Origin: Desulfosarcinaceae bacterium
GTDB lineage: Bacteria; Desulfobacterota; Desulfobacteria; Desulfobacterales; Desulfosarcinaceae
Assembly (NCBI GenBank): GCA_030066015.1
Contig: JASJCL010000017.1
Coordinates: 1 to 64,000 of the forward strand
Reading direction: 5' to 3'
Length of the DNA stretch: 64,000 nucleotides
Part shown: piece after piece, positions 1-64,000 of the stretch
How the letters are laid out: each line of letters begins with the position of its first letter
Numbering within the stretch: position 1 is the stretch's first letter
Notes under the pieces: generated by a model
Told to the model about the DNA's origin: nothing
Seen by the model: the letters and a program-made list of their open reading frames with translations, nothing else
The model's database searches: none
Position numbers and translations under genes: made by a program

Positions 1-7
1 CCCGCCT

Positions 8-1198
8 TCAGGGGCGGCCGTTTTGATTGGCGAAGAGATAGCACAGCAGTTGGAGGACCACACTCTTGAGGGTATACCAATTCTTGGGCCGACCGGCCAA
101 TAGTGCGCTCAATACCGAACGGACCTCGGTCCACACGGCGGGGAGGAGCGTCAGAGAGCGGGATAGGGTTTCCGCGATGACAACATGCTGGAGGCCCAAT
201 CGGCGAAACGGCTTCAAGTAAAACTGGATGCCGCGGGTGAACTCCTCCGCACGTGTGGTCTGCGCCACTAAATGGGAGACGAGGGCCAGCAGAATGATGC
301 GGCCAGCGAATACGCAGGCCCGGATGACCGCCTCCCGGTGAAGGGCGAACAGACCGGTGTCGATGAGTACAAGGCTGCCGGGGTTGAAGTAAAGGGGTAG
401 CAGGAAGGCGCCCAGAATGATGAACCACAGCCTGTTAAGAACCTGGAACACCCGGCGGTAACGGAGCGCGGCCGACGGAATTAGGAGCAGGATGATGGCG
501 AAGAGGACACCATACAGCGCCAGATTCTCCACCAGTACCGTGGTCAGGGTAAGTGCCAGCACCGCAGCGATTTTGAGGGTCGGCGAACAGCGATGCAGCC
601 AGGAGAGGGCCGGCTGATAGACCCGCTCCTGCAAAGGTGGAGCCGACTGAGAGCCCCGTGGCGCTTCGCATCCATCTGCAGTCAAGCGGTCGAGAACCCC
701 CACCGCCAGTGCCCCCGAAAGGGCGCCCAGAACGACAGATCCGAAAGAGAGCCAGGGAACCAGAAAAAAGATCCCCGGATGGCGGAGCAGCAGCAGATAG
801 GCGAGACCCAACTGAACCATGTTGTGGACAAACGCCCCCAGAATGCCCAATCCGATGGGGCTGATGGGCAACCAGCGGACACGCGCTGAAAGGCCGTGGC
901 ACAAGCCCAATACGGTGATACTGGCACCTCCGGCACAGAAACTGAGGATGAAACCGGGCGACAGAAAAGTGCCCAGCACGAAGGAGCTGACCACCGTCCG
1001 CAGCAGGGTCACCAGCAGGGCGGGCTTAAAGCCGTACTGCACCAGAAGGATGAGCGCGATGATATTGGCCAGCCCGAATCGCAGGCCCGGCACAGGGTGG
1101 GGCAGCATCGACTCCGAGATCTGGAGGATAGAAGCCGTGGCGACCAGAAAGGGGATCTTCCCCGAGCGATAGAGCGCGTCAGCGGCTGATAGCGTCAT
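8..1198 (-). CDS. Gx-transporter (EetB-like / Hpre_diP_synt_I) protein fused to an EcfT-like domain
   Basis: Integral membrane protein of 396 residues with two parts. Residues about 10-175 are hydrophobic and resemble the Gx transporter family (often misnamed heptaprenyl diphosphate synthase component I), an S-component-like fold. Residues about 205-390 resemble the CbiQ/EcfT transmembrane subunit of ECF transporters: several helices, then a basic amphipathic stretch after about residue 310. A hydrophilic linker near 175-200 separates them. The ATG lies inside the upstream NusG-II gene (20 nt overlap) without a clear Shine-Dalgarno, so translation is probably coupled. In Firmicutes extracellular-electron-transfer loci the NusG-II (EetA) and Gx (EetB) proteins are neighbours. 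A role in flavin, quinone or electron-transfer transport is inferred. No ECF ATPase gene is visible in the window. Confidence 0.75.
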   Translation of the reverse strand: MTLSAADALYRSGKIPFLVATASILQISESMLPHPVPGLRFGLANIIALILLVQYGFKPALLVTLLRTVVSSFVLGTFLSPGFILSFCAGGASITVLGLCHGLSARVRWLPISPIGLGILGAFVHNMVQLGLAYLLLLRHPGIFFLVPWLSFGSVVLGALSGALAVGVLDRLTADGCEAPRGSQSAPPLQERVYQPALSWLHRCSPTLKIAAVLALTLTTVLVENLALYGVLFAIILLLIPSAALRYRRVFQVLNRLWFIILGAFLLPLYFNPGSLVLIDTGLFALHREAVIRACVFAGRIILLALVSHLVAQTTRAEEFTRGIQFYLKPFRRLGLQHVVIAETLSRSLTLLPAVWTEVRSVLSALLAGRPKNWYTLKSVVLQLLCYLFANQNGRP

Positions 1199-1580
1199 AG
1201 GCGGGATCGGTTCCGGTCACGTAGATGGTGACCCTGTTGGGAATGCAGATGATGGGGTCGTGCACCTGTCCGGTCCACCCCTTGCGTACACAAATTTGCT
1301 GATTGCAGGTGGAGGACGCTACCCGTACCCGCCCCTGGCGGACTGCCACCACCATCGCGATCCCATGACGGCTCAAATCGACGCTGCGCGCTTGGCCGGT
1401 TCCGAGGCTGATGGTTTCCAACACCGCTTCATCTTGGTAGATGATGGCCCGCTTCGCAGTGCCACCCGGATCGGCCGACGCCATCAACCGGTGGAGACCA
1501 AATAAGATGATGCCGGCTGCGATGAGCAGGTCGAGGTAGGTCCAGCGCCGGATCGGTCCGCGGTTTGTCGAAATTTCCAT
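1179..1580 (-). CDS. NusG domain II (EetA-like) membrane-anchored protein
   Basis: A 133-residue protein with one N-terminal membrane segment (about residues 15-30) and an extracytoplasmic NusG-II-like beta domain. The C-terminal half carries the family pattern: a Cys-x5-Cys pair (CNQQIC at mid-domain), a Lys-Gly-Trp turn, then an Ile-Ile-Cys-Ile-Pro-Asn stretch. The ATG at 1580 starts directly before the basic/hydrophobic anchor. The open frame continues to 1736, but that part would run towards the divergent threonine aldolase gene and looks like chance coding. It overlaps the downstream Gx-EcfT gene by 20 nt, so the two form an operon. Such pairs occur in flavin/quinone electron-transfer loci, and the function here is inferred from that context. 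Confidence 0.75.
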   Translation of the reverse strand: MEISTNRGPIRRWTYLDLLIAAGIILFGLHRLMASADPGGTAKRAIIYQDEAVLETISLGTGQARSVDLSRHGIAMVVAVRQGRVRVASSTCNQQICVRKGWTGQVHDPIICIPNRVTIYVTGTDPAYDAISR

Positions 1581-1750
1581 TTGACCGACATACCACAGAT
1601 GGTAGGCTGACAAAACCGTACCGACCGCGCTGTCCTTCGGCACGATGGGCGGGAGAACCCAATATCGAACCATGCCCACCGATGCGCCCCACCGACCGAT
1701 GGGGATGGCCAGGTCGCCATCTCCACCACAGCGCAAGAGAGGCCCAATTC

Positions 1751-2791
1751 ATGGATACCATCGACCTTCGTTCCGACACTATCACCCGCCCCACCCCCGC
1801 CATGTGCATGGCCATGGCCAATGCCAAGGTTGGCGACGACGTTTTCGGAGAGGACCCGACTGTGATCCGCCTCGAGGAAATGGCGGCCGAACGCATGGGC
1901 AAGCCGGCCGCTCTTTTCGTCGCCAGCGGCACCATGGGGAACCTGGTGTCCCAGTTGGCCCATTGCCGCCGCGGTGATGAGATCCTGTTGGGGGACCAGT
2001 CCCATGTCTTCATCTATGAACAGGGCGGTTCGGCCGCGGTGGGCGGTCTTCATCCGCGGATCTTGCCCAACGCCAGCGACGGCACCATCGGCCTGGATAT
2101 CCTCGAAGGCGCCATCCGGCCGGACGATGTTCACTTTCCCCGCACCGGCCTAATCCTGCTGGAGAATACCCACAACCGCTGCGGCGGGCGGGTCCTCTCG
2201 CCCGACTATGTAGCCGCTGTGGGTCGACTGGCCCGACGAAATGGCATCCGGCTGCATATGGACGGCGCGCGCATCTTCAACGCCGCCATTGCGCTGGATC
2301 GGCCGCCGGCGGATCTCGTGGCCGCGGCGGATTCGGTCACTTTCTGTCTGAGCAAGGCGCTCGGCGCCCCGGTCGGGTCGGTGGTGTGCGGCGAGAAACG
2401 CTTTATCGCCGAAGCGCGCCGGATGCGCAAATTGCTGGGCGGCGGCATGCGTCAGGCCGGCGTACTGGCGGCTGCCGGGATCGTCGCCCTGGAGGAGATG
2501 GTCCCCCGCCTGGCCGAGGATCATGAAAATGCCCGCCGCCTCGCACAAGGGTTGACCGCCATCGCCGGGCTGGTGGTGGATATGGCCACGGTGGAAACCA
2601 ATTTGGTCTATATCAAGGTGGCCCACGCAACCATGACCGCCCCGGTGTTGGTCGACCGCCTAGCCGAGAAAGGTCTCAAGGTGCTGGCCGCGAGTCGGGA
2701 ATATATTCGGGCGGTGCCGACCTATCATGTATCCACCCGACAGATCGACGCGGCCGTGAGAATCTTCCGTCAATGCCTGGGACCCGCCTGA
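1751..2791 (+). CDS. ltaE: low-specificity L-threonine aldolase
   Basis: PLP-dependent fold-type I enzyme cleaving L-threonine/allo-threonine to glycine and acetaldehyde in the cytoplasm. The 346-residue length fits the family. Visible family features are the N-terminal IDLRSDT motif, the DDVFGEDPTV segment, the MDGAR strand and the Schiff-base lysine in SKALGAPVG (about residue 202). I chose the ATG preceded by an AGAGAGG-like ribosome site rather than the 62-residue upstream extension, which has no family resemblance. It is divergent from the NusG-II gene and appears monocistronic. With serine dehydratase near 38 kb it suggests active catabolism of hydroxy amino acids. Confidence 0.93.
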   Translation: MDTIDLRSDTITRPTPAMCMAMANAKVGDDVFGEDPTVIRLEEMAAERMGKPAALFVASGTMGNLVSQLAHCRRGDEILLGDQSHVFIYEQGGSAAVGGLHPRILPNASDGTIGLDILEGAIRPDDVHFPRTGLILLENTHNRCGGRVLSPDYVAAVGRLARRNGIRLHMDGARIFNAAIALDRPPADLVAAADSVTFCLSKALGAPVGSVVCGEKRFIAEARRMRKLLGGGMRQAGVLAAAGIVALEEMVPRLAEDHENARRLAQGLTAIAGLVVDMATVETNLVYIKVAHATMTAPVLVDRLAEKGLKVLAASREYIRAVPTYHVSTRQIDAAVRIFRQCLGPA

Positions 2792-3012
2792 CACGGGGAG
2801 CGAAGCAACTAGTGCCGCCCCTGAAGATGTTTTTCGGTAATATTCCCAATCAGATATCTTTATGGATCGCAGGCATGTGGGGTATACTACCACCATGCGC
2901 CTAAACGAAGGGCCGCACCAAGTGGCGGCATCGGTACCCAAGGGGCTAAAGTTTCACGCCAATCGGGCAATGACCTCAAGAGTAGGATGCTCAGATTGGA
3001 GCAATTCGCTTT
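2792..3012 (+). promoter_or_regulatory. intergenic leader upstream of the hybrid kinase, with possible -10 element
   Basis: A TATACT hexamer at 2883-2888 (5 of 6 to the sigma-70 -10) sits in an imperfect dyad, GTGG..GTATACTACCAC. No good -35 lies 16-18 nt upstream, so an activator-dependent or weak promoter is possible. A GGAG ribosome site lies about 11 nt before the kinase ATG. Nothing else is seen here. Confidence 0.3.
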
Positions 3013-5679
3013 ATGCACCTTAATCGACTGACCCTGCGATTCTCGGGACCTGATCGTCGGCTGGAGCCGGATTACCAGAGCTTCCGCTACACCAGCAGCG
3101 TCGGTCACCTGCGTCTGTGCCACCTCCTGGCCATCCTGGCCTTCTCCACCGCTGCCATCCTCGATATCAGCCTTTTCGCCGAGCAGTTCCGCGTGCTGCT
3201 GACCATCCGCATCGGTATCGTCCTCATGTTCCTGCTGGGGCTCGTCACCACCCGGGCCGCCTTCTATCGATACACCTGGGAATGGCAAAATATCTTCTAC
3301 GTGCTTGCCACCGGCTTCGCCGCGATGGGCTTCATTGCCATCGCACCCTTGCCGGATAGCCACATCTACTATATCAGCATCATCGTATCGCTGATCTTCG
3401 GATACACCTTCATCCACTGCTCATTCGTCAAGGCGTCACTGGCCGGCACCCTGCTGCTGGCGGCCTACGCCGCCCAGTCGACCTGGTTGCACCCGGCGCC
3501 TCCTGGGATCCGGGTCAACAATCTCTATATCCTCGGCATCATCAACATGCTGGGGATGATAATCGCCTACAGCGTCGAGCACGGCGCGCGCGCCCAGTTT
3601 TATCTAACCCGCCGTCTGGAGAATGAGCGTGCCAAGGTGGCCGACGGCAAGGATCTTCTGGAAAAACGTGTCTTGGAGCGCACCGAGCAATTGTCCGCGG
3701 CCAATGAGCGCCTGCGAATGGAGATCGATGAGCGTCGGCGCACAGCGGAAGCCCTCAAAGACTCCGATGAAAAATTCGGCAAGGCCTTCCAGGCCAGCCC
3801 CATGGCCCTCATCATCCGCGACGAAGATACGGGCAAGGTCGTGGACGTCAATGACAAGTTCCTCTCCCTGTTGGGGTACTCAGAGGAGATGGTCATTGGC
3901 AATACGACCCTGGGTCTGGGGATGTGGGCGGATCCGGCGGAACGGGAAGCCTTCTTGATGCTCTTCTCCAAGGGCGAACGGGTGAAGAATTTCCGCTGCC
4001 GCTTCCGCCGCAGCAATGGCCAGTTCGGTGTGGGGCTCATCTCGGCGGAACGCATTCATCTCAAAGGGCGCGCCTTCATGCTGGCCATCCTCAACGACGT
4101 CAGCGAACTTGAAGAGATAAAGGCCAGCGAACAGGAGAGCCGTCAGCGCATGGCGGCGGTCTTCGCCGCCGCAGCCACCAGTATCGTCATCATCGACGCG
4201 GAGGCGCACACCATCGTAGACGCGAACCCGGCGGCCCTGGAGTTGCTTGGCCTGTCGGCCGAGACCGTGGTTGGCAGTCCCTGCCACCAATTTATATGCC
4301 CCCAGTTCGACGGCCAATGCCCGATGGAGATGGAGGGGCGCCTGGCGGAGCAGGCTACCGGCCGAGAGCAGGAGATCACCAACGTCGATGGGGAGAAGAT
4401 TCCGGTGTTACGGAAGACGGTGCGGACCACCATCCACGGCCGCCCCCACTACATCACCAGCATCGTCAACCTGAGCAGTCTCAAGGAAGCCGAAAGCGAA
4501 CGCAAAACGCTGGAGGCGCGCTTGCACCAATCCCAACGCTTAGAGGCGATCGGTACACTGGCGGGGGGGATTGCCCATGACTTCAACAATATGCTGGCGT
4601 CCATCATGGGCTTTACCGAATTGTCCATCGATGATGCCCAGTCGAATCCCGACCTCGTCGCAAATCTGCAGGAGGTCCTCAACGCCGGTCGCCGGGCAAA
4701 GGACCTCATCCAGCAAATCCTGGCCTTCAGCCGCGAGCGGGATCAGGATTTTCGACCGATGGCCATGCGACCCGTCATCAACGAGGCCCTCAAACTGCTG
4801 CGCGCCTCCCTGCCCACCACCATCGAAATCCAGACCGATCTCGAGAAGATCGATCCCATCAAAGGGGACCCTACCCAGATCCACCAAGTCCTCATGAACC
4901 TGGCCACCAATGCCGGTCACAGCATGCGTACCACCGGTGGGCTGTTGCATGTCCGCCTCAGCCAGCGCCGGCTGGAGCGGGAGTTCCTGCGCCGGCATCC
5001 CGACCTCCCCCCGGGCCAATATGCCCTTCTCGAGGTGGCCGATACCGGTACGGGTATGACAACCGCCGTTGTGGAACGCATCTACGATCCCTTCTTCACC
5101 ACCAAAGACAAGAGCGAGGGCACCGGCTTGGGTCTCTCCGTCGTGCATGGGATCATTAAAACCCACCAAGGGGCCATCACGGTTGAAAGCAAGCCCGGCG
5201 AAGGGACCACCTTCCGTATCTATCTGCCCACCATTCAGCAGAAGGCCCGCAAAGAGGCAGCGTCTGCGCCGGTCTGTCCGACCGGCACCGAACACATCCT
5301 CGTGGTAGACGACGAACCCCAGGTCCTTAAAATGTGCGCCAGTGCGCTGGAACGCTTGGGCTACCAGGTCACTGCGCGCGGGAATCCCTCCGACGCCCTG
5401 CGTCTGTTTTGCCTGCAACCCCAGGCATTCGATCTGCTGCTCACGGATATGACCATGCCTGGCTTCACGGGCGATAAACTGGCCGGCGAAGTACACCGCT
5501 ATCGAGGGGACCTGCCCGTGATTCTCTTCACCGGCTTCAGTGAATCCCTCTCCGAAGAGATCCGTCGCCAGGCCGGGATCCACACCGTCCTCAGCAAACC
5601 CATCCTACGACATCAGCTGGCCGTTGCCGTTCGACAAACCCTGGACGCACAGCACCGACCGCATTCGGTCAGCGCCTGA
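3013..5679 (+). CDS. membrane hybrid sensor histidine kinase (TM-PAS-PAS-HisKA-HATPase-REC)
   Basis: An 888-residue hybrid kinase. Residues about 35-195 hold five to six hydrophobic segments, a membrane sensor module without a recognised periplasmic domain. A coiled coil follows (about 200-250, rich in Glu/Arg/Lys), then two PAS domains (about 255-375 and 385-500). The HisKA domain has the phospho-acceptor at His522 in AHDFNN. The HATPase_c domain (about 620-755) shows DTGTGM and GTGLGLS boxes. A C-terminal receiver (about 765-885) has acidic VDDEP, acceptor Asp812 in LLTDMTMPG and the Lys of SKP. Signal flow is His to Asp, probably passed to a separate phosphotransfer protein. No output partner is adjacent, so it is an orphan kinase of unknown stimulus. 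Confidence 0.93.
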   Translation: MHLNRLTLRFSGPDRRLEPDYQSFRYTSSVGHLRLCHLLAILAFSTAAILDISLFAEQFRVLLTIRIGIVLMFLLGLVTTRAAFYRYTWEWQNIFYVLATGFAAMGFIAIAPLPDSHIYYISIIVSLIFGYTFIHCSFVKASLAGTLLLAAYAAQSTWLHPAPPGIRVNNLYILGIINMLGMIIAYSVEHGARAQFYLTRRLENERAKVADGKDLLEKRVLERTEQLSAANERLRMEIDERRRTAEALKDSDEKFGKAFQASPMALIIRDEDTGKVVDVNDKFLSLLGYSEEMVIGNTTLGLGMWADPAEREAFLMLFSKGERVKNFRCRFRRSNGQFGVGLISAERIHLKGRAFMLAILNDVSELEEIKASEQESRQRMAAVFAAAATSIVIIDAEAHTIVDANPAALELLGLSAETVVGSPCHQFICPQFDGQCPMEMEGRLAEQATGREQEITNVDGEKIPVLRKTVRTTIHGRPHYITSIVNLSSLKEAESERKTLEARLHQSQRLEAIGTLAGGIAHDFNNMLASIMGFTELSIDDAQSNPDLVANLQEVLNAGRRAKDLIQQILAFSRERDQDFRPMAMRPVINEALKLLRASLPTTIEIQTDLEKIDPIKGDPTQIHQVLMNLATNAGHSMRTTGGLLHVRLSQRRLEREFLRRHPDLPPGQYALLEVADTGTGMTTAVVERIYDPFFTTKDKSEGTGLGLSVVHGIIKTHQGAITVESKPGEGTTFRIYLPTIQQKARKEAASAPVCPTGTEHILVVDDEPQVLKMCASALERLGYQVTARGNPSDALRLFCLQPQAFDLLLTDMTMPGFTGDKLAGEVHRYRGDLPVILFTGFSESLSEEIRRQAGIHTVLSKPILRHQLAVAVRQTLDAQHRPHSVSA

Positions 5680-5689
5680 CATCCCCCTT

Positions 5690-6013
5690 TCAGGGTCGCG
5701 CAGATGTCAGCAGCTCCCGCAGCAGCGCATTTGTTTCGGCCTGCTCCTGGAGCAGCCGCAAGTTGGTTTCCACCATAAAGCGCGCTGAGATGGCGATCTG
5801 CTCCAACTGGCGTTCGGACAAGTTGGTGGAAAGGCTGTGGGTACCGGCGCGATCCGCTTGGCGCATGGCTTCGTGGAACTGACGGGTAAGGTCAAGATGA
5901 ATCTCGATTTCCGGTGAGCGGGTGGATCCCCGATCTTGGGCCAACAGGATGCACGGGAGCAACACCAGGCTGACAAAGAGTATGGGGAGAAGACGATCAA
6001 CAAATTGGCCCAT
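5690..6013 (-). CDS. small exported hypothetical protein
   Basis: A 107-residue protein of unknown function. The N-terminus (about residues 5-26, ending near LLAQD) is a classical Sec signal peptide. The mature part is Glu/Gln/Arg/Leu-rich and predicted helical, possibly a short coiled coil (residues about 35-105), suggesting a small periplasmic helical protein. The start is decided by a strong AGGAGG at 6022-6027, eight nt before the ATG at 6013; the in-frame GTG at 6022 overlaps that ribosome site and is unlikely to be used. It is convergent with the hybrid kinase and nearly abuts it. Confidence 0.65.
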   Translation of the reverse strand: MGQFVDRLLPILFVSLVLLPCILLAQDRGSTRSPEIEIHLDLTRQFHEAMRQADRAGTHSLSTNLSERQLEQIAISARFMVETNLRLLQEQAETNALLRELLTSARP

Positions 6014-6240
6014 TGGAAACACCTCCTTTTACACTGAGCACAGATCTCGGCCCAGCTACTTAGGTGCGTGCTGCCGGCGTTGAACCGGTCATCGGGTAGG
6101 CAGTCCAACCGCGGTAAGCACCGCGATGGCGGTGAACGGCCGCATCGGCCGGCGGAGCGCCGAGAGGCAGCGGGCAGGCCCGCCCAGGTTGGCATGAGGT
6201 GTGGTCCAGGCTGAAGTGGTGCCGGGCCTCGGAAGCAGCC
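6014..6240. other. intergenic region with small hairpins
   Basis: GC-rich non-coding stretch between the exported protein and the HDOD-GGDEF gene. It holds a short hairpin at 6073-6088 (GCCGG/CCGG arms around a TTGAA-containing loop) that recurs after ftsZ. No convincing ORF, promoter or U-tract terminator is seen. Confidence 0.35.
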
Positions 6241-7755
6241 TCAAGCGGCCATGCAGCTGCGATTGCGTCCGCTGGCCTTGGCCTGATAGAGGGCGTCGTC
6301 GGCCCGTTTGACCAGCTCCGCCGGCTGGCAGACGGCCCCTGGAGAGACGGCGACGGCCCCCAAGCTCAAGGTCACATTGGCCGAACCCGCATCGGTCTCG
6401 ATGTGCAAAGCGGCCACCGCCTTGCGGAGACGTTCGGCGGCCAGCAAGGTTCCGTCTGCGTCGGTCTCCGGCAGAATCATGGCAAACTCTTCACCGCCGT
6501 AGCGGGCGAGATGATCGGATTCACGCAGGGCCTCTCGCAGGCTGGTGGCCACCTGCTTGAGAACCTCGTCGCCCGCCGGGTGGCCGAAGGTATCGTTGAT
6601 GGTCTTGAAATGATCGAGATCGGCGAACAGCACACCCAAGTGCTGTTTGTAACGCCGCGCGCGATAACACTCCTGATGCAGCAGTTCATTGAAATGCTGG
6701 TAGTTGCTCAGTTGGGTCATTCCATCGCGGGTCGTTTGCTGTTTGAGCGTTTCGATCTGGCGCTGCTGGGCAATCAGTTCGGCCATCATATCCATGGAGG
6801 AGGTGACCAGCGCTTGGCGTGCTTCGGCCACGATGTCGTGGTAGCGGTCGGCGGATCCGGGGTCGAGATCGAAGATGGGGAAGACCTCCTGCGCCTTTTC
6901 GCCGATCTCGCTGGCCACCGCTTCGCAGACGGAGTGGTCCCCCATGCCGCATTGGGCGGCATAGTGGGCGATGACCTTGAGTTGAAGGACCGGATCGATG
7001 GCGTCCACCCCTTGGCTGGATGCGAATAGCTCACCAAAGAGCGCCGCCAGGTGGAGCAGGTTCACCTGATTCGTCAACGCCCGCTCCTCGGCACGCAGGG
7101 TCTCCGGCCGATGATGCCGTAGCAGGGAGACGCTGAAACTCTCCGGCAACCCCCAACTGGTCGCCAAATAGGCGCCCAGGTGGGCATGGTCGAACCCCAG
7201 GACATGGCGCTCGGCGGACTGTGCGGTGCACCCGCTGGCCGTCATCTCCTGGAGGATCAAGCTGTATTGGTCGGGGACGGCCTGGGTGAGGGCCAGCATA
7301 CCGATATCGTGCATAAGCCCCAGAAAGAACGCATCCTCACTGAAATTGGGGAAGTGTCGATGGGCCAGGGCTCTGGCCGCCACGCCCGTCGCCAGGGAGC
7401 GCTTCCAGAAGCCGGCATAATCGAAAAGGGGAGTTGCCGTTGCTGGAGATTCGCCGCTGCGCAAATGTTTGACCAAACTGAAACCGAGGGCCAGGTTCTT
7501 GACAGCATGGCTGCCCATGAGGTTGACGGCGTGAAAGACGGAGGTGATTTTGTTGGGGAGCCCGAAGAAGGCAGAGTTAATCACCTTGAGCACTTCGGCA
7601 CTCAGGGAGGGATCGGTAGCAACCACCTCGGCGATGGCGTGAAGGTCGGCCTCGGGGTCGTTGACCACCTCGATGATGCGCATGGCTATCCCCGGTAGCG
7701 TGGGCAGCCGGTCATCGGAACGAACGATCTGTTCAAAGGCAAAGGTTTGCGCCAT
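6241..7755 (-). CDS. HDOD domain-diguanylate cyclase (GGDEF)
   Basis: A 504-residue cytoplasmic signalling protein. Residues about 10-210 match the HDOD (non-catalytic HD-related) domain, with LPTLPGIAMRIIE at its start and LMHDIGMLAL in the core. A linker helix follows. Residues about 345-500 are a GGDEF domain with an intact active-site GGEEF (about 420-424) and an RESD inhibitory-site motif five residues upstream, so c-di-GMP synthesis with product inhibition is expected. The start is backed by an AAAGGAGC ribosome site six nt before the ATG. No membrane segment is visible. It is probably a soluble integrator linking a protein-protein HDOD signal to c-di-GMP. Confidence 0.92.
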   Translation of the reverse strand: MAQTFAFEQIVRSDDRLPTLPGIAMRIIEVVNDPEADLHAIAEVVATDPSLSAEVLKVINSAFFGLPNKITSVFHAVNLMGSHAVKNLALGFSLVKHLRSGESPATATPLFDYAGFWKRSLATGVAARALAHRHFPNFSEDAFFLGLMHDIGMLALTQAVPDQYSLILQEMTASGCTAQSAERHVLGFDHAHLGAYLATSWGLPESFSVSLLRHHRPETLRAEERALTNQVNLLHLAALFGELFASSQGVDAIDPVLQLKVIAHYAAQCGMGDHSVCEAVASEIGEKAQEVFPIFDLDPGSADRYHDIVAEARQALVTSSMDMMAELIAQQRQIETLKQQTTRDGMTQLSNYQHFNELLHQECYRARRYKQHLGVLFADLDHFKTINDTFGHPAGDEVLKQVATSLREALRESDHLARYGGEEFAMILPETDADGTLLAAERLRKAVAALHIETDAGSANVTLSLGAVAVSPGAVCQPAELVKRADDALYQAKASGRNRSCMAA

Positions 7756-7882
7756 GTAAGCTCCTTTCAGCGTTCGCTGGCGTCGCAGACAACTTCCCGC
7801 TACCGCTTCAGTTCTCCTCTTCGCTGACGCTGGATCTTGCCAATATCGTGGAGCGTGGTGTCACTTTTATTAGGGTCCGTTT

Positions 7883-7970
7883 CCGCCCGGGGATCACCAG
7901 CGGATGGGATCCGCCGCGGTCCTGCCAACCTGTCATGGACCGCGGCTTGAACTGGTGATCAGGTGCGGGC
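7883..7970. other. three-way-junction inverted-repeat element (structured RNA or cruciform candidate)
   Basis: Nested perfect inverted repeats. The outer stem is GATCACCAG (7892-7900) with CTGGTGATC (7952-7960), 9 bp, extended after an internal loop by GCCCG (7885-7889) with CGGGC (7966-7970). Inside are a hairpin CGGAT-GGG-ATCCG (7901-7913) and, directly adjoining, a 9-bp stem CCGCGGTCC (7914-7922) with GGACCGCGG (7937-7945). This gives an almost fully paired three-way junction. It lies 12 nt beyond the purH stop codon, so on the minus strand it would be in the 3' UTR. No U-tract follows, so it is not a classical terminator. Confidence 0.6.
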
Positions 7971-7981
7971 TGCCGCGCCGG

Positions 7982-9232
7982 TCAATGCTTGAAGGATCGT
8001 TGACCGGTGAAGACCATGGTGGCCCCTGCCGCGTTGCAGGCCGCAATCACCTGGTAGTCGTTGAGACTCCCGCCTGGCTGAATGACGGCCGTCACCCCCT
8101 CGCGCAGTCCCACATCGACCCCGTCCCGAAAGGGAAAGAAGGCGTCGCTCACCATGGCGGCGCCGACGAGGCCGCCTTTCTCTTCCGCCACCCGGGCATC
8201 GATGGCCGCTTTGCGATCCGGGTCGTCCAGATCGTTGTAGGCCATACCGGTCTCGGCGAAGCAGTAGCGGTCGGCCAGTTTACGATAGGCCTTGTCGCGG
8301 GCGATCTCGGCCACCCCCACGCGATCCTGCTCGCCGGTGCCGATGCCCACGGTCACGCCGTTTTTGACGTATAGAACCGAGTTGGAGGTAACGCCCGCCT
8401 CCACCAGCCAGCCGAAGAGCAGGTCCGCAGTTTCGGCCTCTGTGGGCGCCCGCTGAATTTGAACGGTGTCGCCGTCATGCACACTACTAGCCATGGTGAG
8501 ATCCGCAGCGCTGCGGGTGTGCGGCACGAAGGACCACTGGGCAATGAGGCCGCCGTCAATCAGGCTCTTGAAGTCCACACAGCGCTGTCCCACGAAACGC
8601 TGCAACCGCTCGATGTTGGCGATGCGAACCACGCGCAGGTTCTTCTTGCGGGCCAAGACTTCCAGCGTGCCCGCCTCGAACTCGGGTGCCACCACCACCT
8701 CTGCGTACCGCTGAACAATGGCCTCGGCCGTTGCCAAATCCACCGCACGGTTCAGGGCGATACAGCCCCCGAATGCCGCCACGCGGTCCGCCTGGTTGGC
8801 CTTGAGGTACGCATCCTCGAGGGAATCCCCCTGGGCAACGCCACAGGGGTTGTTGTGCTTGACGATCACCACAGTAGGGTTATCGGTCAAATAGCGTAAA
8901 ATATTTAGGGCATTATCGGCATCTGTGATATTCGTTTTGCCTGGATGTTTGCCGGATTGGAGCAGTTCGATGTCAGAGGCCAGATAGTTGCCCGGCAGGA
9001 GCATTTCGGTCTGCCCCAGGATCAGGTTGCCGTTGGTCAGGCGATAGAGTGCCGCCTCCTGGCCCGGGTTCTCGCCATAACGCAGCCCTTTCACTTCGCC
9101 ATCGATCTCCCAGCCCACCTTTTCATAGATCAGGGTCTGGCGGTTCGAATCGTCGATGAAGCTGATCTCCATGCGGGGTGGAAAGTGATCGCCCAGGATG
9201 GTCCGGTACATCTGCTTGAGATCTTCTGCCAT
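7982..9232 (-). CDS. purH: AICAR transformylase (PurH C-terminal domain as a stand-alone gene)
   Basis: Catalyses 10-formyl-THF-dependent formylation of AICAR to FAICAR, the penultimate step of IMP synthesis. This 416-residue protein covers only the transformylase domain of bifunctional PurH. It starts near the RYGENPGQ motif region and contains the catalytic KHNNPCG motif, and the C-terminus ends in a typical RSFKH. Its own ATG follows a good AGGAGA ribosome site. It sits 14 nt after the stop of the IMP cyclohydrolase gene and in another frame. A real gene split is therefore more likely than a sequencing frameshift. Downstream lies the structured element at 7883-7970. Confidence 0.93.
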   Translation of the reverse strand: MAEDLKQMYRTILGDHFPPRMEISFIDDSNRQTLIYEKVGWEIDGEVKGLRYGENPGQEAALYRLTNGNLILGQTEMLLPGNYLASDIELLQSGKHPGKTNITDADNALNILRYLTDNPTVVIVKHNNPCGVAQGDSLEDAYLKANQADRVAAFGGCIALNRAVDLATAEAIVQRYAEVVVAPEFEAGTLEVLARKKNLRVVRIANIERLQRFVGQRCVDFKSLIDGGLIAQWSFVPHTRSAADLTMASSVHDGDTVQIQRAPTEAETADLLFGWLVEAGVTSNSVLYVKNGVTVGIGTGEQDRVGVAEIARDKAYRKLADRYCFAETGMAYNDLDDPDRKAAIDARVAEEKGGLVGAAMVSDAFFPFRDGVDVGLREGVTAVIQPGGSLNDYQVIAACNAAGATMVFTGQRSFKH

Positions 9233-9246
9233 GGTTTATCTCCTCA

Positions 9247-9927
9247 TCAATGGTGCTGATAGCAGGCGGCGACGGCATCGGCGCTCTGTGCCTGCAGGTA
9301 GTCAGAAATGGCCGCGTCGTAGGCGGCGGTGTGGGCAAAGGCTTTCTGGGCCAAACGGAACCGCAAAGACAGCTCGGTGCGCCCCTGGGTGGCCTTGAGA
9401 TCCGACACGATCCCATCATAATCTGCTGGATCGACGACCGAGGCCACCCGGATGAAATTCTTCGCTGCCGCCCGGATCATGCAGGGGCCGCCGATGTCGA
9501 TATTGCCACGGGCCCTCTCTGGGGTCACCCCGTCGGCGGCGACCGTGGCCTCAAAGGGGTAGAGATTGACCACCACCATGTCGATGGGGACAGCGGCGGT
9601 GCGCGCCAAGTCCTCTCGATGGTCTGCATTGTAGGTTTCGGTCAGCAGCCCCAGATAGATCTTGAAGTCCAGCGTCTTGACCAGCCCCCCCTGGGTTTCG
9701 GGCTGCCCGGTATAGTCCGCCACCGGCGTCAGACAACCGTCCGCCCGCTCGCCGAGGATCTCTTTCAATCGACCGAAAGTGCCACCGGTGGAAAAGATCG
9801 TCACCTGGGGATTGACGGCCAGGAGCCCCTCGGCCAACCGGTCAAGTCCCGTTTTGTCCGATACACTGATGAGCACATGGCGCACTGCCACCGCACCATC
9901 GATCTCCGTCACCACGTTTAGAGCCAT
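9247..9927 (-). CDS. purH: IMP cyclohydrolase (PurH N-terminal domain as a stand-alone gene)
   Basis: A 226-residue protein equivalent to the MGS-like inosinicase domain of PurH, closing FAICAR to IMP. Recognisable motifs are the ALISVSDKTG-like start (VLISVSDKTG), STGGT, the VKTLDFKIY segment in place of the usual VKTLHPKIH, VVNLYPFE and the IDIGGPCMIRAAAKN motif. The usual His-Pro of VKTLHP reads Asp-Phe here, which may affect activity and deserves a check. The gene follows the HD hydrolase after 3 nt and precedes the AICAR transformylase gene, so the two PurH activities are co-expressed as separate polypeptides. Confidence 0.92.
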   Translation of the reverse strand: MALNVVTEIDGAVAVRHVLISVSDKTGLDRLAEGLLAVNPQVTIFSTGGTFGRLKEILGERADGCLTPVADYTGQPETQGGLVKTLDFKIYLGLLTETYNADHREDLARTAAVPIDMVVVNLYPFEATVAADGVTPERARGNIDIGGPCMIRAAAKNFIRVASVVDPADYDGIVSDLKATQGRTELSLRFRLAQKAFAHTAAYDAAISDYLQAQSADAVAACYQHH

Positions 9928-9930
9928 AGG

Positions 9931-10623
9931 TCACCTCTCTCCTCTGTATTCCAGTAGAAAACGATTGAAAAACGCCACCATGAAGGCATGCCGATCGGCC
10001 GCCAAACGACGTCCCTCGGCGGTCAGCATCCGGGCCTGGATCTTGACCAGCTTGACGCAGTATTCCCGATAACCCGTATCCTCTTTGGAATAGGCCGCCG
10101 CCGCAGTCGGATCCAGGTCCGGATTGTGCAGTTTGGCCCCCAGTTCTCCGGCAAAGAGGTAGGCCCGTGCAACGCCGATGGCACCGATGGCGTCCAGCTT
10201 GTCGGCATCAAAAAGGACTTTGGCCTCCAGGCTCACCGGCACATCTGCGCCGCGGTAGCGGTGGGTTCGGATGCAATGGAGGATATTGTCCCGCCGCGAC
10301 GCTTCCAGGGGCAGGTTGGCCAACAGGGGCACCGCCATCTGGGCGCCCCGCTGGGCATGACAATGGCCGCCGCTGGATCCCTCCTCGTCGCAGCGTCCGA
10401 TATCGTGAAGGCAGGCGGCCAGCGCCACCACCGTCAGGTCGGCGCCCTCCACCCGGCCGATGCGCGCGCTGAGACGGCGCACCCGCAGGGAGTGCTCCCA
10501 GTCGTGGCTGCCTCGGGCGGCGGCGAAGAGCGCCTCCGCCTGCCGGGCGATCTGTTCAACCAGGTGGGCTTCCCTGGCGGCAACATCTTCGCTTCCCATC
10601 TGGGGTTGGCCACTATCCAGCAT
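9931..10623 (-). CDS. HD-domain phosphohydrolase (YedJ/YpgQ-like)
   Basis: A 230-residue cytoplasmic HD-superfamily hydrolase. The metal-binding pattern is visible: His in SHDWEHSLRV, the HD pair in CLHDIGR, downstream His residues near GGHCHAQRG and IRTHRYRG, and Asp in DADKLDAIGAIG. This layout matches the YedJ/YpgQ group; B. subtilis YpgQ is known as a metal-dependent dNTP pyrophosphohydrolase. Its position 3 nt before the split purH genes makes a nucleotide substrate plausible, but that is inference. The start at 10623 has a GAGG/AAGGAG-rich leader; the 16-residue upstream extension is unlikely to be translated. Confidence 0.82.
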   Translation of the reverse strand: MLDSGQPQMGSEDVAAREAHLVEQIARQAEALFAAARGSHDWEHSLRVRRLSARIGRVEGADLTVVALAACLHDIGRCDEEGSSGGHCHAQRGAQMAVPLLANLPLEASRRDNILHCIRTHRYRGADVPVSLEAKVLFDADKLDAIGAIGVARAYLFAGELGAKLHNPDLDPTAAAAYSKEDTGYREYCVKLVKIQARMLTAEGRRLAADRHAFMVAFFNRFLLEYRGER

Positions 10624-10794
10624 CGTCCTCACTTCTCCTTGGCCGCACCACAGGGCCTCGCCGACCGCCAATGAAGGCCACCTTCAGTCGTTGAAGACCA
10701 TCTTCAGTGTCGGAACGGACGGTGCTCCGGCAATGGCATCGAACGCATCTTCGGCCCTCTCTGCGGCCAAGGGTAACGGCAGTGCGCGCCCGAC

Positions 10795-11493
10795 TCAACC
10801 GAACTGCATCATGCCCTCCCACCGCTCGAAAGCGGACGTCACCGGTAGGCCTTTACGCTTCAAAAAGGCGATGATGTCCGGCGCATCGAAACGCAGGTAG
10901 GGATCGACGTTCAGTTCGTCGGCCAGGGTGGTGACCACGTGGTCGGGATCGTATTGGCCCAGATAGGCCTTCAAATGGGGGTGGTCCGGCGTCACCACAC
11001 GGGCGAAGGCCATGGCGTCGCGCACATAATCGTGACCGGCATAGATACGGGTGCTCGGGGGAAATGCCATCAGGGTGGTGAGGCTTTCAAAAAAGGTCCG
11101 CATGTCATCGCTGAAACAATTCCCCACCGTTCCGTTGAAAAGCGTATCGCCGGTGATGAGCGCCCCGTCGCATTCGAAGACCACACTGTCGCGGGTATGC
11201 CCCGGGGTATGATGGACACGAATTTCGGCTCCGTTGAGGTCGAAACGCCCTGCCTGGGCCAGAAGTCGGTGGTCGACCGCCGCGGCACCGGTGCGGGCCG
11301 TCAGCTCAGTGGAACCGCAAGTATGATCCGGGTGAGCGTGGGTATGGGTGATCTGGGTTATCTCGAGACCTTGGGCGCGGGCATGGTCACAAATGGCGTC
11401 CACGGCGCCACCGTCGATGACCACGGCTTGACCCTCATGGGAGACGAGATAGGACAGGTTGTCCATGCTGTACCGAAATTGACGAATCTCCAC
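10795..11493 (-). CDS. metallo-beta-lactamase-fold hydrolase (glyoxalase II-like)
   Basis: A 232-residue zinc-dependent hydrolase. The HxHxDH signature is present as THTHAHPDHTCG (about residues 50-61), followed by the His in HHTPGHTRDSV, the Asp in LITGDTLF and the C-terminal His in YAGHDYV. This is the glyoxalase II/persulfide-dioxygenase-like pattern acting on thioester or related substrates. The real substrate cannot be read from sequence. It follows the ParA-like gene by 6 nt and has an AGGGAG ribosome site, so it is co-transcribed with the repeat-ATPase/ParA-like pair, although a functional connection is not obvious. A 171-nt gap separates it from the HD/purH operon. Confidence 0.85.
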   Translation of the reverse strand: MEIRQFRYSMDNLSYLVSHEGQAVVIDGGAVDAICDHARAQGLEITQITHTHAHPDHTCGSTELTARTGAAAVDHRLLAQAGRFDLNGAEIRVHHTPGHTRDSVVFECDGALITGDTLFNGTVGNCFSDDMRTFFESLTTLMAFPPSTRIYAGHDYVRDAMAFARVVTPDHPHLKAYLGQYDPDHVVTTLADELNVDPYLRFDAPDIIAFLKRKGLPVTSAFERWEGMMQFG

Positions 11494-11499
11494 GGCGGC

Positions 11500-12525
11500 C
11501 TACTCCCTGGTCTGCGCCGCTCGGTGCGAGCGCCGATATTCTTCAAAGTCCAATTTGATGGGCTCACCGCCCCCCTTGCGGCGCCCCTCCGGATCCCCCT
11601 CATCGCCGAGGTCGAATTTGGCTGTCAGATCGCTGCGCAGGCGGCCCACCTCCTCGGTTAGGGAGGCCAGGCTGCTTGCGATGCGGTTCAGCTGGGTCGC
11701 CAATTCCGGTATGGGCGCCACCGCGGGGGGCGTCTGGCCATGGGACGCGTCCTCGGATTCGATGGATAGCGGCGGTTGGTGCTCCAGGCGTTGCTTGCGC
11801 GACGGGAGCGATCTGGCGGCCGGCTGCTGTAAGAGGGTCTGCAACTGCTCCCAAAAGACCATTGTCACCGGTGCCGTGGCTGCGGTGGCATCCCCGTTCA
11901 AGGCGTCGGCCAGCTCGGGCATGGCCCTGACCAGGGCGGCCGTGGGCAGGGTCATGCTGAGCAGGGCCGAGGGATCCTGCAGGGCGGCCAAATCAGGATC
12001 CCAGGGCAGGGTCGCGGATAGATGTGCGCGAAGCTTGAGCTTCTGCTCGATACTTGCGATCAGACGTTCTGCCGCCGCAATGGCGGCGGCGCTGTTGCGC
12101 ACCTGGTTCAGCACCAGCTGGATGGGCCGCGGCGGTGGTTGACGGGCGATCTCTCGGAACAGAGCGCCGACATCGCTCAAAGCCCCCTGCTCGACCTGCA
12201 GGGGAACGACCAGCTCTGCCCCCGAGAGACTCGCCGCGATGGCCAGATCGACGCTTCCCGGCGGCAGATCCAGGATGAAATAATCGTAATCATCCAATTG
12301 GGCCAGATCTGCGGCCAGAGCGGACAGGTTGCGCTGGCCGCCGGCCTCGGGTGGCGCTAGTTCGCTGAGTTCAAAGCAGTCGAAGCCCATGGTCTCAATC
12401 TGGGAGCGGCTGGTCAGGATGCAGGCGCTGGCACCCCGCTTGACCCACTCGAAGGCCAGCTCCGCAGTGATGGTGCTCTGTCCCACCTGCGGCCGGCCGC
12501 CGATGAATGCGAAGACCCGTGTCAT
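11500..12525 (-). CDS. ParA/MinD-like protein with degenerate Walker A motif
   Basis: A 341-residue protein. Residues about 1-200 follow the SIMIBI/MinD layout: N-terminal beta strand, P-loop region, a YFILDLPPG strand (switch/Walker-B region) and a VPLQVEQ strand. The P-loop reads GRPQVGQST in place of the canonical KGGVGKTT. The signature lysine is Arg and the phosphate-binding lysine is Gln, so ATP hydrolysis is doubtful. Residues about 230-330 form a proline-rich linker and a predicted coiled coil. The ATG at 12525 overlaps the TGA of the upstream ATPase gene as ATGA, implying translational coupling and a stoichiometric partnership. The ATG four codons upstream has no better support. It may be an assembly or polarity factor for the secretion/pilus-type ATPase. 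Confidence 0.8.
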   Translation of the reverse strand: MTRVFAFIGGRPQVGQSTITAELAFEWVKRGASACILTSRSQIETMGFDCFELSELAPPEAGGQRNLSALAADLAQLDDYDYFILDLPPGSVDLAIAASLSGAELVVPLQVEQGALSDVGALFREIARQPPPRPIQLVLNQVRNSAAAIAAAERLIASIEQKLKLRAHLSATLPWDPDLAALQDPSALLSMTLPTAALVRAMPELADALNGDATAATAPVTMVFWEQLQTLLQQPAARSLPSRKQRLEHQPPLSIESEDASHGQTPPAVAPIPELATQLNRIASSLASLTEEVGRLRSDLTAKFDLGDEGDPEGRRKGGGEPIKLDFEEYRRSHRAAQTRE

Positions 12526-15128
12526 GCCCCCCCCCATTGCGGCCGCGCGGCGATTTCTACCGCGTCCGCCCGTTTCTGCAGGATAAACTCGATGCGGTTG
12601 CAGCGATGGGCCCGCTGGATGGCGCCAAAATGCTCCCGGATAAACTTCCGGAACAGATCGGCATCCCCTTTGTTCAATGACTGCCCCACCTCCTCGCTGA
12701 GTCGCCGGTAGGTTTCATAGAGCTTGTCGATGAGGGGCCAATCGTCTTCGGGATCGGCGATGAGCAGCGTGGCATCCGGGGATGCAAAGTCATCGCCTGC
12801 GTCGGCAGGGCGAAGGGCGCTGCGCTGGCTGAACTCCTTGACCATTTCGATTGGGACCACCCGTAGTATTTCGCTCAGGGTGGTTTGGTCGAGTTTGCGC
12901 AGCCCATCATCGATCATGGTCCGCATGCCGGTCTCCAGGGCGATCTGTTTGAGCTGGCGTTCGCTGGCACCAGCACTCATGGCCAAGGCGATATCGCGGT
13001 TAATTTCAAAGAGCTCGGAGATCACCGTGCGACCGCTGTAGCCGGAAAAGCCGCAGGCCTTGCAGCCAATCCCCCGATGGAACCGGAGATGATCGGGGTA
13101 GTTGCGAAAGAAGAGCCGCCACTCGGCGCGGGCAGGGCGGTATTCGCGGGCACATTTTAGACAATTGCGGCGCACCAGGCGCTGCGCCAGAACGCCGATG
13201 AGGCTGGCGGCGATCTGATTGGGTTCGATCGCCAGGTCGAGCAACCGGCTGACGGCGCTGACGGCATCGTTGGTATGGATGGTGGAGAGAAGCAGATGGC
13301 CGGTTTGGGCGGCATCAAACCCGATGGCGGCGGTCTCGGGATCACGGATCTCACCCACCAGTATCACGTCGGGATCCAGGCGCAAGAAGGAGCGCAGCAA
13401 ACGGGCGAAGGTCAATCCGATCTTCGGCTTGACCTGCGTTTGCATGATCCCCGGAAAGCTGTACTCGATGGGATCCTCGGCGGTGATGATCTTGATTCCC
13501 GGATGGTAGATATACTGCAGGGCGCCGTAAAGGGTGGAAGACTTGCCGCTCCCGGTGGGGCCTGAGACCAGCACCATGCCGGCCGAACTCTTGAACAGCC
13601 GCTTGAGGGGACTCAAAACCTCCTCGGAGTGGTTGAGGTTCTCGAGACCCACCTTGGCCTTGCGCGAATCGAGAATCCGAATCGTGACGTTCTCACCGGA
13701 AATGGCCGGGCAGGTGGCGACCCGGAAGTCCAGGTCGAAGCGCTTTTTCGATCCCCGATCCAGATAGTTGATGCGAAAGACACCATCCTGCGGCAGCCGC
13801 CGTTCGGCGATGTCCAGGTTGGACATCACCTTGATCCGCGAGATGATGGCGCCGGGCATCGCCTGAAGCTTCTCGTCCAGCCAGGCGGGGTTGTGCTCTT
13901 CACAGACGCCGTCCAGACGGTACCGTAGGGTAGTCTTCTCGCGATCCTGCTCCAAATGGATATCGCTGGCCCCATTGATGATGCCGTATTTGATGATGTG
14001 ATCCACCACCTGCTCCGCCATCAGGTCGGTGCCGCCATACAGGTTGGCCCCCGCCTCGCCCTTGGTTTGGTCCAGGTCGATCTCCACCAGATCGCCCCCA
14101 TCGACGCTCATCGGCATCTCCACGCCGTCTGCCCCAGGAAGCGTTCGACCGTAAAGGAGCGTGAACAGCTCGGCGAACTTGCCGTCGTTGATGAAGACGG
14201 TGGAGATGTTGCGTTCGCCGTACATCGGCTTGATGTCCTGAAGGGCCGCCAGGCTCTTGGGGTGGGTAATGCCGATGGTCAGGGTCTCGCGATCCAGCGA
14301 GAGGGGCAAAAGGCGGTTGCGCAGCGAGAACTTCTCCCCCACCACGCGGGTCAGGGCGCTCTTCTCGGTTCCGGCGTAAGAGAAGTCCGCCAGGTCGCGG
14401 TAGGGAATGTTGTATTGACGGCTGAGGGCCTCGAAGAGCTGGTCGATGGTCACCAGTTCCTTGCCCAGAAGGACCTGGCCCAGGGCGGTATTGGTCTGGC
14501 CCTGCTCCTGGATGGCCGCCTGGAAATCACGTTCGCTGATCACCTGCTGCTTGATGAGAATCTCACCCAGCTTAAGCTGCTTGTCATATTTGCGCAGGAT
14601 GAAGTTGAGGTCTTCGGCGCGAACCAGTTCAAGATCCACCAGTACTTCACCCAGCGTCCGGTGCATGCTCTTGGCGGCCAGGAGTTGATCCAGTTTACGG
14701 CGGGTGATCATGTTGAGGCGGAAAGCCAGCTCACCGATTTTAATGCCCTCGGCCTGTTGACGCAGAAACTCCTCCAGAACCTCCTTGGTGATCAACTTCT
14801 TCCTCACCAGGACGCGTCCAATGGGAATCCCCGGGGTTTTCTCCTTCAGTGCAGCGATCAACTCCTTGGGCTTGAGAAGCCCCTCGTCCACCAGCAGGGT
14901 GCCGATGTGACGCCGCAGATCGGGGTGATTGAGGAGGGTCTGCAACTGCTCCTGCGAGATCAAACCCCGCTGAACCATCATCTCACCCAGGGGCAAAGCG
15001 GCCGCTTCAGCTTCCTTCCGCTGCACCGCGAGGGACCGCCTCAGGTCCTGCTGCTGGAGGAAGCCTTCCCGCACCAACAGCTCGCCAATACGGGGGGCGG
15101 TTTTCTTTTGAATCCTTTTCGTGGTCAT
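12522..15128 (-). CDS. GspE/PilB-type secretion or pilus ATPase with eight N-terminal repeats
   Basis: An 868-residue cytoplasmic ATPase of the T2SS/type IV pilus family. Residues 14 to about 245 are eight tandem repeats of the IGELLV..G.I....L..AL type, mostly exactly 28 residues apart; the last merges with the usual MshEN/GspE-N domain. The catalytic core has Walker A GPTGSGKSS (Lys529), a Walker B/Asp box around DPDVILVGEIRDPETA, a His box with STIHTND, and a tetracysteine zinc site (CLKC...CKAC). A tail of about 95 residues extends past the usual end. ATG at 15128 has a GGAG six nt upstream; the 166-residue open extension upstream is low-complexity antisense-like sequence and is rejected. 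No pilin or inner-membrane partner is nearby, only the coupled ParA-like gene. Confidence 0.9.
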   Translation of the reverse strand: MTTKRIQKKTAPRIGELLVREGFLQQQDLRRSLAVQRKEAEAAALPLGEMMVQRGLISQEQLQTLLNHPDLRRHIGTLLVDEGLLKPKELIAALKEKTPGIPIGRVLVRKKLITKEVLEEFLRQQAEGIKIGELAFRLNMITRRKLDQLLAAKSMHRTLGEVLVDLELVRAEDLNFILRKYDKQLKLGEILIKQQVISERDFQAAIQEQGQTNTALGQVLLGKELVTIDQLFEALSRQYNIPYRDLADFSYAGTEKSALTRVVGEKFSLRNRLLPLSLDRETLTIGITHPKSLAALQDIKPMYGERNISTVFINDGKFAELFTLLYGRTLPGADGVEMPMSVDGGDLVEIDLDQTKGEAGANLYGGTDLMAEQVVDHIIKYGIINGASDIHLEQDREKTTLRYRLDGVCEEHNPAWLDEKLQAMPGAIISRIKVMSNLDIAERRLPQDGVFRINYLDRGSKKRFDLDFRVATCPAISGENVTIRILDSRKAKVGLENLNHSEEVLSPLKRLFKSSAGMVLVSGPTGSGKSSTLYGALQYIYHPGIKIITAEDPIEYSFPGIMQTQVKPKIGLTFARLLRSFLRLDPDVILVGEIRDPETAAIGFDAAQTGHLLLSTIHTNDAVSAVSRLLDLAIEPNQIAASLIGVLAQRLVRRNCLKCAREYRPARAEWRLFFRNYPDHLRFHRGIGCKACGFSGYSGRTVISELFEINRDIALAMSAGASERQLKQIALETGMRTMIDDGLRKLDQTTLSEILRVVPIEMVKEFSQRSALRPADAGDDFASPDATLLIADPEDDWPLIDKLYETYRRLSEEVGQSLNKGDADLFRKFIREHFGAIQRAHRCNRIEFILQKRADAVEIAARPQWGGA

Positions 15129-15710
15129 GCAGGCTCCGTCGGAGGTCGATGGCGTGTCGGCCCGACATGGGACAGCCGGTGTCGATCCCGCAGGGGGGCA
15201 GCCGACGACGAACGGGCGTGCCGACGGCGGATGCCCACCACTGCGCCTCCCGGGGAGGCCAGCGGCGTTGACCCGGTCCACGTGCGGGTGGCAGCACTGG
15301 GTTGTCGCAGGAACGGATGGGCGGTGCGTCGCGCTTCCATCCCGGGAGGGTGTTGGCGCTTGCCCGGCCGGGGAAGGATTCCCGTTGGATAGAATTACTG
15401 AAAACTCAGCCGGATTGTCAATCCTGTGTCGGGAATTCCGCACTGCGCGGCACTGCATGGGATCGGGCGACCGCGGCGGAAGGATCGGCCGTGTGGCGAA
15501 GAATTCGCCTGCCGAATGTCCCGCAAGCGGCATCGCATCCCAACCCCACGAGCACCCACCGGCTACCCCCAGAGTCCCTCCGCAAACTAACCTCCCTTTA
15601 TTGCAGGTATTTCCATATACCCACAATTTACCACTCTACATTATCATTGCAAAAATCAATTAACATGATATAATTATTAGAAAAAATTTTGCATTTGCCA
15701 ACCTTTTTTC

Positions 15711-15739
15711 TTGACACTTCTTTAGTAATAGTCTTTATT
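15711..15739 (+). promoter_or_regulatory. sigma-70-type promoter of the dcw cluster (Pmra)
   Basis: A perfect -35 TTGACA (15711-15716) is followed after 17 nt by TTTATT (15734-15739, 4 of 6 to TATAAT), inside an AT-rich island immediately upstream of mraZ. The implied transcript starts near 15746 and gives a leader of about 33 nt. Confidence 0.6.
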
Positions 15740-15748
15740 GCCAATATA

Positions 15749-15775
15749 GTGGTAAATAGTAGTAGAAATGTGGGA
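15749..15775 (+). promoter_or_regulatory. possible MraZ-binding repeats
   Basis: Three G/T-rich pentamers in the same orientation, GTGGT (15749), GTAGT (15759) and GTGGG (15770), lie at about 10-nt spacing between the promoter and the mraZ ATG. MraZ is known to bind TGGGN-type direct repeats of this spacing in its own promoter. Only the last copy matches well, so this is tentative autoregulation. Confidence 0.35.
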
Positions 15776-15778
15776 AAC

Positions 15779-16225
15779 ATGTTTAGAGGCAGCTCATACC
15801 ATACCATCGACGCCAAGGGGCGGATCATGCTTCCGCCCCGATTCCGCGATATCATCCGGCTCAGCGATGTGGAGGCCGTGATGGTGACGGGGGTGGACAA
15901 TGGATTGGCTGCCTATCCGTTCGACGTATGGCGAGGAATCGAAGCGAAATTCGAAGCGCTCACAGAGACCAGTGTACAGCTCCGCCGCTTCCGCCGTATG
16001 TTCATCGGCAATGCGTCCAAGTGCGCGCTCGACAAACAGGGCCGCATTTTGATTCCGCAGACCTTGCGGGACTATGGCGGCTTGGCGAAAGAGACGGTTT
16101 TGGTGGGTGTTCTGAAGCATTTCGAGATCTGGTCAAGAAGCCGCTTGGAGGAGCAGAACGCCCTCGTGGATGAAGACATGCAGAAGGAGGAAGTGCGACT
16201 GGAAATTGCCCGGCTAGGACTATAG
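15779..16225 (+). CDS. mraZ: MraZ, transcriptional regulator of the dcw cluster
   Basis: A 148-residue AbrB-fold protein made of two SpoVT/AbrB-like halves. Each half has its DxxGR signature: DAKGRIMLP near residue 12 and DKQGRILIP near residue 83. MraZ forms ring oligomers that bind repeats in its own promoter and set expression of the division/cell-wall operon. The ATG is preceded by TGGGA. Thirty further in-frame codons upstream lie in the promoter island and are not coding. It is the first gene of the dcw operon; rsmH follows after 5 nt. Confidence 0.95.
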   Translation: MFRGSSYHTIDAKGRIMLPPRFRDIIRLSDVEAVMVTGVDNGLAAYPFDVWRGIEAKFEALTETSVQLRRFRRMFIGNASKCALDKQGRILIPQTLRDYGGLAKETVLVGVLKHFEIWSRSRLEEQNALVDEDMQKEEVRLEIARLGL

Positions 16226-16230
16226 GCCCC

Positions 16231-17175
16231 ATGCCCTATCACCATATCACCGCCATGCGCGATGCGGCAGTCGCGCAGCTGAATTGTCGACCGGGGAAAA
16301 CTTACGTCGACGGCACGCTCGGTGGTTGTGGTCACGCCCGCATCATTTGCGAACAGATCCGGCCTGGTGGACGCTTCATCGGTGTGGACCAGGACAGCGA
16401 CGCCATCGCCAATGCCCGCACGGTGCTGGCACCCTACGAAGATCAGATCGCGCTGGAGCTGATCCACGGTAATTTTAGCCGCCTGACCGATTATCTTTCA
16501 CAACTGAAGATCACAACCGTTGATGGCATCCTGCTTGATCTGGGCATCTCCCTGCACCATTTGCAAAATAGTGGCCGAGGGTTCAGCTTCCAGCGGGAGG
16601 AACCGCTCGATATGCGCATGAACGTGGGAGATGAACAGACTGCGGCCGATCTGGTCAACGGTAGCAGCGCCGCCGATCTGGAGAAGATCTTTCGCGAATA
16701 CGGTGAGGAGCGCTATGCCGGACGAATTGCGCGGGCCGTAGCGGCGGCGCGCCGACAGGCGCCCATCCGCACCAGCCGGGAGCTGGCCGCCATCGTCTCC
16801 CGGGCGATCCCGCGACGCAGCGCCGTCAGCCAGGCCATCCATCCTGCCACGCGGGTGTTCATGGCCCTGCGCATCGCCGTCAATCGGGAGCTGGAAGTTC
16901 TCCAGCAGTTTCTGGCAACCGCCCTGGATCTCCTGGCACGGCAGGGCCGTCTGTGCTTCCTCTCCTTCCATTCCCTTGAAGACCGGATCGTCAAACAGTG
17001 GATCAACCGTGAGGCGAAAGGCTGCACCTGTCCATCGGACTTTCCCCAATGCACCTGCGGGAGACAGCCGCGCCTGCGCATTCTGACCCGCAAACCCCTG
17101 CGGCCCGATGCCGGTGAGGTGGCGCGCAATCCCATGGCGCGCAGCACTCGCCTGCGCGCCGCGGAGAAGTTATGA
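16231..17175 (+). CDS. rsmH: 16S rRNA m4C1402 methyltransferase RsmH (MraW)
   Basis: SAM-dependent N4-methylation of C1402 in 16S rRNA, fine-tuning the P site. The 314-residue length is standard. Motifs seen are the N-terminal PYHHI, the SAM-binding VDGTLGGCGHA, GVDQDSDA, GILLDLGIS, the SGRGFSF/PLDMRM stretch and the C-terminal SFHSLEDRIVK. Near the end it has a Cys-rich loop (CTCPSDFPQCTCG) typical of many homologues. It starts 5 nt after mraZ, within the same operon. Confidence 0.96.
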   Translation: MPYHHITAMRDAAVAQLNCRPGKTYVDGTLGGCGHARIICEQIRPGGRFIGVDQDSDAIANARTVLAPYEDQIALELIHGNFSRLTDYLSQLKITTVDGILLDLGISLHHLQNSGRGFSFQREEPLDMRMNVGDEQTAADLVNGSSAADLEKIFREYGEERYAGRIARAVAAARRQAPIRTSRELAAIVSRAIPRRSAVSQAIHPATRVFMALRIAVNRELEVLQQFLATALDLLARQGRLCFLSFHSLEDRIVKQWINREAKGCTCPSDFPQCTCGRQPRLRILTRKPLRPDAGEVARNPMARSTRLRAAEKL

Positions 17176-17206
17176 ACCTCGCGGAGGAGAGGCCAGGGGT
17201 TTCGCC

Positions 17207-17524
17207 ATGGCGCTATGGAAAAAAAAACGAAGCGGTGCGAAGCGATCCCGGGGCCGACGAAGGTCCCAGACCATGACCTGGTTGGTCGTCATGGGCGTCT
17301 TCTTCGCAGTGGCGGGTTTTCACACCTGGTGCCGGCTGCTCTGCACCCAGGAGAGTGTCCGCATCGACGAGGCGCGGCAGCAGCAGCAGGCTCTGCTGCA
17401 ATTGCAGACCAAATTGAAGGTCGAACTGGCGCGTCTCAAGTCCCCGGCGCGGATCACGACCATCGCCCGCGAACGGCTTGGCTTGCGAATGCCGCTGCCC
17501 GGTCAAGTCATCGTCCTGAAGTAG
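17207..17524 (+). CDS. ftsL: cell division protein FtsL
   Basis: A 105-residue bitopic membrane protein. It has a very basic cytoplasmic tail (residues 4-21, Lys/Arg-rich), a single membrane segment (about 24-40) and a periplasmic leucine-zipper-like coiled coil (about 48-80, Gln/Leu/Lys). It ends in a short RERLGLRMP...GQVI tail typical of FtsL/DivIC. It partners FtsQ-FtsB and activates FtsWI in the divisome. The ATG follows a purine-rich GGAGGAGAGG leader; the longer open frame starting inside rsmH is rejected. Assignment rests on position between rsmH and ftsI plus topology, because FtsL is poorly conserved. Confidence 0.88.
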   Translation: MALWKKKRSGAKRSRGRRRSQTMTWLVVMGVFFAVAGFHTWCRLLCTQESVRIDEARQQQQALLQLQTKLKVELARLKSPARITTIARERLGLRMPLPGQVIVLK

Positions 17525-17600
17525 GCCGCATGGAGAGAAGATCCCGGTGCCACGGCTCCAGCCGAGCACCGGTTGCCACCTGAGAATACGAAAGTTATCG

Positions 17601-19337
17601 ATGAAAACCGATCCCTCGCGAAAAGTCCGTCTGCGCAGCGCCGTGGTCAGCCTGCTCTTCGTGGCCCTCTTCGGCACCATTGCCGTCCGCGCGGCCCAGC
17701 TTCAGGTGGTGAAGGGCTCTTGGTTGTCCAGCCGCGCCGAGCGGCAGTATCAGCGCGTACTGACCGTCACCGGCAAACGCGGCACCATAGTGGACACCAA
17801 CGGGGATCCGCTGGCAGTGAGCGTTCAGGCCACTTCCATCGCCGCCGACCCGCGATTGATCAAGGATCCCTATGGTGCGGCGAAGCGAATGGCCCCCAGG
17901 CTCAACATCAGCCGCAAGGTCCTCCAGAAAAAGCTGGCCAGCAAGCGTCACTTCGTCTGGCTCAAGCGGGAGGTCACCCCCGATGTCGTCGAGGCGATTC
18001 GGGGACTGGACATTGCCGGCCTGCACTTCATGGCGGAGACCAGCCGCGTCTATCCGGCCAAAACCCAGGCCGGCCAACTGTTGGGATTTGCCAGTATCGA
18101 CGGCCGCGGCCTTGAGGGAGTGGAGTTCTTCTATGAAAAACAGCTGCAGGCCAGCAGCCACAAGATTCAGGTCGCCAAGGACGCCCTGGGCCGCGGTTTC
18201 GACGGCCCTCCGCGGGAGACGACCGCGCTGAACGGAAAAGATGTCCAATTGACCATCGATCGCAACATTCAGTTCATCACCGAAAAAGCCCTCGAGGAGG
18301 CGGTCACCACCCATGAGGCACGCAATGGACTGGCCGTGGTGATGGCGCCGGACAGCGGTGCGGTGCTGGCCCTGGCCCACTACCCCTACTTCAATCCCAA
18401 CGCCTTTGGAGATTTCCAACGCGACGACTGGCGCAATCGGGCCGTCACCGATCCCTTCGAGCCGGGATCGACCATGAAGATCTTCAGTGCAGCCGCCGCC
18501 ATCGATTCAGGCTTGGTGCGCGCCGATTCGATCTTCTATTGCGAAAATGGCGCCTACCGCATCGGCCGCAACACGGTTCACGACACAAAGGAGCACGGCT
18601 GGCTCTCCTTGCAGCAGATCGTCAAATACAGCAGCAATATCGGATCGGTGAAGGTGGCCGAGACCATCGGCGCCAAGACGCTGCATCGCTATCTGACCGC
18701 TTTCGGCTTCGGCAGCCGCACCGGCATCGACTGCCCCGGTGAGACGCCCGGGCGGCTGTCCGGCTACAAAAGCTGGTCCGCCATCGACAACGGCGCCATC
18801 TCTTTCGGTCAGGGGGTGAGCGTTTCGGCCTTGCAGCTTACGGCGGCGGCGGCCGCCATCGCCAATGGCGGACGGCTCATGCAGCCCTATCTGGTAAAGG
18901 CGATCATTGACGCCAGCGGGAAGGTGGTGCAGCAGCGCTCGCCGAAGACCGTCCGGCGGGTGGTCTCGCCCCAGACGGCCCGCACCATCCAAAAGATTCT
19001 GCACACCGTGACCACCTCCGGCGGCACGGGCGAGGCGGCCGCCCTCGAGGGATATACCGTCTGCGGCAAAACCGGGACCGCACAGAAGATCGGACCCGAT
19101 GGTCGCTATGCCCCGGGAAAATATGTCTCCTCCTTTCTGGGGTTTGCCCCGGCGGAAGCCCCTGCCCTGGCGATCCTGGTCGTGGTGGATGAGCCCAGAA
19201 AAAGTCACTATGGGGGCCAGGTGGCGGGACCGGCCTTTCGCACCATCGCCCAGGAGACCCTGCACTATCTCAATGTCATGCCAGCCCACGGGATGGAGCG
19301 TCTGCGGGTGGCCATCGACGAAGAGGTCAAAGGATAA
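17601..19337 (+). CDS. ftsI: septal peptidoglycan transpeptidase FtsI (PBP3 class)
   Basis: A 578-residue class B penicillin-binding protein. It has an N-terminal membrane anchor (about residues 12-32), a pedestal/dimerisation domain starting at RGTIVDTNG, and a transpeptidase domain with the three active-site motifs: S290xxK293 in PGSTMK, SSN in KYSSNIG and KTGTAQK. It crosslinks septal peptidoglycan together with FtsW. The ATG at 17601 has only a weak GAGAA site; 18 upstream in-frame codons are unlikely. The stop lies 7 nt before the TTG start of murE. No PASTA domain is present. Confidence 0.95.
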   Translation: MKTDPSRKVRLRSAVVSLLFVALFGTIAVRAAQLQVVKGSWLSSRAERQYQRVLTVTGKRGTIVDTNGDPLAVSVQATSIAADPRLIKDPYGAAKRMAPRLNISRKVLQKKLASKRHFVWLKREVTPDVVEAIRGLDIAGLHFMAETSRVYPAKTQAGQLLGFASIDGRGLEGVEFFYEKQLQASSHKIQVAKDALGRGFDGPPRETTALNGKDVQLTIDRNIQFITEKALEEAVTTHEARNGLAVVMAPDSGAVLALAHYPYFNPNAFGDFQRDDWRNRAVTDPFEPGSTMKIFSAAAAIDSGLVRADSIFYCENGAYRIGRNTVHDTKEHGWLSLQQIVKYSSNIGSVKVAETIGAKTLHRYLTAFGFGSRTGIDCPGETPGRLSGYKSWSAIDNGAISFGQGVSVSALQLTAAAAAIANGGRLMQPYLVKAIIDASGKVVQQRSPKTVRRVVSPQTARTIQKILHTVTTSGGTGEAAALEGYTVCGKTGTAQKIGPDGRYAPGKYVSSFLGFAPAEAPALAILVVVDEPRKSHYGGQVAGPAFRTIAQETLHYLNVMPAHGMERLRVAIDEEVKG

Positions 19338-19344
19338 GCCTGAT

Positions 19345-20901
19345 TTGACGAAGCTCAGCACCCTGACCGCAGCACTGGCGCCGATCCGGATCGAGATGCC
19401 CACTGGTGAGACGCCTGCGGCCGCGGCAGCGGTGGCGATTACCGGTCTGCACTACGACTCGCGAGCGGTGAAATCGGGCGGACTCTTCGTGGCGATCCGC
19501 GGTATGGCCACCGACGGCCACCGGTTTATCAAGAATGCCATCGACCGGGGGGCGGCGGCCGTCGTCGCCGAAACGCCGGTTGCGGCTCCGGTCCCCGTGA
19601 TCCAGGTCGCGGACAGCCGCCGGGCCCTGGCGGAGCTCGCCGATGCCTTCTATGGGCACCCGTCGAAAATGGTGACCGTCATCGCCGTGACCGGGACCAA
19701 TGGCAAGACCACGGTCACCTATTTGATCGAAAGCATTCTCATGGCGGCCGGTGTGGCCACCGGCGTCATCGGCACAGTGAACTACCGCTACGCGGGCCGG
19801 GTCTTTGACAACCCCGTCACCACGCCCGAGTCCCTCGATCTCCAGCGGATTCTGGCCGAGATGCGCGACGCCGGTATCACCCATGTGGTGATGGAGGCGT
19901 CCTCCCACGCGCTGGATCTCCAGCGCGTCCACTGCTGCCGCATCCGCGTGGGGGCCTATACCAACATTACCCAGGATCACCTGGACTATCATGCGGACAT
20001 GACCGCTTACCAGGCCGCCAAGGCCCTCCTCTTCGACCGCTACTTGCCGCCGAGCGGTGCGGATCAGATTCAAGCGGTGATCAATGTGGACGACAGTTTC
20101 GGCCGGGAGCTGCATACCCGCCTGCCCCACGGACGCCTGAGCTGCAGCGCCAGGCCCGACCTGCAGCCCAAGGCCGATATACAGGCGGCGATCACGCGCG
20201 CCGACGCAGAGGGATTCAGGGGACGCCTGATCACACCGGCAGGGCCCATCGCCCTGGCGTCGCCGCTGGTAGGTGCCTACAATTTGGAAAATATCCTCTG
20301 CGCCGCGGGCACTGCCGTGGCGCTGGGAATCGACGGCGCAGCCATCGCCGAAGGCATCCGGCGGACGCGGCGGGTACCGGGCCGACTGGAAGCGGTCCCC
20401 AACAACAGCGGCCGCCAGGTGTACGTAGATTACGCCCACACCCCGGACGCCCTGGACAACGTCCTTAGGGCGGTCCGACCCCTGACCGAGGGACGGCTCT
20501 GGTGCGTCTTCGGCTGCGGAGGAGACCGGGACGCCACCAAGCGCCCCCTAATGGGAGAGATCGCCGCCCGCCGCAGCGACGTGGTCCTGGTGACATCGGA
20601 CAACCCCCGCTCCGAGGACCCGTCGGCCATCATCGCCCAGATCATCCCGGGAGTGACGAAAACCCTGGACCAGCGGCTAGCGGCCGCCGAGTTGGACGGC
20701 GAGGCCAGTCCGACAGGATATCTGGTGGAGGTCGACCGCCGGCGGGCGATCGAACTGGCCATCCGCGGGGCCCACCCCGGCGAGGCGGTCCTCATTGCCG
20801 GCAAGGGGCATGAAACCTACCAAATCGTGGGAGATGCCATCCTCGACTTCGATGACAGCGCCGAAGCGCTTCGGGTTCTGCAAAAGCTGGAGGCCTCATG
20901 A
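19345..20901 (+). CDS. murE: UDP-MurNAc-tripeptide synthetase MurE (meso-DAP adding)
   Basis: A 518-residue Mur ligase adding the third stem residue to UDP-MurNAc-L-Ala-D-Glu. The ATP site GTNGKTTV is near residue 117; the carbamylated-lysine region and the DNPRSEDP motif are present, the latter marking meso-diaminopimelate specificity. I place the start at a TTG 7 nt after the ftsI stop, preceded by AAGGAT at a 9-nt spacing, because the encoded LTKLSTLTAAL aligns with the usual MurE N-terminus. An in-frame ATG at 19396 would cut that segment. The TGA overlaps the ATG of murF (ATGA). Confidence 0.94.
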   Translation: MTKLSTLTAALAPIRIEMPTGETPAAAAAVAITGLHYDSRAVKSGGLFVAIRGMATDGHRFIKNAIDRGAAAVVAETPVAAPVPVIQVADSRRALAELADAFYGHPSKMVTVIAVTGTNGKTTVTYLIESILMAAGVATGVIGTVNYRYAGRVFDNPVTTPESLDLQRILAEMRDAGITHVVMEASSHALDLQRVHCCRIRVGAYTNITQDHLDYHADMTAYQAAKALLFDRYLPPSGADQIQAVINVDDSFGRELHTRLPHGRLSCSARPDLQPKADIQAAITRADAEGFRGRLITPAGPIALASPLVGAYNLENILCAAGTAVALGIDGAAIAEGIRRTRRVPGRLEAVPNNSGRQVYVDYAHTPDALDNVLRAVRPLTEGRLWCVFGCGGDRDATKRPLMGEIAARRSDVVLVTSDNPRSEDPSAIIAQIIPGVTKTLDQRLAAAELDGEASPTGYLVEVDRRRAIELAIRGAHPGEAVLIAGKGHETYQIVGDAILDFDDSAEALRVLQKLEAS

Positions 20902-22328
20902 CGACAACCGCCAATTGGGCACTCGACGATCTGCTCAGGGCCACCCGGGGCCGTCTGGCCTATGGCGATCCCGGTGCGGGATTTGAATCGGTGGGCATCG
21001 ATTCGCGTCGGCTGGCCCCCGGCGCCGTGTTCGTCGCCATACAGGGCGAGGTGCACGACGGCCATCGCTTTTGCGGCGATGTGGTCGCCGGCGGCTGCCG
21101 CTGCCTGGTGGTCAACCCCAAAACAGAGATCGTCCTGGACCATGCGGCCTGGAGGGCGGCCGGCGTCGCCTGTATCGAGGTGGACGATACCACCCGTGCA
21201 CTGGGTGCGCTGGCACGCTACCACCGTCGACGCTGCCCGGCAAAGGTGGTGGCCATTACCGGTTCCAACGGCAAGACCAGCACCCGCCGCATGACGGCCG
21301 GGGTGGCGGCGGAGGGCTTCAGGACCCACGCCACCAAGGGCAACTTCAACAACGAAATCGGCCTGCCGCTCTCCCTGCTGGCCCTGAACGCCGACCATGA
21401 GGTCGCCATTTTGGAACTGGGCATGAACCACTTCGGCGAGATCCAGCGCCTGGGAGAGATGTGCGAGCCCGACCTCGGCGTGATCACCAACGTCGGTCCG
21501 GTGCATTTGGAGGGAGTGGGCACCATCGATGGGGTCGCCCGGGCCAAAAGTGAGCTGCTGGCCACCATCGCCCCCGGCGGGATAGCGGTCCTCAATGCCG
21601 ATGATCCGCGGGTAGCCGCCATGGCCAGCCAGACCGACCGAACGGTCTTGACATACGGGTTGGGGCCTTCGGCACGGGTGCGGGCGGAGATGGTCCGACC
21701 GGCCGCCCACGGATTGGATTTTCTGCTCCTGAGCCCCACGGGACGCAGTCCGGTACAACTTCACACCCCGGCCCACTTCATGGTCAGCAACGCCCTGGCC
21801 GCGGCCGCCGTGGGGGAGGTCCTGGGATTGCGCCCCGAGACCGTCGCCGAGGGGCTGGCCAATTTTCGGCCGGGACCGGGCCGGTTGCAATTGCGGGAAC
21901 TGACCGGCGGGATCCGCCTCATCGACGACAGCTACAACGCCAATCCGGCCTCCATGGCTGCCGCCCTCACGACGCTGAACCTGTTCAAGGAGGAGGGCCA
22001 GCGCACGGTGGCCGCCCTGGGGGGTATGCTCGAGTTGGGAGAGACCTCCGCCGAACTGCACCGTCAGCTGGGAGAGAGAGTGGCCCGCAGCGGGGTCGAC
22101 CGGCTGTACGCATATGGTGAGCTGGCCGCCGACATTCTTACCGGTGCCCAGGCGGCAGGCTTCGCCGATGAGGGCCTTTTCAGCGGCAGCCACAGCGAGA
22201 TCGCCGCCGACCTGAAAAACTGGCTCCAACCGGGCGACTGCCTGCTGGTCAAAGGCTCCCGCGGAATGAAGATGGAGGTGACCATTCACCACCTGGAGCA
22301 ATTGTTGGCGGCGGGTGCAGGTGCATGA
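20898..22328 (+). CDS. murF: UDP-MurNAc-tripeptide--D-alanyl-D-alanine ligase MurF
   Basis: A 476-residue Mur ligase that adds the D-Ala-D-Ala dipeptide to complete the pentapeptide precursor. The N-terminal uridine-binding domain has DSR and FVAIQGE-like segments. The ATP loop reads GSNGKTSTRRM (about residue 123), followed by KGNFNNEIGLPL and the ELGMNHFGEI motif; the C-terminal domain has DDSYNANPASM. Start and murE stop overlap (ATGA). The D-Ala-D-Ala ligase that feeds it is not encoded in this window. Confidence 0.95.
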   Translation: MTTTANWALDDLLRATRGRLAYGDPGAGFESVGIDSRRLAPGAVFVAIQGEVHDGHRFCGDVVAGGCRCLVVNPKTEIVLDHAAWRAAGVACIEVDDTTRALGALARYHRRRCPAKVVAITGSNGKTSTRRMTAGVAAEGFRTHATKGNFNNEIGLPLSLLALNADHEVAILELGMNHFGEIQRLGEMCEPDLGVITNVGPVHLEGVGTIDGVARAKSELLATIAPGGIAVLNADDPRVAAMASQTDRTVLTYGLGPSARVRAEMVRPAAHGLDFLLLSPTGRSPVQLHTPAHFMVSNALAAAAVGEVLGLRPETVAEGLANFRPGPGRLQLRELTGGIRLIDDSYNANPASMAAALTTLNLFKEEGQRTVAALGGMLELGETSAELHRQLGERVARSGVDRLYAYGELAADILTGAQAAGFADEGLFSGSHSEIAADLKNWLQPGDCLLVKGSRGMKMEVTIHHLEQLLAAGAGA

Positions 22329-22696
22329 TCTGAGGCCGGCGCATCTCCATGGAAGGGCCGGCCGGGGCCCAGCACCTTCCCATGGGGAGCTGAAGCGTTC
22401 GTAAGGATGATCGGGCGGCGGGCAACCACGCCGCATTTAACGGGAGACCCCTGAATGATTACACGCTGGTGGGCAACCGATGGCGGCTGGAAATCGATCA
22501 CCGCAACAGCGCAGCATCGCGGGCTGGGCGGCGGCGATCCTCGCCGGCTGGGCAGTGATCAAGCTCTCCGCTGGTGGCGGAACGAAATGGCCCTCACCGC
22601 GGCGCCCATCCTGACGGTGATCGATCTCGCCGGCGGCGGCGCCCGCAAAACCCTATTCACCTATTTTTCCATTGGCGACAGAATGCACAGGCCGCA
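22329..22696 (+). other. unusual 368-nt gap inside the dcw operon, with stem-loop
   Basis: In an operon of overlapping genes this gap stands out. It contains a 12-bp stem with one bulge, CTCCATGGAAGG (22345-22356) against CCTTCCcATGGGGAG (22375-22387, one G-U), with an 18-nt GC-rich loop but no U-tract. An 81-codon frame (22455-22700) has no recognisable features. Possible attenuation, processing or promoter site for mraY onwards. Confidence 0.5.
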
Positions 22697-23776
22697 ATGA
22701 TCTATCACCTCCTATATCCGCTGCACACCAGCATCTCGGCGTTCAACGTCTTCCGGTACATCACCTTCCGGACGATCTACGCCAGCCTGACGGCCTTTTT
22801 CATCTGCTTTATCCTTGGCCCCTGGATGATCCGTCAGTTGGCCGCCCTCCAGGTGGGCCAATACGTGCGCGATGACGGCCCCGAAACCCATCTGAAAAAA
22901 GCGGGCACGCCCACCATGGGCGGCTGCCTCATCATCGTGGGGGTGGCGGCGGCCACCCTTTTATGGGCGGATCTGACCAACATCTACATCTGGATTCTGC
23001 TCCTCAGTCTGTCGGGATTCGGCCTGATCGGCTTCATCGACGACTACCTGATGCAGGTCAAAAAACGCTCCAAAGGGCTCACCGCCCGGGGCAAGATGAC
23101 GTTCCAGATCCTCCTGGCCTTGGGAATCGGCACCCTGGTGTTGATCCGGCCGGATTTCGATACCCATGTGACGATCCCCTTCCTGAAGAAGGTCTCTCCC
23201 GACCTGGGCTGGTGGTACGTGCCGTTCGCCGCGCTGGTCATCGTGGGTGCCTCCAACGCCGTAAATCTCACCGACGGCCTGGACGGTTTGGCGATCGGGC
23301 CCACCACCGTGGCGGCGGTCACGTACATGATCTTCGCCTACGTGGCGGGTCACGTGAAGATCGCCGAGTATCTCCAGATCAATTACGTGGCCGGCTGCGG
23401 GGAGGTCACCATCTTCTGCGGCGCCCTGGCTGGAGCGGGGCTTGGCTTTTTGTGGTTCAACGCCTATCCGGCCCAGGTGTTCATGGGGGATACCGGCTCC
23501 CTCAGCCTGGGGGCGGCCCTGGGCGCCCTGGCGGTAATCACCAAACAGGAGATTCTCCTGGTGCTGGTGGGGGGCCTCTTCGTCATCGAAGCCCTCTCGG
23601 TGATATTTCAAGTGAGCTTCTTCAAGGTCACCAAAGGCAAACGGATCTTTCGAATGGCGCCCTTGCACCACCACTTTGAACTCAAAGGCTGGCCGGAGCC
23701 GAAGGTCATCGTCCGATTTTGGATTATTGCCATAGCGCTGGCGCTGGTTTCCATGAGTACCCTTAAATTACGCTGA
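22697..23776 (+). CDS. mraY: phospho-N-acetylmuramoyl-pentapeptide transferase MraY
   Basis: A 359-residue polytopic enzyme (about ten membrane helices) transferring phospho-MurNAc-pentapeptide to undecaprenyl phosphate, making lipid I on the inner face. Family motifs seen are the [10 protein letters not shown] loop, FIDDYLM (catalytic Asp pair), [25 protein letters not shown] and the C-terminal [11 protein letters not shown] motif. The ATG at 22697 corresponds to the standard family start; an upstream in-frame extension from 22574 is rejected. The TGA overlaps the murD ATG (TGATG). Confidence 0.96.
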
Positions 23777-25140
23777 TGAATCTGAGGGACCAACATACCG
23801 TTGTGGTCGGGCTGGGCCGGTCGGGTCTGGCCGCCGCCCGGCTCTTGGGGGAGAAGGGTGCCCGGGTAACGGTCACCGACAACCGCGATGCCGCCACCCT
23901 GGGCGAGGCGGTCGCGGTGGCCGAGAAGCTGGGTTGCGCCCTCGAGTTGGGCGGCCACCAACAGGCCACCCTCGATGGGGCCGACCTCATCGTCATCAGT
24001 CCCGGTGTGCCCCACACCATCGCCCCCCTGACGGCGGCGCGCGCCAACGGCGTTCCCGTCATCGGCGAGGTGGAGCTGGCGGCCCGCTTCATCACGGTAC
24101 CCATCGTGGCAGTGACGGGCACCAATGGAAAAACCACCGCCACCGAACTCATCGGCGAGATGCTCGACGCTTCGGGGATAGCGACCTTTGTGGGCGGCAA
24201 CATCGGCCGAGCCCTCAGCGAGTATGTCACCTCGGGCGGTGCCGCCGAGGTGGTGGTGGCCGAGATCTCCAGCTTTCAGCTGGATACGATGGAACGGTTT
24301 CATCCCCGAGTGGGCGTGCTGCTCAACATCAGCGCCGATCACCTGGACCGCTACGCGGGCATGGCGGCCTATGCGGCCAGCAAAGCACGCCTGTGGTCCC
24401 GCATGGGAGCGGCGGACACCCTGGTCTACAACGGCATGGACCCGAACATCGCCGCCCTCGTCACCGAGGCGCCGGGCTGTCACCTTCCCTTCTGGAGTGC
24501 GGCCGAGGCGACAGATGCACCGGCGCAGGGCGCCCAAATCGATCCGCAGCGGATCCGCCTGGCGTTGCCGGCGGCGAACGCCATCGCCATCGACCTGCGC
24601 AAAACCCGACTTCTGGGGCCCCACAATCGCGAGAACATCGCCGCCGCGGCGCTGGCGGCCATGGCCGCAGGGGCGGTGCCAGAGGGGATTCAGCAGGCGG
24701 TTGACGCCTTCAGTCCCCTGCCCCACCGCCTGGAGCCGGTGGGAAGCGTGGATGGGGTGGTCTACATCAACGACTCCAAGGCCACCAACGTGGATGCCAC
24801 CGTTCGGGCCCTGGACTGCTTCGATGGACCAGTGGTCCTCATCGTGGGCGGACGTAACAAGGACAACGATTTCAGTGAGCTGCGCGGCGCCGTTGCCGCC
24901 GGTGCCGCACTGGTGGTGGCCAACGGCGAGGCCGGTGATGAGATCGCCGCCGCCCTGGCGGACAGCGGCGTGCCCCTGGAGATCGTGGGCACCCAGGGGG
25001 AAGCCCTGGCCAGGGCGCGAGAGGTGGCCCGACCCGGCTGGACGGTCCTCCTCTCACCGGCCTGTGCCAGCTTCGATCAATTCGACAACTATGCCGCCAG
25101 AGGGATGGCATTTCGGAAAATCGTGGAGGAGTGGTCGTGA
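23776..25140 (+). CDS. murD: UDP-MurNAc-L-alanine--D-glutamate ligase MurD
   Basis: A 454-residue cytosolic Mur ligase adding D-Glu to UDP-MurNAc-L-Ala. An N-terminal Rossmann-like GLGRSGLAAA binds the nucleotide; the ATP loop is GTNGKTTAT (about residue 115). NISADHLDRY and NDSKATN motifs follow, with SPACASFDQFDNYAARG near the C-terminus. The start overlaps the mraY stop, and the stop overlaps the GTG start of ftsW, fixing operon membership and translational coupling. Confidence 0.96.
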   Translation: MNLRDQHTVVVGLGRSGLAAARLLGEKGARVTVTDNRDAATLGEAVAVAEKLGCALELGGHQQATLDGADLIVISPGVPHTIAPLTAARANGVPVIGEVELAARFITVPIVAVTGTNGKTTATELIGEMLDASGIATFVGGNIGRALSEYVTSGGAAEVVVAEISSFQLDTMERFHPRVGVLLNISADHLDRYAGMAAYAASKARLWSRMGAADTLVYNGMDPNIAALVTEAPGCHLPFWSAAEATDAPAQGAQIDPQRIRLALPAANAIAIDLRKTRLLGPHNRENIAAAALAAMAAGAVPEGIQQAVDAFSPLPHRLEPVGSVDGVVYINDSKATNVDATVRALDCFDGPVVLIVGGRNKDNDFSELRGAVAAGAALVVANGEAGDEIAAALADSGVPLEIVGTQGEALARAREVARPGWTVLLSPACASFDQFDNYAARGMAFRKIVEEWS

Positions 25141-26294
25141 ACGCCGTTGCCGATGCGCCCCGCGCGACCCGAATCAGTGGATTGACCTATGATACCAAAC
25201 TGCTCTTCTGCGTCCTCTTCTTGGTGGGCGTCGGCATCGTCATGGTCTTCAGTTCCAGCAGCGCCCTGGCCCTGAAGCATTACGACACCAGCTACTACTT
25301 TCTCAAGCGCCAGACCCTCTTCTCCCTCTTGGGGATCTGTGCCCTGGTGATCTGCAGCCATCTGCCCTATCGCCTCTACCGGCTGCTGGCCTACCCCATC
25401 CTGCTCGGCGCCATCGGTGCCCTGCTCATGGTCCAGTTCAGCAGCCTGGGAGTGACCGCCGGCGGTGCGCGGCGGTGGCTCGATCTCGGTTTCCTGCGCT
25501 TCCAGCCATCGGAGCTGGCGCGCATGGCCTTGGTGATCTATCTGGCCTATTCGCTCTCTAAAAAGCAGGCCAATATCCGACGATTGAGCGTGGGCTTTCT
25601 GCCCCATGTCGTCGTTCTGGGGATCTTTACCGCGCTCCTACTGGCCCAGCCCGATTTCGGCTCGGTGGTGATCTTTACCACCATCACCTGGATCCTCATG
25701 TTCGTGGGCGGCGTGCCCCTGCGCTGGCTGCTGGGCTTTCTACTGCCCCTGCTGCCGCTGGGGTATTACTACATGATGTCGGCCCCCTATCGTGTCCGAC
25801 GCTTGCTCAGCTTTCTGGACCCCTGGCAGTATCCGGCCGACGCCGGCTATCAGACCATCCACAGTCTGATGGCCTTCGGTTCGGGCGGGGTCGTGGGCAC
25901 CGGTATCGGCAAGGGGGTTCAGAAGCTCTTCTACCTGCCCGAATCGCACACCGACTTCATCTTTTCGGTGATCGGCGAGGAGCTCGGCCTGGTGGGGGTC
26001 TGGATCATCATCGCACTGTACACCGTCCTCTTCTGGCGCGGGGTACGCATCGCCAGAGGTTGCGACGATCTCTTCGGCGCTCTCTTGGCCATGGGCATCA
26101 CCACCGCCATCGGCCTCCAGGTGGTGATCAACATGGGGGTCACCCTGGGGCTGCTCCCCACAAAGGGACTGACCCTGCCCTTCCTGAGCTACGGGGGCAC
26201 CTCCCTGCTGCTCAACATGGGCGCCATCGGCATCTTGATGAATATCGGCATGGCCAGACACAGAGGGGGAGGCGATCGTGTTCATCGTGGGTAG
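25137..26294 (+). CDS. ftsW: septal peptidoglycan polymerase FtsW (SEDS)
   Basis: A 385-residue SEDS-family glycosyltransferase with about ten membrane helices, polymerising lipid II at the septum with FtsI. Visible features are the FSSSSALAL start of the first helix, GARRWLDLG and FQPSELARM loops, the large periplasmic loop with YQTIHSLMAFGSGG and GKGVQKLFYLPESHTDFIFSVIGEELG in segments, and SYGGTSLL near the end. The GTG at 25137 is preferred: GGAGGA lies 7 nt upstream and the TGA of murD overlaps it as GTGA. Another GTG at 25131 is too close to that ribosome site. Confidence 0.95.
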   Translation: MNAVADAPRATRISGLTYDTKLLFCVLFLVGVGIVMVFSSSSALALKHYDTSYYFLKRQTLFSLLGICALVICSHLPYRLYRLLAYPILLGAIGALLMVQFSSLGVTAGGARRWLDLGFLRFQPSELARMALVIYLAYSLSKKQANIRRLSVGFLPHVVVLGIFTALLLAQPDFGSVVIFTTITWILMFVGGVPLRWLLGFLLPLLPLGYYYMMSAPYRVRRLLSFLDPWQYPADAGYQTIHSLMAFGSGGVVGTGIGKGVQKLFYLPESHTDFIFSVIGEELGLVGVWIIIALYTVLFWRGVRIARGCDDLFGALLAMGITTAIGLQVVINMGVTLGLLPTKGLTLPFLSYGGTSLLLNMGAIGILMNIGMARHRGGGDRVHRG

Positions 26295-26367
26295 GCTCAC
26301 CCGGCAGGCGCGAAAGGCGCCTCAACACAGGGGACACCATGGGGACCACCACGCCGTGGGGAGCGTC

Positions 26368-27465
26368 TTGCGGGTGGTGATCGCCGGCGGGGGGACGGGC
26401 GGACACCTGTTTCCCGGTATCGCCATTGCCGAGACCTTTTGCGAGCGGCGGCCCGGCGCCGAGGTCATGTTCATCGGATCGGGCCGGCCCTTGGAGATCT
26501 CAGTGCTCTCCCAGACGGGATTCCGCTTCGACACCATCGCCATTGAGGGTCTCAAGGGGCGCGGCCGCTGGCATCAGCTGCAGGCGGCGTTCAAAATTCC
26601 CGGTGCGGTCTGGTCGTCGCTCCGTAAACTGTGGGCCTTCCGACCCCATCTGGTGGTGGGCGTGGGGGGCTACTCGGCCGGACCGGTGGTGACCGCCGCC
26701 TGGATATTGCGCATTCCGCGGGTACTCCACGAACAGAACCTGCTGCCCGGTGTCACCAACCGCATCTTGGCCCGCCTTGCCAACCGTATCTACACCAGCT
26801 TCGCCGATACGGAGCGGCGCTGGCGGACCGGCCGATCGCGCCTCACGGGCAATCCGGTTCGCCGGGCCCTGATCCAGGAACAAGATCCGCTGGGAAAGGG
26901 GGAGGAGACCCTGCACCTTCTGGTAATGGGGGGCAGCCAGGGGGCCCACGCGCTGAACATGGCCCTCATCGACACCATGGAGAACCTGTCCCAGCGGGCC
27001 GGCGCCAGGCTGCGGGTACGGCACCAAACGGGAACCAAGGATCTGGGAATGGTCCAGGCCGCTTATGCGCGCCACGGTATCGCGGCCGAGGTGCGGCCCT
27101 TTTTCGACGACATGGCCGACTGTTATCGGTGGGCCGATCTGGCCATCTGCCGCGCCGGCGCCACTACCGTGGCGGAGGTGACGGCGGTGGGGGTACCAGC
27201 GATTTTCGTCCCGTTCCCGTTTGCCGCCGATGACCACCAGCGGTTGAACGCCCTGGCCGTGGTCAAGGCCGGTGGCGCTGAGATGTTGCTGGAGCAGGAT
27301 CTGGACGGTGCTCGACTGGCCGAGCGCCTGAAGCGCTACCTGTCCGATCGCGGGGAGCTGGCGCAGATGGCCGCGGCAGCCCGCACCCTGGGACAGCCGG
27401 AAGCGGCGGAAAAGATCGTTATGGATAGTCTGGCGCTGATTGAGGGGGAATCGGTGCACCCGTAG
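26368..27465 (+). CDS. murG: lipid II synthase MurG (GlcNAc transferase)
   Basis: Peripheral inner-membrane GT28 enzyme adding GlcNAc to lipid I. Motifs are GGGTGGHLFPG at the N-terminus, GVGGYSAGP, HEQNLLPGVTNR, the GGSQGAHALN loop and CRAGATTVAE in the UDP-GlcNAc site. Start choice is uncertain. A TTG at 26368 (GGGGAG upstream) gives the family-standard N-terminus LRVVIAGGG and 365 residues. A GTG at 26278 has a stronger AGGGGGAGG site inside ftsW but would add 30 atypical residues. I favour the TTG. Confidence 0.92.
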   Translation: MRVVIAGGGTGGHLFPGIAIAETFCERRPGAEVMFIGSGRPLEISVLSQTGFRFDTIAIEGLKGRGRWHQLQAAFKIPGAVWSSLRKLWAFRPHLVVGVGGYSAGPVVTAAWILRIPRVLHEQNLLPGVTNRILARLANRIYTSFADTERRWRTGRSRLTGNPVRRALIQEQDPLGKGEETLHLLVMGGSQGAHALNMALIDTMENLSQRAGARLRVRHQTGTKDLGMVQAAYARHGIAAEVRPFFDDMADCYRWADLAICRAGATTVAEVTAVGVPAIFVPFPFAADDHQRLNALAVVKAGGAEMLLEQDLDGARLAERLKRYLSDRGELAQMAAAARTLGQPEAAEKIVMDSLALIEGESVHP

Positions 27466-27651
27466 CACTGGCGGTTGCAGCCGGTCGTTGCGTCAAGGGC
27501 CATTGGACCTAAGACTGCCGCTTCGGCGGGCGCCGCTCAGAGCGACAGATTATCTTTGCCGGCATACCGGCGCAACAGCGAACAGACGCACCGATTCGGA
27601 TGAAGCAGGGGATCCCGACGCTGACCGCAAAGCAGTACAAGAGATAGGCGC

Positions 27652-29040
27652 ATGTACCTAAAAAAATACCACATCCACTTCGTTGGCATCGGCGGCATCG
27701 GCATGAGTGGCATCGCCGAATTGCTCCTCAACCTGGGCTACCGGGTGAGCGGGTCCGACCTGCGCACCTCGGAGATCACCCGTCGTTTGGAGCGTCTGGG
27801 GGGCACGGTCTTCGAGGGGCACCGGGCCGAGCAGATCGCGGGCGCCGATGTCGTGGTGACCAGTTCGGCCGTCAATCCCAGCAATCCTGAGGTGGCCGGC
27901 GCTCAGACGGCCGGTATTCCTGTCATCCCGCGGGCCGAAATGTTGGCCGAACTGATGCGCATCAAATTCAGTATCGCCATTGCCGGTGCCCACGGGAAAA
28001 CCTCCACCACCAGTCTGGTGGCGGCGGTCCTGGCGGCCGGCCGGTTGGATCCCACCGTCGTGATCGGGGGCAAGCTTCTGGGGATCGGCACCAACGCCGT
28101 TCTGGGGAAGGGCGACTTCCTGGTGGCCGAGGCGGACGAGAGTGATGGTTCCTTCCTGAAGTACAATCCGGCCATCGCCGTGGTCACCAATATCGATCGG
28201 GAGCATTTGGATTTCTACCCCGATCTGGACGCCATCAAGGCGGTGTTCCTCGACTTTATCGAACGGATCCCCTTTTACGGCCTGGCAGTGCTCTGTTTGG
28301 ACAACGAGGCGGTCCAGGATCTGCTGCCGCAGATCAAGAAACGTCTGGCCACCTACGGCACCACCAGCCAGGCCGATTTCCAGGCCACGGAGGTGCGGTT
28401 CGAGGGGCTCACCTCCACCTTTACGGTCAACCACAACGGGGAGGTGCTCGGCGAGATCCGTCTCAACCTGCCGGGGATGCACAATGTCTACAACGCCATG
28501 GCCAGCGTGGTGGTGGGACGCGAACTGGATCTGCCCTTCGCCACCATCAAGAAGGCCTTGGAGACCGTCAAAGGCGTGGGACGCCGCATTGAGATCAAGG
28601 GCGAGGTGGGCGGCATCATCGTGGTGGACGACTACGGCCACCACCCGACGGAGATCAAGACCACCTTGGCGGCCGTGGCCCAGAGCTGGCCGGGCAGGCG
28701 CAAGGTCGTCGTCTTTCAGCCGCACCGGTACACCCGCACCCAGAGTCTTTTTGACGAGTTCACACGGGCCTTTTACCAGAGCGACCAGCTGGTGGTGCTG
28801 CCCATCTACGCGGCCAGCGAATCGCCGATCGAGGGGGTGGAGAGCCGACAGCTCAGTGACCAGATTCGTGCCCATGGGCACAAAGAGGTCCATTACATGG
28901 AAAGCTTCGAGGCCTGCGAAGCCTTCCTGATGGAGATCCTTCAGGCCCAGGACCTGCTTCTCACGTTGGGGGCGGGCGATGTCTATCAGATCGGCGAGCG
29001 CATGCTGACCCAACTCAAAGCGGGTGGAGCGACACGATGA
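27652..29040 (+). CDS. murC: UDP-MurNAc--L-alanine ligase MurC
   Basis: A 462-residue Mur ligase adding L-Ala to UDP-MurNAc, the first amino-acid step. Motifs are HFVGIGGIGMSG (UDP site), GAHGKTSTTS (ATP loop, about residue 108), EADESDGSFL, TNIDREHLDFY and DDYGHHPTEI. A purine-rich AGATAGG precedes the ATG. A 186-nt gap without a supported ORF separates it from murG. The stop overlaps ftsQ (ATGA), exactly where most related clusters carry murB and sometimes ddl. Both are missing here. Confidence 0.96.
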   Translation: MYLKKYHIHFVGIGGIGMSGIAELLLNLGYRVSGSDLRTSEITRRLERLGGTVFEGHRAEQIAGADVVVTSSAVNPSNPEVAGAQTAGIPVIPRAEMLAELMRIKFSIAIAGAHGKTSTTSLVAAVLAAGRLDPTVVIGGKLLGIGTNAVLGKGDFLVAEADESDGSFLKYNPAIAVVTNIDREHLDFYPDLDAIKAVFLDFIERIPFYGLAVLCLDNEAVQDLLPQIKKRLATYGTTSQADFQATEVRFEGLTSTFTVNHNGEVLGEIRLNLPGMHNVYNAMASVVVGRELDLPFATIKKALETVKGVGRRIEIKGEVGGIIVVDDYGHHPTEIKTTLAAVAQSWPGRRKVVVFQPHRYTRTQSLFDEFTRAFYQSDQLVVLPIYAASESPIEGVESRQLSDQIRAHGHKEVHYMESFEACEAFLMEILQAQDLLLTLGAGDVYQIGERMLTQLKAGGATR

Positions 29041-29933
29041 GGTGGCCGGGGCCAAAGCGCACACGCAAGAACCGCTACAAGAAGCGCCCGCGGAGCGGCA
29101 GAGCGGGCGCCGGCGCCAGGCGTTTGCTGACCCTGGCCATCACCCTTCTCGGGGTGACGGCGTACAGCCTATTGCTGATTGTGGCCTACGGGCTCTTGAC
29201 CCAGAGCCGCTACTATCGCGCCAAACACCTGCCGGTGAGCGGAAACCAGCGACTCAGCGCCAACGCCATCATGACCCAGGCCGGCCTGAATCCGGGGGTG
29301 CAGATCCTGGACCTCAACTTGAGCGTCGTCCATCGCCGCCTGTTGGCCCATCCCTGGATCGCAGAGGCCCGCGTGGCGCGGGAGATTCCGGATACCTTAA
29401 GGGTGTGGGTGCGCGAACACCGGCCCCTGGCGGTCATGGACATGCAGCTGGGTCGGCGGTACCTGCTCAACGCGGCGGGGCGCCTGTTCAAAACCTGGGA
29501 TGCGACAGACCCCCAGGATCTTCCGGTGGTCACGGGGCTTGCCTACCGGGACCTGCCGGTGGCGCAGAGCGGAGGGAGTGCACCGTTTCAGGCGGTGATG
29601 GCCCTGCTCACCGGTACCGGCGCTTGGGAAGACCTCTCACTGACCCGGATCGAGGCCGATGCGGAGATCGGTTTGACCCTCGTGGTCGCCGGCAGCGATC
29701 AGCGTATTCGGATGGGATACGGCCAATATCCGCAAAAACTGACCCGTCTGACAGCCCTAAAGACACGGTTGAAGGCGGGCAATCACCTGCACGATTTCGC
29801 GTCCATCGACGTGAGCGATCTGGAACGGATCGTGGTGGCACCCAAGCAGACGCCCGCCAGCGGGAACGGAGATCAGCAGCGATCGGATCAGCACAGATCG
29901 GCGCTGCACAGTTCGGATCGGTACAGCTCATAG
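29037..29933 (+). CDS. ftsQ: cell division protein FtsQ
   Basis: A 298-residue bitopic division protein. The cytoplasmic tail is strongly basic (residues 1-30), followed by one membrane helix (about 31-55). The POTRA domain (about 65-135) has the GNQRLSANAI start and the PWIAEARVARE-PDTLRVWVREHRP pattern, and a beta domain follows. It recruits the FtsBL complex and regulates FtsWI. The start overlaps murC. The last about 25 residues are Ser/Gln/His-rich and low in complexity. ftsA follows after 9 nt. Confidence 0.92.
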   Translation: MRWPGPKRTRKNRYKKRPRSGRAGAGARRLLTLAITLLGVTAYSLLLIVAYGLLTQSRYYRAKHLPVSGNQRLSANAIMTQAGLNPGVQILDLNLSVVHRRLLAHPWIAEARVAREIPDTLRVWVREHRPLAVMDMQLGRRYLLNAAGRLFKTWDATDPQDLPVVTGLAYRDLPVAQSGGSAPFQAVMALLTGTGAWEDLSLTRIEADAEIGLTLVVAGSDQRIRMGYGQYPQKLTRLTALKTRLKAGNHLHDFASIDVSDLERIVVAPKQTPASGNGDQQRSDQHRSALHSSDRYSS

Positions 29934-29942
29934 GAGGATTGC

Positions 29943-31169
29943 GTGCAGCGAAAAGAGAACATCATCGTCGGGTTGGACATCGGTACCACCAAGATCTGCT
30001 GCGTTGTGGGGGAAGTTGGTTCGGGGGAGATCAACATCGTCGGCATCGGCACCTGCCCCTCCATCGGTTTGCGCAAGGGGGTCGTGGTCAACATCGAGTC
30101 CACCGTCGAGTCGATCAAAAAGGCGGTCGAGGAGGCCGAGCTCATGGCCGGCTGCGAAATTTCCTCGGTCTACGCCGGCATCGCCGGGGGACACATCACC
30201 GGCTTCAACAGCCGCGGCATCGTGGCCATCAAAGGCAGCGAAATCACTCCCGGCGATGTTGAGCGCGTCATCGACGCCGCCCGCGCAGTGGCCATCCCCA
30301 TGGACCGGGAAGTGATCCACGTGCTGCCCCAGGAGTACATCGTGGACGACCAGACCGGTATCCAAAATCCGGTGGGCATGGCCGGCGTACGGCTGGAGGC
30401 CAAGATTCACATCGTCACCGGCGCCGTCACCTCGGCCCACAATATCGTCAAGTGCGCCAACCGGGCCGGCCTGGACGTATGCGACATCGTCCTGGAGAGT
30501 CTGGCCTCGGGGGAGGCGGTCCTCAGCAACGAGGAGCGCGAACTGGGCACCGCCCTCCTGGACATCGGGGGCGGCACGACCGACCTGGCGGTCTTCTCCG
30601 GCAAAAACATCCGCCACACCTTCGTACTGGCCCTGGGAGGCGACACCATCACCAACGACATCGCCATCGGCCTGCGGGCGCCGGTGGTGGAGGCGGAGAA
30701 GATCAAAAAGAAATTTGGTTCCTGCCTGAGCAGGGAGATCTCCAGCGAGGAGACCATCGAGGTGCCTGGAATGGGCGGCCGCGATGCACGCAAGCTGCCG
30801 CGCCAGATTCTGGGCGAAATTCTCGAGCCGCGCATGGAGGAGATCTTCAGCCTCTGCAACCGCGAGATTTACCGCGCCGGCATGGAGAACATGGTCAACT
30901 CCGGGGTGGTCATCACCGGCGGCAGCTCCCTCCTGGATGGCGCCACCGAGGTGGCCGAGGGGGTTTTCAGCCTGCCCACCCGCTTGGGACGCCCCAGGGG
31001 CATCAGTGGCCTCACCGATGTGGTCAACAATCCCATGTATGCCACCGGCGTGGGCCTGGTCATGTACGGGGCCCGCAAGGCACCCGAGAAGAAATTTCGC
31101 ATCCGCGATCGCAATATCTTTAACAGCCTTATCGTGCGGATGAAGAAATGGTTCAAAGAGGTATTGTAA
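29943..31169 (+). CDS. ftsA: cell division protein FtsA
   Basis: A 408-residue actin-like ATPase tethering FtsZ to the membrane. Actin-fold signatures are GLDIGTTKI (phosphate 1), the LLDIGGGTTDLAVF phosphate-2 loop (about residue 205) and VVITGGSSLLDG (adenosine region). The 1C domain lies between about residues 85 and 165. The C-terminal helix (NSLIVRMKKWFKEVL) is the membrane-targeting amphipathic sequence. GTG start with a good AGGAGG five nt upstream. It is followed by a 283-nt gap before ftsZ. Confidence 0.96.
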   Translation: MQRKENIIVGLDIGTTKICCVVGEVGSGEINIVGIGTCPSIGLRKGVVVNIESTVESIKKAVEEAELMAGCEISSVYAGIAGGHITGFNSRGIVAIKGSEITPGDVERVIDAARAVAIPMDREVIHVLPQEYIVDDQTGIQNPVGMAGVRLEAKIHIVTGAVTSAHNIVKCANRAGLDVCDIVLESLASGEAVLSNEERELGTALLDIGGGTTDLAVFSGKNIRHTFVLALGGDTITNDIAIGLRAPVVEAEKIKKKFGSCLSREISSEETIEVPGMGGRDARKLPRQILGEILEPRMEEIFSLCNREIYRAGMENMVNSGVVITGGSSLLDGATEVAEGVFSLPTRLGRPRGISGLTDVVNNPMYATGVGLVMYGARKAPEKKFRIRDRNIFNSLIVRMKKWFKEVL

Positions 31170-31452
31170 CACGCTTGTGCACGGATCTTGGAGAGAAGGT
31201 CCATTCACATACCGGGGTCTTAAAAGAGAAGAAGAGATAGGATGGTTCGTTCGGCCGCACTGGGCGGCACCCGGACGGGTCTTCCGGCCATTGAACGGCC
31301 TGGGAGGGCCCGCCCGATCAAACCCGATGGTTTTTATCTCAACGCACGAAGTTGCCGACCGGGGCCTGCGGTTTCAATGCGGGCAACATTGAAGGGCAGA
31401 CCGCGGCGCTCGCAACAGGTTCGGCAGCCAACCCAAGAAGGGGGGAAGCACT
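31170..31452 (+). other. ftsA-ftsZ intergenic region
   Basis: Spacing of 283 nt, unusual for these two genes. It contains short GC hairpins such as GGCC-attgaac-GGCC (31286-31300) and a weak AAACC/GGTTT stem followed by T residues near 31330, which could be a partial terminator. A separate ftsZ promoter would fit, but no convincing hexamer pair is visible. The 71-codon frame here looks spurious. Confidence 0.4.
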
Positions 31453-32637
31453 ATGTTCAGCATGGTAGAAACAGATCACTCGGCCAAAATCAAGGTCATC
31501 GGCGTCGGCGGCGCCGGGGGCAACGCCATCAACAACATGATCGACAGCAGCTTGATGGGGGTGCGCTTCATCGCCGCCAATACCGATGCCCAGGCCCTGG
31601 AGGTGTCCAAAGCGGAGACGCGCATGCAGATCGGTGCCCAGCTCACCGAGGGCCTGGGCGCAGGGGCCAACCCGGGAGTGGGCCGTGAGGCCGCCATGGA
31701 GAGCGCCGGTGAGCTGCGCGAGGCGCTCGAAGGCAGCCACATGGTCTTCATCACCGCTGGATTCGGCGGCGGCACCGGCACCGGGGCAACACCCGTCATC
31801 GCCAACATCTGCAAGGAGCTGGGCATCCTCACCGTGGCGGTGGTGACCAAACCGTTTAGCTTCGAGGGCAAAAAGCGCCATCGCATGGCCCAGGAGGGGC
31901 TGGAGGAGCTCAAACAGGTGGCCGACACCGTCATCACGATTCCCAACGACCGCCTGCGCGGCCTGGCCTCCAAGAATGCCAAGATGCTCGACATGTTCCG
32001 GAAGGCCGACGAGATTTTGCTGCACTCGGTCAAGGGCATCACCGATCTGATCATGATGCCCGGCCTGGTCAACCTCGACTTCGCCGACGTGAAGACCACC
32101 ATGGCCAAAGCCGGGATGGCCATCATGGGCATCGGCATCTCCAGTGGTGAAAATCGCGCCATCGAAGCCGCCGAGCGGGCCATCTCCCATCCGCTGCTGG
32201 AAGATGTCAATGTCCGCGGTGCCAAAGGGGTGCTGATGAATATCACCAGCAACAGCGAGCTGACCATGGACGAGATGACCGAGGCTTCCGAGCGAATCTA
32301 CAACGAGGTGGGCGAGGACGCCGAGATCATTTGGGGCGCCGTCATCGACGACAACGTGGGCGACGAGATGCGGGTCACGGTCATCGCCACCGGCATCGGC
32401 ATGGAGAAGGAGCTTCACCATGAGACGCCCAGGGGGGCGGTCAAGGACCCTACCTTCGGGGGCAAGGTCCGCGACCTCACCCCCGCGGATTTAAATAGCC
32501 AGAAGCTCGACCTGGATGAGCCGACCTATATCCGACGACGGCGTGTCGTGGGGGACCCCATGCGTGAGTTTCGTGATCTGGCCGTGGACACCGACGATCT
32601 GGAGGTCCCCACCTTCCTGCGCCGCAAGGCGGATTGA
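31453..32637 (+). CDS. ftsZ: cell division GTPase FtsZ
   Basis: A 394-residue tubulin homologue forming the Z ring. Features are GVGGAGGNAINNM at the N-terminus, the tubulin signature GGGTGTG (residues 105-111), NLDFADVKTTM (T7-like loop with catalytic Asp) and a short linker. The C-terminal conserved peptide DDLEVPTFLRRKAD binds FtsA and other partners. A strong AGGGGGG site lies upstream of the ATG. It is the last classical dcw gene in the cluster; a radical SAM gene follows in the same orientation after 135 nt. Confidence 0.97.
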   Translation: MFSMVETDHSAKIKVIGVGGAGGNAINNMIDSSLMGVRFIAANTDAQALEVSKAETRMQIGAQLTEGLGAGANPGVGREAAMESAGELREALEGSHMVFITAGFGGGTGTGATPVIANICKELGILTVAVVTKPFSFEGKKRHRMAQEGLEELKQVADTVITIPNDRLRGLASKNAKMLDMFRKADEILLHSVKGITDLIMMPGLVNLDFADVKTTMAKAGMAIMGIGISSGENRAIEAAERAISHPLLEDVNVRGAKGVLMNITSNSELTMDEMTEASERIYNEVGEDAEIIWGAVIDDNVGDEMRVTVIATGIGMEKELHHETPRGAVKDPTFGGKVRDLTPADLNSQKLDLDEPTYIRRRRVVGDPMREFRDLAVDTDDLEVPTFLRRKAD

Positions 32638-32772
32638 TGCAGGTGTCGGGGCCAGGGTCCCATTGCACTTACTCCTGAGACGGGCGGAAGCGGCGCGCCG
32701 GCTTGAACCGGCAAGGCCGGTGCTATACCCTATTGGGGCAGGCCTTTCACCGCGATCAGACCGGACCGGGCG
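32638..32772 (+). other. ftsZ 3' region with perfect hairpin
   Basis: Contains GCCGG-CTTGAA-CCGGC (32697-32712), a perfect 5-bp stem, closely followed by another GGCCGG. There is no U-tract, so termination is not assured and read-through into the radical SAM gene is possible. Confidence 0.4.
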
Positions 32773-34563
32773 ATGGGAAAACGGCGTACCCGACAGATAG
32801 ACGGCTCCAAACAACACACCGCGGCCGCCACAGGTGCCGGAGAGATCGGCGCCTTTAAAAAAGGCTGGGCCGGGCGGCTGCGGATCGCGCTGGTATACCC
32901 CAACACCTACGCCGTGGGGATGTCCAACCTGGGATTTCAAACGGTCTACCAGCAGTTCAATGCGATGGATGCGGTGGTCTGCGAGCGGGCGTTTCTGCCC
33001 GATGCGCCTGCCGGAGGCGCCAGCGAGCGGGTGGTCAGCCGAGAATCGGGAAGCGCGCTGATCGATTTTGACCTGATCGCCTTTTCGGTGGCCTTCGAAA
33101 ACGACTACCCCAACGTGCTCAGCCTCATTGCCAAAGCAGGCCTCCCCCTGCGCGCAGACGACCGGGGCGCCCCCTTCCCCCTGGTCGTCGCAGGGGGAGT
33201 CACCTGCTTTCTCAATCCTGAACCCCTGGCCGCCTTCATCGATCTCTTCCTGGTGGGGGAGGCGGAACCCATCTTGCCAGGACTGGTCGAGCAGCTCTGC
33301 GGCGGTGATCTGAAAAGTTCGGCGGGACGTCGGCGGCTCCTCCTGACGATCGCCCGGGAAGTTCCCGGGGCATACGTTCCCGCCCACTATACGGCCCGCT
33401 ACCACGAAAGCGGCACCCAGATCGCACTGCAGCCCACGGCAGACGTGCCCGTCAAGATCGAGCGGGTCTTTGCCGCCGACCTGGCGCATCTGCCCACCGC
33501 GACCACCATCCTCACCGCGCACACCACCTTCGACGCCACCTATCTGGTGGAGGTCTCCCGCGGCTGCCCCCACGGTTGTCGCTTCTGTAGCGCCGGCTAT
33601 ATCTACCGACCGCCCCGCTTCCGCCCCCTGGGTCTGCTCAAAGCGCAGCTGGATCGCGGTCGCACCCAAACCGACCGGGTTGGCCTAGTGGGCGCCGCGG
33701 TGAGCGACCTGCCCGAGTTGGCCGCCCTCTGTCGTCACGGGGCTGAAGCGGGTCTCAAGCTTGGTTTCAGCAGTCTGCGCGCCGACGCCCTGAGCGACAC
33801 CCTCATCGCGCAATTGCGCCGTAGTCGGGTCAAAACCGCCACCATCGCCCCCGATGCCGGCAGCGAACGGCTGCGCCGGGTGATCAACAAGGGCCTGGAC
33901 GAAATGGCCATCCTCGGCGCCGCCGAATCGCTGGTGGCCGGCGGTATCCCCAACCTCAAACTCTACTTCATGGTGGGGCTGCCCACGGAAACCGACGACG
34001 ACATCGCGGCCGTCTCCCGCCTGGTGAAACGGGTGAAAGACCAATTCTTGCGCTCCAGCCGTGCCCGCGGCCGCATGGGGGACATCACCGTCAGCCTGAG
34101 CAGCTTCGTGCCCAAACCCGCCACGCCCTTTCAGTGGGTCCCCATGGCCGAGGAGCGGACGCTCAAGGCCCGTCTCAAGAAAATCAAGGGCGAACTACGC
34201 CGGGTGGCCAATGTGCGCGTCCACAGCGATATGCCCCGCTGGGCCTTCATTCAAGCCCTCCTCGCGCGGGGCGACCGCCGGGTGGCCGATCTCCTCGAGG
34301 CCGCCCACCGCAATCGGGGCAACTGGCCCCAGACCTTCAAGGCCGCCCTGCTCAATCCCCAGTTTTACGTCTACCGCGAGCGCGACCGCGACGAGATGCT
34401 GCCCTGGGATTTCATCGACCACGGGGTGCGTAAGCGCTTTTTGTGGAACGAGTATCAGCGTGCCCTGGCCGCCAAGCCTACCCCGCCCTGTCCGGCGTCA
34501 CCGGAAACCTGTACTGTGTGTGGCGCCTGCGTAGCGGAAGGTGGCACCGCTGGCCGTCGGTAA
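32773..34563 (+). CDS. B12-binding-like radical SAM protein (TIGR03960-related)
   Basis: A 596-residue protein. Residues about 35-180 resemble a cobalamin-binding-like Rossmann domain (RIALVYPNTYAVGMSNLGF). The radical SAM core has the cluster motif CPHGCRFC (Cys-x3-Cys-x2-Cys, about residue 262) followed by AGYIYRPPR, as in the TIGR03960 family of unknown function. The usual fused DUF2344 extension is absent. Instead the tail ends in C573-x6-C580-x2-C583-x2-C586, possibly a second Fe-S or zinc site. It is placed right after ftsZ on the same strand; the substrate is unknown. The ribosome site is weak. Confidence 0.85.
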   Translation: MGKRRTRQIDGSKQHTAAATGAGEIGAFKKGWAGRLRIALVYPNTYAVGMSNLGFQTVYQQFNAMDAVVCERAFLPDAPAGGASERVVSRESGSALIDFDLIAFSVAFENDYPNVLSLIAKAGLPLRADDRGAPFPLVVAGGVTCFLNPEPLAAFIDLFLVGEAEPILPGLVEQLCGGDLKSSAGRRRLLLTIAREVPGAYVPAHYTARYHESGTQIALQPTADVPVKIERVFAADLAHLPTATTILTAHTTFDATYLVEVSRGCPHGCRFCSAGYIYRPPRFRPLGLLKAQLDRGRTQTDRVGLVGAAVSDLPELAALCRHGAEAGLKLGFSSLRADALSDTLIAQLRRSRVKTATIAPDAGSERLRRVINKGLDEMAILGAAESLVAGGIPNLKLYFMVGLPTETDDDIAAVSRLVKRVKDQFLRSSRARGRMGDITVSLSSFVPKPATPFQWVPMAEERTLKARLKKIKGELRRVANVRVHSDMPRWAFIQALLARGDRRVADLLEAAHRNRGNWPQTFKAALLNPQFYVYRERDRDEMLPWDFIDHGVRKRFLWNEYQRALAAKPTPPCPASPETCTVCGACVAEGGTAGRR

Positions 34564-34773
34564 CGGCCCGAAGCGCTATTGACGCCTTGCCAAACGGAAA
34601 TGTGCGCCCCTGACGGCTCGGCAATCCCCGTGGGGAGCCATGCGCACGACGGCGTATCAAGGATCGCGAGGATATGATACGCTGGGCCAGCGCTGAAACC
34701 ATCCCCGCTCGGGAGGGTCGCAGCAGCGGCGTGCGTCGGCCTGGTCCTCGTGAACCACCCCTGAAGGAAGAAG
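34564..34773 (+). promoter_or_regulatory. intergenic region with a perfect 8-bp dyad
   Basis: An inverted repeat, GCGTATCA (34652-34659) and TGATACGC (34675-34682), with a 15-nt spacer lies about 90 nt before the 5'-nucleotidase ATG. The spacing (31 nt overall) suits either a dimeric regulator site or a hairpin. A TATGAT at 34673-34678 overlaps the right arm and could be a -10, without a clear -35. Confidence 0.4.
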
Positions 34774-35724
34774 ATGCCCTTAGATCTATCAGACACCCTC
34801 GTCGTCGGGATTAGCTCGACGGCCCTATTCGACTTGAGTGAATCGGATGCCATTTTCCGGGCAAGGATAGACACCCATCCTGACGAAGCGATCGAGGCGT
34901 ACAGAAGATATACCCTGGCGCACGAGATCGAGCATCTGGACGAGGGAACCGGCTTTCCGCTGGTGAAAGCGCTCTTGGGATTGAACACGTTCCAGCCCGA
35001 AAAGCAAAGCCCGCTGGTTCAGGTGGTGGTGATGTCGCGAAATTCACCGGAAACCGCCATCCGCGTCTTCCACAACATCAGAGCCAAGAACATTGATATC
35101 ACGCGATCCGCCTTCACCGGCGGGGAATCGGTTGTCGACTATTTGGATGCCTACGATGTAGACCTGTTCCTGACGACCAATCCAAAAGATGCGCAAAAGG
35201 TCATTGACAGTGACATTTGCGCGGCGGCGCTCGTCAAGGAGCCCCCGACCAGCATCTCCGAAATTCCTGCAGGGCAGGTGCGGATCGCCTTTGACGGTGA
35301 TGCCGTTCTATTCAGTGAAGAAAGTGAAATCGTCTACAAAGCGGAGGGGCTCGATAAATTCCTGGACGCTGAAAACCAATTGCAGGATACCCCGCTCAGT
35401 GATGGGCCGTATGCCACGCTTTTGAAGAAGTTATCCCGTCTCCAGGATCGGCTTCCGCACAAGGTCGATTATTCTCCCGTGCGGATCGCGATCGTGACGG
35501 CGCGCAACAGCCCGGCCGAGATGCGGGTCATCAAGACGCTCCGCCACTGGGGCGTCTACGTGGATGAAATATTCTTTCTGGGCGGGCTCGACAAATCCAA
35601 AATTCTCAAGGCGTTCAGACCGCACATCTATTTTGACGACCAAGATGGCCATCTGGATCCGGCTGCAAAGCATGTTCCCGCAGGCAAGGTTCCCTATAAA
35701 TCAGATTCGCCCTTGAACCGCTGA
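34774..35724 (+). CDS. cytosolic 5'-nucleotidase (NT5C1-type)
   Basis: A 316-residue protein of the 5'-nucleotidase family PF06189, dephosphorylating nucleoside monophosphates (AMP/IMP in characterised relatives). Visible family features are the N-terminal VVGISSTALFDL segment, VQVVVMSRNSPETAIRVFHNI, DLFLTTN, IAFDGDAVLFS (acidic HAD-like motif) and FLGGLDKSKIL...HIYFDDQDGHL near the C-terminus. The ATG has AAGGA seven nt upstream. It may connect to the purine cluster at the other end of the window only functionally. Base composition of this stretch is somewhat lower in GC than its surroundings. Confidence 0.88.
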   Translation: MPLDLSDTLVVGISSTALFDLSESDAIFRARIDTHPDEAIEAYRRYTLAHEIEHLDEGTGFPLVKALLGLNTFQPEKQSPLVQVVVMSRNSPETAIRVFHNIRAKNIDITRSAFTGGESVVDYLDAYDVDLFLTTNPKDAQKVIDSDICAAALVKEPPTSISEIPAGQVRIAFDGDAVLFSEESEIVYKAEGLDKFLDAENQLQDTPLSDGPYATLLKKLSRLQDRLPHKVDYSPVRIAIVTARNSPAEMRVIKTLRHWGVYVDEIFFLGGLDKSKILKAFRPHIYFDDQDGHLDPAAKHVPAGKVPYKSDSPLNR

Positions 35725-35939
35725 AACGATTGGACCCTTCAGCAGGTCTGATCAGCCGACACGATCGGTTCGCAGCTGAATCTGGGCCTCAACAACGGCT
35801 GCCTCTGCGGAAACGGGCAACCCTGCCGGTGGTCCTGCTTCGATCTTTTACGGCGAACCGCTTTGGCGAAGAATTGGATCCCGTCATAAATATGATGGGG
35901 TTCGCTGTTGACGGTTGCACTTTCGTTTGAGGAAGAAAA

Positions 35940-36443
35940 ATGAAAGAAAGCGTGTTTACCATCGCTGGTGTGGGATTGATCCTCCTGATCGCATCGGTCG
36001 CGCTGTGGCAGACGCCCATCACCAAATACACCCCCAGATCCCTGACAGAACGCGACATTTCCCAGCTATTTATCACCTACATCACCGCAAGGAATGCGCG
36101 CGATGTCGACACATTCTTGTCGACACTGCACAGCGAGTGTCAATATATGGTGGGAAGAGACATTGTCGTCAACAAGGAAGAACTCGCAGCGATGCTGCCC
36201 GACCTCTGGATGCAGAACGAAGATAACAATGCCGCCTTTGGCCGGTGCATGGCCTGGGAATGCTGGCATGAGAACTACTACCGAGACGTCATGCTGGTGA
36301 ATCCGAAATTTCGCATCTTCGATCAGCATGCCGTTGTAGATTTTAAAATCGTTTCCGGCCTCTTCATGGATGACAACTATTTTCAATTGGTAAAAGAAAA
36401 AGAGGGTTGGCAGATCGTGAAATTCATGCGGCCATTATACTAG
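35940..36443 (+). CDS. membrane-anchored NTF2/SnoaL-like hypothetical protein
   Basis: A 167-residue protein with an N-terminal membrane anchor or signal segment (residues 5-24) and a mature domain resembling the NTF2-like cone fold: a first helix (ERDISQLFITYITARNARDVD), then alternating beta strands ending in QLVKEKEGWQIVKFMRP. It has three Cys, two in a CMAWECW stretch. A GAGGA ribosome site precedes the ATG by 6 nt. No function can be assigned. It lies in a locally AT-richer segment shared with the 5'-nucleotidase, suggesting a possible transferred block. The upstream 215 nt hold no clear signals. Confidence 0.7.
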   Translation: MKESVFTIAGVGLILLIASVALWQTPITKYTPRSLTERDISQLFITYITARNARDVDTFLSTLHSECQYMVGRDIVVNKEELAAMLPDLWMQNEDNNAAFGRCMAWECWHENYYRDVMLVNPKFRIFDQHAVVDFKIVSGLFMDDNYFQLVKEKEGWQIVKFMRPLY

Positions 36444-36547
36444 CCGGAGCGTTCCGGTTTCGGCGCGGTAGCCGATTTCAAGGCCCGGTGGTGGCGGTCT
36501 TCAAACGAGGCAATCGCGGCCGGGCAACTTCGGAAGGAATGCGGGAA

Positions 36548-37723
36548 ATGCGCACCGAGAGACGCCACGATCTCGACTGGCTGCGGGTCATCGCGACCGT
36601 CCTGGTGTTCTTGTTTCACTGCGCGCGCTTCTACGGCGGCGGCGGCTGGCACCTCAAACACCCGGGGCCGGAAAGCCTGCCGGCAGGCCTCTTCATCGGG
36701 CTGCTCGACCTGTGGCTCATGCCCTTTTTCTTTCTGCTTTCCGGGGCGGCCAGTTTCTATGCCTTGGGCTCGCGGAGCGCCGGCCAGTATCTGCGCAGCC
36801 GCGTAAAGCGTATCCTTCTACCACTTTACGGGATGGGCGCTTTCGTGGTCCTCCTGCCCCAGGTCTATTTCGAGGCGGTCACCAACGGTGGGTACACGGG
36901 CGGTTTCTGGGAGGGACTGCCCCGATACCTTGCCCAGGTCTTCACGACGCCGCCCAGCCTGCGGACCCCTTTTTTCTTCAACCTTTTCTTCGGCCACCTG
37001 TGGTTTCTCCACTTTCTCTTCCTCATTTCCGTATTCAGCCTGCCCTTGCTCCTCTACCTCCGATCCGATGCGGGCCGCCAGCGGCTGGACCGCCTGGCCG
37101 CCCTCTGCGCCTACCGGGGCGGCATCCTGCTCATCATCCTCCCCCTGGCCGCGGTGCGCATCGCGTTCATCCATCTCTTTGACGGCCAGGCCCACTCCTG
37201 GGCCCACCTGCTTTACTTTGGCCTCTTTTTCATCATCGGGTATCTGCTGCCCATGGAACGCCGCTTCTCGCAGGGGATTCGCACCGTGGGCTGGTGGTGC
37301 CTCTTACTGGGCATTCTGGGTTTCGGGGCCGAGGGCTTTTTCATCCTCGGTTTGGAATACAACTATATGAATCTCTACCACTCCGGCGGCGAACCCCTCT
37401 CCTGGACATATGTGGCCTTCAACCTCCTCTTCAGCACCGCCAGTTGGAGCTGGGTGGTCTTCATGCTCAGTATGGGCCTGCGCTATATGCGCAGCGGCAG
37501 CCGTTTTCTCTTCTATGCCAACGAAGCGGTCCTGCCCTTCTATGTGCTGCATCAGACCGTGATCCTCTGCGTCGGGTGGCTGGTCCTCCCGTTGACCATT
37601 GGCCGGCTGCCCCAGTTCCTCCTCATCGCTACGGCCGCTTTCGCCGCCATCATGCTGCTCTACGAGGGCCTTATCCGGCGGGTCAACTGGTTGCGGTTTA
37701 TTTCCGGCATGGGGCCCTTGTAG
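36548..37723 (+). CDS. acyltransferase family 3 membrane protein
   Basis: A 391-residue polytopic protein with about ten membrane helices. It opens with the family signature RRHDLDWLRVIATVLVFLFH (Arg-Asp-Leu-Asp-x-Leu-Arg; conserved His in helix 1) and contains the helix-2 LMPFFFLLSGAASFYAL and the loop Arg-rich RSRVKRILLPL. Acyltransferase-3 enzymes O-acylate sugars, peptidoglycan or lipids at the membrane; the substrate here is unknown. The ATG at 36548 has GGAAGG 10 nt upstream; an ATG at 36539 abuts that site. sdaA follows after 21 nt, probably in the same transcript. Confidence 0.85.
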   Translation: MRTERRHDLDWLRVIATVLVFLFHCARFYGGGGWHLKHPGPESLPAGLFIGLLDLWLMPFFFLLSGAASFYALGSRSAGQYLRSRVKRILLPLYGMGAFVVLLPQVYFEAVTNGGYTGGFWEGLPRYLAQVFTTPPSLRTPFFFNLFFGHLWFLHFLFLISVFSLPLLLYLRSDAGRQRLDRLAALCAYRGGILLIILPLAAVRIAFIHLFDGQAHSWAHLLYFGLFFIIGYLLPMERRFSQGIRTVGWWCLLLGILGFGAEGFFILGLEYNYMNLYHSGGEPLSWTYVAFNLLFSTASWSWVVFMLSMGLRYMRSGSRFLFYANEAVLPFYVLHQTVILCVGWLVLPLTIGRLPQFLLIATAAFAAIMLLYEGLIRRVNWLRFISGMGPL

Positions 37724-37744
37724 AAGCCGCTCAAGGAAGTGACC

Positions 37745-39124
37745 ATGTTCATCAGCGTGCTCGATCTCTTCAAAATCGGTATCGGCCCCTCCAGCTCCCA
37801 CACCGTGGGGCCCATGGTGGCCGCGCAGGCCTTTGTTGAGCGTATCCCGAGAATCCTCGGGAACGGCCCCCCACCTGCCGACCTGCGTCTGCGCTGCACC
37901 CTCAGGGGGTCTCTGGCCTATACCGGCCGGGGCCACGCCACCGATCGGGCGGTGGCGCTGGGCCTGCACGGCCATTCACCAGAAGCGGTCGCCGATGTGG
38001 ATATGGAGGATCTGGTGGCCCAAATCTGGCAGCGGGTGACGATCTCGCCGGAGGGGTGCGGCCCGATTCGATTCACGCCAGCGGCGGACATCGTCTTCGA
38101 CCGGGGCCCGGCCCTGCCGGAACACCCCAATGGGTTGGTCTTCGAACTGGTCGACGCCGCCGGCAAGATCATCGGCGCGGAAACCTATTTCTCCATCGGC
38201 GGCGGTTTTATTCGCCGGCGGGCGGAGATGGACCGGTTGGTGGCACCATTGCAGTTGGCCCCGTCGGCAGCCTGCCCCTATCCTTTCGATTCGGCCAAGG
38301 CGATGCTGGAGATGGCGGCCGACAGCGGACACTCCATCGCCGAGATGAAGATGGCCAACGAGGCGGAATTCTGTTCGACGGCAACGGTGGAAGCCGGTTT
38401 GGACGCCCTCTGGCGGGCCATGCAGCGCTGTGTGCGAAACGGTCTGGCCGCTGCGGGACCGCTGCCCGGCGGCCTGAAATTGCCCCGGCGGGCCAGGCGG
38501 TTGTACCACAGCATGGAGGATCAGCCCGACCGCGCCCAACTCAGCGAATGGCTGTGCGCCTACGCCCTGGCCGTCAGTGAGGAGAACGCCGCCGGGCACC
38601 TGGTGGTCACCGCCCCCACCAACGGCGCCGCCGGCGTCATTCCGGCCCTGCTCTTCCACGCCGTGACCCACGAGGGGGCGACCCCCACCGAGGTGCGCGA
38701 CTTCCTGCTGACCGCCGGGGCCATCGGCGGCCTGATCAAGCACCGCAGTTCCATTTCGGGGGCCGAGGTGGGCTGCCAAGGGGAGGTGGGCTCGGCGGCC
38801 GCCATGGCCGCCGCCGGGCTTTGCGCCGCAAAGGGCGGCTCGCCCCGACAGGTGGAAAAAGCCGCCGAGATGGCGTTGGAGCACCATCTGGGAATGACCT
38901 GCGATCCGGTCAAGGGACTGGTGCAGGTGCCCTGCATCGAGCGCAACGCCTTTGGCGCCGTGAAGGCCCACACGGCCGCTGCCCTGGCCCTGCGCGAAAC
39001 GGGCGATCACTTGATGCCCCTGGACAGCTGTATCCGTGCCATGCAGCAGATCGGCCAGGAGATGTCCCACAAGTTCAAAGAGACCGCCTTGGGCGGCCTG
39101 GCCACCAGCCTCACCGAGTGTTGA
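37745..39124 (+). CDS. sdaA: L-serine ammonia-lyase (iron-sulfur, single chain)
   Basis: A 459-residue Fe-S enzyme deaminating L-serine to pyruvate and ammonia. The N-terminal beta domain starts with [21 protein letters not shown]. The catalytic alpha domain has [27 protein letters not shown] and [18 protein letters not shown], where the conserved cysteines ligate a labile [4Fe-4S] cluster. This is the E. coli-type single-polypeptide arrangement. An AAGGAAG site 5 nt upstream fixes the ATG at 37745 over the in-frame GTG at 37739. It is followed by a probable terminator. Confidence 0.95.
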
Positions 39125-39147
39125 TACCGGCCGACCCGACCATCAAA

Positions 39148-39205
39148 GCGCCGCGGGTCCGCCGCAGGCCCGGCCACCAATGCGAAGCGCAGCGGCGCCC
39201 TTTTT
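39148..39205 (+). terminator. probable intrinsic terminator after sdaA
   Basis: A 7-bp stem GCGCCGC (39148-39154)/GCGGCGC (39192-39198) encloses smaller stems, including TGCG-AAG-CGCA (39181-39191), and is followed by CCTTTTT. The U-tract is short, but its position 24 nt after the sdaA stop fits. Confidence 0.55.
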
Positions 39206-39297
39206 AGCCGTGACCTTTGCTGGATGCTGGCGAAGACGCCCGAGGCGGCCCTCGCCACTCAGAACCAGGGACAAGGCCCCGACCGAGATGCACACCG

Positions 39298-40263
39298 ATG
39301 CGACAGATAACCATTGCCACCCTGGGATTCACCCTGTTGTCGATCCTGGCGGCCCTTATCTTCGCGCACAGCAGGATTTCCATGACCCCAAATCTGCCCG
39401 CGTTGACGCTCCCCGAGGATCTCGATCGCTATCTGGCCGACCGGGAGGGCCGCTTCGACGACATTGTCGCCGGTACAGAGAAGAAGATTGTCTGGGCGGG
39501 TGAACCGGGCGTCCCGACCGAATCCGCCCTCGTCTACGTACACGGATTCTCGGCCACCCGCCAGGAGATGGCCCCACTGGCCGATCTGATCGCCGGGAAG
39601 CTGAAGGCCAACCTCTATTACGCCCGCCTGACGGGTCACGGCCGTTCGGGAGCGGCTATGCTGGCGGGCAGCGTCGACACCTGGCTGGGCGACACTTACG
39701 AGGCCTTTGAAATCGGCAGACGACTGGGGCGAAAAGTGGTCATGATCGGCGTCTCCACCGGCGGCACCGCCGTCACCTGGCTGGCCACCCGGCCGGAGAT
39801 AGAGCGACTCGCGGCCTGCGTCCTCATCTCGCCCAATTTCGCCCCGGCGAACTGGACAGCCAACATCCTCACCCTGCCCGGCGGCCTGTGGCTGGCCGAA
39901 CGCATCATCGGCAAGGAGCGCAGCTGGCAGGCGGAAAACGATCTTCACGCGCACTATTGGACCACCCGCTACCCGACGGCCGTGCTGGTGCCCATGATGC
40001 GCATGGTCAAGGGGGTCCGCGCACTGGACCTGGGCCGCATACGGACGCCAGTCCAGGTGATCTACGCCCCCGGTGATCGGGTGGTCAGCCCGCGGGCCAT
40101 CGTCGCCGCTTTTGCCGCCATGGGAAGCGACCGCAAGGCGCTGGTGCCCTTCACCCGATCGGCGGATCCCAGTCAGCACGTTCTCGCCGGGGACATCCTC
40201 AGTCCAGGGACCACCGCCGAGATGGCCGCCATCATCGCCGATTTCGTGCGTCCCGAAACCTAG
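39298..40263 (+). CDS. alpha/beta hydrolase, membrane-anchored or exported
   Basis: A 321-residue alpha/beta-hydrolase. Residues 5-25 form a hydrophobic N-terminal anchor or signal. The oxyanion region is YVHGFSATRQE; the nucleophile elbow is GVSTGG with catalytic Ser (about residue 160). The acid is probably the Asp in YAPGDRVVSP and the catalytic His the one in SQHVLAGD. This pattern resembles carboxylesterase/monoglyceride-lipase-like enzymes. The ATG has a poor ribosome site; an upstream extension from 39217 is unlikely. Confidence 0.82.
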   Translation: MRQITIATLGFTLLSILAALIFAHSRISMTPNLPALTLPEDLDRYLADREGRFDDIVAGTEKKIVWAGEPGVPTESALVYVHGFSATRQEMAPLADLIAGKLKANLYYARLTGHGRSGAAMLAGSVDTWLGDTYEAFEIGRRLGRKVVMIGVSTGGTAVTWLATRPEIERLAACVLISPNFAPANWTANILTLPGGLWLAERIIGKERSWQAENDLHAHYWTTRYPTAVLVPMMRMVKGVRALDLGRIRTPVQVIYAPGDRVVSPRAIVAAFAAMGSDRKALVPFTRSADPSQHVLAGDILSPGTTAEMAAIIADFVRPET

Positions 40264-40357
40264 ACGATCCAATACCCGCTCCACTGCGGGTCCACCCTCC
40301 CTTCCAAGGGAGTCAGCGACGCGAAGGGGCCCCGTGAGCCCCAGGAGGCGTGCCGAC

Positions 40358-41032
40358 ATGCCCGAGATCCATCGACTCGACTGCGATCTGCTGTTCTTCG
40401 ATCTGGACGGCGTCCTGATCGACTCGACGCCCTGCATCATCCGCCACTGGCGCGAATGGGCCGCGCTGCACGACCTCGACCTCGACACCATCCTGGCCGC
40501 GGCCCACGGTGTTCGAACCGTCGAGACCATGCGGCGGGTGGCCCCGCATCTGGATGCGGAGGCCGAAGCAGCTCGCTTCAGCGCGCACGAGGTGGCCGAT
40601 ACGGCAGGGGTGACGGCCATCGCGGGTGCCCGATCGCTGCTGGCCGGCATCCCGCCCGAGGCCTGGGCCATCGTCACATCGGCGGGAGCGGCGCTGGCCA
40701 GAGCGCGCCTGCGGCAGGCCGGCCTGCCCAGCCCGGCGGTGATCATCAGCGCCGATGATGTGGCACGGGGCAAGCCCGATCCCGAGCCGTACATCACCGG
40801 CGCACGGCGCCTGGGCTGCCCCCCTGGCCGCAGCGTGGTCGTGGAGGACGCCCCGGCGGGCGTGGCGGCCGGCATCGCAGCCGGCATGCGGGTCATCGCC
40901 GTGGGCGGTACCCATTCGCGAAAAGCCCTTCTCGGGGCCGGTGCCACTGTTGCGACAGATCGCTTGCGCCGCCTGCGGATCGCCGCGGGCACCGCGGATT
41001 TTCGTCTGGCCATTCGGGTGCAGACGGGCTAA
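40358..41032 (+). CDS. HAD-superfamily hydrolase (subfamily IA phosphatase-like)
   Basis: A 224-residue cytosolic phosphatase-like protein. All four HAD motifs are visible: FDLDGVLID (nucleophile Asp), VTSAGAAL (motif II), GKPDPEPY (motif III Lys) and VEDAPAGVAAG (motif IV acids). The small helical cap fits the sugar-phosphate/phosphoglycolate phosphatase group; the substrate is unknown. An AGGAGG lies 10 nt before the ATG. The open frame extends 95 codons upstream into the hydrolase gene, without support. A small Cys-containing gene follows. Confidence 0.87.
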   Translation: MPEIHRLDCDLLFFDLDGVLIDSTPCIIRHWREWAALHDLDLDTILAAAHGVRTVETMRRVAPHLDAEAEAARFSAHEVADTAGVTAIAGARSLLAGIPPEAWAIVTSAGAALARARLRQAGLPSPAVIISADDVARGKPDPEPYITGARRLGCPPGRSVVVEDAPAGVAAGIAAGMRVIAVGGTHSRKALLGAGATVATDRLRRLRIAAGTADFRLAIRVQTG

Positions 41033-41088
41033 GCTGTTCTCCTCCAGACCATAACATCCATCTACTCGCATGAATGAAAGGGGGCCCC

Positions 41089-41277
41089 ATGGGCGAGCCG
41101 AAGTGTAAATCCTGCGCGTTCCGCGGCAAATACGATAAAAATCCGCAATCGCTTCTGGGCCGGCTGTGGCGTTGGCATGCCAACTGGTGTCCGGGCTGGC
41201 GATCCTATATGCGGTCCCTTCCGGCGGAGGAGCGCAAGGCCATCGCCGAGGGGTACAAGATGGAGAAGTATCTGTAG
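41089..41277 (+). CDS. small conserved-looking Cys-containing protein
   Basis: A 62-residue protein of unknown function. It is rich in Trp, Lys and Arg, with a CKSC pair at residues 6-9 and a third Cys in the WCPGW stretch, so it may bind a metal or Fe-S cluster. The ribosome site AAAGGGGG (41077-41084) sits five nt before the ATG at 41089, which decides the start; an ATG at 41074 precedes that site. It lies between the HAD hydrolase and the QueG-like Fe-S protein on the same strand. The composition looks like a genuine soluble small protein rather than a chance frame. Confidence 0.65.
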   Translation: MGEPKCKSCAFRGKYDKNPQSLLGRLWRWHANWCPGWRSYMRSLPAEERKAIAEGYKMEKYL

Positions 41278-41324
41278 ACAGGTCACACGGGCCACTTTCC
41301 ACCATCTGCGACGGGAACCACAGC

Positions 41325-42239
41325 ATGCAGCGGCGCGCCTTGAGAGCGGAGATCCGACGGATCGGGATGGCTGCCGGCCTGGACGCCATTGGCTTCGCGG
41401 CGGCGGATCCGTTCAGCACCTATGCGCTGCGCGACTCTCCGCGGCGGGACCCGCGGATGAGCCTCCCCGGGGCCCGCGCCATCATCGTTGCGGGGGTCTA
41501 TATCGGCGCTCTGGCTCTGCCGGTGTGGGAGAATCCCTGCTGGGGCCGCACCAGCCGTCTCTACCTCTCGGGCTTTTTCCTGGATGTGGTTGAGCCCCTC
41601 CAACCCATTGTGGAACTACTGGAGAACACCGGCCACAAAGCCGTCATCTGCGACGGCGCCGCTCCGGGCGGCTCCATCCTGCCCCTCAAGCTGGCCGCGG
41701 TCCGGGCGGGGCTGGGATGGCAGGGCAAGCACAGCCTGCTCATCTCCAAGGCGTATGGGACCTTCCTGGCGCTGGGGGGCATCGTCACCGATGCGGAGCT
41801 GGCGACCGAGACGCAGCGTGAGCCCAACCGCTGCAAGCGCTGTGACCTGTGCCAGACCGCCTGTCCCCTGGGCGCCCTGGAACAGCCCCACGTACTGAAT
41901 AGGGAGCGCTGCCTCTCCTATCAATTGCAGGCGGAGGCGCTCTCATCGGCGGCCCGTATGGTCATGGGCAACCGGGTGGGGGATTGCGAGATCTGCCAAA
42001 TCGCCTGCCCCTGGAACCGGCGGCACCTCCTCCATCCGCTGAAGAGCAGCCGCAACGCCGATTTTCAGGAGCAGGTTCCGACCTGGGAGCGGGTCTTTCG
42101 GCTAACCGCGCTGGCCGAGCTGTCCGAAGCACAATACCGGTCCCAGCTCGGCCCCTTGGGGACCCAGATCCCCTACCGGTTTTTTCGACGCAACGTCCAA
42201 CTCGCCCTGGCCCATGCAGCAGGCCAAGGGTGCGGCTGA
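41325..42239 (+). CDS. epoxyqueuosine reductase-like double [4Fe-4S] protein
   Basis: A 304-residue protein with the QueG layout: an N-terminal cobalamin-binding-like domain (LDAIGFAAADP, LPGARAIIVAGVYI) and two ferredoxin-type clusters (CKRCDLCQTACPLGAL and CEICQIACPWNRR, plus a Cys in RCLSYQ). It is shorter than typical QueG (about 340-380), and the catalytic-aspartate segment normally reading D(T/S)xPVLE is replaced by CDGAAPGGSILPLK. The GLGWIGKN motif reads GLGWQGKH. It may therefore be a divergent paralogue with another substrate. The start at 41325 has only a weak GGGA site. Confidence 0.8.
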   Translation: MQRRALRAEIRRIGMAAGLDAIGFAAADPFSTYALRDSPRRDPRMSLPGARAIIVAGVYIGALALPVWENPCWGRTSRLYLSGFFLDVVEPLQPIVELLENTGHKAVICDGAAPGGSILPLKLAAVRAGLGWQGKHSLLISKAYGTFLALGGIVTDAELATETQREPNRCKRCDLCQTACPLGALEQPHVLNRERCLSYQLQAEALSSAARMVMGNRVGDCEICQIACPWNRRHLLHPLKSSRNADFQEQVPTWERVFRLTALAELSEAQYRSQLGPLGTQIPYRFFRRNVQLALAHAAGQGCG

Positions 42240-42275
42240 ACCGCTCTGCCGCGCAACTTCGGGAGGCAAGCTGAA

Positions 42276-43310
42276 ATGATCAAAACTGCCGTCATCGGCT
42301 ACGGTTTGTCGGCCACGGTCTTCCACCTGCCCTTCATCGCAGCCGACCCCAATTTTGATCTGGTGGCCATCAGCACAGGTCATGAGGAGGCGGTGCGCCG
42401 GCAGTGGCCGCACATGGCGATCTACGCCACGGGTGAGGCCCTGCTCGCGGAGACCGATGCCGAGCTGGTGGTCGTCACAGCCCCCAATGCGGCCCACTTT
42501 GCCCTGACCAGGGCCGCCTTGACAGCGGGCCGCCATGTGGTCCTGGAGAAGCCCATCGTCACTTCCATTGCCGACGGCGAGACGCTCCGCTCCCTGGCGA
42601 CGGACGCCGGCCGCTTGCTCATCCCCTATCACAACCGACGCTGGGACGGGGATTTTCTGACGGTGCGCAAATTGATCGCAGAGGGGCGCGTCGGAACCGT
42701 GCGCTGGCTCGAATCACACTTTGACCGCTTCCGGCCCCAGCTCCAGGGTCGCTGGCGGGAGCAGCCCGGACCCGGCGCCGGGGCTTGGTTCGATCTGGGC
42801 CCCCACCTCGTCGACCAAGCCCTCTGCCTCTTTGGCCCGCCGGAAGCGGTCACGGCCCGCTGTCTGGCCCAGCGGGATGGCGCCCGCGCCACGGACAACT
42901 TTCATGTGATGCTGCACTATCCTGGCCAAGAGGTGATCCTCCACGGCAGCAGCTTTGCGGCAGGCCCCACCCTTCGCTTTCAGGTGCAGGGCACGGCGGG
43001 CAGTTTTGTGAAATATGGTCTGGATCCGCAGGAGGCGCGGCTCAAGAACGGCGTACGGCCCGATACTCCCGACTGGGCGGCCGAGCCACCGGACGCCTAC
43101 GGCACCCTGTATACGGCTGGTGCGAGCGAGGTGATCCCCACCGAGCTGGGCGGCTACCAGAACTTCTATCATCGTCTGGCGCAGGCGATTCACGGTGGGG
43201 ACGAAGTGCCCGTGACAATGACGGATGCCCTCGCGGGGATTGCGCTCATCCGCCTGGCCGAGGAGAGTGCCCAGCAGGGAAGGACCCTGGCGTTTGGTGA
43301 CCCGCCCTGA
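42276..43310 (+). CDS. Gfo/Idh/MocA family oxidoreductase
   Basis: A 344-residue NAD(P)-dependent oxidoreductase of the glucose-fructose oxidoreductase/inositol dehydrogenase family. The N-terminal Rossmann start reads AVIGYGLSATVFHLPF, and the EKPIVTSIADGE motif (about residue 93) supplies the conserved EKP lysine. The second domain carries GAWFDLGPHLVDQAL with the catalytic-type Asp and His. The sequence is closest in feel to the YdgJ/YhhX-like group; the substrate is unknown. A GGGAGG lies 9 nt before the ATG. It is convergent with the FAD oxidoreductase gene. Confidence 0.9.
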   Translation: MIKTAVIGYGLSATVFHLPFIAADPNFDLVAISTGHEEAVRRQWPHMAIYATGEALLAETDAELVVVTAPNAAHFALTRAALTAGRHVVLEKPIVTSIADGETLRSLATDAGRLLIPYHNRRWDGDFLTVRKLIAEGRVGTVRWLESHFDRFRPQLQGRWREQPGPGAGAWFDLGPHLVDQALCLFGPPEAVTARCLAQRDGARATDNFHVMLHYPGQEVILHGSSFAAGPTLRFQVQGTAGSFVKYGLDPQEARLKNGVRPDTPDWAAEPPDAYGTLYTAGASEVIPTELGGYQNFYHRLAQAIHGGDEVPVTMTDALAGIALIRLAEESAQQGRTLAFGDPP

Positions 43311-43322
43311 AAGGGCAAGGTC

Positions 43323-44444
43323 TCACTCAAGCAGGTCGGCCACATATTCGGCAATGGCCAGGCAGCTGGTCAGGCCGGGACTCTCGATGCCGATGCAGTT
43401 GACCAGGCCCGGCAGGCCTTTGCCGCTCTCCTCGCTGATGACGAAGTCTCTGACCGCATCGCCCGGTTGCTGCAGCTTGGGGCGGATGCCGGCCATCTCC
43501 GGCTGGAGCCAGTCGGCCTGCAGCGAGGGCAGGTAGCGTGCCGCGGCGTGGAAGAAGCGGTCCCGATCGTCGCTGTTGACAGCGTAGTCCAGGACACCGT
43601 CCGGCAGGTAGGTGGCGTCGGGGCCAAACCGGATGCGACCGATCAGATCGATGGTGGCGTGGATCCCCAGGCCCACCGTATGGGGCGGGGGCACCGGGTA
43701 GACCAAGCGCTTGAGGTAACCGGATGGCGCCTGGCAGTTGAAATAGGCACCCTTCCAGAGATGGAGGCGGTACCCGTGGGCGTCGATGTCGATACCGGCC
43801 GAGGCCGCCACCTGATCGGCCGCCAGGCCGGCGCAGTTGACCACATGGCGGGAGAAGAAACAGTCCTGCGCGCCATCGGGATATCGCACCAGCACATCGA
43901 AACCGCCGCCATCCCGGGGACGGATCCTCTCCACCTTGGTCCGATAGACAAGCTCGCACCCCTTTCGGCGGGCCCGCGACAGCAGGTGGCGCATGAGCCG
44001 GTGGCTATCGAGAATGCCCGTCGAGGGAGAAAGAAGGGCCTCCACGGCCCGCACCTGGGGTTCCAGGGCCCGTACGCCAGCGCCGGAGAGGCGCTCCAAA
44101 TCGTCAACGCCGTTGTCTGCCGCCCGCTGGCGGATGCTATCGAGTTGGTCGGCTTCCGCAGCTTCGGTGGCCACGAGCAGTTTACCGCAGCGGCGATGGG
44201 GGATGCGGGCCTCCTCCAGACGCTGGTAGAGTGCCTCTCGGCCCCGCACGCAGAGGCGTGCCTTGAGTGAGCCGGCAGGATAGTAAATGCCGGCGTGGAT
44301 CACTTCGCTGTTACGGCTGCTCGTCTCCTGGCCGAAACTGGCGTTGCGCTCGACGACGAAAAGGGGCTGCCGGCGCTCGGAGAGTCTGGCGGCCACCGCC
44401 AGCCCGATCACCCCGGCCCCGACGATGGTGGTGTCGATCTGCAT
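43323..44444 (-). CDS. FAD-dependent oxidoreductase (L-2-hydroxyglutarate oxidase/LhgO-like)
   Basis: A 373-residue DAO-superfamily flavoprotein. The FAD-binding GxGxxG reads IVGAGVIGLAVAARL, followed by the ribose-binding acidic residue in VVERN and the family motif SSRNSEVIHAGIYYPAGSLKA. HxVNCAGL lies in the central part and the C-terminal FAD motif is in LVNCIGIESPGLTSC. It resembles L-2-hydroxyglutarate oxidases/dehydrogenases feeding electrons to the quinone pool, but the substrate is inferred. A GGAG sits seven nt before the ATG. Confidence 0.87.
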   Translation of the reverse strand: MQIDTTIVGAGVIGLAVAARLSERRQPLFVVERNASFGQETSSRNSEVIHAGIYYPAGSLKARLCVRGREALYQRLEEARIPHRRCGKLLVATEAAEADQLDSIRQRAADNGVDDLERLSGAGVRALEPQVRAVEALLSPSTGILDSHRLMRHLLSRARRKGCELVYRTKVERIRPRDGGGFDVLVRYPDGAQDCFFSRHVVNCAGLAADQVAASAGIDIDAHGYRLHLWKGAYFNCQAPSGYLKRLVYPVPPPHTVGLGIHATIDLIGRIRFGPDATYLPDGVLDYAVNSDDRDRFFHAAARYLPSLQADWLQPEMAGIRPKLQQPGDAVRDFVISEESGKGLPGLVNCIGIESPGLTSCLAIAEYVADLLE

Positions 44445-44603
44445 CTGGATCTCCGATCGAATGGGTCACGCGTCCGGTGAAATGCGTCTTTCAGGGCGCC
44501 GCTTGCAGGGCTCGGGTCGATCCCAACCAGCGCCGGTCTCCACACCCTCGCGACAAGGGTGCGCCCCAACGGTGCCTTACCCATACAAAGAGGCAGACAC
44601 GCG

Positions 44604-44996
44604 ATGTCCCATCAACAAAAGAGTGCCCCACCCCTGACACTCAAGGAGCTCCAAGCAGCCGTCCACCAGTGGGTTCAGACCTATGGGGTCCGCTATTTCT
44701 CCGAACTCACCAATACCGCCGTCCTCATGGAGGAGGTCGGCGAGCTGGCCCGCCTCATGGCGCGCCACTACGGCGACCAGAGCTTCAAACGGGCCGCCGC
44801 TCCCGGTGACATCACGGCCGCCTTGGGGGATGAGATGGCCGACATCCTCTTTGTCCTGGTCTGTCTGGCCAACCAGACGGGGGTGGATCTGGAAACCGCC
44901 GTCTCCCGCAATCTGGCCAAGAAGAGCGCGCGGGACAACCGGCGCCACCACCGCAATCCCAAATTGAGACCGAATCCGCCCCGCGATTCGGCGTGA
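44604..44996 (+). CDS. MazG-like nucleotide pyrophosphohydrolase
   Basis: A 130-residue all-alpha NTP pyrophosphatase. The metal-binding acids are visible as EEVGEL (first helix, about residues 43-48) and GDEMADILF (about residues 84-92), the ExxE...ExxD pattern of the MazG/dCTPase superfamily. It probably hydrolyses (deoxy)nucleoside triphosphates to monophosphates. The C-terminus is short, Arg/His/Pro-rich and probably disordered. The ATG at 44604 is preceded by AAGAGG. It is divergent from the FAD oxidoreductase. Confidence 0.87.
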   Translation: MSHQQKSAPPLTLKELQAAVHQWVQTYGVRYFSELTNTAVLMEEVGELARLMARHYGDQSFKRAAAPGDITAALGDEMADILFVLVCLANQTGVDLETAVSRNLAKKSARDNRRHHRNPKLRPNPPRDSA

Positions 44997-45021
44997 GCCG
45001 CGGAACAGCGGCAATGGGCGC

Positions 45022-46398
45022 TCAGCCGTCTTGGGTACTGATCCCAACGGCGTCTTTGCCCTGAACCTTGATGCGAAACATGGCCGCGTCGGCAAGGGCC
45101 AGAAGCCCCACGCGATCCTGTGCGTCGTCGGGATAAGTGGCGATGCCGAAGCTGGCCGACAGCTTCACCCGCAGCCCCTGGCGCTCCAGATAAACCGTTT
45201 CCTTCATGCGCTGGCGAATGATCTCCACCCGTTCGAGGGCCCCCATTTTCCCGGTACGGGGCAGCACCAGGACGAATTCATCGCCACCGTAGGCCACGCC
45301 AAAGGCGGGGTCGCGCAGCTCGGCCTTCAGGGTCGCGGCGACCTCTTTCAGGGCCCGACTGCCGTTGAGGTGGCCGTAGGTATCCACCACCGTCTTGAAA
45401 TTGTCCATATCGAGGAACACCAGCGAGAAGGGCTCGCCGCAGGCTTTACTATCTTGAATGAGCTGATCCAGGACTTTGTAGAGATAGCGGGTGTTGAACA
45501 GATCGGTGAGGCTGTCATGATTGGCCAGGTAGCGAAAGCGCTCACGGCTGCGGCGGAGCTGCTCCTCCGCCAACCGCTTGTCCGTATTGTCCACCAAAAT
45601 ACCCTCGATGAAGGCCTCCCCCCGTCGGTTCAGGGCCAGTCGGGCGTTGACCAGCGCCCACACCGGTTTGCCCTCCCGATGGCGTAGTTCCAGCTCGTAG
45701 TTGGTCAGCACCTTTCGTTTTTTCAGATCGGCCACCATGCGCTGGCGATCGGCAGGGTCGGCGTAGAGGGTCTTGGCGCCGCCGGGATGGCCGAGAAGTT
45801 CATTTTGTTCATATCCGAAGGTCCGCGCAAACGCAGGATTGACCCGTAGCAGACGTCCATCGAGGCTACTCTGGTACATGCCCTGGGCGGCGTTTTCGTA
45901 CATTCCCCGATAGCGCGCCTCGGCTCGCGCGAGATCCTCCTGGGCCTGTTTGAGTTCGGTCAGATCGGTCAAAAAGACCAGGTAACCGAAGGGCCTGCCC
46001 TCACCATCGACGAGGACACTGCGTTTGAAGAGCAGCGGCATCCGCCCCTTGCCCGTTTCGAAGAGGGCTTCGAAGCTCAAATGCGCTTTGGAGGCGAAAT
46101 GGATATACACGCCCTCTTTTTGATAGAATTCCTCCACCGAGCGCCCCAACAGGTCGTTGGCCTCGCAGCCCAGAAGCCCCTCCACAGCAGCGTTGGTGTC
46201 GACGATGCGGTGCTTCAGGTCAAGTTGCAGGAAGCCCTCCGAGGTGGCGTCGATGACGCGCCGGTATTTGGCCAGACTCGCCTTGATCTTTTCACGGCAC
46301 TGCTGCCGCAGCGTTTCCATGGCGGTTTCCAGCTCGCGGATGCGTTCGGACGGTTCGCTGGCTGATGGTTCGGTTGCAGCGGGGTCAGGGTTCTCCAT
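45022..46398 (-). CDS. PAS-PAS diguanylate cyclase
   Basis: A 458-residue cytosolic protein. After a short coiled coil (residues about 15-40), two PAS domains follow (about 42-160 and 170-285), then a GGDEF domain. The active-site loop is an intact GGDEF (about residue 378), but the usual RxxD inhibitory site just upstream is absent (region reads LRDPAFGVA), so product inhibition is unlikely. The start at 46398 is set by AAGGA at a good spacing and by a clear promoter about 80 nt upstream; the open frame to 46596 runs through that promoter. Confidence 0.92.
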   Translation of the reverse strand: MENPDPAATEPSASEPSERIRELETAMETLRQQCREKIKASLAKYRRVIDATSEGFLQLDLKHRIVDTNAAVEGLLGCEANDLLGRSVEEFYQKEGVYIHFASKAHLSFEALFETGKGRMPLLFKRSVLVDGEGRPFGYLVFLTDLTELKQAQEDLARAEARYRGMYENAAQGMYQSSLDGRLLRVNPAFARTFGYEQNELLGHPGGAKTLYADPADRQRMVADLKKRKVLTNYELELRHREGKPVWALVNARLALNRRGEAFIEGILVDNTDKRLAEEQLRRSRERFRYLANHDSLTDLFNTRYLYKVLDQLIQDSKACGEPFSLVFLDMDNFKTVVDTYGHLNGSRALKEVAATLKAELRDPAFGVAYGGDEFVLVLPRTGKMGALERVEIIRQRMKETVYLERQGLRVKLSASFGIATYPDDAQDRVGLLALADAAMFRIKVQGKDAVGISTQDG

Positions 46399-46479
46399 GG
46401 GGGCCATCCTTGGACGGATAATGAGGGCGGAGCACGCTTGTCCAACACGGCGATCGGTGCTAAGACCTGATTCTTCTTC

Positions 46480-46508
46480 ATAATAACGTCGCAAAAAGAG
46501 AATAACAA
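46480..46508 (-). promoter_or_regulatory. sigma-70-type promoter of the PAS-GGDEF gene
   Basis: On the minus strand a -35 TTGTTA (46508-46503) and a -10 TATTAT (46485-46480, 5 of 6) are separated by exactly 17 nt. The spacer is T-rich. This predicts a leader of about 75 nt before the ATG at 46398. Confidence 0.65.
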
Positions 46509-46672
46509 GCGCTCGCAAGGCGGAAATATCAACCGATCCCGCGGGCCTGCATTTTCGTTTTTCAAACCGGGCGCGGCATGCTACCCTCTGCGCCACCGAA
46601 GCGGTTCCGACTAGACTGGGTGCACGTCGCTATGGGATCTTAAACCGGGCACGCGCGAAAAGGAGTGGATGG

Positions 46673-47161
46673 ATGCAACCCTACCTGCAAATGGTCATCG
46701 AAAACCGTCTCGAGGCGCTCAATCATCTCATGGCGGTAACAAGGGCGTATGTGACGCCCTACGATCTGGGCGGCAAGTCCGAGTTCGCGGTGGAGCTGAT
46801 CCTGGAGGAGGTGGTCACCAACGTCATCCATCACGCCTTCGCGGAAGCGGCCTCCAGCGAGACCGGTGCAGGCACCCCTCAGCCGGCTGTCGCGCCCCCC
46901 GACACAGGGGATCCACGCCATCTGATAGCGGTGCGGCTGAGCGTCTCCGACAAGCAGGTTCATCTGCGGGTCACCGATGACGGCCACCCCTTCAATCCCC
47001 TTTCAGCGCCGCGCCTGGATGTGGGCCGGCCCTTCATGGAACGGCTCGAAGGCGGAATTGGCATCCATCTGGTTCGCCAAATGATGAACTCCATGGCCTA
47101 TCGCCGGGAAGCGGATCGCAACATCTTCGAGATCTGGATTCGGGGCCAAGACGGCCATTGA
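46673..47161 (+). CDS. RsbW-type anti-sigma/serine kinase-like ATP-binding protein
   Basis: A 162-residue GHKL ATPase of the RsbW/SpoIIAB type. The N box is visible as ELILEEVVTNVIHHAF, the G1 box as VTDDGHPFNP, and the G2 box as GGIGIHLVRQMMN. An insertion of about 30 residues rich in Ala, Pro and Thr (about residues 60-90) interrupts the domain. Such proteins phosphorylate an anti-sigma antagonist or hold a sigma factor; no STAS or PP2C partner is encoded nearby, so it is an orphan here. An AGGAG seven nt before the ATG supports the start. FmdB follows 140 nt downstream. Confidence 0.87.
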   Translation: MQPYLQMVIENRLEALNHLMAVTRAYVTPYDLGGKSEFAVELILEEVVTNVIHHAFAEAASSETGAGTPQPAVAPPDTGDPRHLIAVRLSVSDKQVHLRVTDDGHPFNPLSAPRLDVGRPFMERLEGGIGIHLVRQMMNSMAYRREADRNIFEIWIRGQDGH

Positions 47162-47301
47162 TCGTGGCGCCGGCAGAGCGGGCAATCGTCTTGACCTTTA
47201 TAGTTCCATGGGCGATATTGCAGTGCGAAAATTCAGGGTGCGACGGCGGATGGAACATCTGCGCTGCAGCGGCCGCCGGCGAGCATCCATCAGGAGGAAC
47301 C

Positions 47302-47511
47302 ATGCCCATTTACGAGTACCAATGCGAAGCGTGTCAATGCCAGTTCGAAACCCTGGTGTTTGGTGGAGAGGAAGCGGCGGTGGCCTGCCCAAGCTGCTGC
47401 GGCACCTCGGTCAAGAAGATGATATCGGCCGGTGCCATCCGGCCCCAGGGGATTCCCTCCGGCGGGGGCGGATTCAAGGCCCCGGCCTGCAAACCAAGAG
47501 CGGGCGGCTGA
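47302..47511 (+). CDS. FmdB-family zinc-ribbon protein
   Basis: A 69-residue putative regulatory protein. MPIYEYQCEACQCQFE carries the first CxxC, and CPSCCG the second; together they form a zinc ribbon. The C-terminus is Gly-rich (GGGGFKAP...). Proteins of this type are widespread, and a regulatory role has been suggested for amidase/formamidase genes. A strong AGGAGGA precedes the ATG. The gene ends shortly before a convincing terminator. Confidence 0.9.
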   Translation: MPIYEYQCEACQCQFETLVFGGEEAAVACPSCCGTSVKKMISAGAIRPQGIPSGGGGFKAPACKPRAGG

Positions 47512-47581
47512 GGGATTTGAGGGCGGCTCCCCGGTGGGGAGCATAAAAGCGGGTGGGCGCGCAATGGCCCACCGTTCTGAG

Positions 47582-47616
47582 ATGGGGGCGGAGACGAAAG
47601 TCTCGCCCCCATTTTT
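47582..47616 (+). terminator. rho-independent terminator after the FmdB-family gene
   Basis: A stem ATGGGGGCG(G)GAGAC with GTCTCGCCCCCAT (one bulged G) around a GAAA tetraloop, followed by TTTTT. It ends the plus-strand unit before the convergent J-domain gene. Confidence 0.85.
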
Positions 47617-47737
47617 GCGGTGATCGATGGGGTCCTGCGGCGACGCCGTGCCATCACGGGCCAGAGGGCCCGACCACACCGATAGCGCATACCGGCTGAC
47701 CCCGGACCGGCCGTTGCCGGACGTCACCCTTCATGGC

Positions 47738-48493
47738 TCAGCGCCTACCAGCGCTCCGCAGGCTCGGCTTGGGTTGGATCCACCGTTGGGCGTAGCCATC
47801 GTAAAACCATTTATCGGGGAAACCGCTGCGACGCACGAAGGTGGGGTTGCGGGCCCAGTTGATCAGCGTTTCGTAGGCCTCCTGTATTTTGCGAAAGGCG
47901 GCCGGACTTCCGCCCAGGTCGGGATGGTGGCGCTTGACCTGTTCACGGTAGGCGGTCTTGATGCGACGCTTCAGGGTGGCCGGGTTGCAATTGCCATCCT
48001 TGCGGTCGAACTTAAGGGACATCATGGCGGCCCCTTTCACCGACGGTACGGCGGATTCGTAGGGAATCACCCCATGGGTGTCGGCGTCTGCCGGGGTGGC
48101 CAAGGTCAATACGTGCTGGCTGGCACGGTAACGCTTTTTGGTGCGATCCTGCTCGGCCCACCACGCTTTGCCGAGGGCTTCGGAGAGGGCACAAAAGTCA
48201 CCCACCGGCTGACGCGCCGGCGTACGGGGAAGCATGAAGCTGTATATGGTATCCTCCCCGTGGGGCAGCACGTCCATGACCACCATGTAGTCGCTGAAAT
48301 AGAAGGTGGCGTAGCGAATGTTGAGCGCAATGAGCAGACCGGAACGGCGGTTGAGAGCGGCCAGGAGTCGTTGGCGGCACTCGGTCGAGCAGTAGCGTCT
48401 GCGGGCCATATTGGCCGTGGTGCCGCAGGACAAGCAGCGCCGCCGGGCGGGTTTGTGCCGGGCCGGCACGCGGGTATGGGGGGAAGCAACCAT
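47738..48493 (-). CDS. zinc-finger/J-domain protein
   Basis: A 251-residue protein with two recognisable ends. Residues about 20-45 contain CLSCG...YCSTEC (Cys-x2-Cys and Cys-x3-Cys), a small zinc site. Residues about 180-225 form a DnaJ-like J domain with the HPD triad in RHHPDLGG and the following KIQEAYETL helix. The central part is of unknown type. A Hsp70 co-chaperone or targeting role is inferred. No Shine-Dalgarno precedes the ATG; instead a promoter -10 ends only 7 nt upstream, suggesting a leaderless mRNA. Confidence 0.8.
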   Translation of the reverse strand: MVASPHTRVPARHKPARRRCLSCGTTANMARRRYCSTECRQRLLAALNRRSGLLIALNIRYATFYFSDYMVVMDVLPHGEDTIYSFMLPRTPARQPVGDFCALSEALGKAWWAEQDRTKKRYRASQHVLTLATPADADTHGVIPYESAVPSVKGAAMMSLKFDRKDGNCNPATLKRRIKTAYREQVKRHHPDLGGSPAAFRKIQEAYETLINWARNPTFVRRSGFPDKWFYDGYAQRWIQPKPSLRSAGRR

Positions 48494-48500
48494 GCCGGGC

Positions 48501-48529
48501 AGTATACCAGGAATGCCCCCCGAGGTGAA
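48501..48529 (-). promoter_or_regulatory. promoter giving a possibly leaderless transcript
   Basis: On the minus strand TTCACC (48529-48524) and TATACT (48506-48501, 5 of 6) are 17 nt apart. The start site expected about 7 nt after the -10 coincides with the ATG at 48493 of the J-domain gene, which lacks a ribosome site. Confidence 0.5.
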
Positions 48530-48584
48530 CACCAAGCCCCACCGCCGTCAGCCACTGCCGGGACAGGGCGCTTGTCCCGGCCGG

Positions 48585-49121
48585 TCAGGCGGACGGCGAT
48601 CGAAAGAGGGGCCGCCGGATGGCATGACGGCGGCTGCGCACCAGCCGGATCCCCATGATCAAGAGCACACTGGCCGCCACCAAACCCACATCGCGAAAAC
48701 CCTCGAACACCACGCAGCGAATCACATCCGTCCAACCGCTGTGGCCGGCGGAGAAGTTTACCTCGAGCGGCCATAAAAAGGATACCGGCGCCGCCGTAAA
48801 CAGCGCATCCGCAATGACATGGGAGAGAATCAGAGCGACGGCGGTGCGACAACGGATCGTCGGCAGCACACGCCAATAGCGGGATAGGAACGATATCAGG
48901 CAACCGGCCATCACCGCAAAGAGCAGGCTATGGGTGGGCCCGCGATGAAAGAGACTGCCGTTGCCATTCATCAGCAGTCCGAAGATCACGTCGGTGTCGG
49001 GCAGGTTGGCCAGTATGGTGACGATGAGAAACCATTTGAGACGCTCGCCCGCCGGCGGCGGCGCTTCAGCAGCCTCATGGGTGAGCAAACCGATGGCAGT
49101 ATGTCCTAAGGGAAGCGGCAT
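48585..49121 (-). CDS. DUF457-type membrane-bound metal-dependent hydrolase
   Basis: A 178-residue polytopic protein with four to five hydrophobic segments. The family pattern is visible: LPLGHTAIGLLTH at the N-terminus, ILANLPDTDVIFG, the HRGPTHSLLFA motif and an SHVIADALF stretch. The conserved His and Asp residues are thought to bind metal. Relatives include YdjM (LexA-regulated) and proteins of unknown role. The ATG at 49121 follows GGAGGAGAAG. The 22 upstream in-frame codons lie beyond that ribosome site. Confidence 0.82.
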   Translation of the reverse strand: MPLPLGHTAIGLLTHEAAEAPPPAGERLKWFLIVTILANLPDTDVIFGLLMNGNGSLFHRGPTHSLLFAVMAGCLISFLSRYWRVLPTIRCRTAVALILSHVIADALFTAAPVSFLWPLEVNFSAGHSGWTDVIRCVVFEGFRDVGLVAASVLLIMGIRLVRSRRHAIRRPLFRSPSA

Positions 49122-49719
49122 CTTCTCCTCCAAGAGCTTATATCGATGGAACCGGATTCGGTCAGTCGGTTCAGACAGGCCATTCAAGCCGTAGCGGGAT
49201 GATCATCGTCCTCCGGGGCAGCTGTAGCGGTTTGAGAAACCGACCGATGTGACGAAATTAGCCTTACACGTCGTCGCCTGCACCGCCGGCGAAGCCCCGG
49301 TCGAGAGGGCCATGGGTGGGCCGCCAGAAGTCGGATCAGAAGGAGCGCGCAGCCAGAATTCGCCATTGGCGAATGTGTCCAGAACGTCGTGTCGCAGGAG
49401 CTGTCGCATCGACCGGGGTCGCCGCCAGGCGTCAGCTTATCGTATTAGCAGATTTGGTACCAACACCGTCGATCCGGTCGGATTACCGGTTTGGGCCGGA
49501 TCGCCGTTATGGGCAGATGGATAGCTTTTTGCTGGAATTTAGGGTAGGTAAGCATGCGATGCGGCGTCGGAAGGGTGCTTCACCGTCGGTGGCAACTTGG
49601 GCCGCGACGGGCCGTCGCAGATGCCGACCCACGATTGATAGGAAAACCTTTTCCATAATAAATGGGGTAAAAAACTACCTCTTTACTCCTCGCCAATCCC
49701 TACAGGGGAGGTATGTCAA
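49122..49719 (+). promoter_or_regulatory. 598-nt intergenic region upstream of the beta-helix lipoprotein
   Basis: No supported ORF. The first 450 nt are mixed GC-rich sequence. Near the 3' end is a short AT-rich zone with a palindrome GGAAAA-CC-TTTTCC (49641-49654), a possible operator. ATAAT-like sequence at 49655-49659 follows, but no well-spaced -35 is seen. A strong GGGGAGG ribosome site (about 49705) precedes the ATG at 49720. Confidence 0.4.
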
Positions 49720-50889
<1,170 letters not shown>

Positions 50890-50901
50890 CGAATTCTTCC
50901 G

Positions 50902-51339
50902 ATGACGCCAACGGAGGACCCCTTGACGGCAATATCCGATTTGGGCACGCTCCTGGCGGGCCTGGCCCCCAACCTAAAAAAGGGGTGCTTCGTCTTTGTC
51001 TCACTGCCCGATGGCCGCTACGGAGACGGCGCCGAGCTGGCGCCTGTGGGAAGCTTCCAGGAGGAAGAGGGTCTGACCCTCATCGTGCCGCAGTCGCGGG
51101 CCGACGCCGCCGGCCTGGCCTACACGGCGGTCTTCCGCGCCATCACCCTCCAGGTCCACTCCAGCCTGAGCGCCGTGGGCCTCACCGCCGCCGTCACAGA
51201 GACGCTGGCAAACTGCGGCATCAGCGCCAACGTGGTGGCGGCCCGCTACCACGACCACATCTTTGTTCCCGCAGACCATGCCGACACGGCGTTCGCACTC
51301 CTCCAGCGGCTGCAACGCCAAGCGGATGCCCAGCGTTGA
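50902..51339 (+). CDS. ACT-domain protein (TTHA0829-like)
   Basis: A 145-residue soluble protein with two ACT-like halves. The first (about residues 15-75) has KGCFVFVSLPDG and LTLIVPQSRADAAGL; the second (about 80-140) has YTAVFRAITLQVHSSLSAVGLTAAVTETL in pieces and VVAARYHDHIFVPADHADTAF. It resembles the small ACT_7/DUF2241-like proteins that bind amino acids or nucleosides; no ligand can be named. The ribosome site is weak. It is flanked at short distance by the lipoprotein gene and the membrane/HEAT gene. Confidence 0.78.
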   Translation: MTPTEDPLTAISDLGTLLAGLAPNLKKGCFVFVSLPDGRYGDGAELAPVGSFQEEEGLTLIVPQSRADAAGLAYTAVFRAITLQVHSSLSAVGLTAAVTETLANCGISANVVAARYHDHIFVPADHADTAFALLQRLQRQADAQR

Positions 51340-51378
51340 AACCGCAGTGACCACCAATGCCCGTTAAAGGAGCCCGCC

Positions 51379-53262
51379 TTGCCGTCCCAATCGATTGCCG
51401 CTCGCCCTCTGCGCCACCTGATCTTTCTCGCGCTGTTCGTTTTTATGGTCATCAACCGCTATCTGCTCATCTCCGTCCTGTCGCCGGAACTCTCCGACAG
51501 CGCCTGGGGCCGCGTCCTCGGCGCCAGCGCCGGTTATGTGCTGATCTGGGGCGTCGCCTACTGGCTGTGCCTCAGATCACCCGACAACAACCTGCTTCTG
51601 CTGCTGGGGGGGGCGGCGCTACCCGTCAGCCTCTACAGCGCACCCTTAGCGGGGTATCTCCTGCTGGCCCTCATGGCGGTGATCGGACGACCGCTGCGGG
51701 CCAAGCGGACCGTCGCTTCAGACGGGACGAAATATAAAATGCCCTCCCCCTGGCCCTTGCGCATCTCGCCCTTCCGCATCCTGTCGATCCTTTTTTGGAG
51801 CCTGCTGCTGTTCTACTTTTTCAGCCACTCGCGCGTCATTGCCGTTGTGCTGGTAATCGTACTGGTCCTGCTCGTCTGGTCACGCCTCAACCCCCTGTCC
51901 GCGCGCATCTTTTGGGTAAAGCTCACGGCACCCTTCAGCGGCGACGGCCGACGGGGCTTCACCGAAATGGTGGCGCGAGAGCCCCAAATCGCCAAGGCCA
52001 ATGTGCCGCAACTGGTTCGGCTGCTGAATTCGCCCAATTTCTTCGTTCGCGGCAAGGTGCACAACGAACTGGTGAAAAGAGGTGATCCCAGCAGCGTGCC
52101 CCTGCTCATGGAAAAGCTTCCCAAGACCAATCCAGCCGCCTTGGCGTCCCATCTGAGTTGTGCCGGCCAGCTGGCCCGGCCGTCGCAGGCGCCGCTGCTG
52201 ATCCCTTTCGTGGACCACGCTTTCAAAAAGGTTCGCCGCGTGATCGCCCGCGATTTGGGGCGCCTGGCCAACCCCATCGCCACCCAGCCCCTGGCGTCGG
52301 CCTTTGCCGCCGAAATCGATCCCGCTGCGCAAGCGCAGCAGTTCAAGGCCCTGTTGCAATTGGCGGCCGTCGAAGCCCTCACGCCGCTATGGTCCACCTT
52401 ACCGGTGGCCGATCGCAAGCGGTTGCTGCGAGCCTTGTTGGATCCGGAAACCGACATCAACTCGGTATGGGCGCCAGTTCAACAGCTCATGGCAGAAGAG
52501 CGGAGCGCGGGCGTGAAAGCGGTCTTCGCCCATCTGCACACAGAAAAAATATGGGCCGACACCCGGCAGCAGTTTCCGGCGCTGGACACCTCGCAGAAGG
52601 CCCCGAAGCACCTCGCGGAGCAGGCGTCCTCCTTCAAGGCCCCTCTGCCGGACGCCCTGTGGCCGCAACTTCAGGAACAGATACCGGAACTGGTACCGAC
52701 CCGGAACCCGCTGGAGATCCAACTACAGCTGCGCTTCGCGCATCGCAGCACGAACACGGACGACAGTTCGGATGTGATTCGTGCCGAGTTGGGTGTTGCC
52801 TTGCCCCAAGGGCAAGCGGTAACCGTGTCGGCCTATTTCTCCACCGAAGATCTGTTCGAAGCGGCGGCAGACCGCGGGCACGCCCCGCTGCACTTTCTGC
52901 CCACAGCACCTGCTACCTGGCGGCAAGCCTATGCGGCCCCACGGCTGGCCGACAACCTGTATTACTTCGACGATGGGCGCGACAATATGGCGCTGGTCAT
53001 CGGCGACAAGACCCAGCCCATCCGTCGGAAGTATTTCGCCTGTCGCATGGATTTGGCCCTGGCGGCGACGGACGCCGAAAAGGGCCCGGCGCTGCTGGTG
53101 TGCCTCAAAGGCGTCTTTGAAAGTAAGGACTATACCGAATTGCCGCCCTTTTTGGTCCGCATGGACCTGATGGCCTTTCTGTGCGCCCGCAGGGAGATCG
53201 ACCCTTGGGACGAGATTTCTGAGGAGAAGGGGCCGTTGCGGTCGCCCCAGGTCACAACATGA
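51379..53262 (+). CDS. membrane protein with HEAT-like repeats, unknown function
   Basis: A 627-residue protein I do not recognise. The N-terminal 170 residues hold about five to six membrane segments, including a long hydrophobic pair near residues 135-165. Residues about 200-420 are helical and repeat-like (for example VPLLMEKL..., APLLIPFVDHAFKKVRRVIARDLGRLANP), suggestive of HEAT/Armadillo repeats. The last 170 residues look like a mixed alpha/beta domain (AELGVALPQGQAVTVSAYFSTEDLF). The start is a TTG with AAAGGAG at 8 nt; there is no ATG nearby. It sits 39 nt after the ACT gene. Possibly a membrane scaffold. Confidence 0.75.
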   Translation: MPSQSIAARPLRHLIFLALFVFMVINRYLLISVLSPELSDSAWGRVLGASAGYVLIWGVAYWLCLRSPDNNLLLLLGGAALPVSLYSAPLAGYLLLALMAVIGRPLRAKRTVASDGTKYKMPSPWPLRISPFRILSILFWSLLLFYFFSHSRVIAVVLVIVLVLLVWSRLNPLSARIFWVKLTAPFSGDGRRGFTEMVAREPQIAKANVPQLVRLLNSPNFFVRGKVHNELVKRGDPSSVPLLMEKLPKTNPAALASHLSCAGQLARPSQAPLLIPFVDHAFKKVRRVIARDLGRLANPIATQPLASAFAAEIDPAAQAQQFKALLQLAAVEALTPLWSTLPVADRKRLLRALLDPETDINSVWAPVQQLMAEERSAGVKAVFAHLHTEKIWADTRQQFPALDTSQKAPKHLAEQASSFKAPLPDALWPQLQEQIPELVPTRNPLEIQLQLRFAHRSTNTDDSSDVIRAELGVALPQGQAVTVSAYFSTEDLFEAAADRGHAPLHFLPTAPATWRQAYAAPRLADNLYYFDDGRDNMALVIGDKTQPIRRKYFACRMDLALAATDAEKGPALLVCLKGVFESKDYTELPPFLVRMDLMAFLCARREIDPWDEISEEKGPLRSPQVTT

Positions 53263-53377
53263 GAGGCGTCAGCGGGTTCCGGTGGATTGCAGCAGGCCGC
53301 AGGGGCTGGCGATCGGTCCGCCAGGACAGTGTTCGCCCCGTGGCGTTCGGTTGTGTCCTGAAGGTGCCTGGACGTGC

Positions 53378-53851
53378 TTACACCCGCCCGGTGTACTGCC
53401 CTTCATAATCGCGGGTGGTGAGGGGATCACCCTCTGCCGGACATCCGGCAGCGACCACTTCGGCGATGAAGAGGGTATGGTTCCCCGGGGCCAGACGGTC
53501 GACGACGCGGCATTCCAACCAGGCCAGACATTCGCGCAGCACGGGGCTGCCGGTTTGTCCCGGCAGCCAATCGATGCCATCGTACTTGAGAGCGGCATCC
53601 GGCCCTTTGAACCGGTGCAACATCTCCTGTTGGGAACGGTCCAGGACATGGAGGGCGAAAGCCTCGCTGTCATCCAGCAGGGTGTGGGTATAGCGGTTGG
53701 GGTGGATGGCGGCCATGATCAGGGGCGGTGTGTGGGAGATCTGGCTGACCCAGGAGGCGATCATGCCGTTCACGATCTCCGCCGATCGGGTTGTGAGGAC
53801 GTAAATGCCGTAGTTCATGCGGCCCAAGGCCTTCTGCCAGACGGCTTCCAT
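53378..53851 (-). CDS. flavin reductase-like FMN-binding protein
   Basis: A 157-residue protein with the flavin-reductase-like split-barrel fold. It starts MEAVWQKALGRMNYGIYVLTT and has the FMN-site stretch GMIASWVSQISHTPPLIMAAIHPNRYTH in shortened form and the C-terminal HTLFIAEV. Such small FMN proteins in anaerobes accompany rubredoxin-oxygen chemistry or act as NAD(P)H:flavin reductases. No partner is adjacent. The start at 53851 has AGAGG eight nt upstream; the 51 upstream codons are unsupported. Confidence 0.85.
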   Translation of the reverse strand: MEAVWQKALGRMNYGIYVLTTRSAEIVNGMIASWVSQISHTPPLIMAAIHPNRYTHTLLDDSEAFALHVLDRSQQEMLHRFKGPDAALKYDGIDWLPGQTGSPVLRECLAWLECRVVDRLAPGNHTLFIAEVVAAGCPAEGDPLTTRDYEGQYTGRV

Positions 53852-54070
53852 GAGGGATCCTCTCTCAAGGGGGGTTGCAGTCGCAGTGGGCGGCCCCGGC
53901 GCTACCGGCGGCGGCAGTTTAAGGGGAGTGCAGATGGCGGGACGCCGCCACTCGGCTCCTCTCATAGCCCAGGGCGCAAGAGAAGACAAGCATGCGGGCA
54001 GCACGCAAGCGGACGGGCAGGATTGCAGGACGGGGGCGGCTGAGGCCGCCCCCGTCGATGTGGTCGATGG

Positions 54071-55984
54071 CTAAACCGTAAAACCTGCCACCATCTCCTT
54101 GAGTTTCTCGGCCACCGTGGAGAGTTCGTCTGCGCTGAGATTCAACTGCTGGCTGCCGCTGGAGATCTCGGTCGCGCTCTGGTTCACCTCGGCGATGGAC
54201 TTGGCGATCTCGTCCGCGACCGCCGCTCCCTGATCCACGTTGGCACTCACCTCCTGGATTCCCTGGTTGGCCTGCTGCACATTTTCGGCGATCTCTTTGG
54301 TGGCCGACGACTGCTCCTCCACCGCGGTGGCGATGGTACCGACGATGGCGTTGGTCTCCTCGATAATTTTCTGGACCTCGCCGATCTCGGGCAACGCCTG
54401 GGCCGTCGTCTGCTGGATGCTATCGATCTTGGATCGGATCTCCAGGGTGGCCTCGGCCGTCTGTTTGGCCAACTCCTTGATCTCGTTGGCCACCACGGCG
54501 AAGCCCTTGCCCGCCTCGCCGGCGCGGGCGGCCTCGATGGTGGCGTTGAGGGCCAGCAGGTTGGTCTGCTCGGAGATCTCGGTGATCACCTCCGTCACCT
54601 TGCCGATCTCATTGGCGGCACGGCCGAGGTCATTGACCCGCTCGGTGACGGCATTGGCCTGTGTCACCGCCTTGCCCGTGATGCTGCGGCCCGTCTCGGA
54701 GTTGCGGGCGATCTCGCCAATGGTGGCGCTCATCTCCTCAACGGCGGTGGCCACCATGCCCACGTTGGCCGAGGTCTGTGTGGCGGCCGAGGCCACCCCG
54801 CTCATATTGGCGTTCATCTCCTCGGCTGCCGCGGTCACCGTGGCCGAGCTCTGGGAAGTCTGTTCCGCCATGGCGGCGGATTGATTGGAGATGGCCGAAA
54901 GCTCCGTGGAGGAGCTGGCCAAGGTGTCCACGCTCCCCAAGGTGCTGCCGATCAGTTGGCGCAGACCACTGCTCATGCGGTTGAGGGCGGCAGCCAAGGT
55001 GCCGATCTCGTTCCGCTGGTCGATATCCACCGCACTGGTGAGATCGCCTGCGGCGATCTGTTCGGCCATGATCACGGATCGTTGAATCGGATCGACAATG
55101 GTGTCGGAGAGAAAGTAGGCGATGCTCAGACCGCAGAGGGTTGCCACTATGACAAGGCTGATGAGGGTCTTCTGGGCGTCTCGCTCATGTTTCTCGGCGG
55201 CGAGGCTGGACGAGGCGGTGAATGCCTCCACCTCGTGGAGCGTGGCGATGATGGTCTTGTCGAGGGAGTCCTCCTGCCGGGTGATCTCGGGCAGCATGCG
55301 CCGGGCGGCTTCGGCCTCCCCGGCCGAGAGCCGTTCAAAGAGCTGATGGACACGGTCCTCCAAGGCAGCGTGGGCCTTGTCGATGGCAGCCAGTTGCTGA
55401 TTGAGCGCTTCAAACTCCCGCCGACTGGCGGTATTGGTGGCCGCAGCGACAGCATGTTTGGCCAGCGCGAGCCCCTTGTCCAACTGGGCATCCACCTCGT
55501 GCCCCAGTTTGCTGTGGTGGTCCACCGCTTTGTTGAACGCTTCCGTCTCGTTCAGGAGGGCATGGCGGGTCGCGCGCTCCATGAGGATGGCCTGTTCAAG
55601 CTGGAGCACCTCCACCTCGCTGATGGCCATGGTTAGCGGAATGTCCTCCTCGGCGATCTCCTTGATCTCGTGACCGATGCGGGAAAGGCTGGTGATGCCG
55701 ACCAGCGATGAGGTGAGCAGTAGCGCCAGCATCGCACCGGCCAGCCCCATGAGGGCGACGCGCAACTTGAGATTACCGATGATCCGGCGCCCCTTTCCAC
55801 TGCGCATGGCGGCGATGAGGGCGCCGATCAGCAGGGCGCCGATCAGCAGAACAATGCCATAGGCGGGCAGGCTCGCGGTGGTGGTCGCCGCCGAAGGCGC
55901 GCCAGTGGCTGCAGGCAGCATGGCGGGTATGAGCAATGAAACGGTTAGCCAAACAATTGTTAGCGGTACAACGCGAGCGTACAT
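54071..55984 (-). CDS. methyl-accepting chemotaxis protein
   Basis: A 637-residue receptor. An N-terminal signal-like segment and a second membrane segment (about residues 40-57) are followed by an additional hydrophobic helix at about 75-95, a helical sensor region (about 100-275, four-helix-bundle-like), another TM helix (about 280-300), a HAMP domain and the signalling domain. The highly conserved hairpin tip [21 protein letters not shown] is intact. Alanine/Glu/Gln-rich methylation helices flank it. The C-terminus lacks a CheR-tethering pentapeptide. ATG at 55984; a sigma-28-type promoter lies upstream. Confidence 0.93.
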
Positions 55985-56047
55985 GTGATCCAAATCCTCT
56001 CAACAACCAGTTATCGAAAACAGCTAGCCTGAACCTATTACGTTTCA

Positions 56048-56074
56048 GTATCGGCTGCTGAGCGGATTTGTTTA
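56048..56074 (-). promoter_or_regulatory. sigma-28 (FliA)-type promoter of the chemotaxis receptor
   Basis: On the minus strand TAAA (56074-56071), a spacer of exactly 15 nt, then GCCGATAC (56055-56048) matches the classical flagellar consensus TAAA-N15-GCCGATAA in all but the last base. The expected start is near 56041, with a leader of about 57 nt. It implies co-regulation with late flagellar genes. Confidence 0.75.
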
Positions 56075-56137
56075 CGCGGGCATCAGCACATTCGACCGCG
56101 CGTCCTGGGTGGACAGGATCGGCGCGAACGCGACCCA

Positions 56138-57544
56138 TCAGGCGGTGACCAGCTGAAAATCGGCCTCCGGATCCGCCGCCCGCATCCCCACGTTGACCGA
56201 CAGGGCCATGGCCAGCATGGCGATGGCACCGATGAAGCTCGTGAGGATGGCGTTGGTGAGGTCGAACTGCCGGAAGTAGAAACTGGCGTACACCAGCGGG
56301 TAGGCGCACACACCGGCCACCGCCGCGGTGAGATAGCGGATCCGGACGCCGCCGAATCGCCGCCCCAGCCAGTACTTGAGGGCGAAGAGCAAAAGGGCCG
56401 TGACGATACCGAAAAAGAGGCCCAGCATGGGGGCCATCCAGAAGGCCACCGTCAGCTCGAGCTGCATTAGGGTTCCCTCTTGGATCCAGGTTTCGGTGAC
56501 GATCCAGTGCAGATGGGCCAGATAGCCACCGGCGGCGGCCCAGGTCATCGCTTTGAACCAGCTGGCCGTGTGGATGCCGAAACTGATGAATCCCGTGAAC
56601 AGCATCAGGGCGGTGGCGCCCAGGAAGCAATAGTTGGCCGCTTCGAGGCCCTTCATGATGCAGAACAGCGGCCCGAAGCATAGTCCGAACATGAAGCCCA
56701 TCACCAGGCTGCGGGTGATGATGTTGGGCGGTTGGGGATCCGGATCCCCCCCGTCCGGATTGAGCACTTCGATCTTCACCAGAAAATCTTCCAGAAAGGC
56801 GTCGTCGCGGAAATTTTTAAAGGCGAAGGCCACCAGATATTTCTGCAGTTTGCGGATCAAGCTGCGGCGCAAATCGCCCACCCGGCGGCCCACTTTGCCG
56901 ATAACGGCCGTCAATTGATCCCTGGCCTCGCTTGGGCCCCGCCACTGCTCACGGATGCGTCCGAGGTCGGCGTCGATGGTATTGAGGTAGCGGATCTGCT
57001 CGCTCAGCATCTTGTCATCTTCGCTAAACGTCTCCCACTTGGTATTGAGGAGATCCCATTTGTTATACTCCGCCTGACTGCGGAGGGTATCGGCGCGCTG
57101 CTTCAGTGTGCGGTAGGTCTCTTCAGCAACGGCGTTGGAGTAGGTGATGTCCTGCGAGACCACGCGGTGGTAGCTGAACATGTTCTGAAGCAGATCGATG
57201 AGGACCTTGTTCAGCCGGATCTCCTTGGGCCCCAAACGAAAAGTGCCGGCGCCCGCTCCGAAATAGACCACGGCCGCCAGGATGGGGGTGAGCAACTGCA
57301 TGTGGTCGCCAGTGACGGGTGCCTTGCCGACGAAGATGGCCGAGACGGGCATCGGCATCACCACATGGAGCAGCAGGGTGTAGGCGAACGCGTTGAAGAC
57401 GACAAAGATAAACCCCGCCAGGTAATACTGCCAGCGGTGTTTGGATTTGCGGACGTTCTTGCGAAAATCGTCGCAGCTCATGGCCACCAGCAGCACCCAC
57501 CCCAGCAGTACCGCGGCCTTCATCCAAAGCGCCATATTCTCCAT
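56138..57544 (-). CDS. polytopic membrane protein with central coiled coil, unknown function
   Basis: A 468-residue protein I do not recognise. Three membrane helices lie in the first 105 residues (about 5-22, 40-65, 85-105). A hydrophilic Arg/Glu/Lys-rich helical region (about 105-260), probably a cytoplasmic coiled coil, follows, with a PDGGDPDPQPPN linker. Then come six further membrane helices to the end. A strong AGGAGG 6-7 nt before the ATG shows real expression. It lies directly upstream of the chemotaxis receptor on the same strand, though the receptor has its own flagellar promoter. It might be a transporter, sensor or scaffold; no family motif decides. Confidence 0.75.
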   Translation of the reverse strand: MENMALWMKAAVLLGWVLLVAMSCDDFRKNVRKSKHRWQYYLAGFIFVVFNAFAYTLLLHVVMPMPVSAIFVGKAPVTGDHMQLLTPILAAVVYFGAGAGTFRLGPKEIRLNKVLIDLLQNMFSYHRVVSQDITYSNAVAEETYRTLKQRADTLRSQAEYNKWDLLNTKWETFSEDDKMLSEQIRYLNTIDADLGRIREQWRGPSEARDQLTAVIGKVGRRVGDLRRSLIRKLQKYLVAFAFKNFRDDAFLEDFLVKIEVLNPDGGDPDPQPPNIITRSLVMGFMFGLCFGPLFCIMKGLEAANYCFLGATALMLFTGFISFGIHTASWFKAMTWAAAGGYLAHLHWIVTETWIQEGTLMQLELTVAFWMAPMLGLFFGIVTALLLFALKYWLGRRFGGVRIRYLTAAVAGVCAYPLVYASFYFRQFDLTNAILTSFIGAIAMLAMALSVNVGMRAADPEADFQLVTA

Positions 57545-57677
57545 ACCACTCCTCCTTTATGAAACGTGTCCGGTTGTCGGCCGGTATCGGCGAGCGCGGG
57601 CGGGAGTTGGATGAACGCATGGCGGTCTCGGGGCGGTGCAGTTCGGCCGTCAGCATCTATAGTGAATCAGAGGGCGC

Positions 57678-57711
57678 AAAAAACCGCTGTTACCCAGGGC
57701 GGCTTTTTTTT
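57678..57711 (-). terminator. terminator downstream of adenine deaminase (possibly bidirectional)
   Basis: CCGC (57684-57687) pairs with GCGG (57699-57702); the arm is flanked by an A run (57678-57683) and a T run (57704-57711). Read on the minus strand it is a stem followed by six T, 30 nt past the ade stop. The stem is short but A/T runs extend it. Confidence 0.55.
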
Positions 57712-57740
57712 GTGAAGGATTACGCGAAGCGCTGCCACCG

Positions 57741-59483
57741 TCAGGCGGCGCAAAAGAGGGGGACGATCTCGAAGCGGTCCACATCCACCAATCCCCGATC
57801 GGTGATCTTGAGCTTGGGGATGACGGGCAAGGCGATGAAGCCCAAGGCCATAAAGGGATCGGACAGGGGCGCGCCCAGCTCGTGGGCCACCTGGATGATG
57901 GCGTCCAACTGATCGCGCACCGTCTCCATGGGGGCATCGCTCATGAGGCCGGCGATGGGCAGCGGCAGTGTGGCCGCCACCTGGCCGTTCGCCACGGCGG
58001 CGAATCCGCCGCCCATCTCGGCCACAGCCTGCAAGGCAAGGCGCATGTCGTCGTCGGTGGCCCCGATGACGATGAGGTTGTGGGAGTCGTGGGCCACGCT
58101 GGCGGCCAGCGCGCCCCGCTGCAGTCCAAAGCCGGTGGCCAGGCCCAGCCCCACGTTGCCGCTGCCGGTGTGGCGCTCCACGACGGCGAGTTTGAGGAGG
58201 TCGCGGGCGGGATCGGCCGCGACCGTGCCCTCGACGATGGTGGGTCTGACGATCTGTTCGCGGGTGACCACCTGGTCTGGAATCACTTCGATGACCCGTA
58301 TCCGCTCCCCCTCAGCGGGGATGGTCAAATCGATTTGCTGCGGGTCCACCTGCATGCTGAGCGGCACAGCGATGGGGGCCGGCCGGGGGAGATCCGCCTT
58401 TAGTCGACCGCCGGCGGCCACCTCCCGCCCATTCACATAAACGGCGTCGATGGACAGTGCTGCCAGGTCGGAAACCACGAGCAGGTTGGCCTGACGCCCA
58501 GGCGCGACAGCCCCCACGCGCTCCAGTCGGAAATACTCGGCCGGATTGAGGGTGGCCATCTGGATGGCGGTGACCGGGTCGAGGCCCTTGCCGATCGCCT
58601 TGCGCACGGCAGCGTCCACATGCCCCTCATCCAGGAGGTCGTGGGGATGGCGGTCGTCGGTGCACCACATCATGCGGCGCGCCGTATGGGGATCGATGAG
58701 GTCGAAAAGGTCGTCCAGGTTGCGGGCACAGGTGCCCTCGCGCACCATGATGTGCATGCCGGCGGCGAGCTTTTCGGCGGCCTCGGCCAGATCGGTGCAT
58801 TCATGGTCGCTGCGAATGCCCGTGCTGAGGTAGGCGTGCAGGGATGGTCCGCTGAGGCCGGGAGCGTGGCCGTCCAACGGTTTGCCGGCCCGATGGCTGG
58901 CGTCGATCTTGGCCAGCACCTGCGGGTCGCCTTGGATCACCCCGGGGAAATTCATCATCTCCGCGAGGGCCATCACCCGGGGATGGTTGAAAAACGGCGC
59001 CAGATCGGCGGCCTCTAAACGGGCGCCAGCGGTCTCCATTTCGGTGGCCGGGACGCAGGAGGGGAGACTGAAGCGCACGTCCAGGGGCTGATCTTCGGCG
59101 CTGTCGAGCATGTATTGAATCCCCGCTACGCCCAGCACGTTGGCGATCTCGTGGGGATCGGCGACCACCGTCGTCGTGCCGTGGGGCAGGACGGCACGGC
59201 AGAACTCGGTGATGCCCGTCATGGCGCTTTCGATGTGCAGGTGGCTGTCGATGAAGCCGGGAAGGAGATAGCGGCCGTCCAGGTCCACCCTTTTCTTGGC
59301 AGAATAGGTGTCGCCGAAGCCCACGACAACACCCTCCGCCACGGCCACGGACCGATCTTCGATCCGGCCGTTGAAGACATTGACCAGGCGAAGGTTGGTG
59401 AGCAGGAGGTCGACCGGTCGATCCCCTCTGGCGGCGGCGATGATAGCGGCCATTCCATTGTCCGTGGCCATTCCATTGTCCAT
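57741..59483 (-). CDS. ade: adenine deaminase
   Basis: A 580-residue metallo-amidohydrolase converting adenine to hypoxanthine. The metal ligands are visible in GFIDSHLHIESAM (HxH), the Glu in the AEMMNFPGV region, the GHAPGLSG His and TDDRHPHDL (catalytic Asp region). The C-terminal AdeC domain includes HDSHNL and GGGFA motifs. The ATG at 59483 has AAGGGG upstream, but the first 12 residues derive from an 18-bp tandem duplication, and Met residues at 59468-59453 are alternative starts. It is the last gene of the purine cluster, 34 nt after an MtaD-like gene. Confidence 0.93.
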   Translation of the reverse strand: MDNGMATDNGMAAIIAAARGDRPVDLLLTNLRLVNVFNGRIEDRSVAVAEGVVVGFGDTYSAKKRVDLDGRYLLPGFIDSHLHIESAMTGITEFCRAVLPHGTTTVVADPHEIANVLGVAGIQYMLDSAEDQPLDVRFSLPSCVPATEMETAGARLEAADLAPFFNHPRVMALAEMMNFPGVIQGDPQVLAKIDASHRAGKPLDGHAPGLSGPSLHAYLSTGIRSDHECTDLAEAAEKLAAGMHIMVREGTCARNLDDLFDLIDPHTARRMMWCTDDRHPHDLLDEGHVDAAVRKAIGKGLDPVTAIQMATLNPAEYFRLERVGAVAPGRQANLLVVSDLAALSIDAVYVNGREVAAGGRLKADLPRPAPIAVPLSMQVDPQQIDLTIPAEGERIRVIEVIPDQVVTREQIVRPTIVEGTVAADPARDLLKLAVVERHTGSGNVGLGLATGFGLQRGALAASVAHDSHNLIVIGATDDDMRLALQAVAEMGGGFAAVANGQVAATLPLPIAGLMSDAPMETVRDQLDAIIQVAHELGAPLSDPFMALGFIALPVIPKLKITDRGLVDVDRFEIVPLFCAA

Positions 59484-59517
59484 GGATGATGATCCCCTTC
59501 TGCAGGTATTGTCTGAA

Positions 59518-60831
59518 TTAGCGCGCGCCTTGAATCTGTTTGGCGACAGCCCTGGCATCGGCCATAACGGGCGCCGTAGCGAAGGTCAGCAGTTCACGGT
59601 TGCGGACCGCCCACTGCCCCCCCACCATCACGTCGCGCACATCACTGCTGCGGGCGGCGTAGACCAGGTGGGAGACCGGGTCGTAAATGGGCGTGAGCCT
59701 GGGATGACGGGTCTCCACCACGACCAGATCGGCCAGCTTGCCCGGTGTGACCGCGCCGATCCGGTCGCCCATCCCCAGGGCCCGCGCCCCTTCGCCGGTG
59801 GCCATCGCCAGGACCTCCCGGGCCGAGGCCACGGTGGGATCGCGGCGCACCGCCTTGTGCAGCTTGGCGGCCGTATCCATCTCCCCGAAGAGGTCCAGGT
59901 CGTTGTTGGAGGCAGCACCGTCGGTGCCCAGACCAACGGTGATGCCGGCGGCCAGCAGATCGGGCAGGGGCATCGCTCCTGACGCCAGCTTCATGTTGCT
60001 CTCCGGGCAGTGTACCATGGCCGCGCCGCTCGCGGCAATGCACTGGATGTCGGTCGCATCCAGCCACACCCCATGCACGAGGATGGTGTCGCTGTCCAGA
60101 AGGCCGAGGGCATCCAGATAGCGGGTGGGGCTGCGCCCCTCGGCCCCTGCGATCAACGCCGGCTCGCCCCTGGTCTCGGCCAGATGGATGAGAAAAGGGG
60201 CCCCCAGCTCGCGGGCGGCCTGCTTGGCCGCCGCGAGCGTATCGCCGCCGCAGGTGTAGGGCGAGTGGCAGAAGATGGCCGGCGTGATGCGGCCGTTGCG
60301 CCCCTGCCACCGCTTCACGAATTGCGCCGCATGGACGACGTTGTCGGCCGGATCCGATACGCCGGGGGCGGGAAAGTCGATCACGCCCTGGCCCAGAACG
60401 GCCCGCAGTCCGCTGTCGGCCACCGCAGCGGCCACCTCGTTCTCGCGGAAGTAGCCGTCGCAGCAGGTGGTTACCCCGCCGAGGAGCAGCTCGGCGCAGG
60501 CGAGGAGGGTGCCGGTGCGGACGTTGTCGGGGGTGATGAACCGGGCCTCGGCCGGAAAGATGTGCTCGTTGAGCCACACAGCCAGGGGCAGGTCGTCGGC
60601 CAACCCCCGGAAGAGGCTCATGGGCAGGTGGGTGTGGGCGTTGATCAGCCCGGGCATGAGGATGCCGCCCTGGGCGTCGACCGCCTCCCGCGTCTCGGGC
60701 GGCGTGCCGCCCCCATTCCTCTCCACCAGCGCGATGCGGTCCCCGCGAACGCCTACCATACCGGCGGAGAGAACGCCCAGATCGTCGTCCTGGGTGACCA
60801 CCACAGCGTTGTGAATCAAACAATCGAGCAT
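59518..60831 (-). CDS. mtaD: amidohydrolase, MTA/SAH deaminase-like (paralogue 2)
   Basis: A 437-residue cyclic amidohydrolase of the TrzN/MtaD class that deaminates adenosine-type substrates such as 5'-methylthioadenosine or S-adenosylhomocysteine. The metal site is INAHTHLPMSLFRG; further ligands are HLAETRGE, HGVW and GTDGAASNNDLDLF. The start at 60831 (MLDCLIHNAVVV) matches the family; a 9-codon upstream extension is possible. About 408 nt of non-coding sequence separate it from its paralogue. Whether it takes MTA, SAH, adenosine or guanine-type substrates cannot be read from sequence. Confidence 0.87.
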   Translation of the reverse strand: MLDCLIHNAVVVTQDDDLGVLSAGMVGVRGDRIALVERNGGGTPPETREAVDAQGGILMPGLINAHTHLPMSLFRGLADDLPLAVWLNEHIFPAEARFITPDNVRTGTLLACAELLLGGVTTCCDGYFRENEVAAAVADSGLRAVLGQGVIDFPAPGVSDPADNVVHAAQFVKRWQGRNGRITPAIFCHSPYTCGGDTLAAAKQAARELGAPFLIHLAETRGEPALIAGAEGRSPTRYLDALGLLDSDTILVHGVWLDATDIQCIAASGAAMVHCPESNMKLASGAMPLPDLLAAGITVGLGTDGAASNNDLDLFGEMDTAAKLHKAVRRDPTVASAREVLAMATGEGARALGMGDRIGAVTPGKLADLVVVETRHPRLTPIYDPVSHLVYAARSSDVRDVMVGGQWAVRNRELLTFATAPVMADARAVAKQIQGAR

Positions 60832-61239
60832 CTCGGTTCGCTTTCTTCTGTTTACCATAACACCGGGGCGGGCATCCGGACGCTGCGCGCGCTTTTTCGG
60901 GGGCCGGACCGTCAGCCGGGATCTACATTCTGTAAGCTGAAAACAGCTATACGTCTCTTTTGCTCACAATTCATCAAAGCCGATCAATGGGTGTGTTGCC
61001 CCGCAGCACACAGGCCTCCACACAAATAAGGAGCGGGCGCCTGACGCGCGGCGCTGGGCCATTGTGGAAAAAGGCGGGTCGGTGCCGGGGGATCTGGAAG
61101 CCGGCCATGTTTGAGGCGCAAAGCGCCGAGTTGGCAGTCTTCAGCCCCCGGTGGCGGACTGCCCCCGCAAGGTCCCGCAAAGCGGTCAGGCGTCTGCTCC
61201 GGTGTTTTGGGGGGATTTGGTTGACCTCGTGTACAAGGC
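60832..61239. other. non-coding gap between the two MtaD-like genes
   Basis: About 400 nt without a supported gene. An AT-richer patch at 60930-60985 could hold a minus-strand promoter for the downstream paralogue, but no well-spaced hexamers are seen. The remainder is GC-rich. It breaks the purine cluster into two transcription units at most. Confidence 0.4.
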
Positions 61240-62562
61240 CTACCGCCGTATCTTCTCCGCCGCCTGCCGCGCCTCCGCCATCACTTTTTCTTCATCAATG
61301 GTGCGCAGTTCGCCCTTCTCCATCACCACCCGGCCGTTGATGACCGAGGTCGTCACGTCGCTGCCCTTGACGCTGTAAACCAGGTGGGAGATGGGGCTGT
61401 ACATGGGGGTCAGGTGGGGCTTGTCGGTGTCGACGACGATGAGGTCGGCCCGCTTGCCCGCCGCCAGTGTGCCGATCTGCGCCGCCAGCCCCAATGCCCG
61501 CGCGGCGTCCCGCGTGGCCATGGCCAGCACCGCCTCGGCCGAGGCCACGGTGGGGTCCAGATGATCCACCTTGTGCAGCTTGGCGGCCGTATCCATCTCG
61601 GCAAACAGATCGAGATCGTTGTTGCTGCTGCAGCCGTCGGTGCCCAGACCAACACAGACACCCGCGGCGAGCAGCTGGGGTATGGGCGCCACACCCGAAG
61701 CGAGCTTCATGTTGCTCTCGGGGTTGTGGGCCACCTTGGTGTCACTGCGACGCAGAAGATCGATATCCGCCTCGGTGAGCTCCACACAATGGCAGGCGAC
61801 GGTGCGGTGGCCGAGGATCCCCAGATCGGCCAGATGCCCCACCGGGGTCTTCTGATAACGCTCCTGGATCGTGGCCACCTCGCTGCGGGTTTCGGAAAGA
61901 TGGATGACCAGGGGAACCTGGTTCTCCTCCGCCAGGGCGGCCGCCTCCTGGAGCAGTTCCGGGGCACAGAGATAGGGGCTGTGGGGTTCGACGGCGATGG
62001 TGATGAGGTCATCGCCCTGCCATCGGGCAATCAGTTCACGTGTATAGGCGAACCCCTTATCGATGGGGCCGTAGTTGGGCGAGGGAAAATCGTAGAGCAC
62101 TTCGCCCACCACCGCCCGCATGGCGGCGTCACGGGCCGCCTCGGCGACCGCTCCCTCGAAGAGGTACATGTCGCAGAAGCAGGTGGTTCCCGAGCGGATC
62201 ATCTCGGCACAGGCCAGAGTGGTGCCGATTCGGACCATCTCAAGATCGAGCTTGGCTTCTGCCGGAAAGATATGGTCGTTGAGCCAGGTCATCAAGGGCA
62301 GATCGTCGGCCAGTCCCCGGAAAAGGGTCATGGCAGCGTGGGTATGGGTATTGATCAGGCCAGGCAGGATCAGGCCGCCCCGGGCATCGATGGCGGTGCC
62401 GATCTCCCAGTCGCCAAAATCGGCCGACGGCCCGATCGCCAGGATCCGGTCGCCGCCCACGGCCACGGCCCCGTCCTTGATCTCGGTGCCCTTCCCGTCC
62501 AGGGTGAGGACCCAGCCGTTGGTGACCAGCAGATCGGCCGTGTGTTCAGTCTCGCTGTGCAC
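61240..62562 (-). CDS. mtaD: MTA/SAH deaminase-like amidohydrolase (paralogue 1)
   Basis: A 440-residue homologue of the neighbouring deaminase. The metal and catalytic residues lie in INTHTHAAMTLFRG, HLSETRSE, HCVEL and GTDGCSSNNDLDLF. The SRF-like pattern (NPESNMKLASG) is shared with paralogue 2, so the two probably arose by tandem duplication. The start is a GTG with AGGAGAG about 5 nt upstream, lying 17 nt inside the end of purB. That overlap implies translational coupling with AMP/IMP synthesis. Deamination of SAH or MTA would feed purine and sulfur recycling (inference). Confidence 0.9.
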   Translation of the reverse strand: MHSETEHTADLLVTNGWVLTLDGKGTEIKDGAVAVGGDRILAIGPSADFGDWEIGTAIDARGGLILPGLINTHTHAAMTLFRGLADDLPLMTWLNDHIFPAEAKLDLEMVRIGTTLACAEMIRSGTTCFCDMYLFEGAVAEAARDAAMRAVVGEVLYDFPSPNYGPIDKGFAYTRELIARWQGDDLITIAVEPHSPYLCAPELLQEAAALAEENQVPLVIHLSETRSEVATIQERYQKTPVGHLADLGILGHRTVACHCVELTEADIDLLRRSDTKVAHNPESNMKLASGVAPIPQLLAAGVCVGLGTDGCSSNNDLDLFAEMDTAAKLHKVDHLDPTVASAEAVLAMATRDAARALGLAAQIGTLAAGKRADLIVVDTDKPHLTPMYSPISHLVYSVKGSDVTTSVINGRVVMEKGELRTIDEEKVMAEARQAAEKIRR

Positions 62563-63931
62563 GTTTCTCTCCTCTATCGAAAGTGGGCGTGATGCCGGTG
62601 TAGGTCTCCGGCGTGATCCGTTTGAGTTCCACCTTGACCGCCGGCGTCACATCCAAACCATCGATGAAGTTCGCCATGGTATCGGCCGTGATGACCTCGT
62701 TGGTGCGGGTCAGGTCGCGCAAGACCTCGTAGGGCTTGGGATAGCCCTCGCGGCGAAGGATGGTCTGGACCGCTTCGGCCACCACCGCCCAATTGGCGGC
62801 CAGGTCGCCGGCCAGGGCGGCCTCGTTGAGGAGCAACTTGTCCAGGCCGCGCAGAAGGGAGGTGCAGGCGATGAGGGTGTGGGCCAGGGGCATGCCGAGG
62901 TTGCGCAGCACCGTGGAGTCGGTCAGGTCACGCTGGAGGCGGGAGATGGGCAGCTTGGCGGCCAGGTGTTCGCAGAGGGCGTTGGCCACACCCAGGTTGC
63001 CTTCAGCATTCTCGAAATCGATGGGGTTGACCTTGTGGGGCATGGCGCTGCTGCCCACCTCGCCGGCCGTTATCTTCTGCTTGAAATACTCCATGGCGAT
63101 ATAGGTCCACACATCGCGACAAAGATCGACGAGAATGGTGTTGATCCGCTTGAGGGCGTCGCAGAAGCCGGCCAGGTGATCGTAGTGCTCGATCTGGGTG
63201 GTCACCCGCGAGCGGTGGAGGCCGAGGTTATCGTTGACCAGTCGCTCGCCGAAGGCGATCCAGTCGACCTCGGGATAGGCGATGTGATGGGCATTGAAAT
63301 TACCGGTGGCCCCGCCGAATTTGGCCGCCCAGGGAATCTGTCCCGCCTGGGCCAGCTGCTGGTCGAGGCGCTCCACGAAGACCAGGATCTCCTTGCCGAG
63401 GCGCGTGGGTGAGGCTGGCTGCCCGTGCGTGCGGGCCAGCATCGGCACCGCCGACCACTGGGCCGCCCGGTCGGCCAGCGCGTCGCGCACGGCCGTCAAG
63501 CGGGGCAGCAGGACGGAGGTCCACGCCTCCTTGAGGGCCAGTGGACAGGCCGTGTTGTTGATGTCCTGACTGGTGAGGCCGAAGTGGATGAACTCTCCGA
63601 AGCCGGTCAGTTGCAGACGATCGAAATGCTCTTTGAGGAAGTACTCCACCGCTTTGACGTCATGATTGGTCTCGCGCTCGATCGCCTTGACGCGTTGCGC
63701 GTCGGCTTCGCTGAAGTTGGCATACACCGCCCGTAAATTTGAAAAGTGTGCCTCGGGAAAGTCGGCCAGCTGCGGCAGCGGCAGCTCGCACAGGGCGATG
63801 AAGTACTCCACCTCCACCCGCACCCGATAGCGGATCAGGGCGCCTTCCGAGAAGTAATCGGCCAGGGGGGCCGTGGTGCGACGATAGCGCCCGTCCACGG
63901 GCGAGATGGCGTTCAGGCGGGTCAGGGACAT
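62546..63931 (-). CDS. purB: adenylosuccinate lyase
   Basis: A 461-residue fumarase-superfamily lyase that acts twice in purine synthesis (SAICAR to AICAR, adenylosuccinate to AMP). Key motifs are TSQDINNTA, the catalytic His region ARTHGQPASPTRLG and the signature loop GSSAMPHKVNP with its active-site Ser. A typical E. coli-like N-terminus, LNAISPVDGRY, supports the ATG, preceded by GAGG. It is upstream of and overlaps the MtaD-like gene. AICAR made here feeds the split PurH enzymes encoded near 8-10 kb. Confidence 0.96.
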   Translation of the reverse strand: MSLTRLNAISPVDGRYRRTTAPLADYFSEGALIRYRVRVEVEYFIALCELPLPQLADFPEAHFSNLRAVYANFSEADAQRVKAIERETNHDVKAVEYFLKEHFDRLQLTGFGEFIHFGLTSQDINNTACPLALKEAWTSVLLPRLTAVRDALADRAAQWSAVPMLARTHGQPASPTRLGKEILVFVERLDQQLAQAGQIPWAAKFGGATGNFNAHHIAYPEVDWIAFGERLVNDNLGLHRSRVTTQIEHYDHLAGFCDALKRINTILVDLCRDVWTYIAMEYFKQKITAGEVGSSAMPHKVNPIDFENAEGNLGVANALCEHLAAKLPISRLQRDLTDSTVLRNLGMPLAHTLIACTSLLRGLDKLLLNEAALAGDLAANWAVVAEAVQTILRREGYPKPYEVLRDLTRTNEVITADTMANFIDGLDVTPAVKVELKRITPETYTGITPTFDRGEKRAQRD

Positions 63932-64000
63932 GGCAACCTCGCGGCATAGTCCAACTAAATAGGGGTGATGCGCCGAGGCAACTCCGTGCGCGCTGGCCTT

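Follow-up and report, generated by a model that had tools for sequence, protein, structure and literature searches.

A PilB/MshE-type motor ATPase and a MinD-like partner with a degenerate P-loop in a Desulfosarcinaceae bacterium

Described motor partners and the gene pair in the window

The accepted view of MinD/ParA proteins is that they position cellular structures through a cycle driven by ATP. FlhG/FleN (MinD2) proteins carry an N-terminal activation helix (DQAxxLR) and are linked to flhF, and TadZ has an extra N-terminal domain and is reported to keep ATP binding. TadZ/CpaE is described, in the part of PMC6668835 consulted, as a FleN-type protein whose Walker A motif is atypical and which serves a type IV filament machine; there it is polar early and recruits other parts. 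For the archaellum, the consulted part of PMC6011876 describes a motor of the same superfamily as ours, FlaI, with a partner protein, FlaH, that stimulates FlaI and binds ATP without hydrolysing it. FlaH differs from the partner described here in being RecA-type, not MinD-type, and in still binding ATP.

We analysed a stretch of 64,000 nucleotides of a Desulfosarcinaceae genome (contig JASJCL010000017.1, positions 1 to 64,000), referred to here as the window. On its minus strand, a PilB/GspE-type (T2SSE) motor ATPase of 868 amino acids with N-terminal repeats and an extra C-terminal domain (12522..15128; open reading frame, Pfam T2SSE at 362 bits) precedes a FlhG/MinD-fold protein of 341 amino acids, or 345 from an upstream ATG, that is predicted to be catalytically dead (11500..12525). 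A sequence-only reading had proposed that an ATGA overlap couples the two genes, and the junction bears this out, with the motor stop codon at 12522-12524 and the ATG of the MinD-like gene at 12525-12523. An alternative in-frame ATG lies 12 nt upstream at 12537, and the sole G9 run of the window falls at this junction (12527..12535, minus strand).

The linkage is not peculiar to the window: relatives in the phylum have also kept the two genes together. A contig scan with the window MinD protein as query gave no match, and the motor region served as query instead. The locus search used a motor-core query free of C-terminal domain or MinD features, but with query rows taken from paired motors; it found 41 named motor loci, of which 37 could be judged by their downstream sequence, while L087, L091, L094 and L104 end too early. 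The same early reading had seen no pilin or secretin genes nearby, and this extends to the whole 155-kb contig (C43), where platform, prepilin and secretin genes were sought with T2SSF, N_methyl and Secretin models and none matched. This distinguishes the pair from TadZ/CpaE, as does a motor that is PilB/MshE-like with MshEN repeats and not TadA-like; the linkage to a TadA-type motor and TadB/TadC is absent here, and the partner has no extra N-terminal domain, carrying a C-terminal coil and an LDFExF-type tail instead. Assignment of the pair to the Tad-like locus of the same genome (C120) or to its motor and platform loci (C142, C88, C54) was rejected.

The motor, its repeat array and its C-terminal domain

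The T2SSE core of the motor (12867..14018, minus strand) has intact catalytic motifs, including Walker A (GPTGSGKS, 13539..13562), Walker B, the His box and the Cys pairs, and it belongs to the T2SSE superfamily. Like MshE/PilB, it joins this core to N-terminal MshEN-type motifs, but it differs in its long tandem array, in mostly non-canonical c-di-GMP residues, in the extra C-terminal domain and in scoring below the equivalog cut-offs for PilB (TIGR02538, 454.5 bits against 675.65) and GspE (TIGR02533, 438.7 against 630.25). Since two unlinked motors of the same genome also score below the PilB and GspE cut-offs, this test is not decisive in the lineage. The window motor as clearly the main PilB was rejected, because the PilB and TfpB models both give a higher score to an unlinked ATPase on C9, and none of the three motors scored passes.

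The repeats reported from the sequence proved to be real: NCBIfam NF053729, an MshE-related c-di-GMP motif model, matches five stretches at 129.8 bits against a cut-off of 38, and eight tandem MshEN-like half-repeats lie 28-33 residues apart (14400..15092, minus strand). MshEN domains are known to bind c-di-GMP, according to the part of PMC5013675 consulted, from which we also took the motif. Together with an HDOD-GGDEF gene on the same strand downstream of purH (6241..7755, minus strand, assigned by eye), these matches would fit an ordinary extension motor gated by c-di-GMP through its array, to which the MinD-like protein is incidental. Yet an MshEN receptor has two RLGxx...Q motifs separated by a 5-residue spacer, and our strict pattern, slightly wider than the published one, fits only the first of the eight half-repeats, with no relaxed pair at 29-residue spacing. 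Among the 47 motors scanned, some of them N-terminally incomplete, a relaxed pair at that spacing was found only in L086 and in L083, which does not belong to the subfamily. MinD is also paired with the motor too regularly for an incidental partner, and we consider such an ordinary c-di-GMP-gated motor very unlikely. Secure c-di-GMP binding by the array was rejected, given its mostly non-canonical motif residues. Away from the mraZ/purH site, most motor loci have an HDOD-type gene after the MinD gene, a count that is a lower bound because one HDOD match was kept per locus.

The C-terminal domain (12525..12770, minus strand; beta-alpha-alpha-beta-beta model, pLDDT 85) had no significant match in Pfam (best E 0.015) and none in the PDB fold search at a threshold of E 0.001 (best E 0.11). 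It is probably a distant relative of NCBIfam MXAN_5187_C_dom (NF041621), the window member scoring 15.7 bits against a cut-off of 30. Most of the C-terminal domains scanned (22 of 27) match this model at E up to 1, the best at 4.3e-8, but here the domain is fused to a motor or repeat array. A search of open-licence papers returned none naming MXAN_5187.

The presence of this domain follows that of the MinD gene. Among the 37 judgeable named loci, 28 have both, nine have neither and none is mixed, with L100 (split by an in-frame TAG and on the same contig as L066) taken as domain-present and L098 as MinD-present on its tail alone. On the motor tree the two traits change together in five of five independent pairs in most random pairings (mean 4.9, 40 rows), with a median sign-test p of 0.0625, five pairs being too few to reach p 0.05. 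The fragments L065 and L067 and the out-of-subfamily L083 were dropped from this tree, L087 was not counted because its contig ends, and L100 was set by hand to domain-present. At L054 the domain is kept and no MinD gene is seen in the 749 bp visible.

Loss of the P-loop lysine and a concentration of MinD degeneration at one genomic site

In the MinD-like protein the loss of the P-loop lysine was confirmed: Walker A reads GGRPQVGQST (12472..12501, minus strand), with the codon CAG for Gln at residue 16. The signature lysine is replaced by R, so that the deviant Walker A of MinD/ParA ATPases, with its signature and P-loop lysines, is absent, and a stretch of 25 alignment columns including switch I (DADLGLAN) is missing. 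With these motifs also gone, the lysine loss is not explained by one miscalled base. A Walker B/switch II region is retained around DYFILDLPPG (12256..12297, minus strand), and the frame is coding-like over its full length. As the sequence-only reading proposed, the protein has lost motifs that an ATPase needs, and it has probably lost ATP binding.

The fold nevertheless points to FlhG/FleN. The predicted model (pLDDT 74.9) matches the MinD/FlhG fold, with the best PDB matches 4rz2 and 5jvf, the first being FlhG (4rz2_A, Foldseek E 1.1e-11, TM 0.69 by target length), and intact family members read SGKGGVGKT...DADLGLAN...DTSAG. The window protein differs from FlhG/FleN in lacking the P-loop lysine, the signature lysine and switch I, in its added C-terminal coil and motif, and in beginning directly at the first strand (MTRVFAF or MGGGMTRVFAF). 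The activation helix and the flhF linkage were both absent. Its neighbours are not flagellar but a metallo-beta-lactamase-fold hydrolase (10795..11493, minus strand), an HD-domain protein (9931..10671, minus strand), purH and mraZ; the first two were assigned by eye and are frequent neighbours at the mraZ/purH site.

If a dead P-loop were the hallmark of the system, then the partners in other genomes should share it. They do not. After near-identical copies were merged, 55 of 56 distinct MinD-like sequences keep the lysine, the window being the sole exception, and Walker A in most relatives is SGKGGVGKT; a general loss of the lysine in the family is ruled out by this census, in which the motor of L040 lies off its contig. 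The partners elsewhere mostly have intact P-loops: away from the mraZ/fts-purH site, SGKGGxGK(T/S) is found in 24 of 25 distinct motor-paired MinDs, and it is found in all 19 distinct MinDs paired with motor-less repeat proteins at any site. Since the neighbours of these 19 have no motor core, the family must have some role besides driving a motor. The early description of an uncharacterised machine stands in part: the pair is fairly read as a motor accessory, and our search of open-licence papers found no description of one, but the dead P-loop does not define the system.

Degeneration is instead concentrated at one genomic site, with the MinD domain wholly lost at two other loci. An intact MinD partner is found at none of the eight judgeable motor-bearing loci of the mraZ/purH site, where six partners are altered (window included), one is a tail-only peptide and one was not found. 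For an association of altered Walker A with this site that is independent of descent, the MinD tree, which left out L117, offers two supported independent pairs, too few for a verdict. The pair at this site may be a relic that is losing function stepwise under relaxed constraint, the window MinD gene being on its way out. The motor's own Walker A is also broken at two loci there (L054 and L077), MinD branches at the site are very long, and L108 (Desulfobacula), a member of the window's motor clade, has lost both the motor C-terminal domain and the MinD gene, which makes the adaptor dispensable there. Against decay, the window MinD frame is intact and coding-like, its motor is intact and conserved, and tails survive loss of the MinD domain. 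In addition, three genomes of one related genus in which Walker A is altered have dN/dS values well below 1, at 0.14-0.21 for the MinD fold and 0.175-0.289 for the whole gene, with dS above 1.4 in two of the three comparisons. On balance we regard a decaying relic as rather unlikely. On separate trees, the branch of the window MinD is very long, at 10 changes per column, and that of its motor is 0.52. Relaxed constraint would also give a branch of this length.

The conserved tail and the proposed adaptor

What persists is the C-terminal tail. The coiled-coil tail proposed earlier was recovered in the AF2 model as one coiled-coil-like helix of 32 residues (273-304; 11614..11709, minus strand), followed by the pair-specific C-terminal motif LDFEEY (11536..11553, minus strand), a diverged form of an LDFExF-type motif. 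This motif pattern is present in 46 of 51 paired MinDs against none of five unpaired FlhG-like proteins; two of the five misses are truncated by contig ends and three are near matches (L121, L070, L041). Tail-only peptides were found as a 91-residue protein in UBA2245 (L059/L098) and as a 98-residue frame at L197, outside the order, both behind motors with intact Walker motifs and C-terminal domain. That the tail is kept where the ATP-using half of MinD decays or vanishes suggests that it does essential work. The tail-only cases also bear on a switch in trans, by which the dead MinD would heterodimerise with an intact paralogue of FlhG/MinD type, encoded in the same genome, and leave the ATP work to it. 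The genome has 17 MinD-profile matches, the window's included, the best other being an FlhG-like gene in a flagellar operon (by eye). This paralogue, however, is unlinked to the pair, and the tail-only peptides have no MinD fold to dimerise, so we consider such a switch highly improbable.

Many of the tails also resemble the conserved C-terminal peptide of FtsZ, and by mimicking it might recruit the motor to where the cell divides or a pole will form. All 29 FtsZ sequences read, from 29 of 30 fetched loci including the window (one was not recovered), end in PTFLRRKAD, 25 of them with LDVPTFLRRK, and the scores of tails like LDLEAFLRRK or LDFEAFLKRK lie well beyond the background. Relative to 1042 C-termini, 34 of 51 tails exceed the 99th percentile and 40 of 51 the 95th (L113 and L117 were left out of this scoring), and the top-scoring C-terminus of the background in fact belongs to a paired MinD, that of L190. 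Recruitment of type IVa pilus parts to future division sites is described for Pseudomonas in the part of PMC5285504 consulted. However, the comparison was picked after the motif had been seen, the 51 tails are related and so come close to one observation, and nearly all of them have E or D in place of the FtsZ proline. The window tail itself, LDFEEYRRSH, scores 10.6, short of the 95th percentile (12.6) and less than two of the five unpaired controls (12.4 and 12.2), and most pairs do not lie beside the fts cluster. Divisome docking by FtsZ mimicry is therefore highly doubtful. Equally doubtful is its extension, in which the MinD switch has been stripped to a docking tail with an FtsZ-like peptide, leaving a dead scaffold in the window and tails of 91-98 residues at two other loci, beside motors that remain intact together with their C-terminal domain; the motor would then be tied to the division machinery, its partner's ATP cycle replaced by piggybacking on the divisome.

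We tentatively favour, with confidence a little short of balanced, a motor with a TadZ-like adaptor that acts through its tail and whose nucleotide switch has been lost in the window. The motor would be a PilB/MshE-type ATPase with an N-terminal MshEN-like array and an extra C-terminal domain, and the partner would descend from an FlhG/MinD-type switch. By analogy with TadZ/CpaE in Tad systems or FlaH in the archaellum, the adaptor may place or regulate the motor, and a pilus apparatus may be what the motor serves. It would act mainly via the C-terminal coiled coil and the LDFExF-type motif at its end; these may dock physically on the motor C-terminal domain or else on some polar or septal landmark. 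Judged by its motifs, the MinD domain of most pairs still looks like an intact nucleotide switch; for the copy next to the mraZ/fts cluster, this switch would be dispensable, and the window protein may represent a permanently 'set' scaffold.

Intact, dead and absent MinD domains occur at one and the same operon position next to related motors, and the same tail is retained. The family is thus a natural deletion series in which the contribution of the MinD fold can be set against that of the tail alone. The pair also brings to light a domain at the C-terminus of the motor that has no significant match in Pfam here and whose presence agrees with that of a MinD partner in 37 of the 37 named loci that could be judged.

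A motor ATPase gene and its MinD-fold neighbour

The two genes picked out by the sequence-only reading lie on the minus strand at 12522-15128 (a T2SSE-family ATPase of 868 residues) and, downstream, at 11500-12525 (a MinD-fold protein of 341 residues), and ORF reading bore out the ATGA overlap between them. The ATPase consists of an N-terminal array of eight MshEN-like half-repeats, an intact motor core and about 85 extra C-terminal residues, here called Cdom, distantly related to NCBIfam MXAN_5187_C_dom. The MinD-like protein carries the reported Walker A Lys to Gln change (GGRPQVGQST) and also lacks the signature Lys and switch I stretch; its Walker B/switch II region is still recognisable. 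The closest structure to it in the PDB is FlhG (4rz2_A, E 1.1e-11), an AlphaFold2 model from a 27-row alignment reached pLDDT 74.9 and pTM 0.63, and its ORF has coding-like codon use along the entire length. As had been remarked for pilin and secretin genes nearby, no platform, prepilin or secretin match was found across the 155-kb contig; such matches are present elsewhere in the same genome.

Two further T2SSE motors of this genome (L178, 6069-8378; L177, 1362-3200) lie on contigs without a platform match; the one on contig C119 apparently has an N-terminal GAF domain (by eye). The window's only G9 run (12527-12535, minus strand; dinucleotide shuffles expect 3.9) falls at the motor/MinD junction, where the two frames are one base apart, which in principle would let slippage yield a fused protein. 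The purH functions appear by eye to be split over two adjacent ORFs (7982-9232 and 9247-9927, minus strand), likewise in relatives at this site.

Association of Cdom with the MinD gene and its tail

Searches with the MinD-like protein in 60 relatives and with Cdom in 291 genomes of the order, 36 of which matched at E 0.01, recovered orthologous and paralogous pairs; by this gene-pair conservation search, of the kind suggested earlier, the pair recurs among relatives. A motor-region scan of named genomes gave 80 loci split by a sharp identity break: 41 (L086-L126) had 57-78% and the remaining 39 no more than 44%. Those in the first group belong to MAGs titled Desulfobacteraceae, Desulfobacterales, Desulfobacterium, Desulfobacula, Desulfosudis, Desulfobacteria, Thermodesulfobacteriota, Deltaproteobacteria or Proteobacteria, and several duplicate contigs in our other locus sets. 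Four of their contigs end too early to judge; among the remaining 37, Cdom and MinD gene were both present in 28, both absent in 9 and never found one without the other, counting L100 (split by TAG) as Cdom-present and L098 as MinD-present by its tail alone. Because the motor-core query rows came from paired motors, the share of pairs cannot be read as a census. Adding the window, L077 and L054 gave 30 with both, 9 with neither and 1 with Cdom alone, and on the tree most random pairings had all five independent pairs in agreement (median p 0.0625).

Phylum-wide, 25 of 395 genomes had a Cdom-like match at E 1e-4. We fetched 18 of the 27 places listed, some identical with loci of L086-L126; three further pairs (L188-L190) were intact, and at nine places the Cdom-like C-terminus belonged to a 189-273-residue open frame, and the fetched stretch had no match to motor or MinD. 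The short Cdom-ended proteins of L182-L187 and L192-L194 share a similar QYF-containing N-terminal part.

Paired MinDs end in a coiled coil and a short LDFEAF-form motif, a pattern found in 46 of 51 (the five others being two truncated proteins and three near matches); the motif occurs in none of five unpaired proteins. It is common to altered and intact MinDs, to those with motor-less partners and to both tail-only peptides. One of these is a 91-residue remnant of the MinD gene in UBA2245 (L059/L098), ending IALDIDSFLKRH; the other, a 98-residue frame ending VLDFDAFFKDKVR in a genome outside the order (L197), comes after a motor that has Cdom and whose Walker motifs are intact. Judged from these sequences, the tail is the most consistently kept part of the MinD partner in the pair family. 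It also resembles the C-terminal peptide that FtsZ carries in these bacteria (25 of the 29 FtsZ sequences read have LDVPTFLRRK), a likeness that would fit a protein recruited to the future pole, as the pilus alignment complex is in Pseudomonas (PMC5285504). However, the two were compared only once the motif had been seen, the tails share ancestry, and that of the window itself showed no excess over background or unpaired controls.

Walker motif loss at the mraZ/purH site

A dead P-loop had been proposed as a trait of the partner, and this was not borne out: the Lys is kept in 55 of 56 distinct MinD-like sequences, the window's being the sole loss. SGKGGxGK(T/S) is present in 24 of 25 full-motor-paired MinDs away from the mraZ/purH site (the genomic site, beside the mraZ/fts cluster and purH, that holds the window pair), the exception being L067 (SGKPEVDKT), and in 5/5 unpaired proteins. 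Also unpaired are L043 (5520-7448) and L044 (5691-7691), FlhG-like proteins of ~640 residues whose P-loop is intact and whose C-terminal extension by eye resembles a cyclic-nucleotide-binding domain. Motor-less versions, a repeat array plus Cdom with no T2SSE core match (L050, 5845-7979; L051, 6401-8953; L060, 2802-4804; L076, 4922-7356; 15 others), adjoin intact MinDs in 19/19 distinct cases, with SGKGGxGK(T/S) in 16/16 elsewhere and 3/3 at the mraZ/purH site.

Beside full motors at that site, Walker A reads GGRPQVGQS (window), SPRQDIGKT, SPKQGTGKT, SGNRKVGKT, SWKKNAGKT or SASKGVGKT; a seventh altered sequence, SPKEGAGKT (L040), is on a contig that does not include its motor. All seven have lost the KGG context and have an altered switch I, and some retain the signature-position Lys. 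Together with the tail-only L098 and with L054, where no MinD was found in the 749 bp examined, the six alterations beside full motors leave an intact MinD in 0/8 motor-bearing loci with a visible downstream region (window, L086, L088, L093, L115, L077, L098, L054; the L087 contig ends too early). The motor's own Walker A is broken in two of the eight, L054 (3936-6365, GPAENGKIS) and L077 (3958-6276, APAGNGLCE).

For G007, G003 and G010, three genomes from a single related genus whose Walker A is altered, dN/dS was 0.14-0.21 for the MinD fold, 0.175-0.289 for the whole gene and 0.136 for the motor (one comparison), with dS above 1.4 in two of three comparisons; the altered genes there therefore look maintained. 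The window MinD is 24% identical to its closest relative in kept columns, on a branch of 10 changes per column, against 59% and 0.52 for the motor, a rough comparison because the columns differ and resolution in the MinD tree is poor. On a motor tree of 51 rows built by a quick method, the window groups with L086, L087, L088, L093 and L108 in a set of six with support of 100; one of these, L108, has lost Cdom and the MinD gene alike, a point in favour of dispensability.

A proposed motor plus adaptor

Outside the mraZ site, 17 of 25 motor-bearing loci have an HDOD-type gene after the MinD gene and on its strand; one was within 1 kb at 3/16 motor-less loci, and 0/10 loci at the mraZ/purH site had one. 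Two of the 25 contigs stop at the MinD gene, and all of these counts are minimum values. The window's own HDOD-GGDEF protein, with a GGEEF motif (6241-7755, minus strand, by eye), lies downstream of purH on the pair's strand. Such neighbours hint at a signalling setting. Its c-di-GMP side is weak, because few half-repeats fit the motif and spaced pairs are rare: a strict version of the published MshEN motif (PMC5013675) matched the first window half-repeat only, and properly spaced pairs occurred in 2/47 motors scanned.

By the tests made, the window pair is neither TadZ, FlhG nor PilB. The open-licence literature searched gave no description of it, which is weak evidence, and the main text of a 2024 review of PilB and cofactors (PMC11656802) has no word beginning 'MinD'. 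Precedents for reading the pair as a motor plus adaptor are TadZ, a polar, FleN-type protein whose Walker A is atypical and which recruits Tad parts (PMC6668835), and FlaH, which binds ATP without hydrolysing it and stimulates FlaI (PMC6011876); TadZ and its motor would be the closest functional match to the window pair. The linkage, the motif losses and the retained tail are observed directly, docking and function being inferences. Since the tail is the part most consistently kept, the likeliest mechanism is that it would attach the adaptor to Cdom of the motor or to a landmark, and that in most pairs the MinD domain would supply an ATP-driven on/off step, one that may have been abandoned at the mraZ site. 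More striking, and worth testing, would be the reading that the MinD switch has been pared down to the tail.
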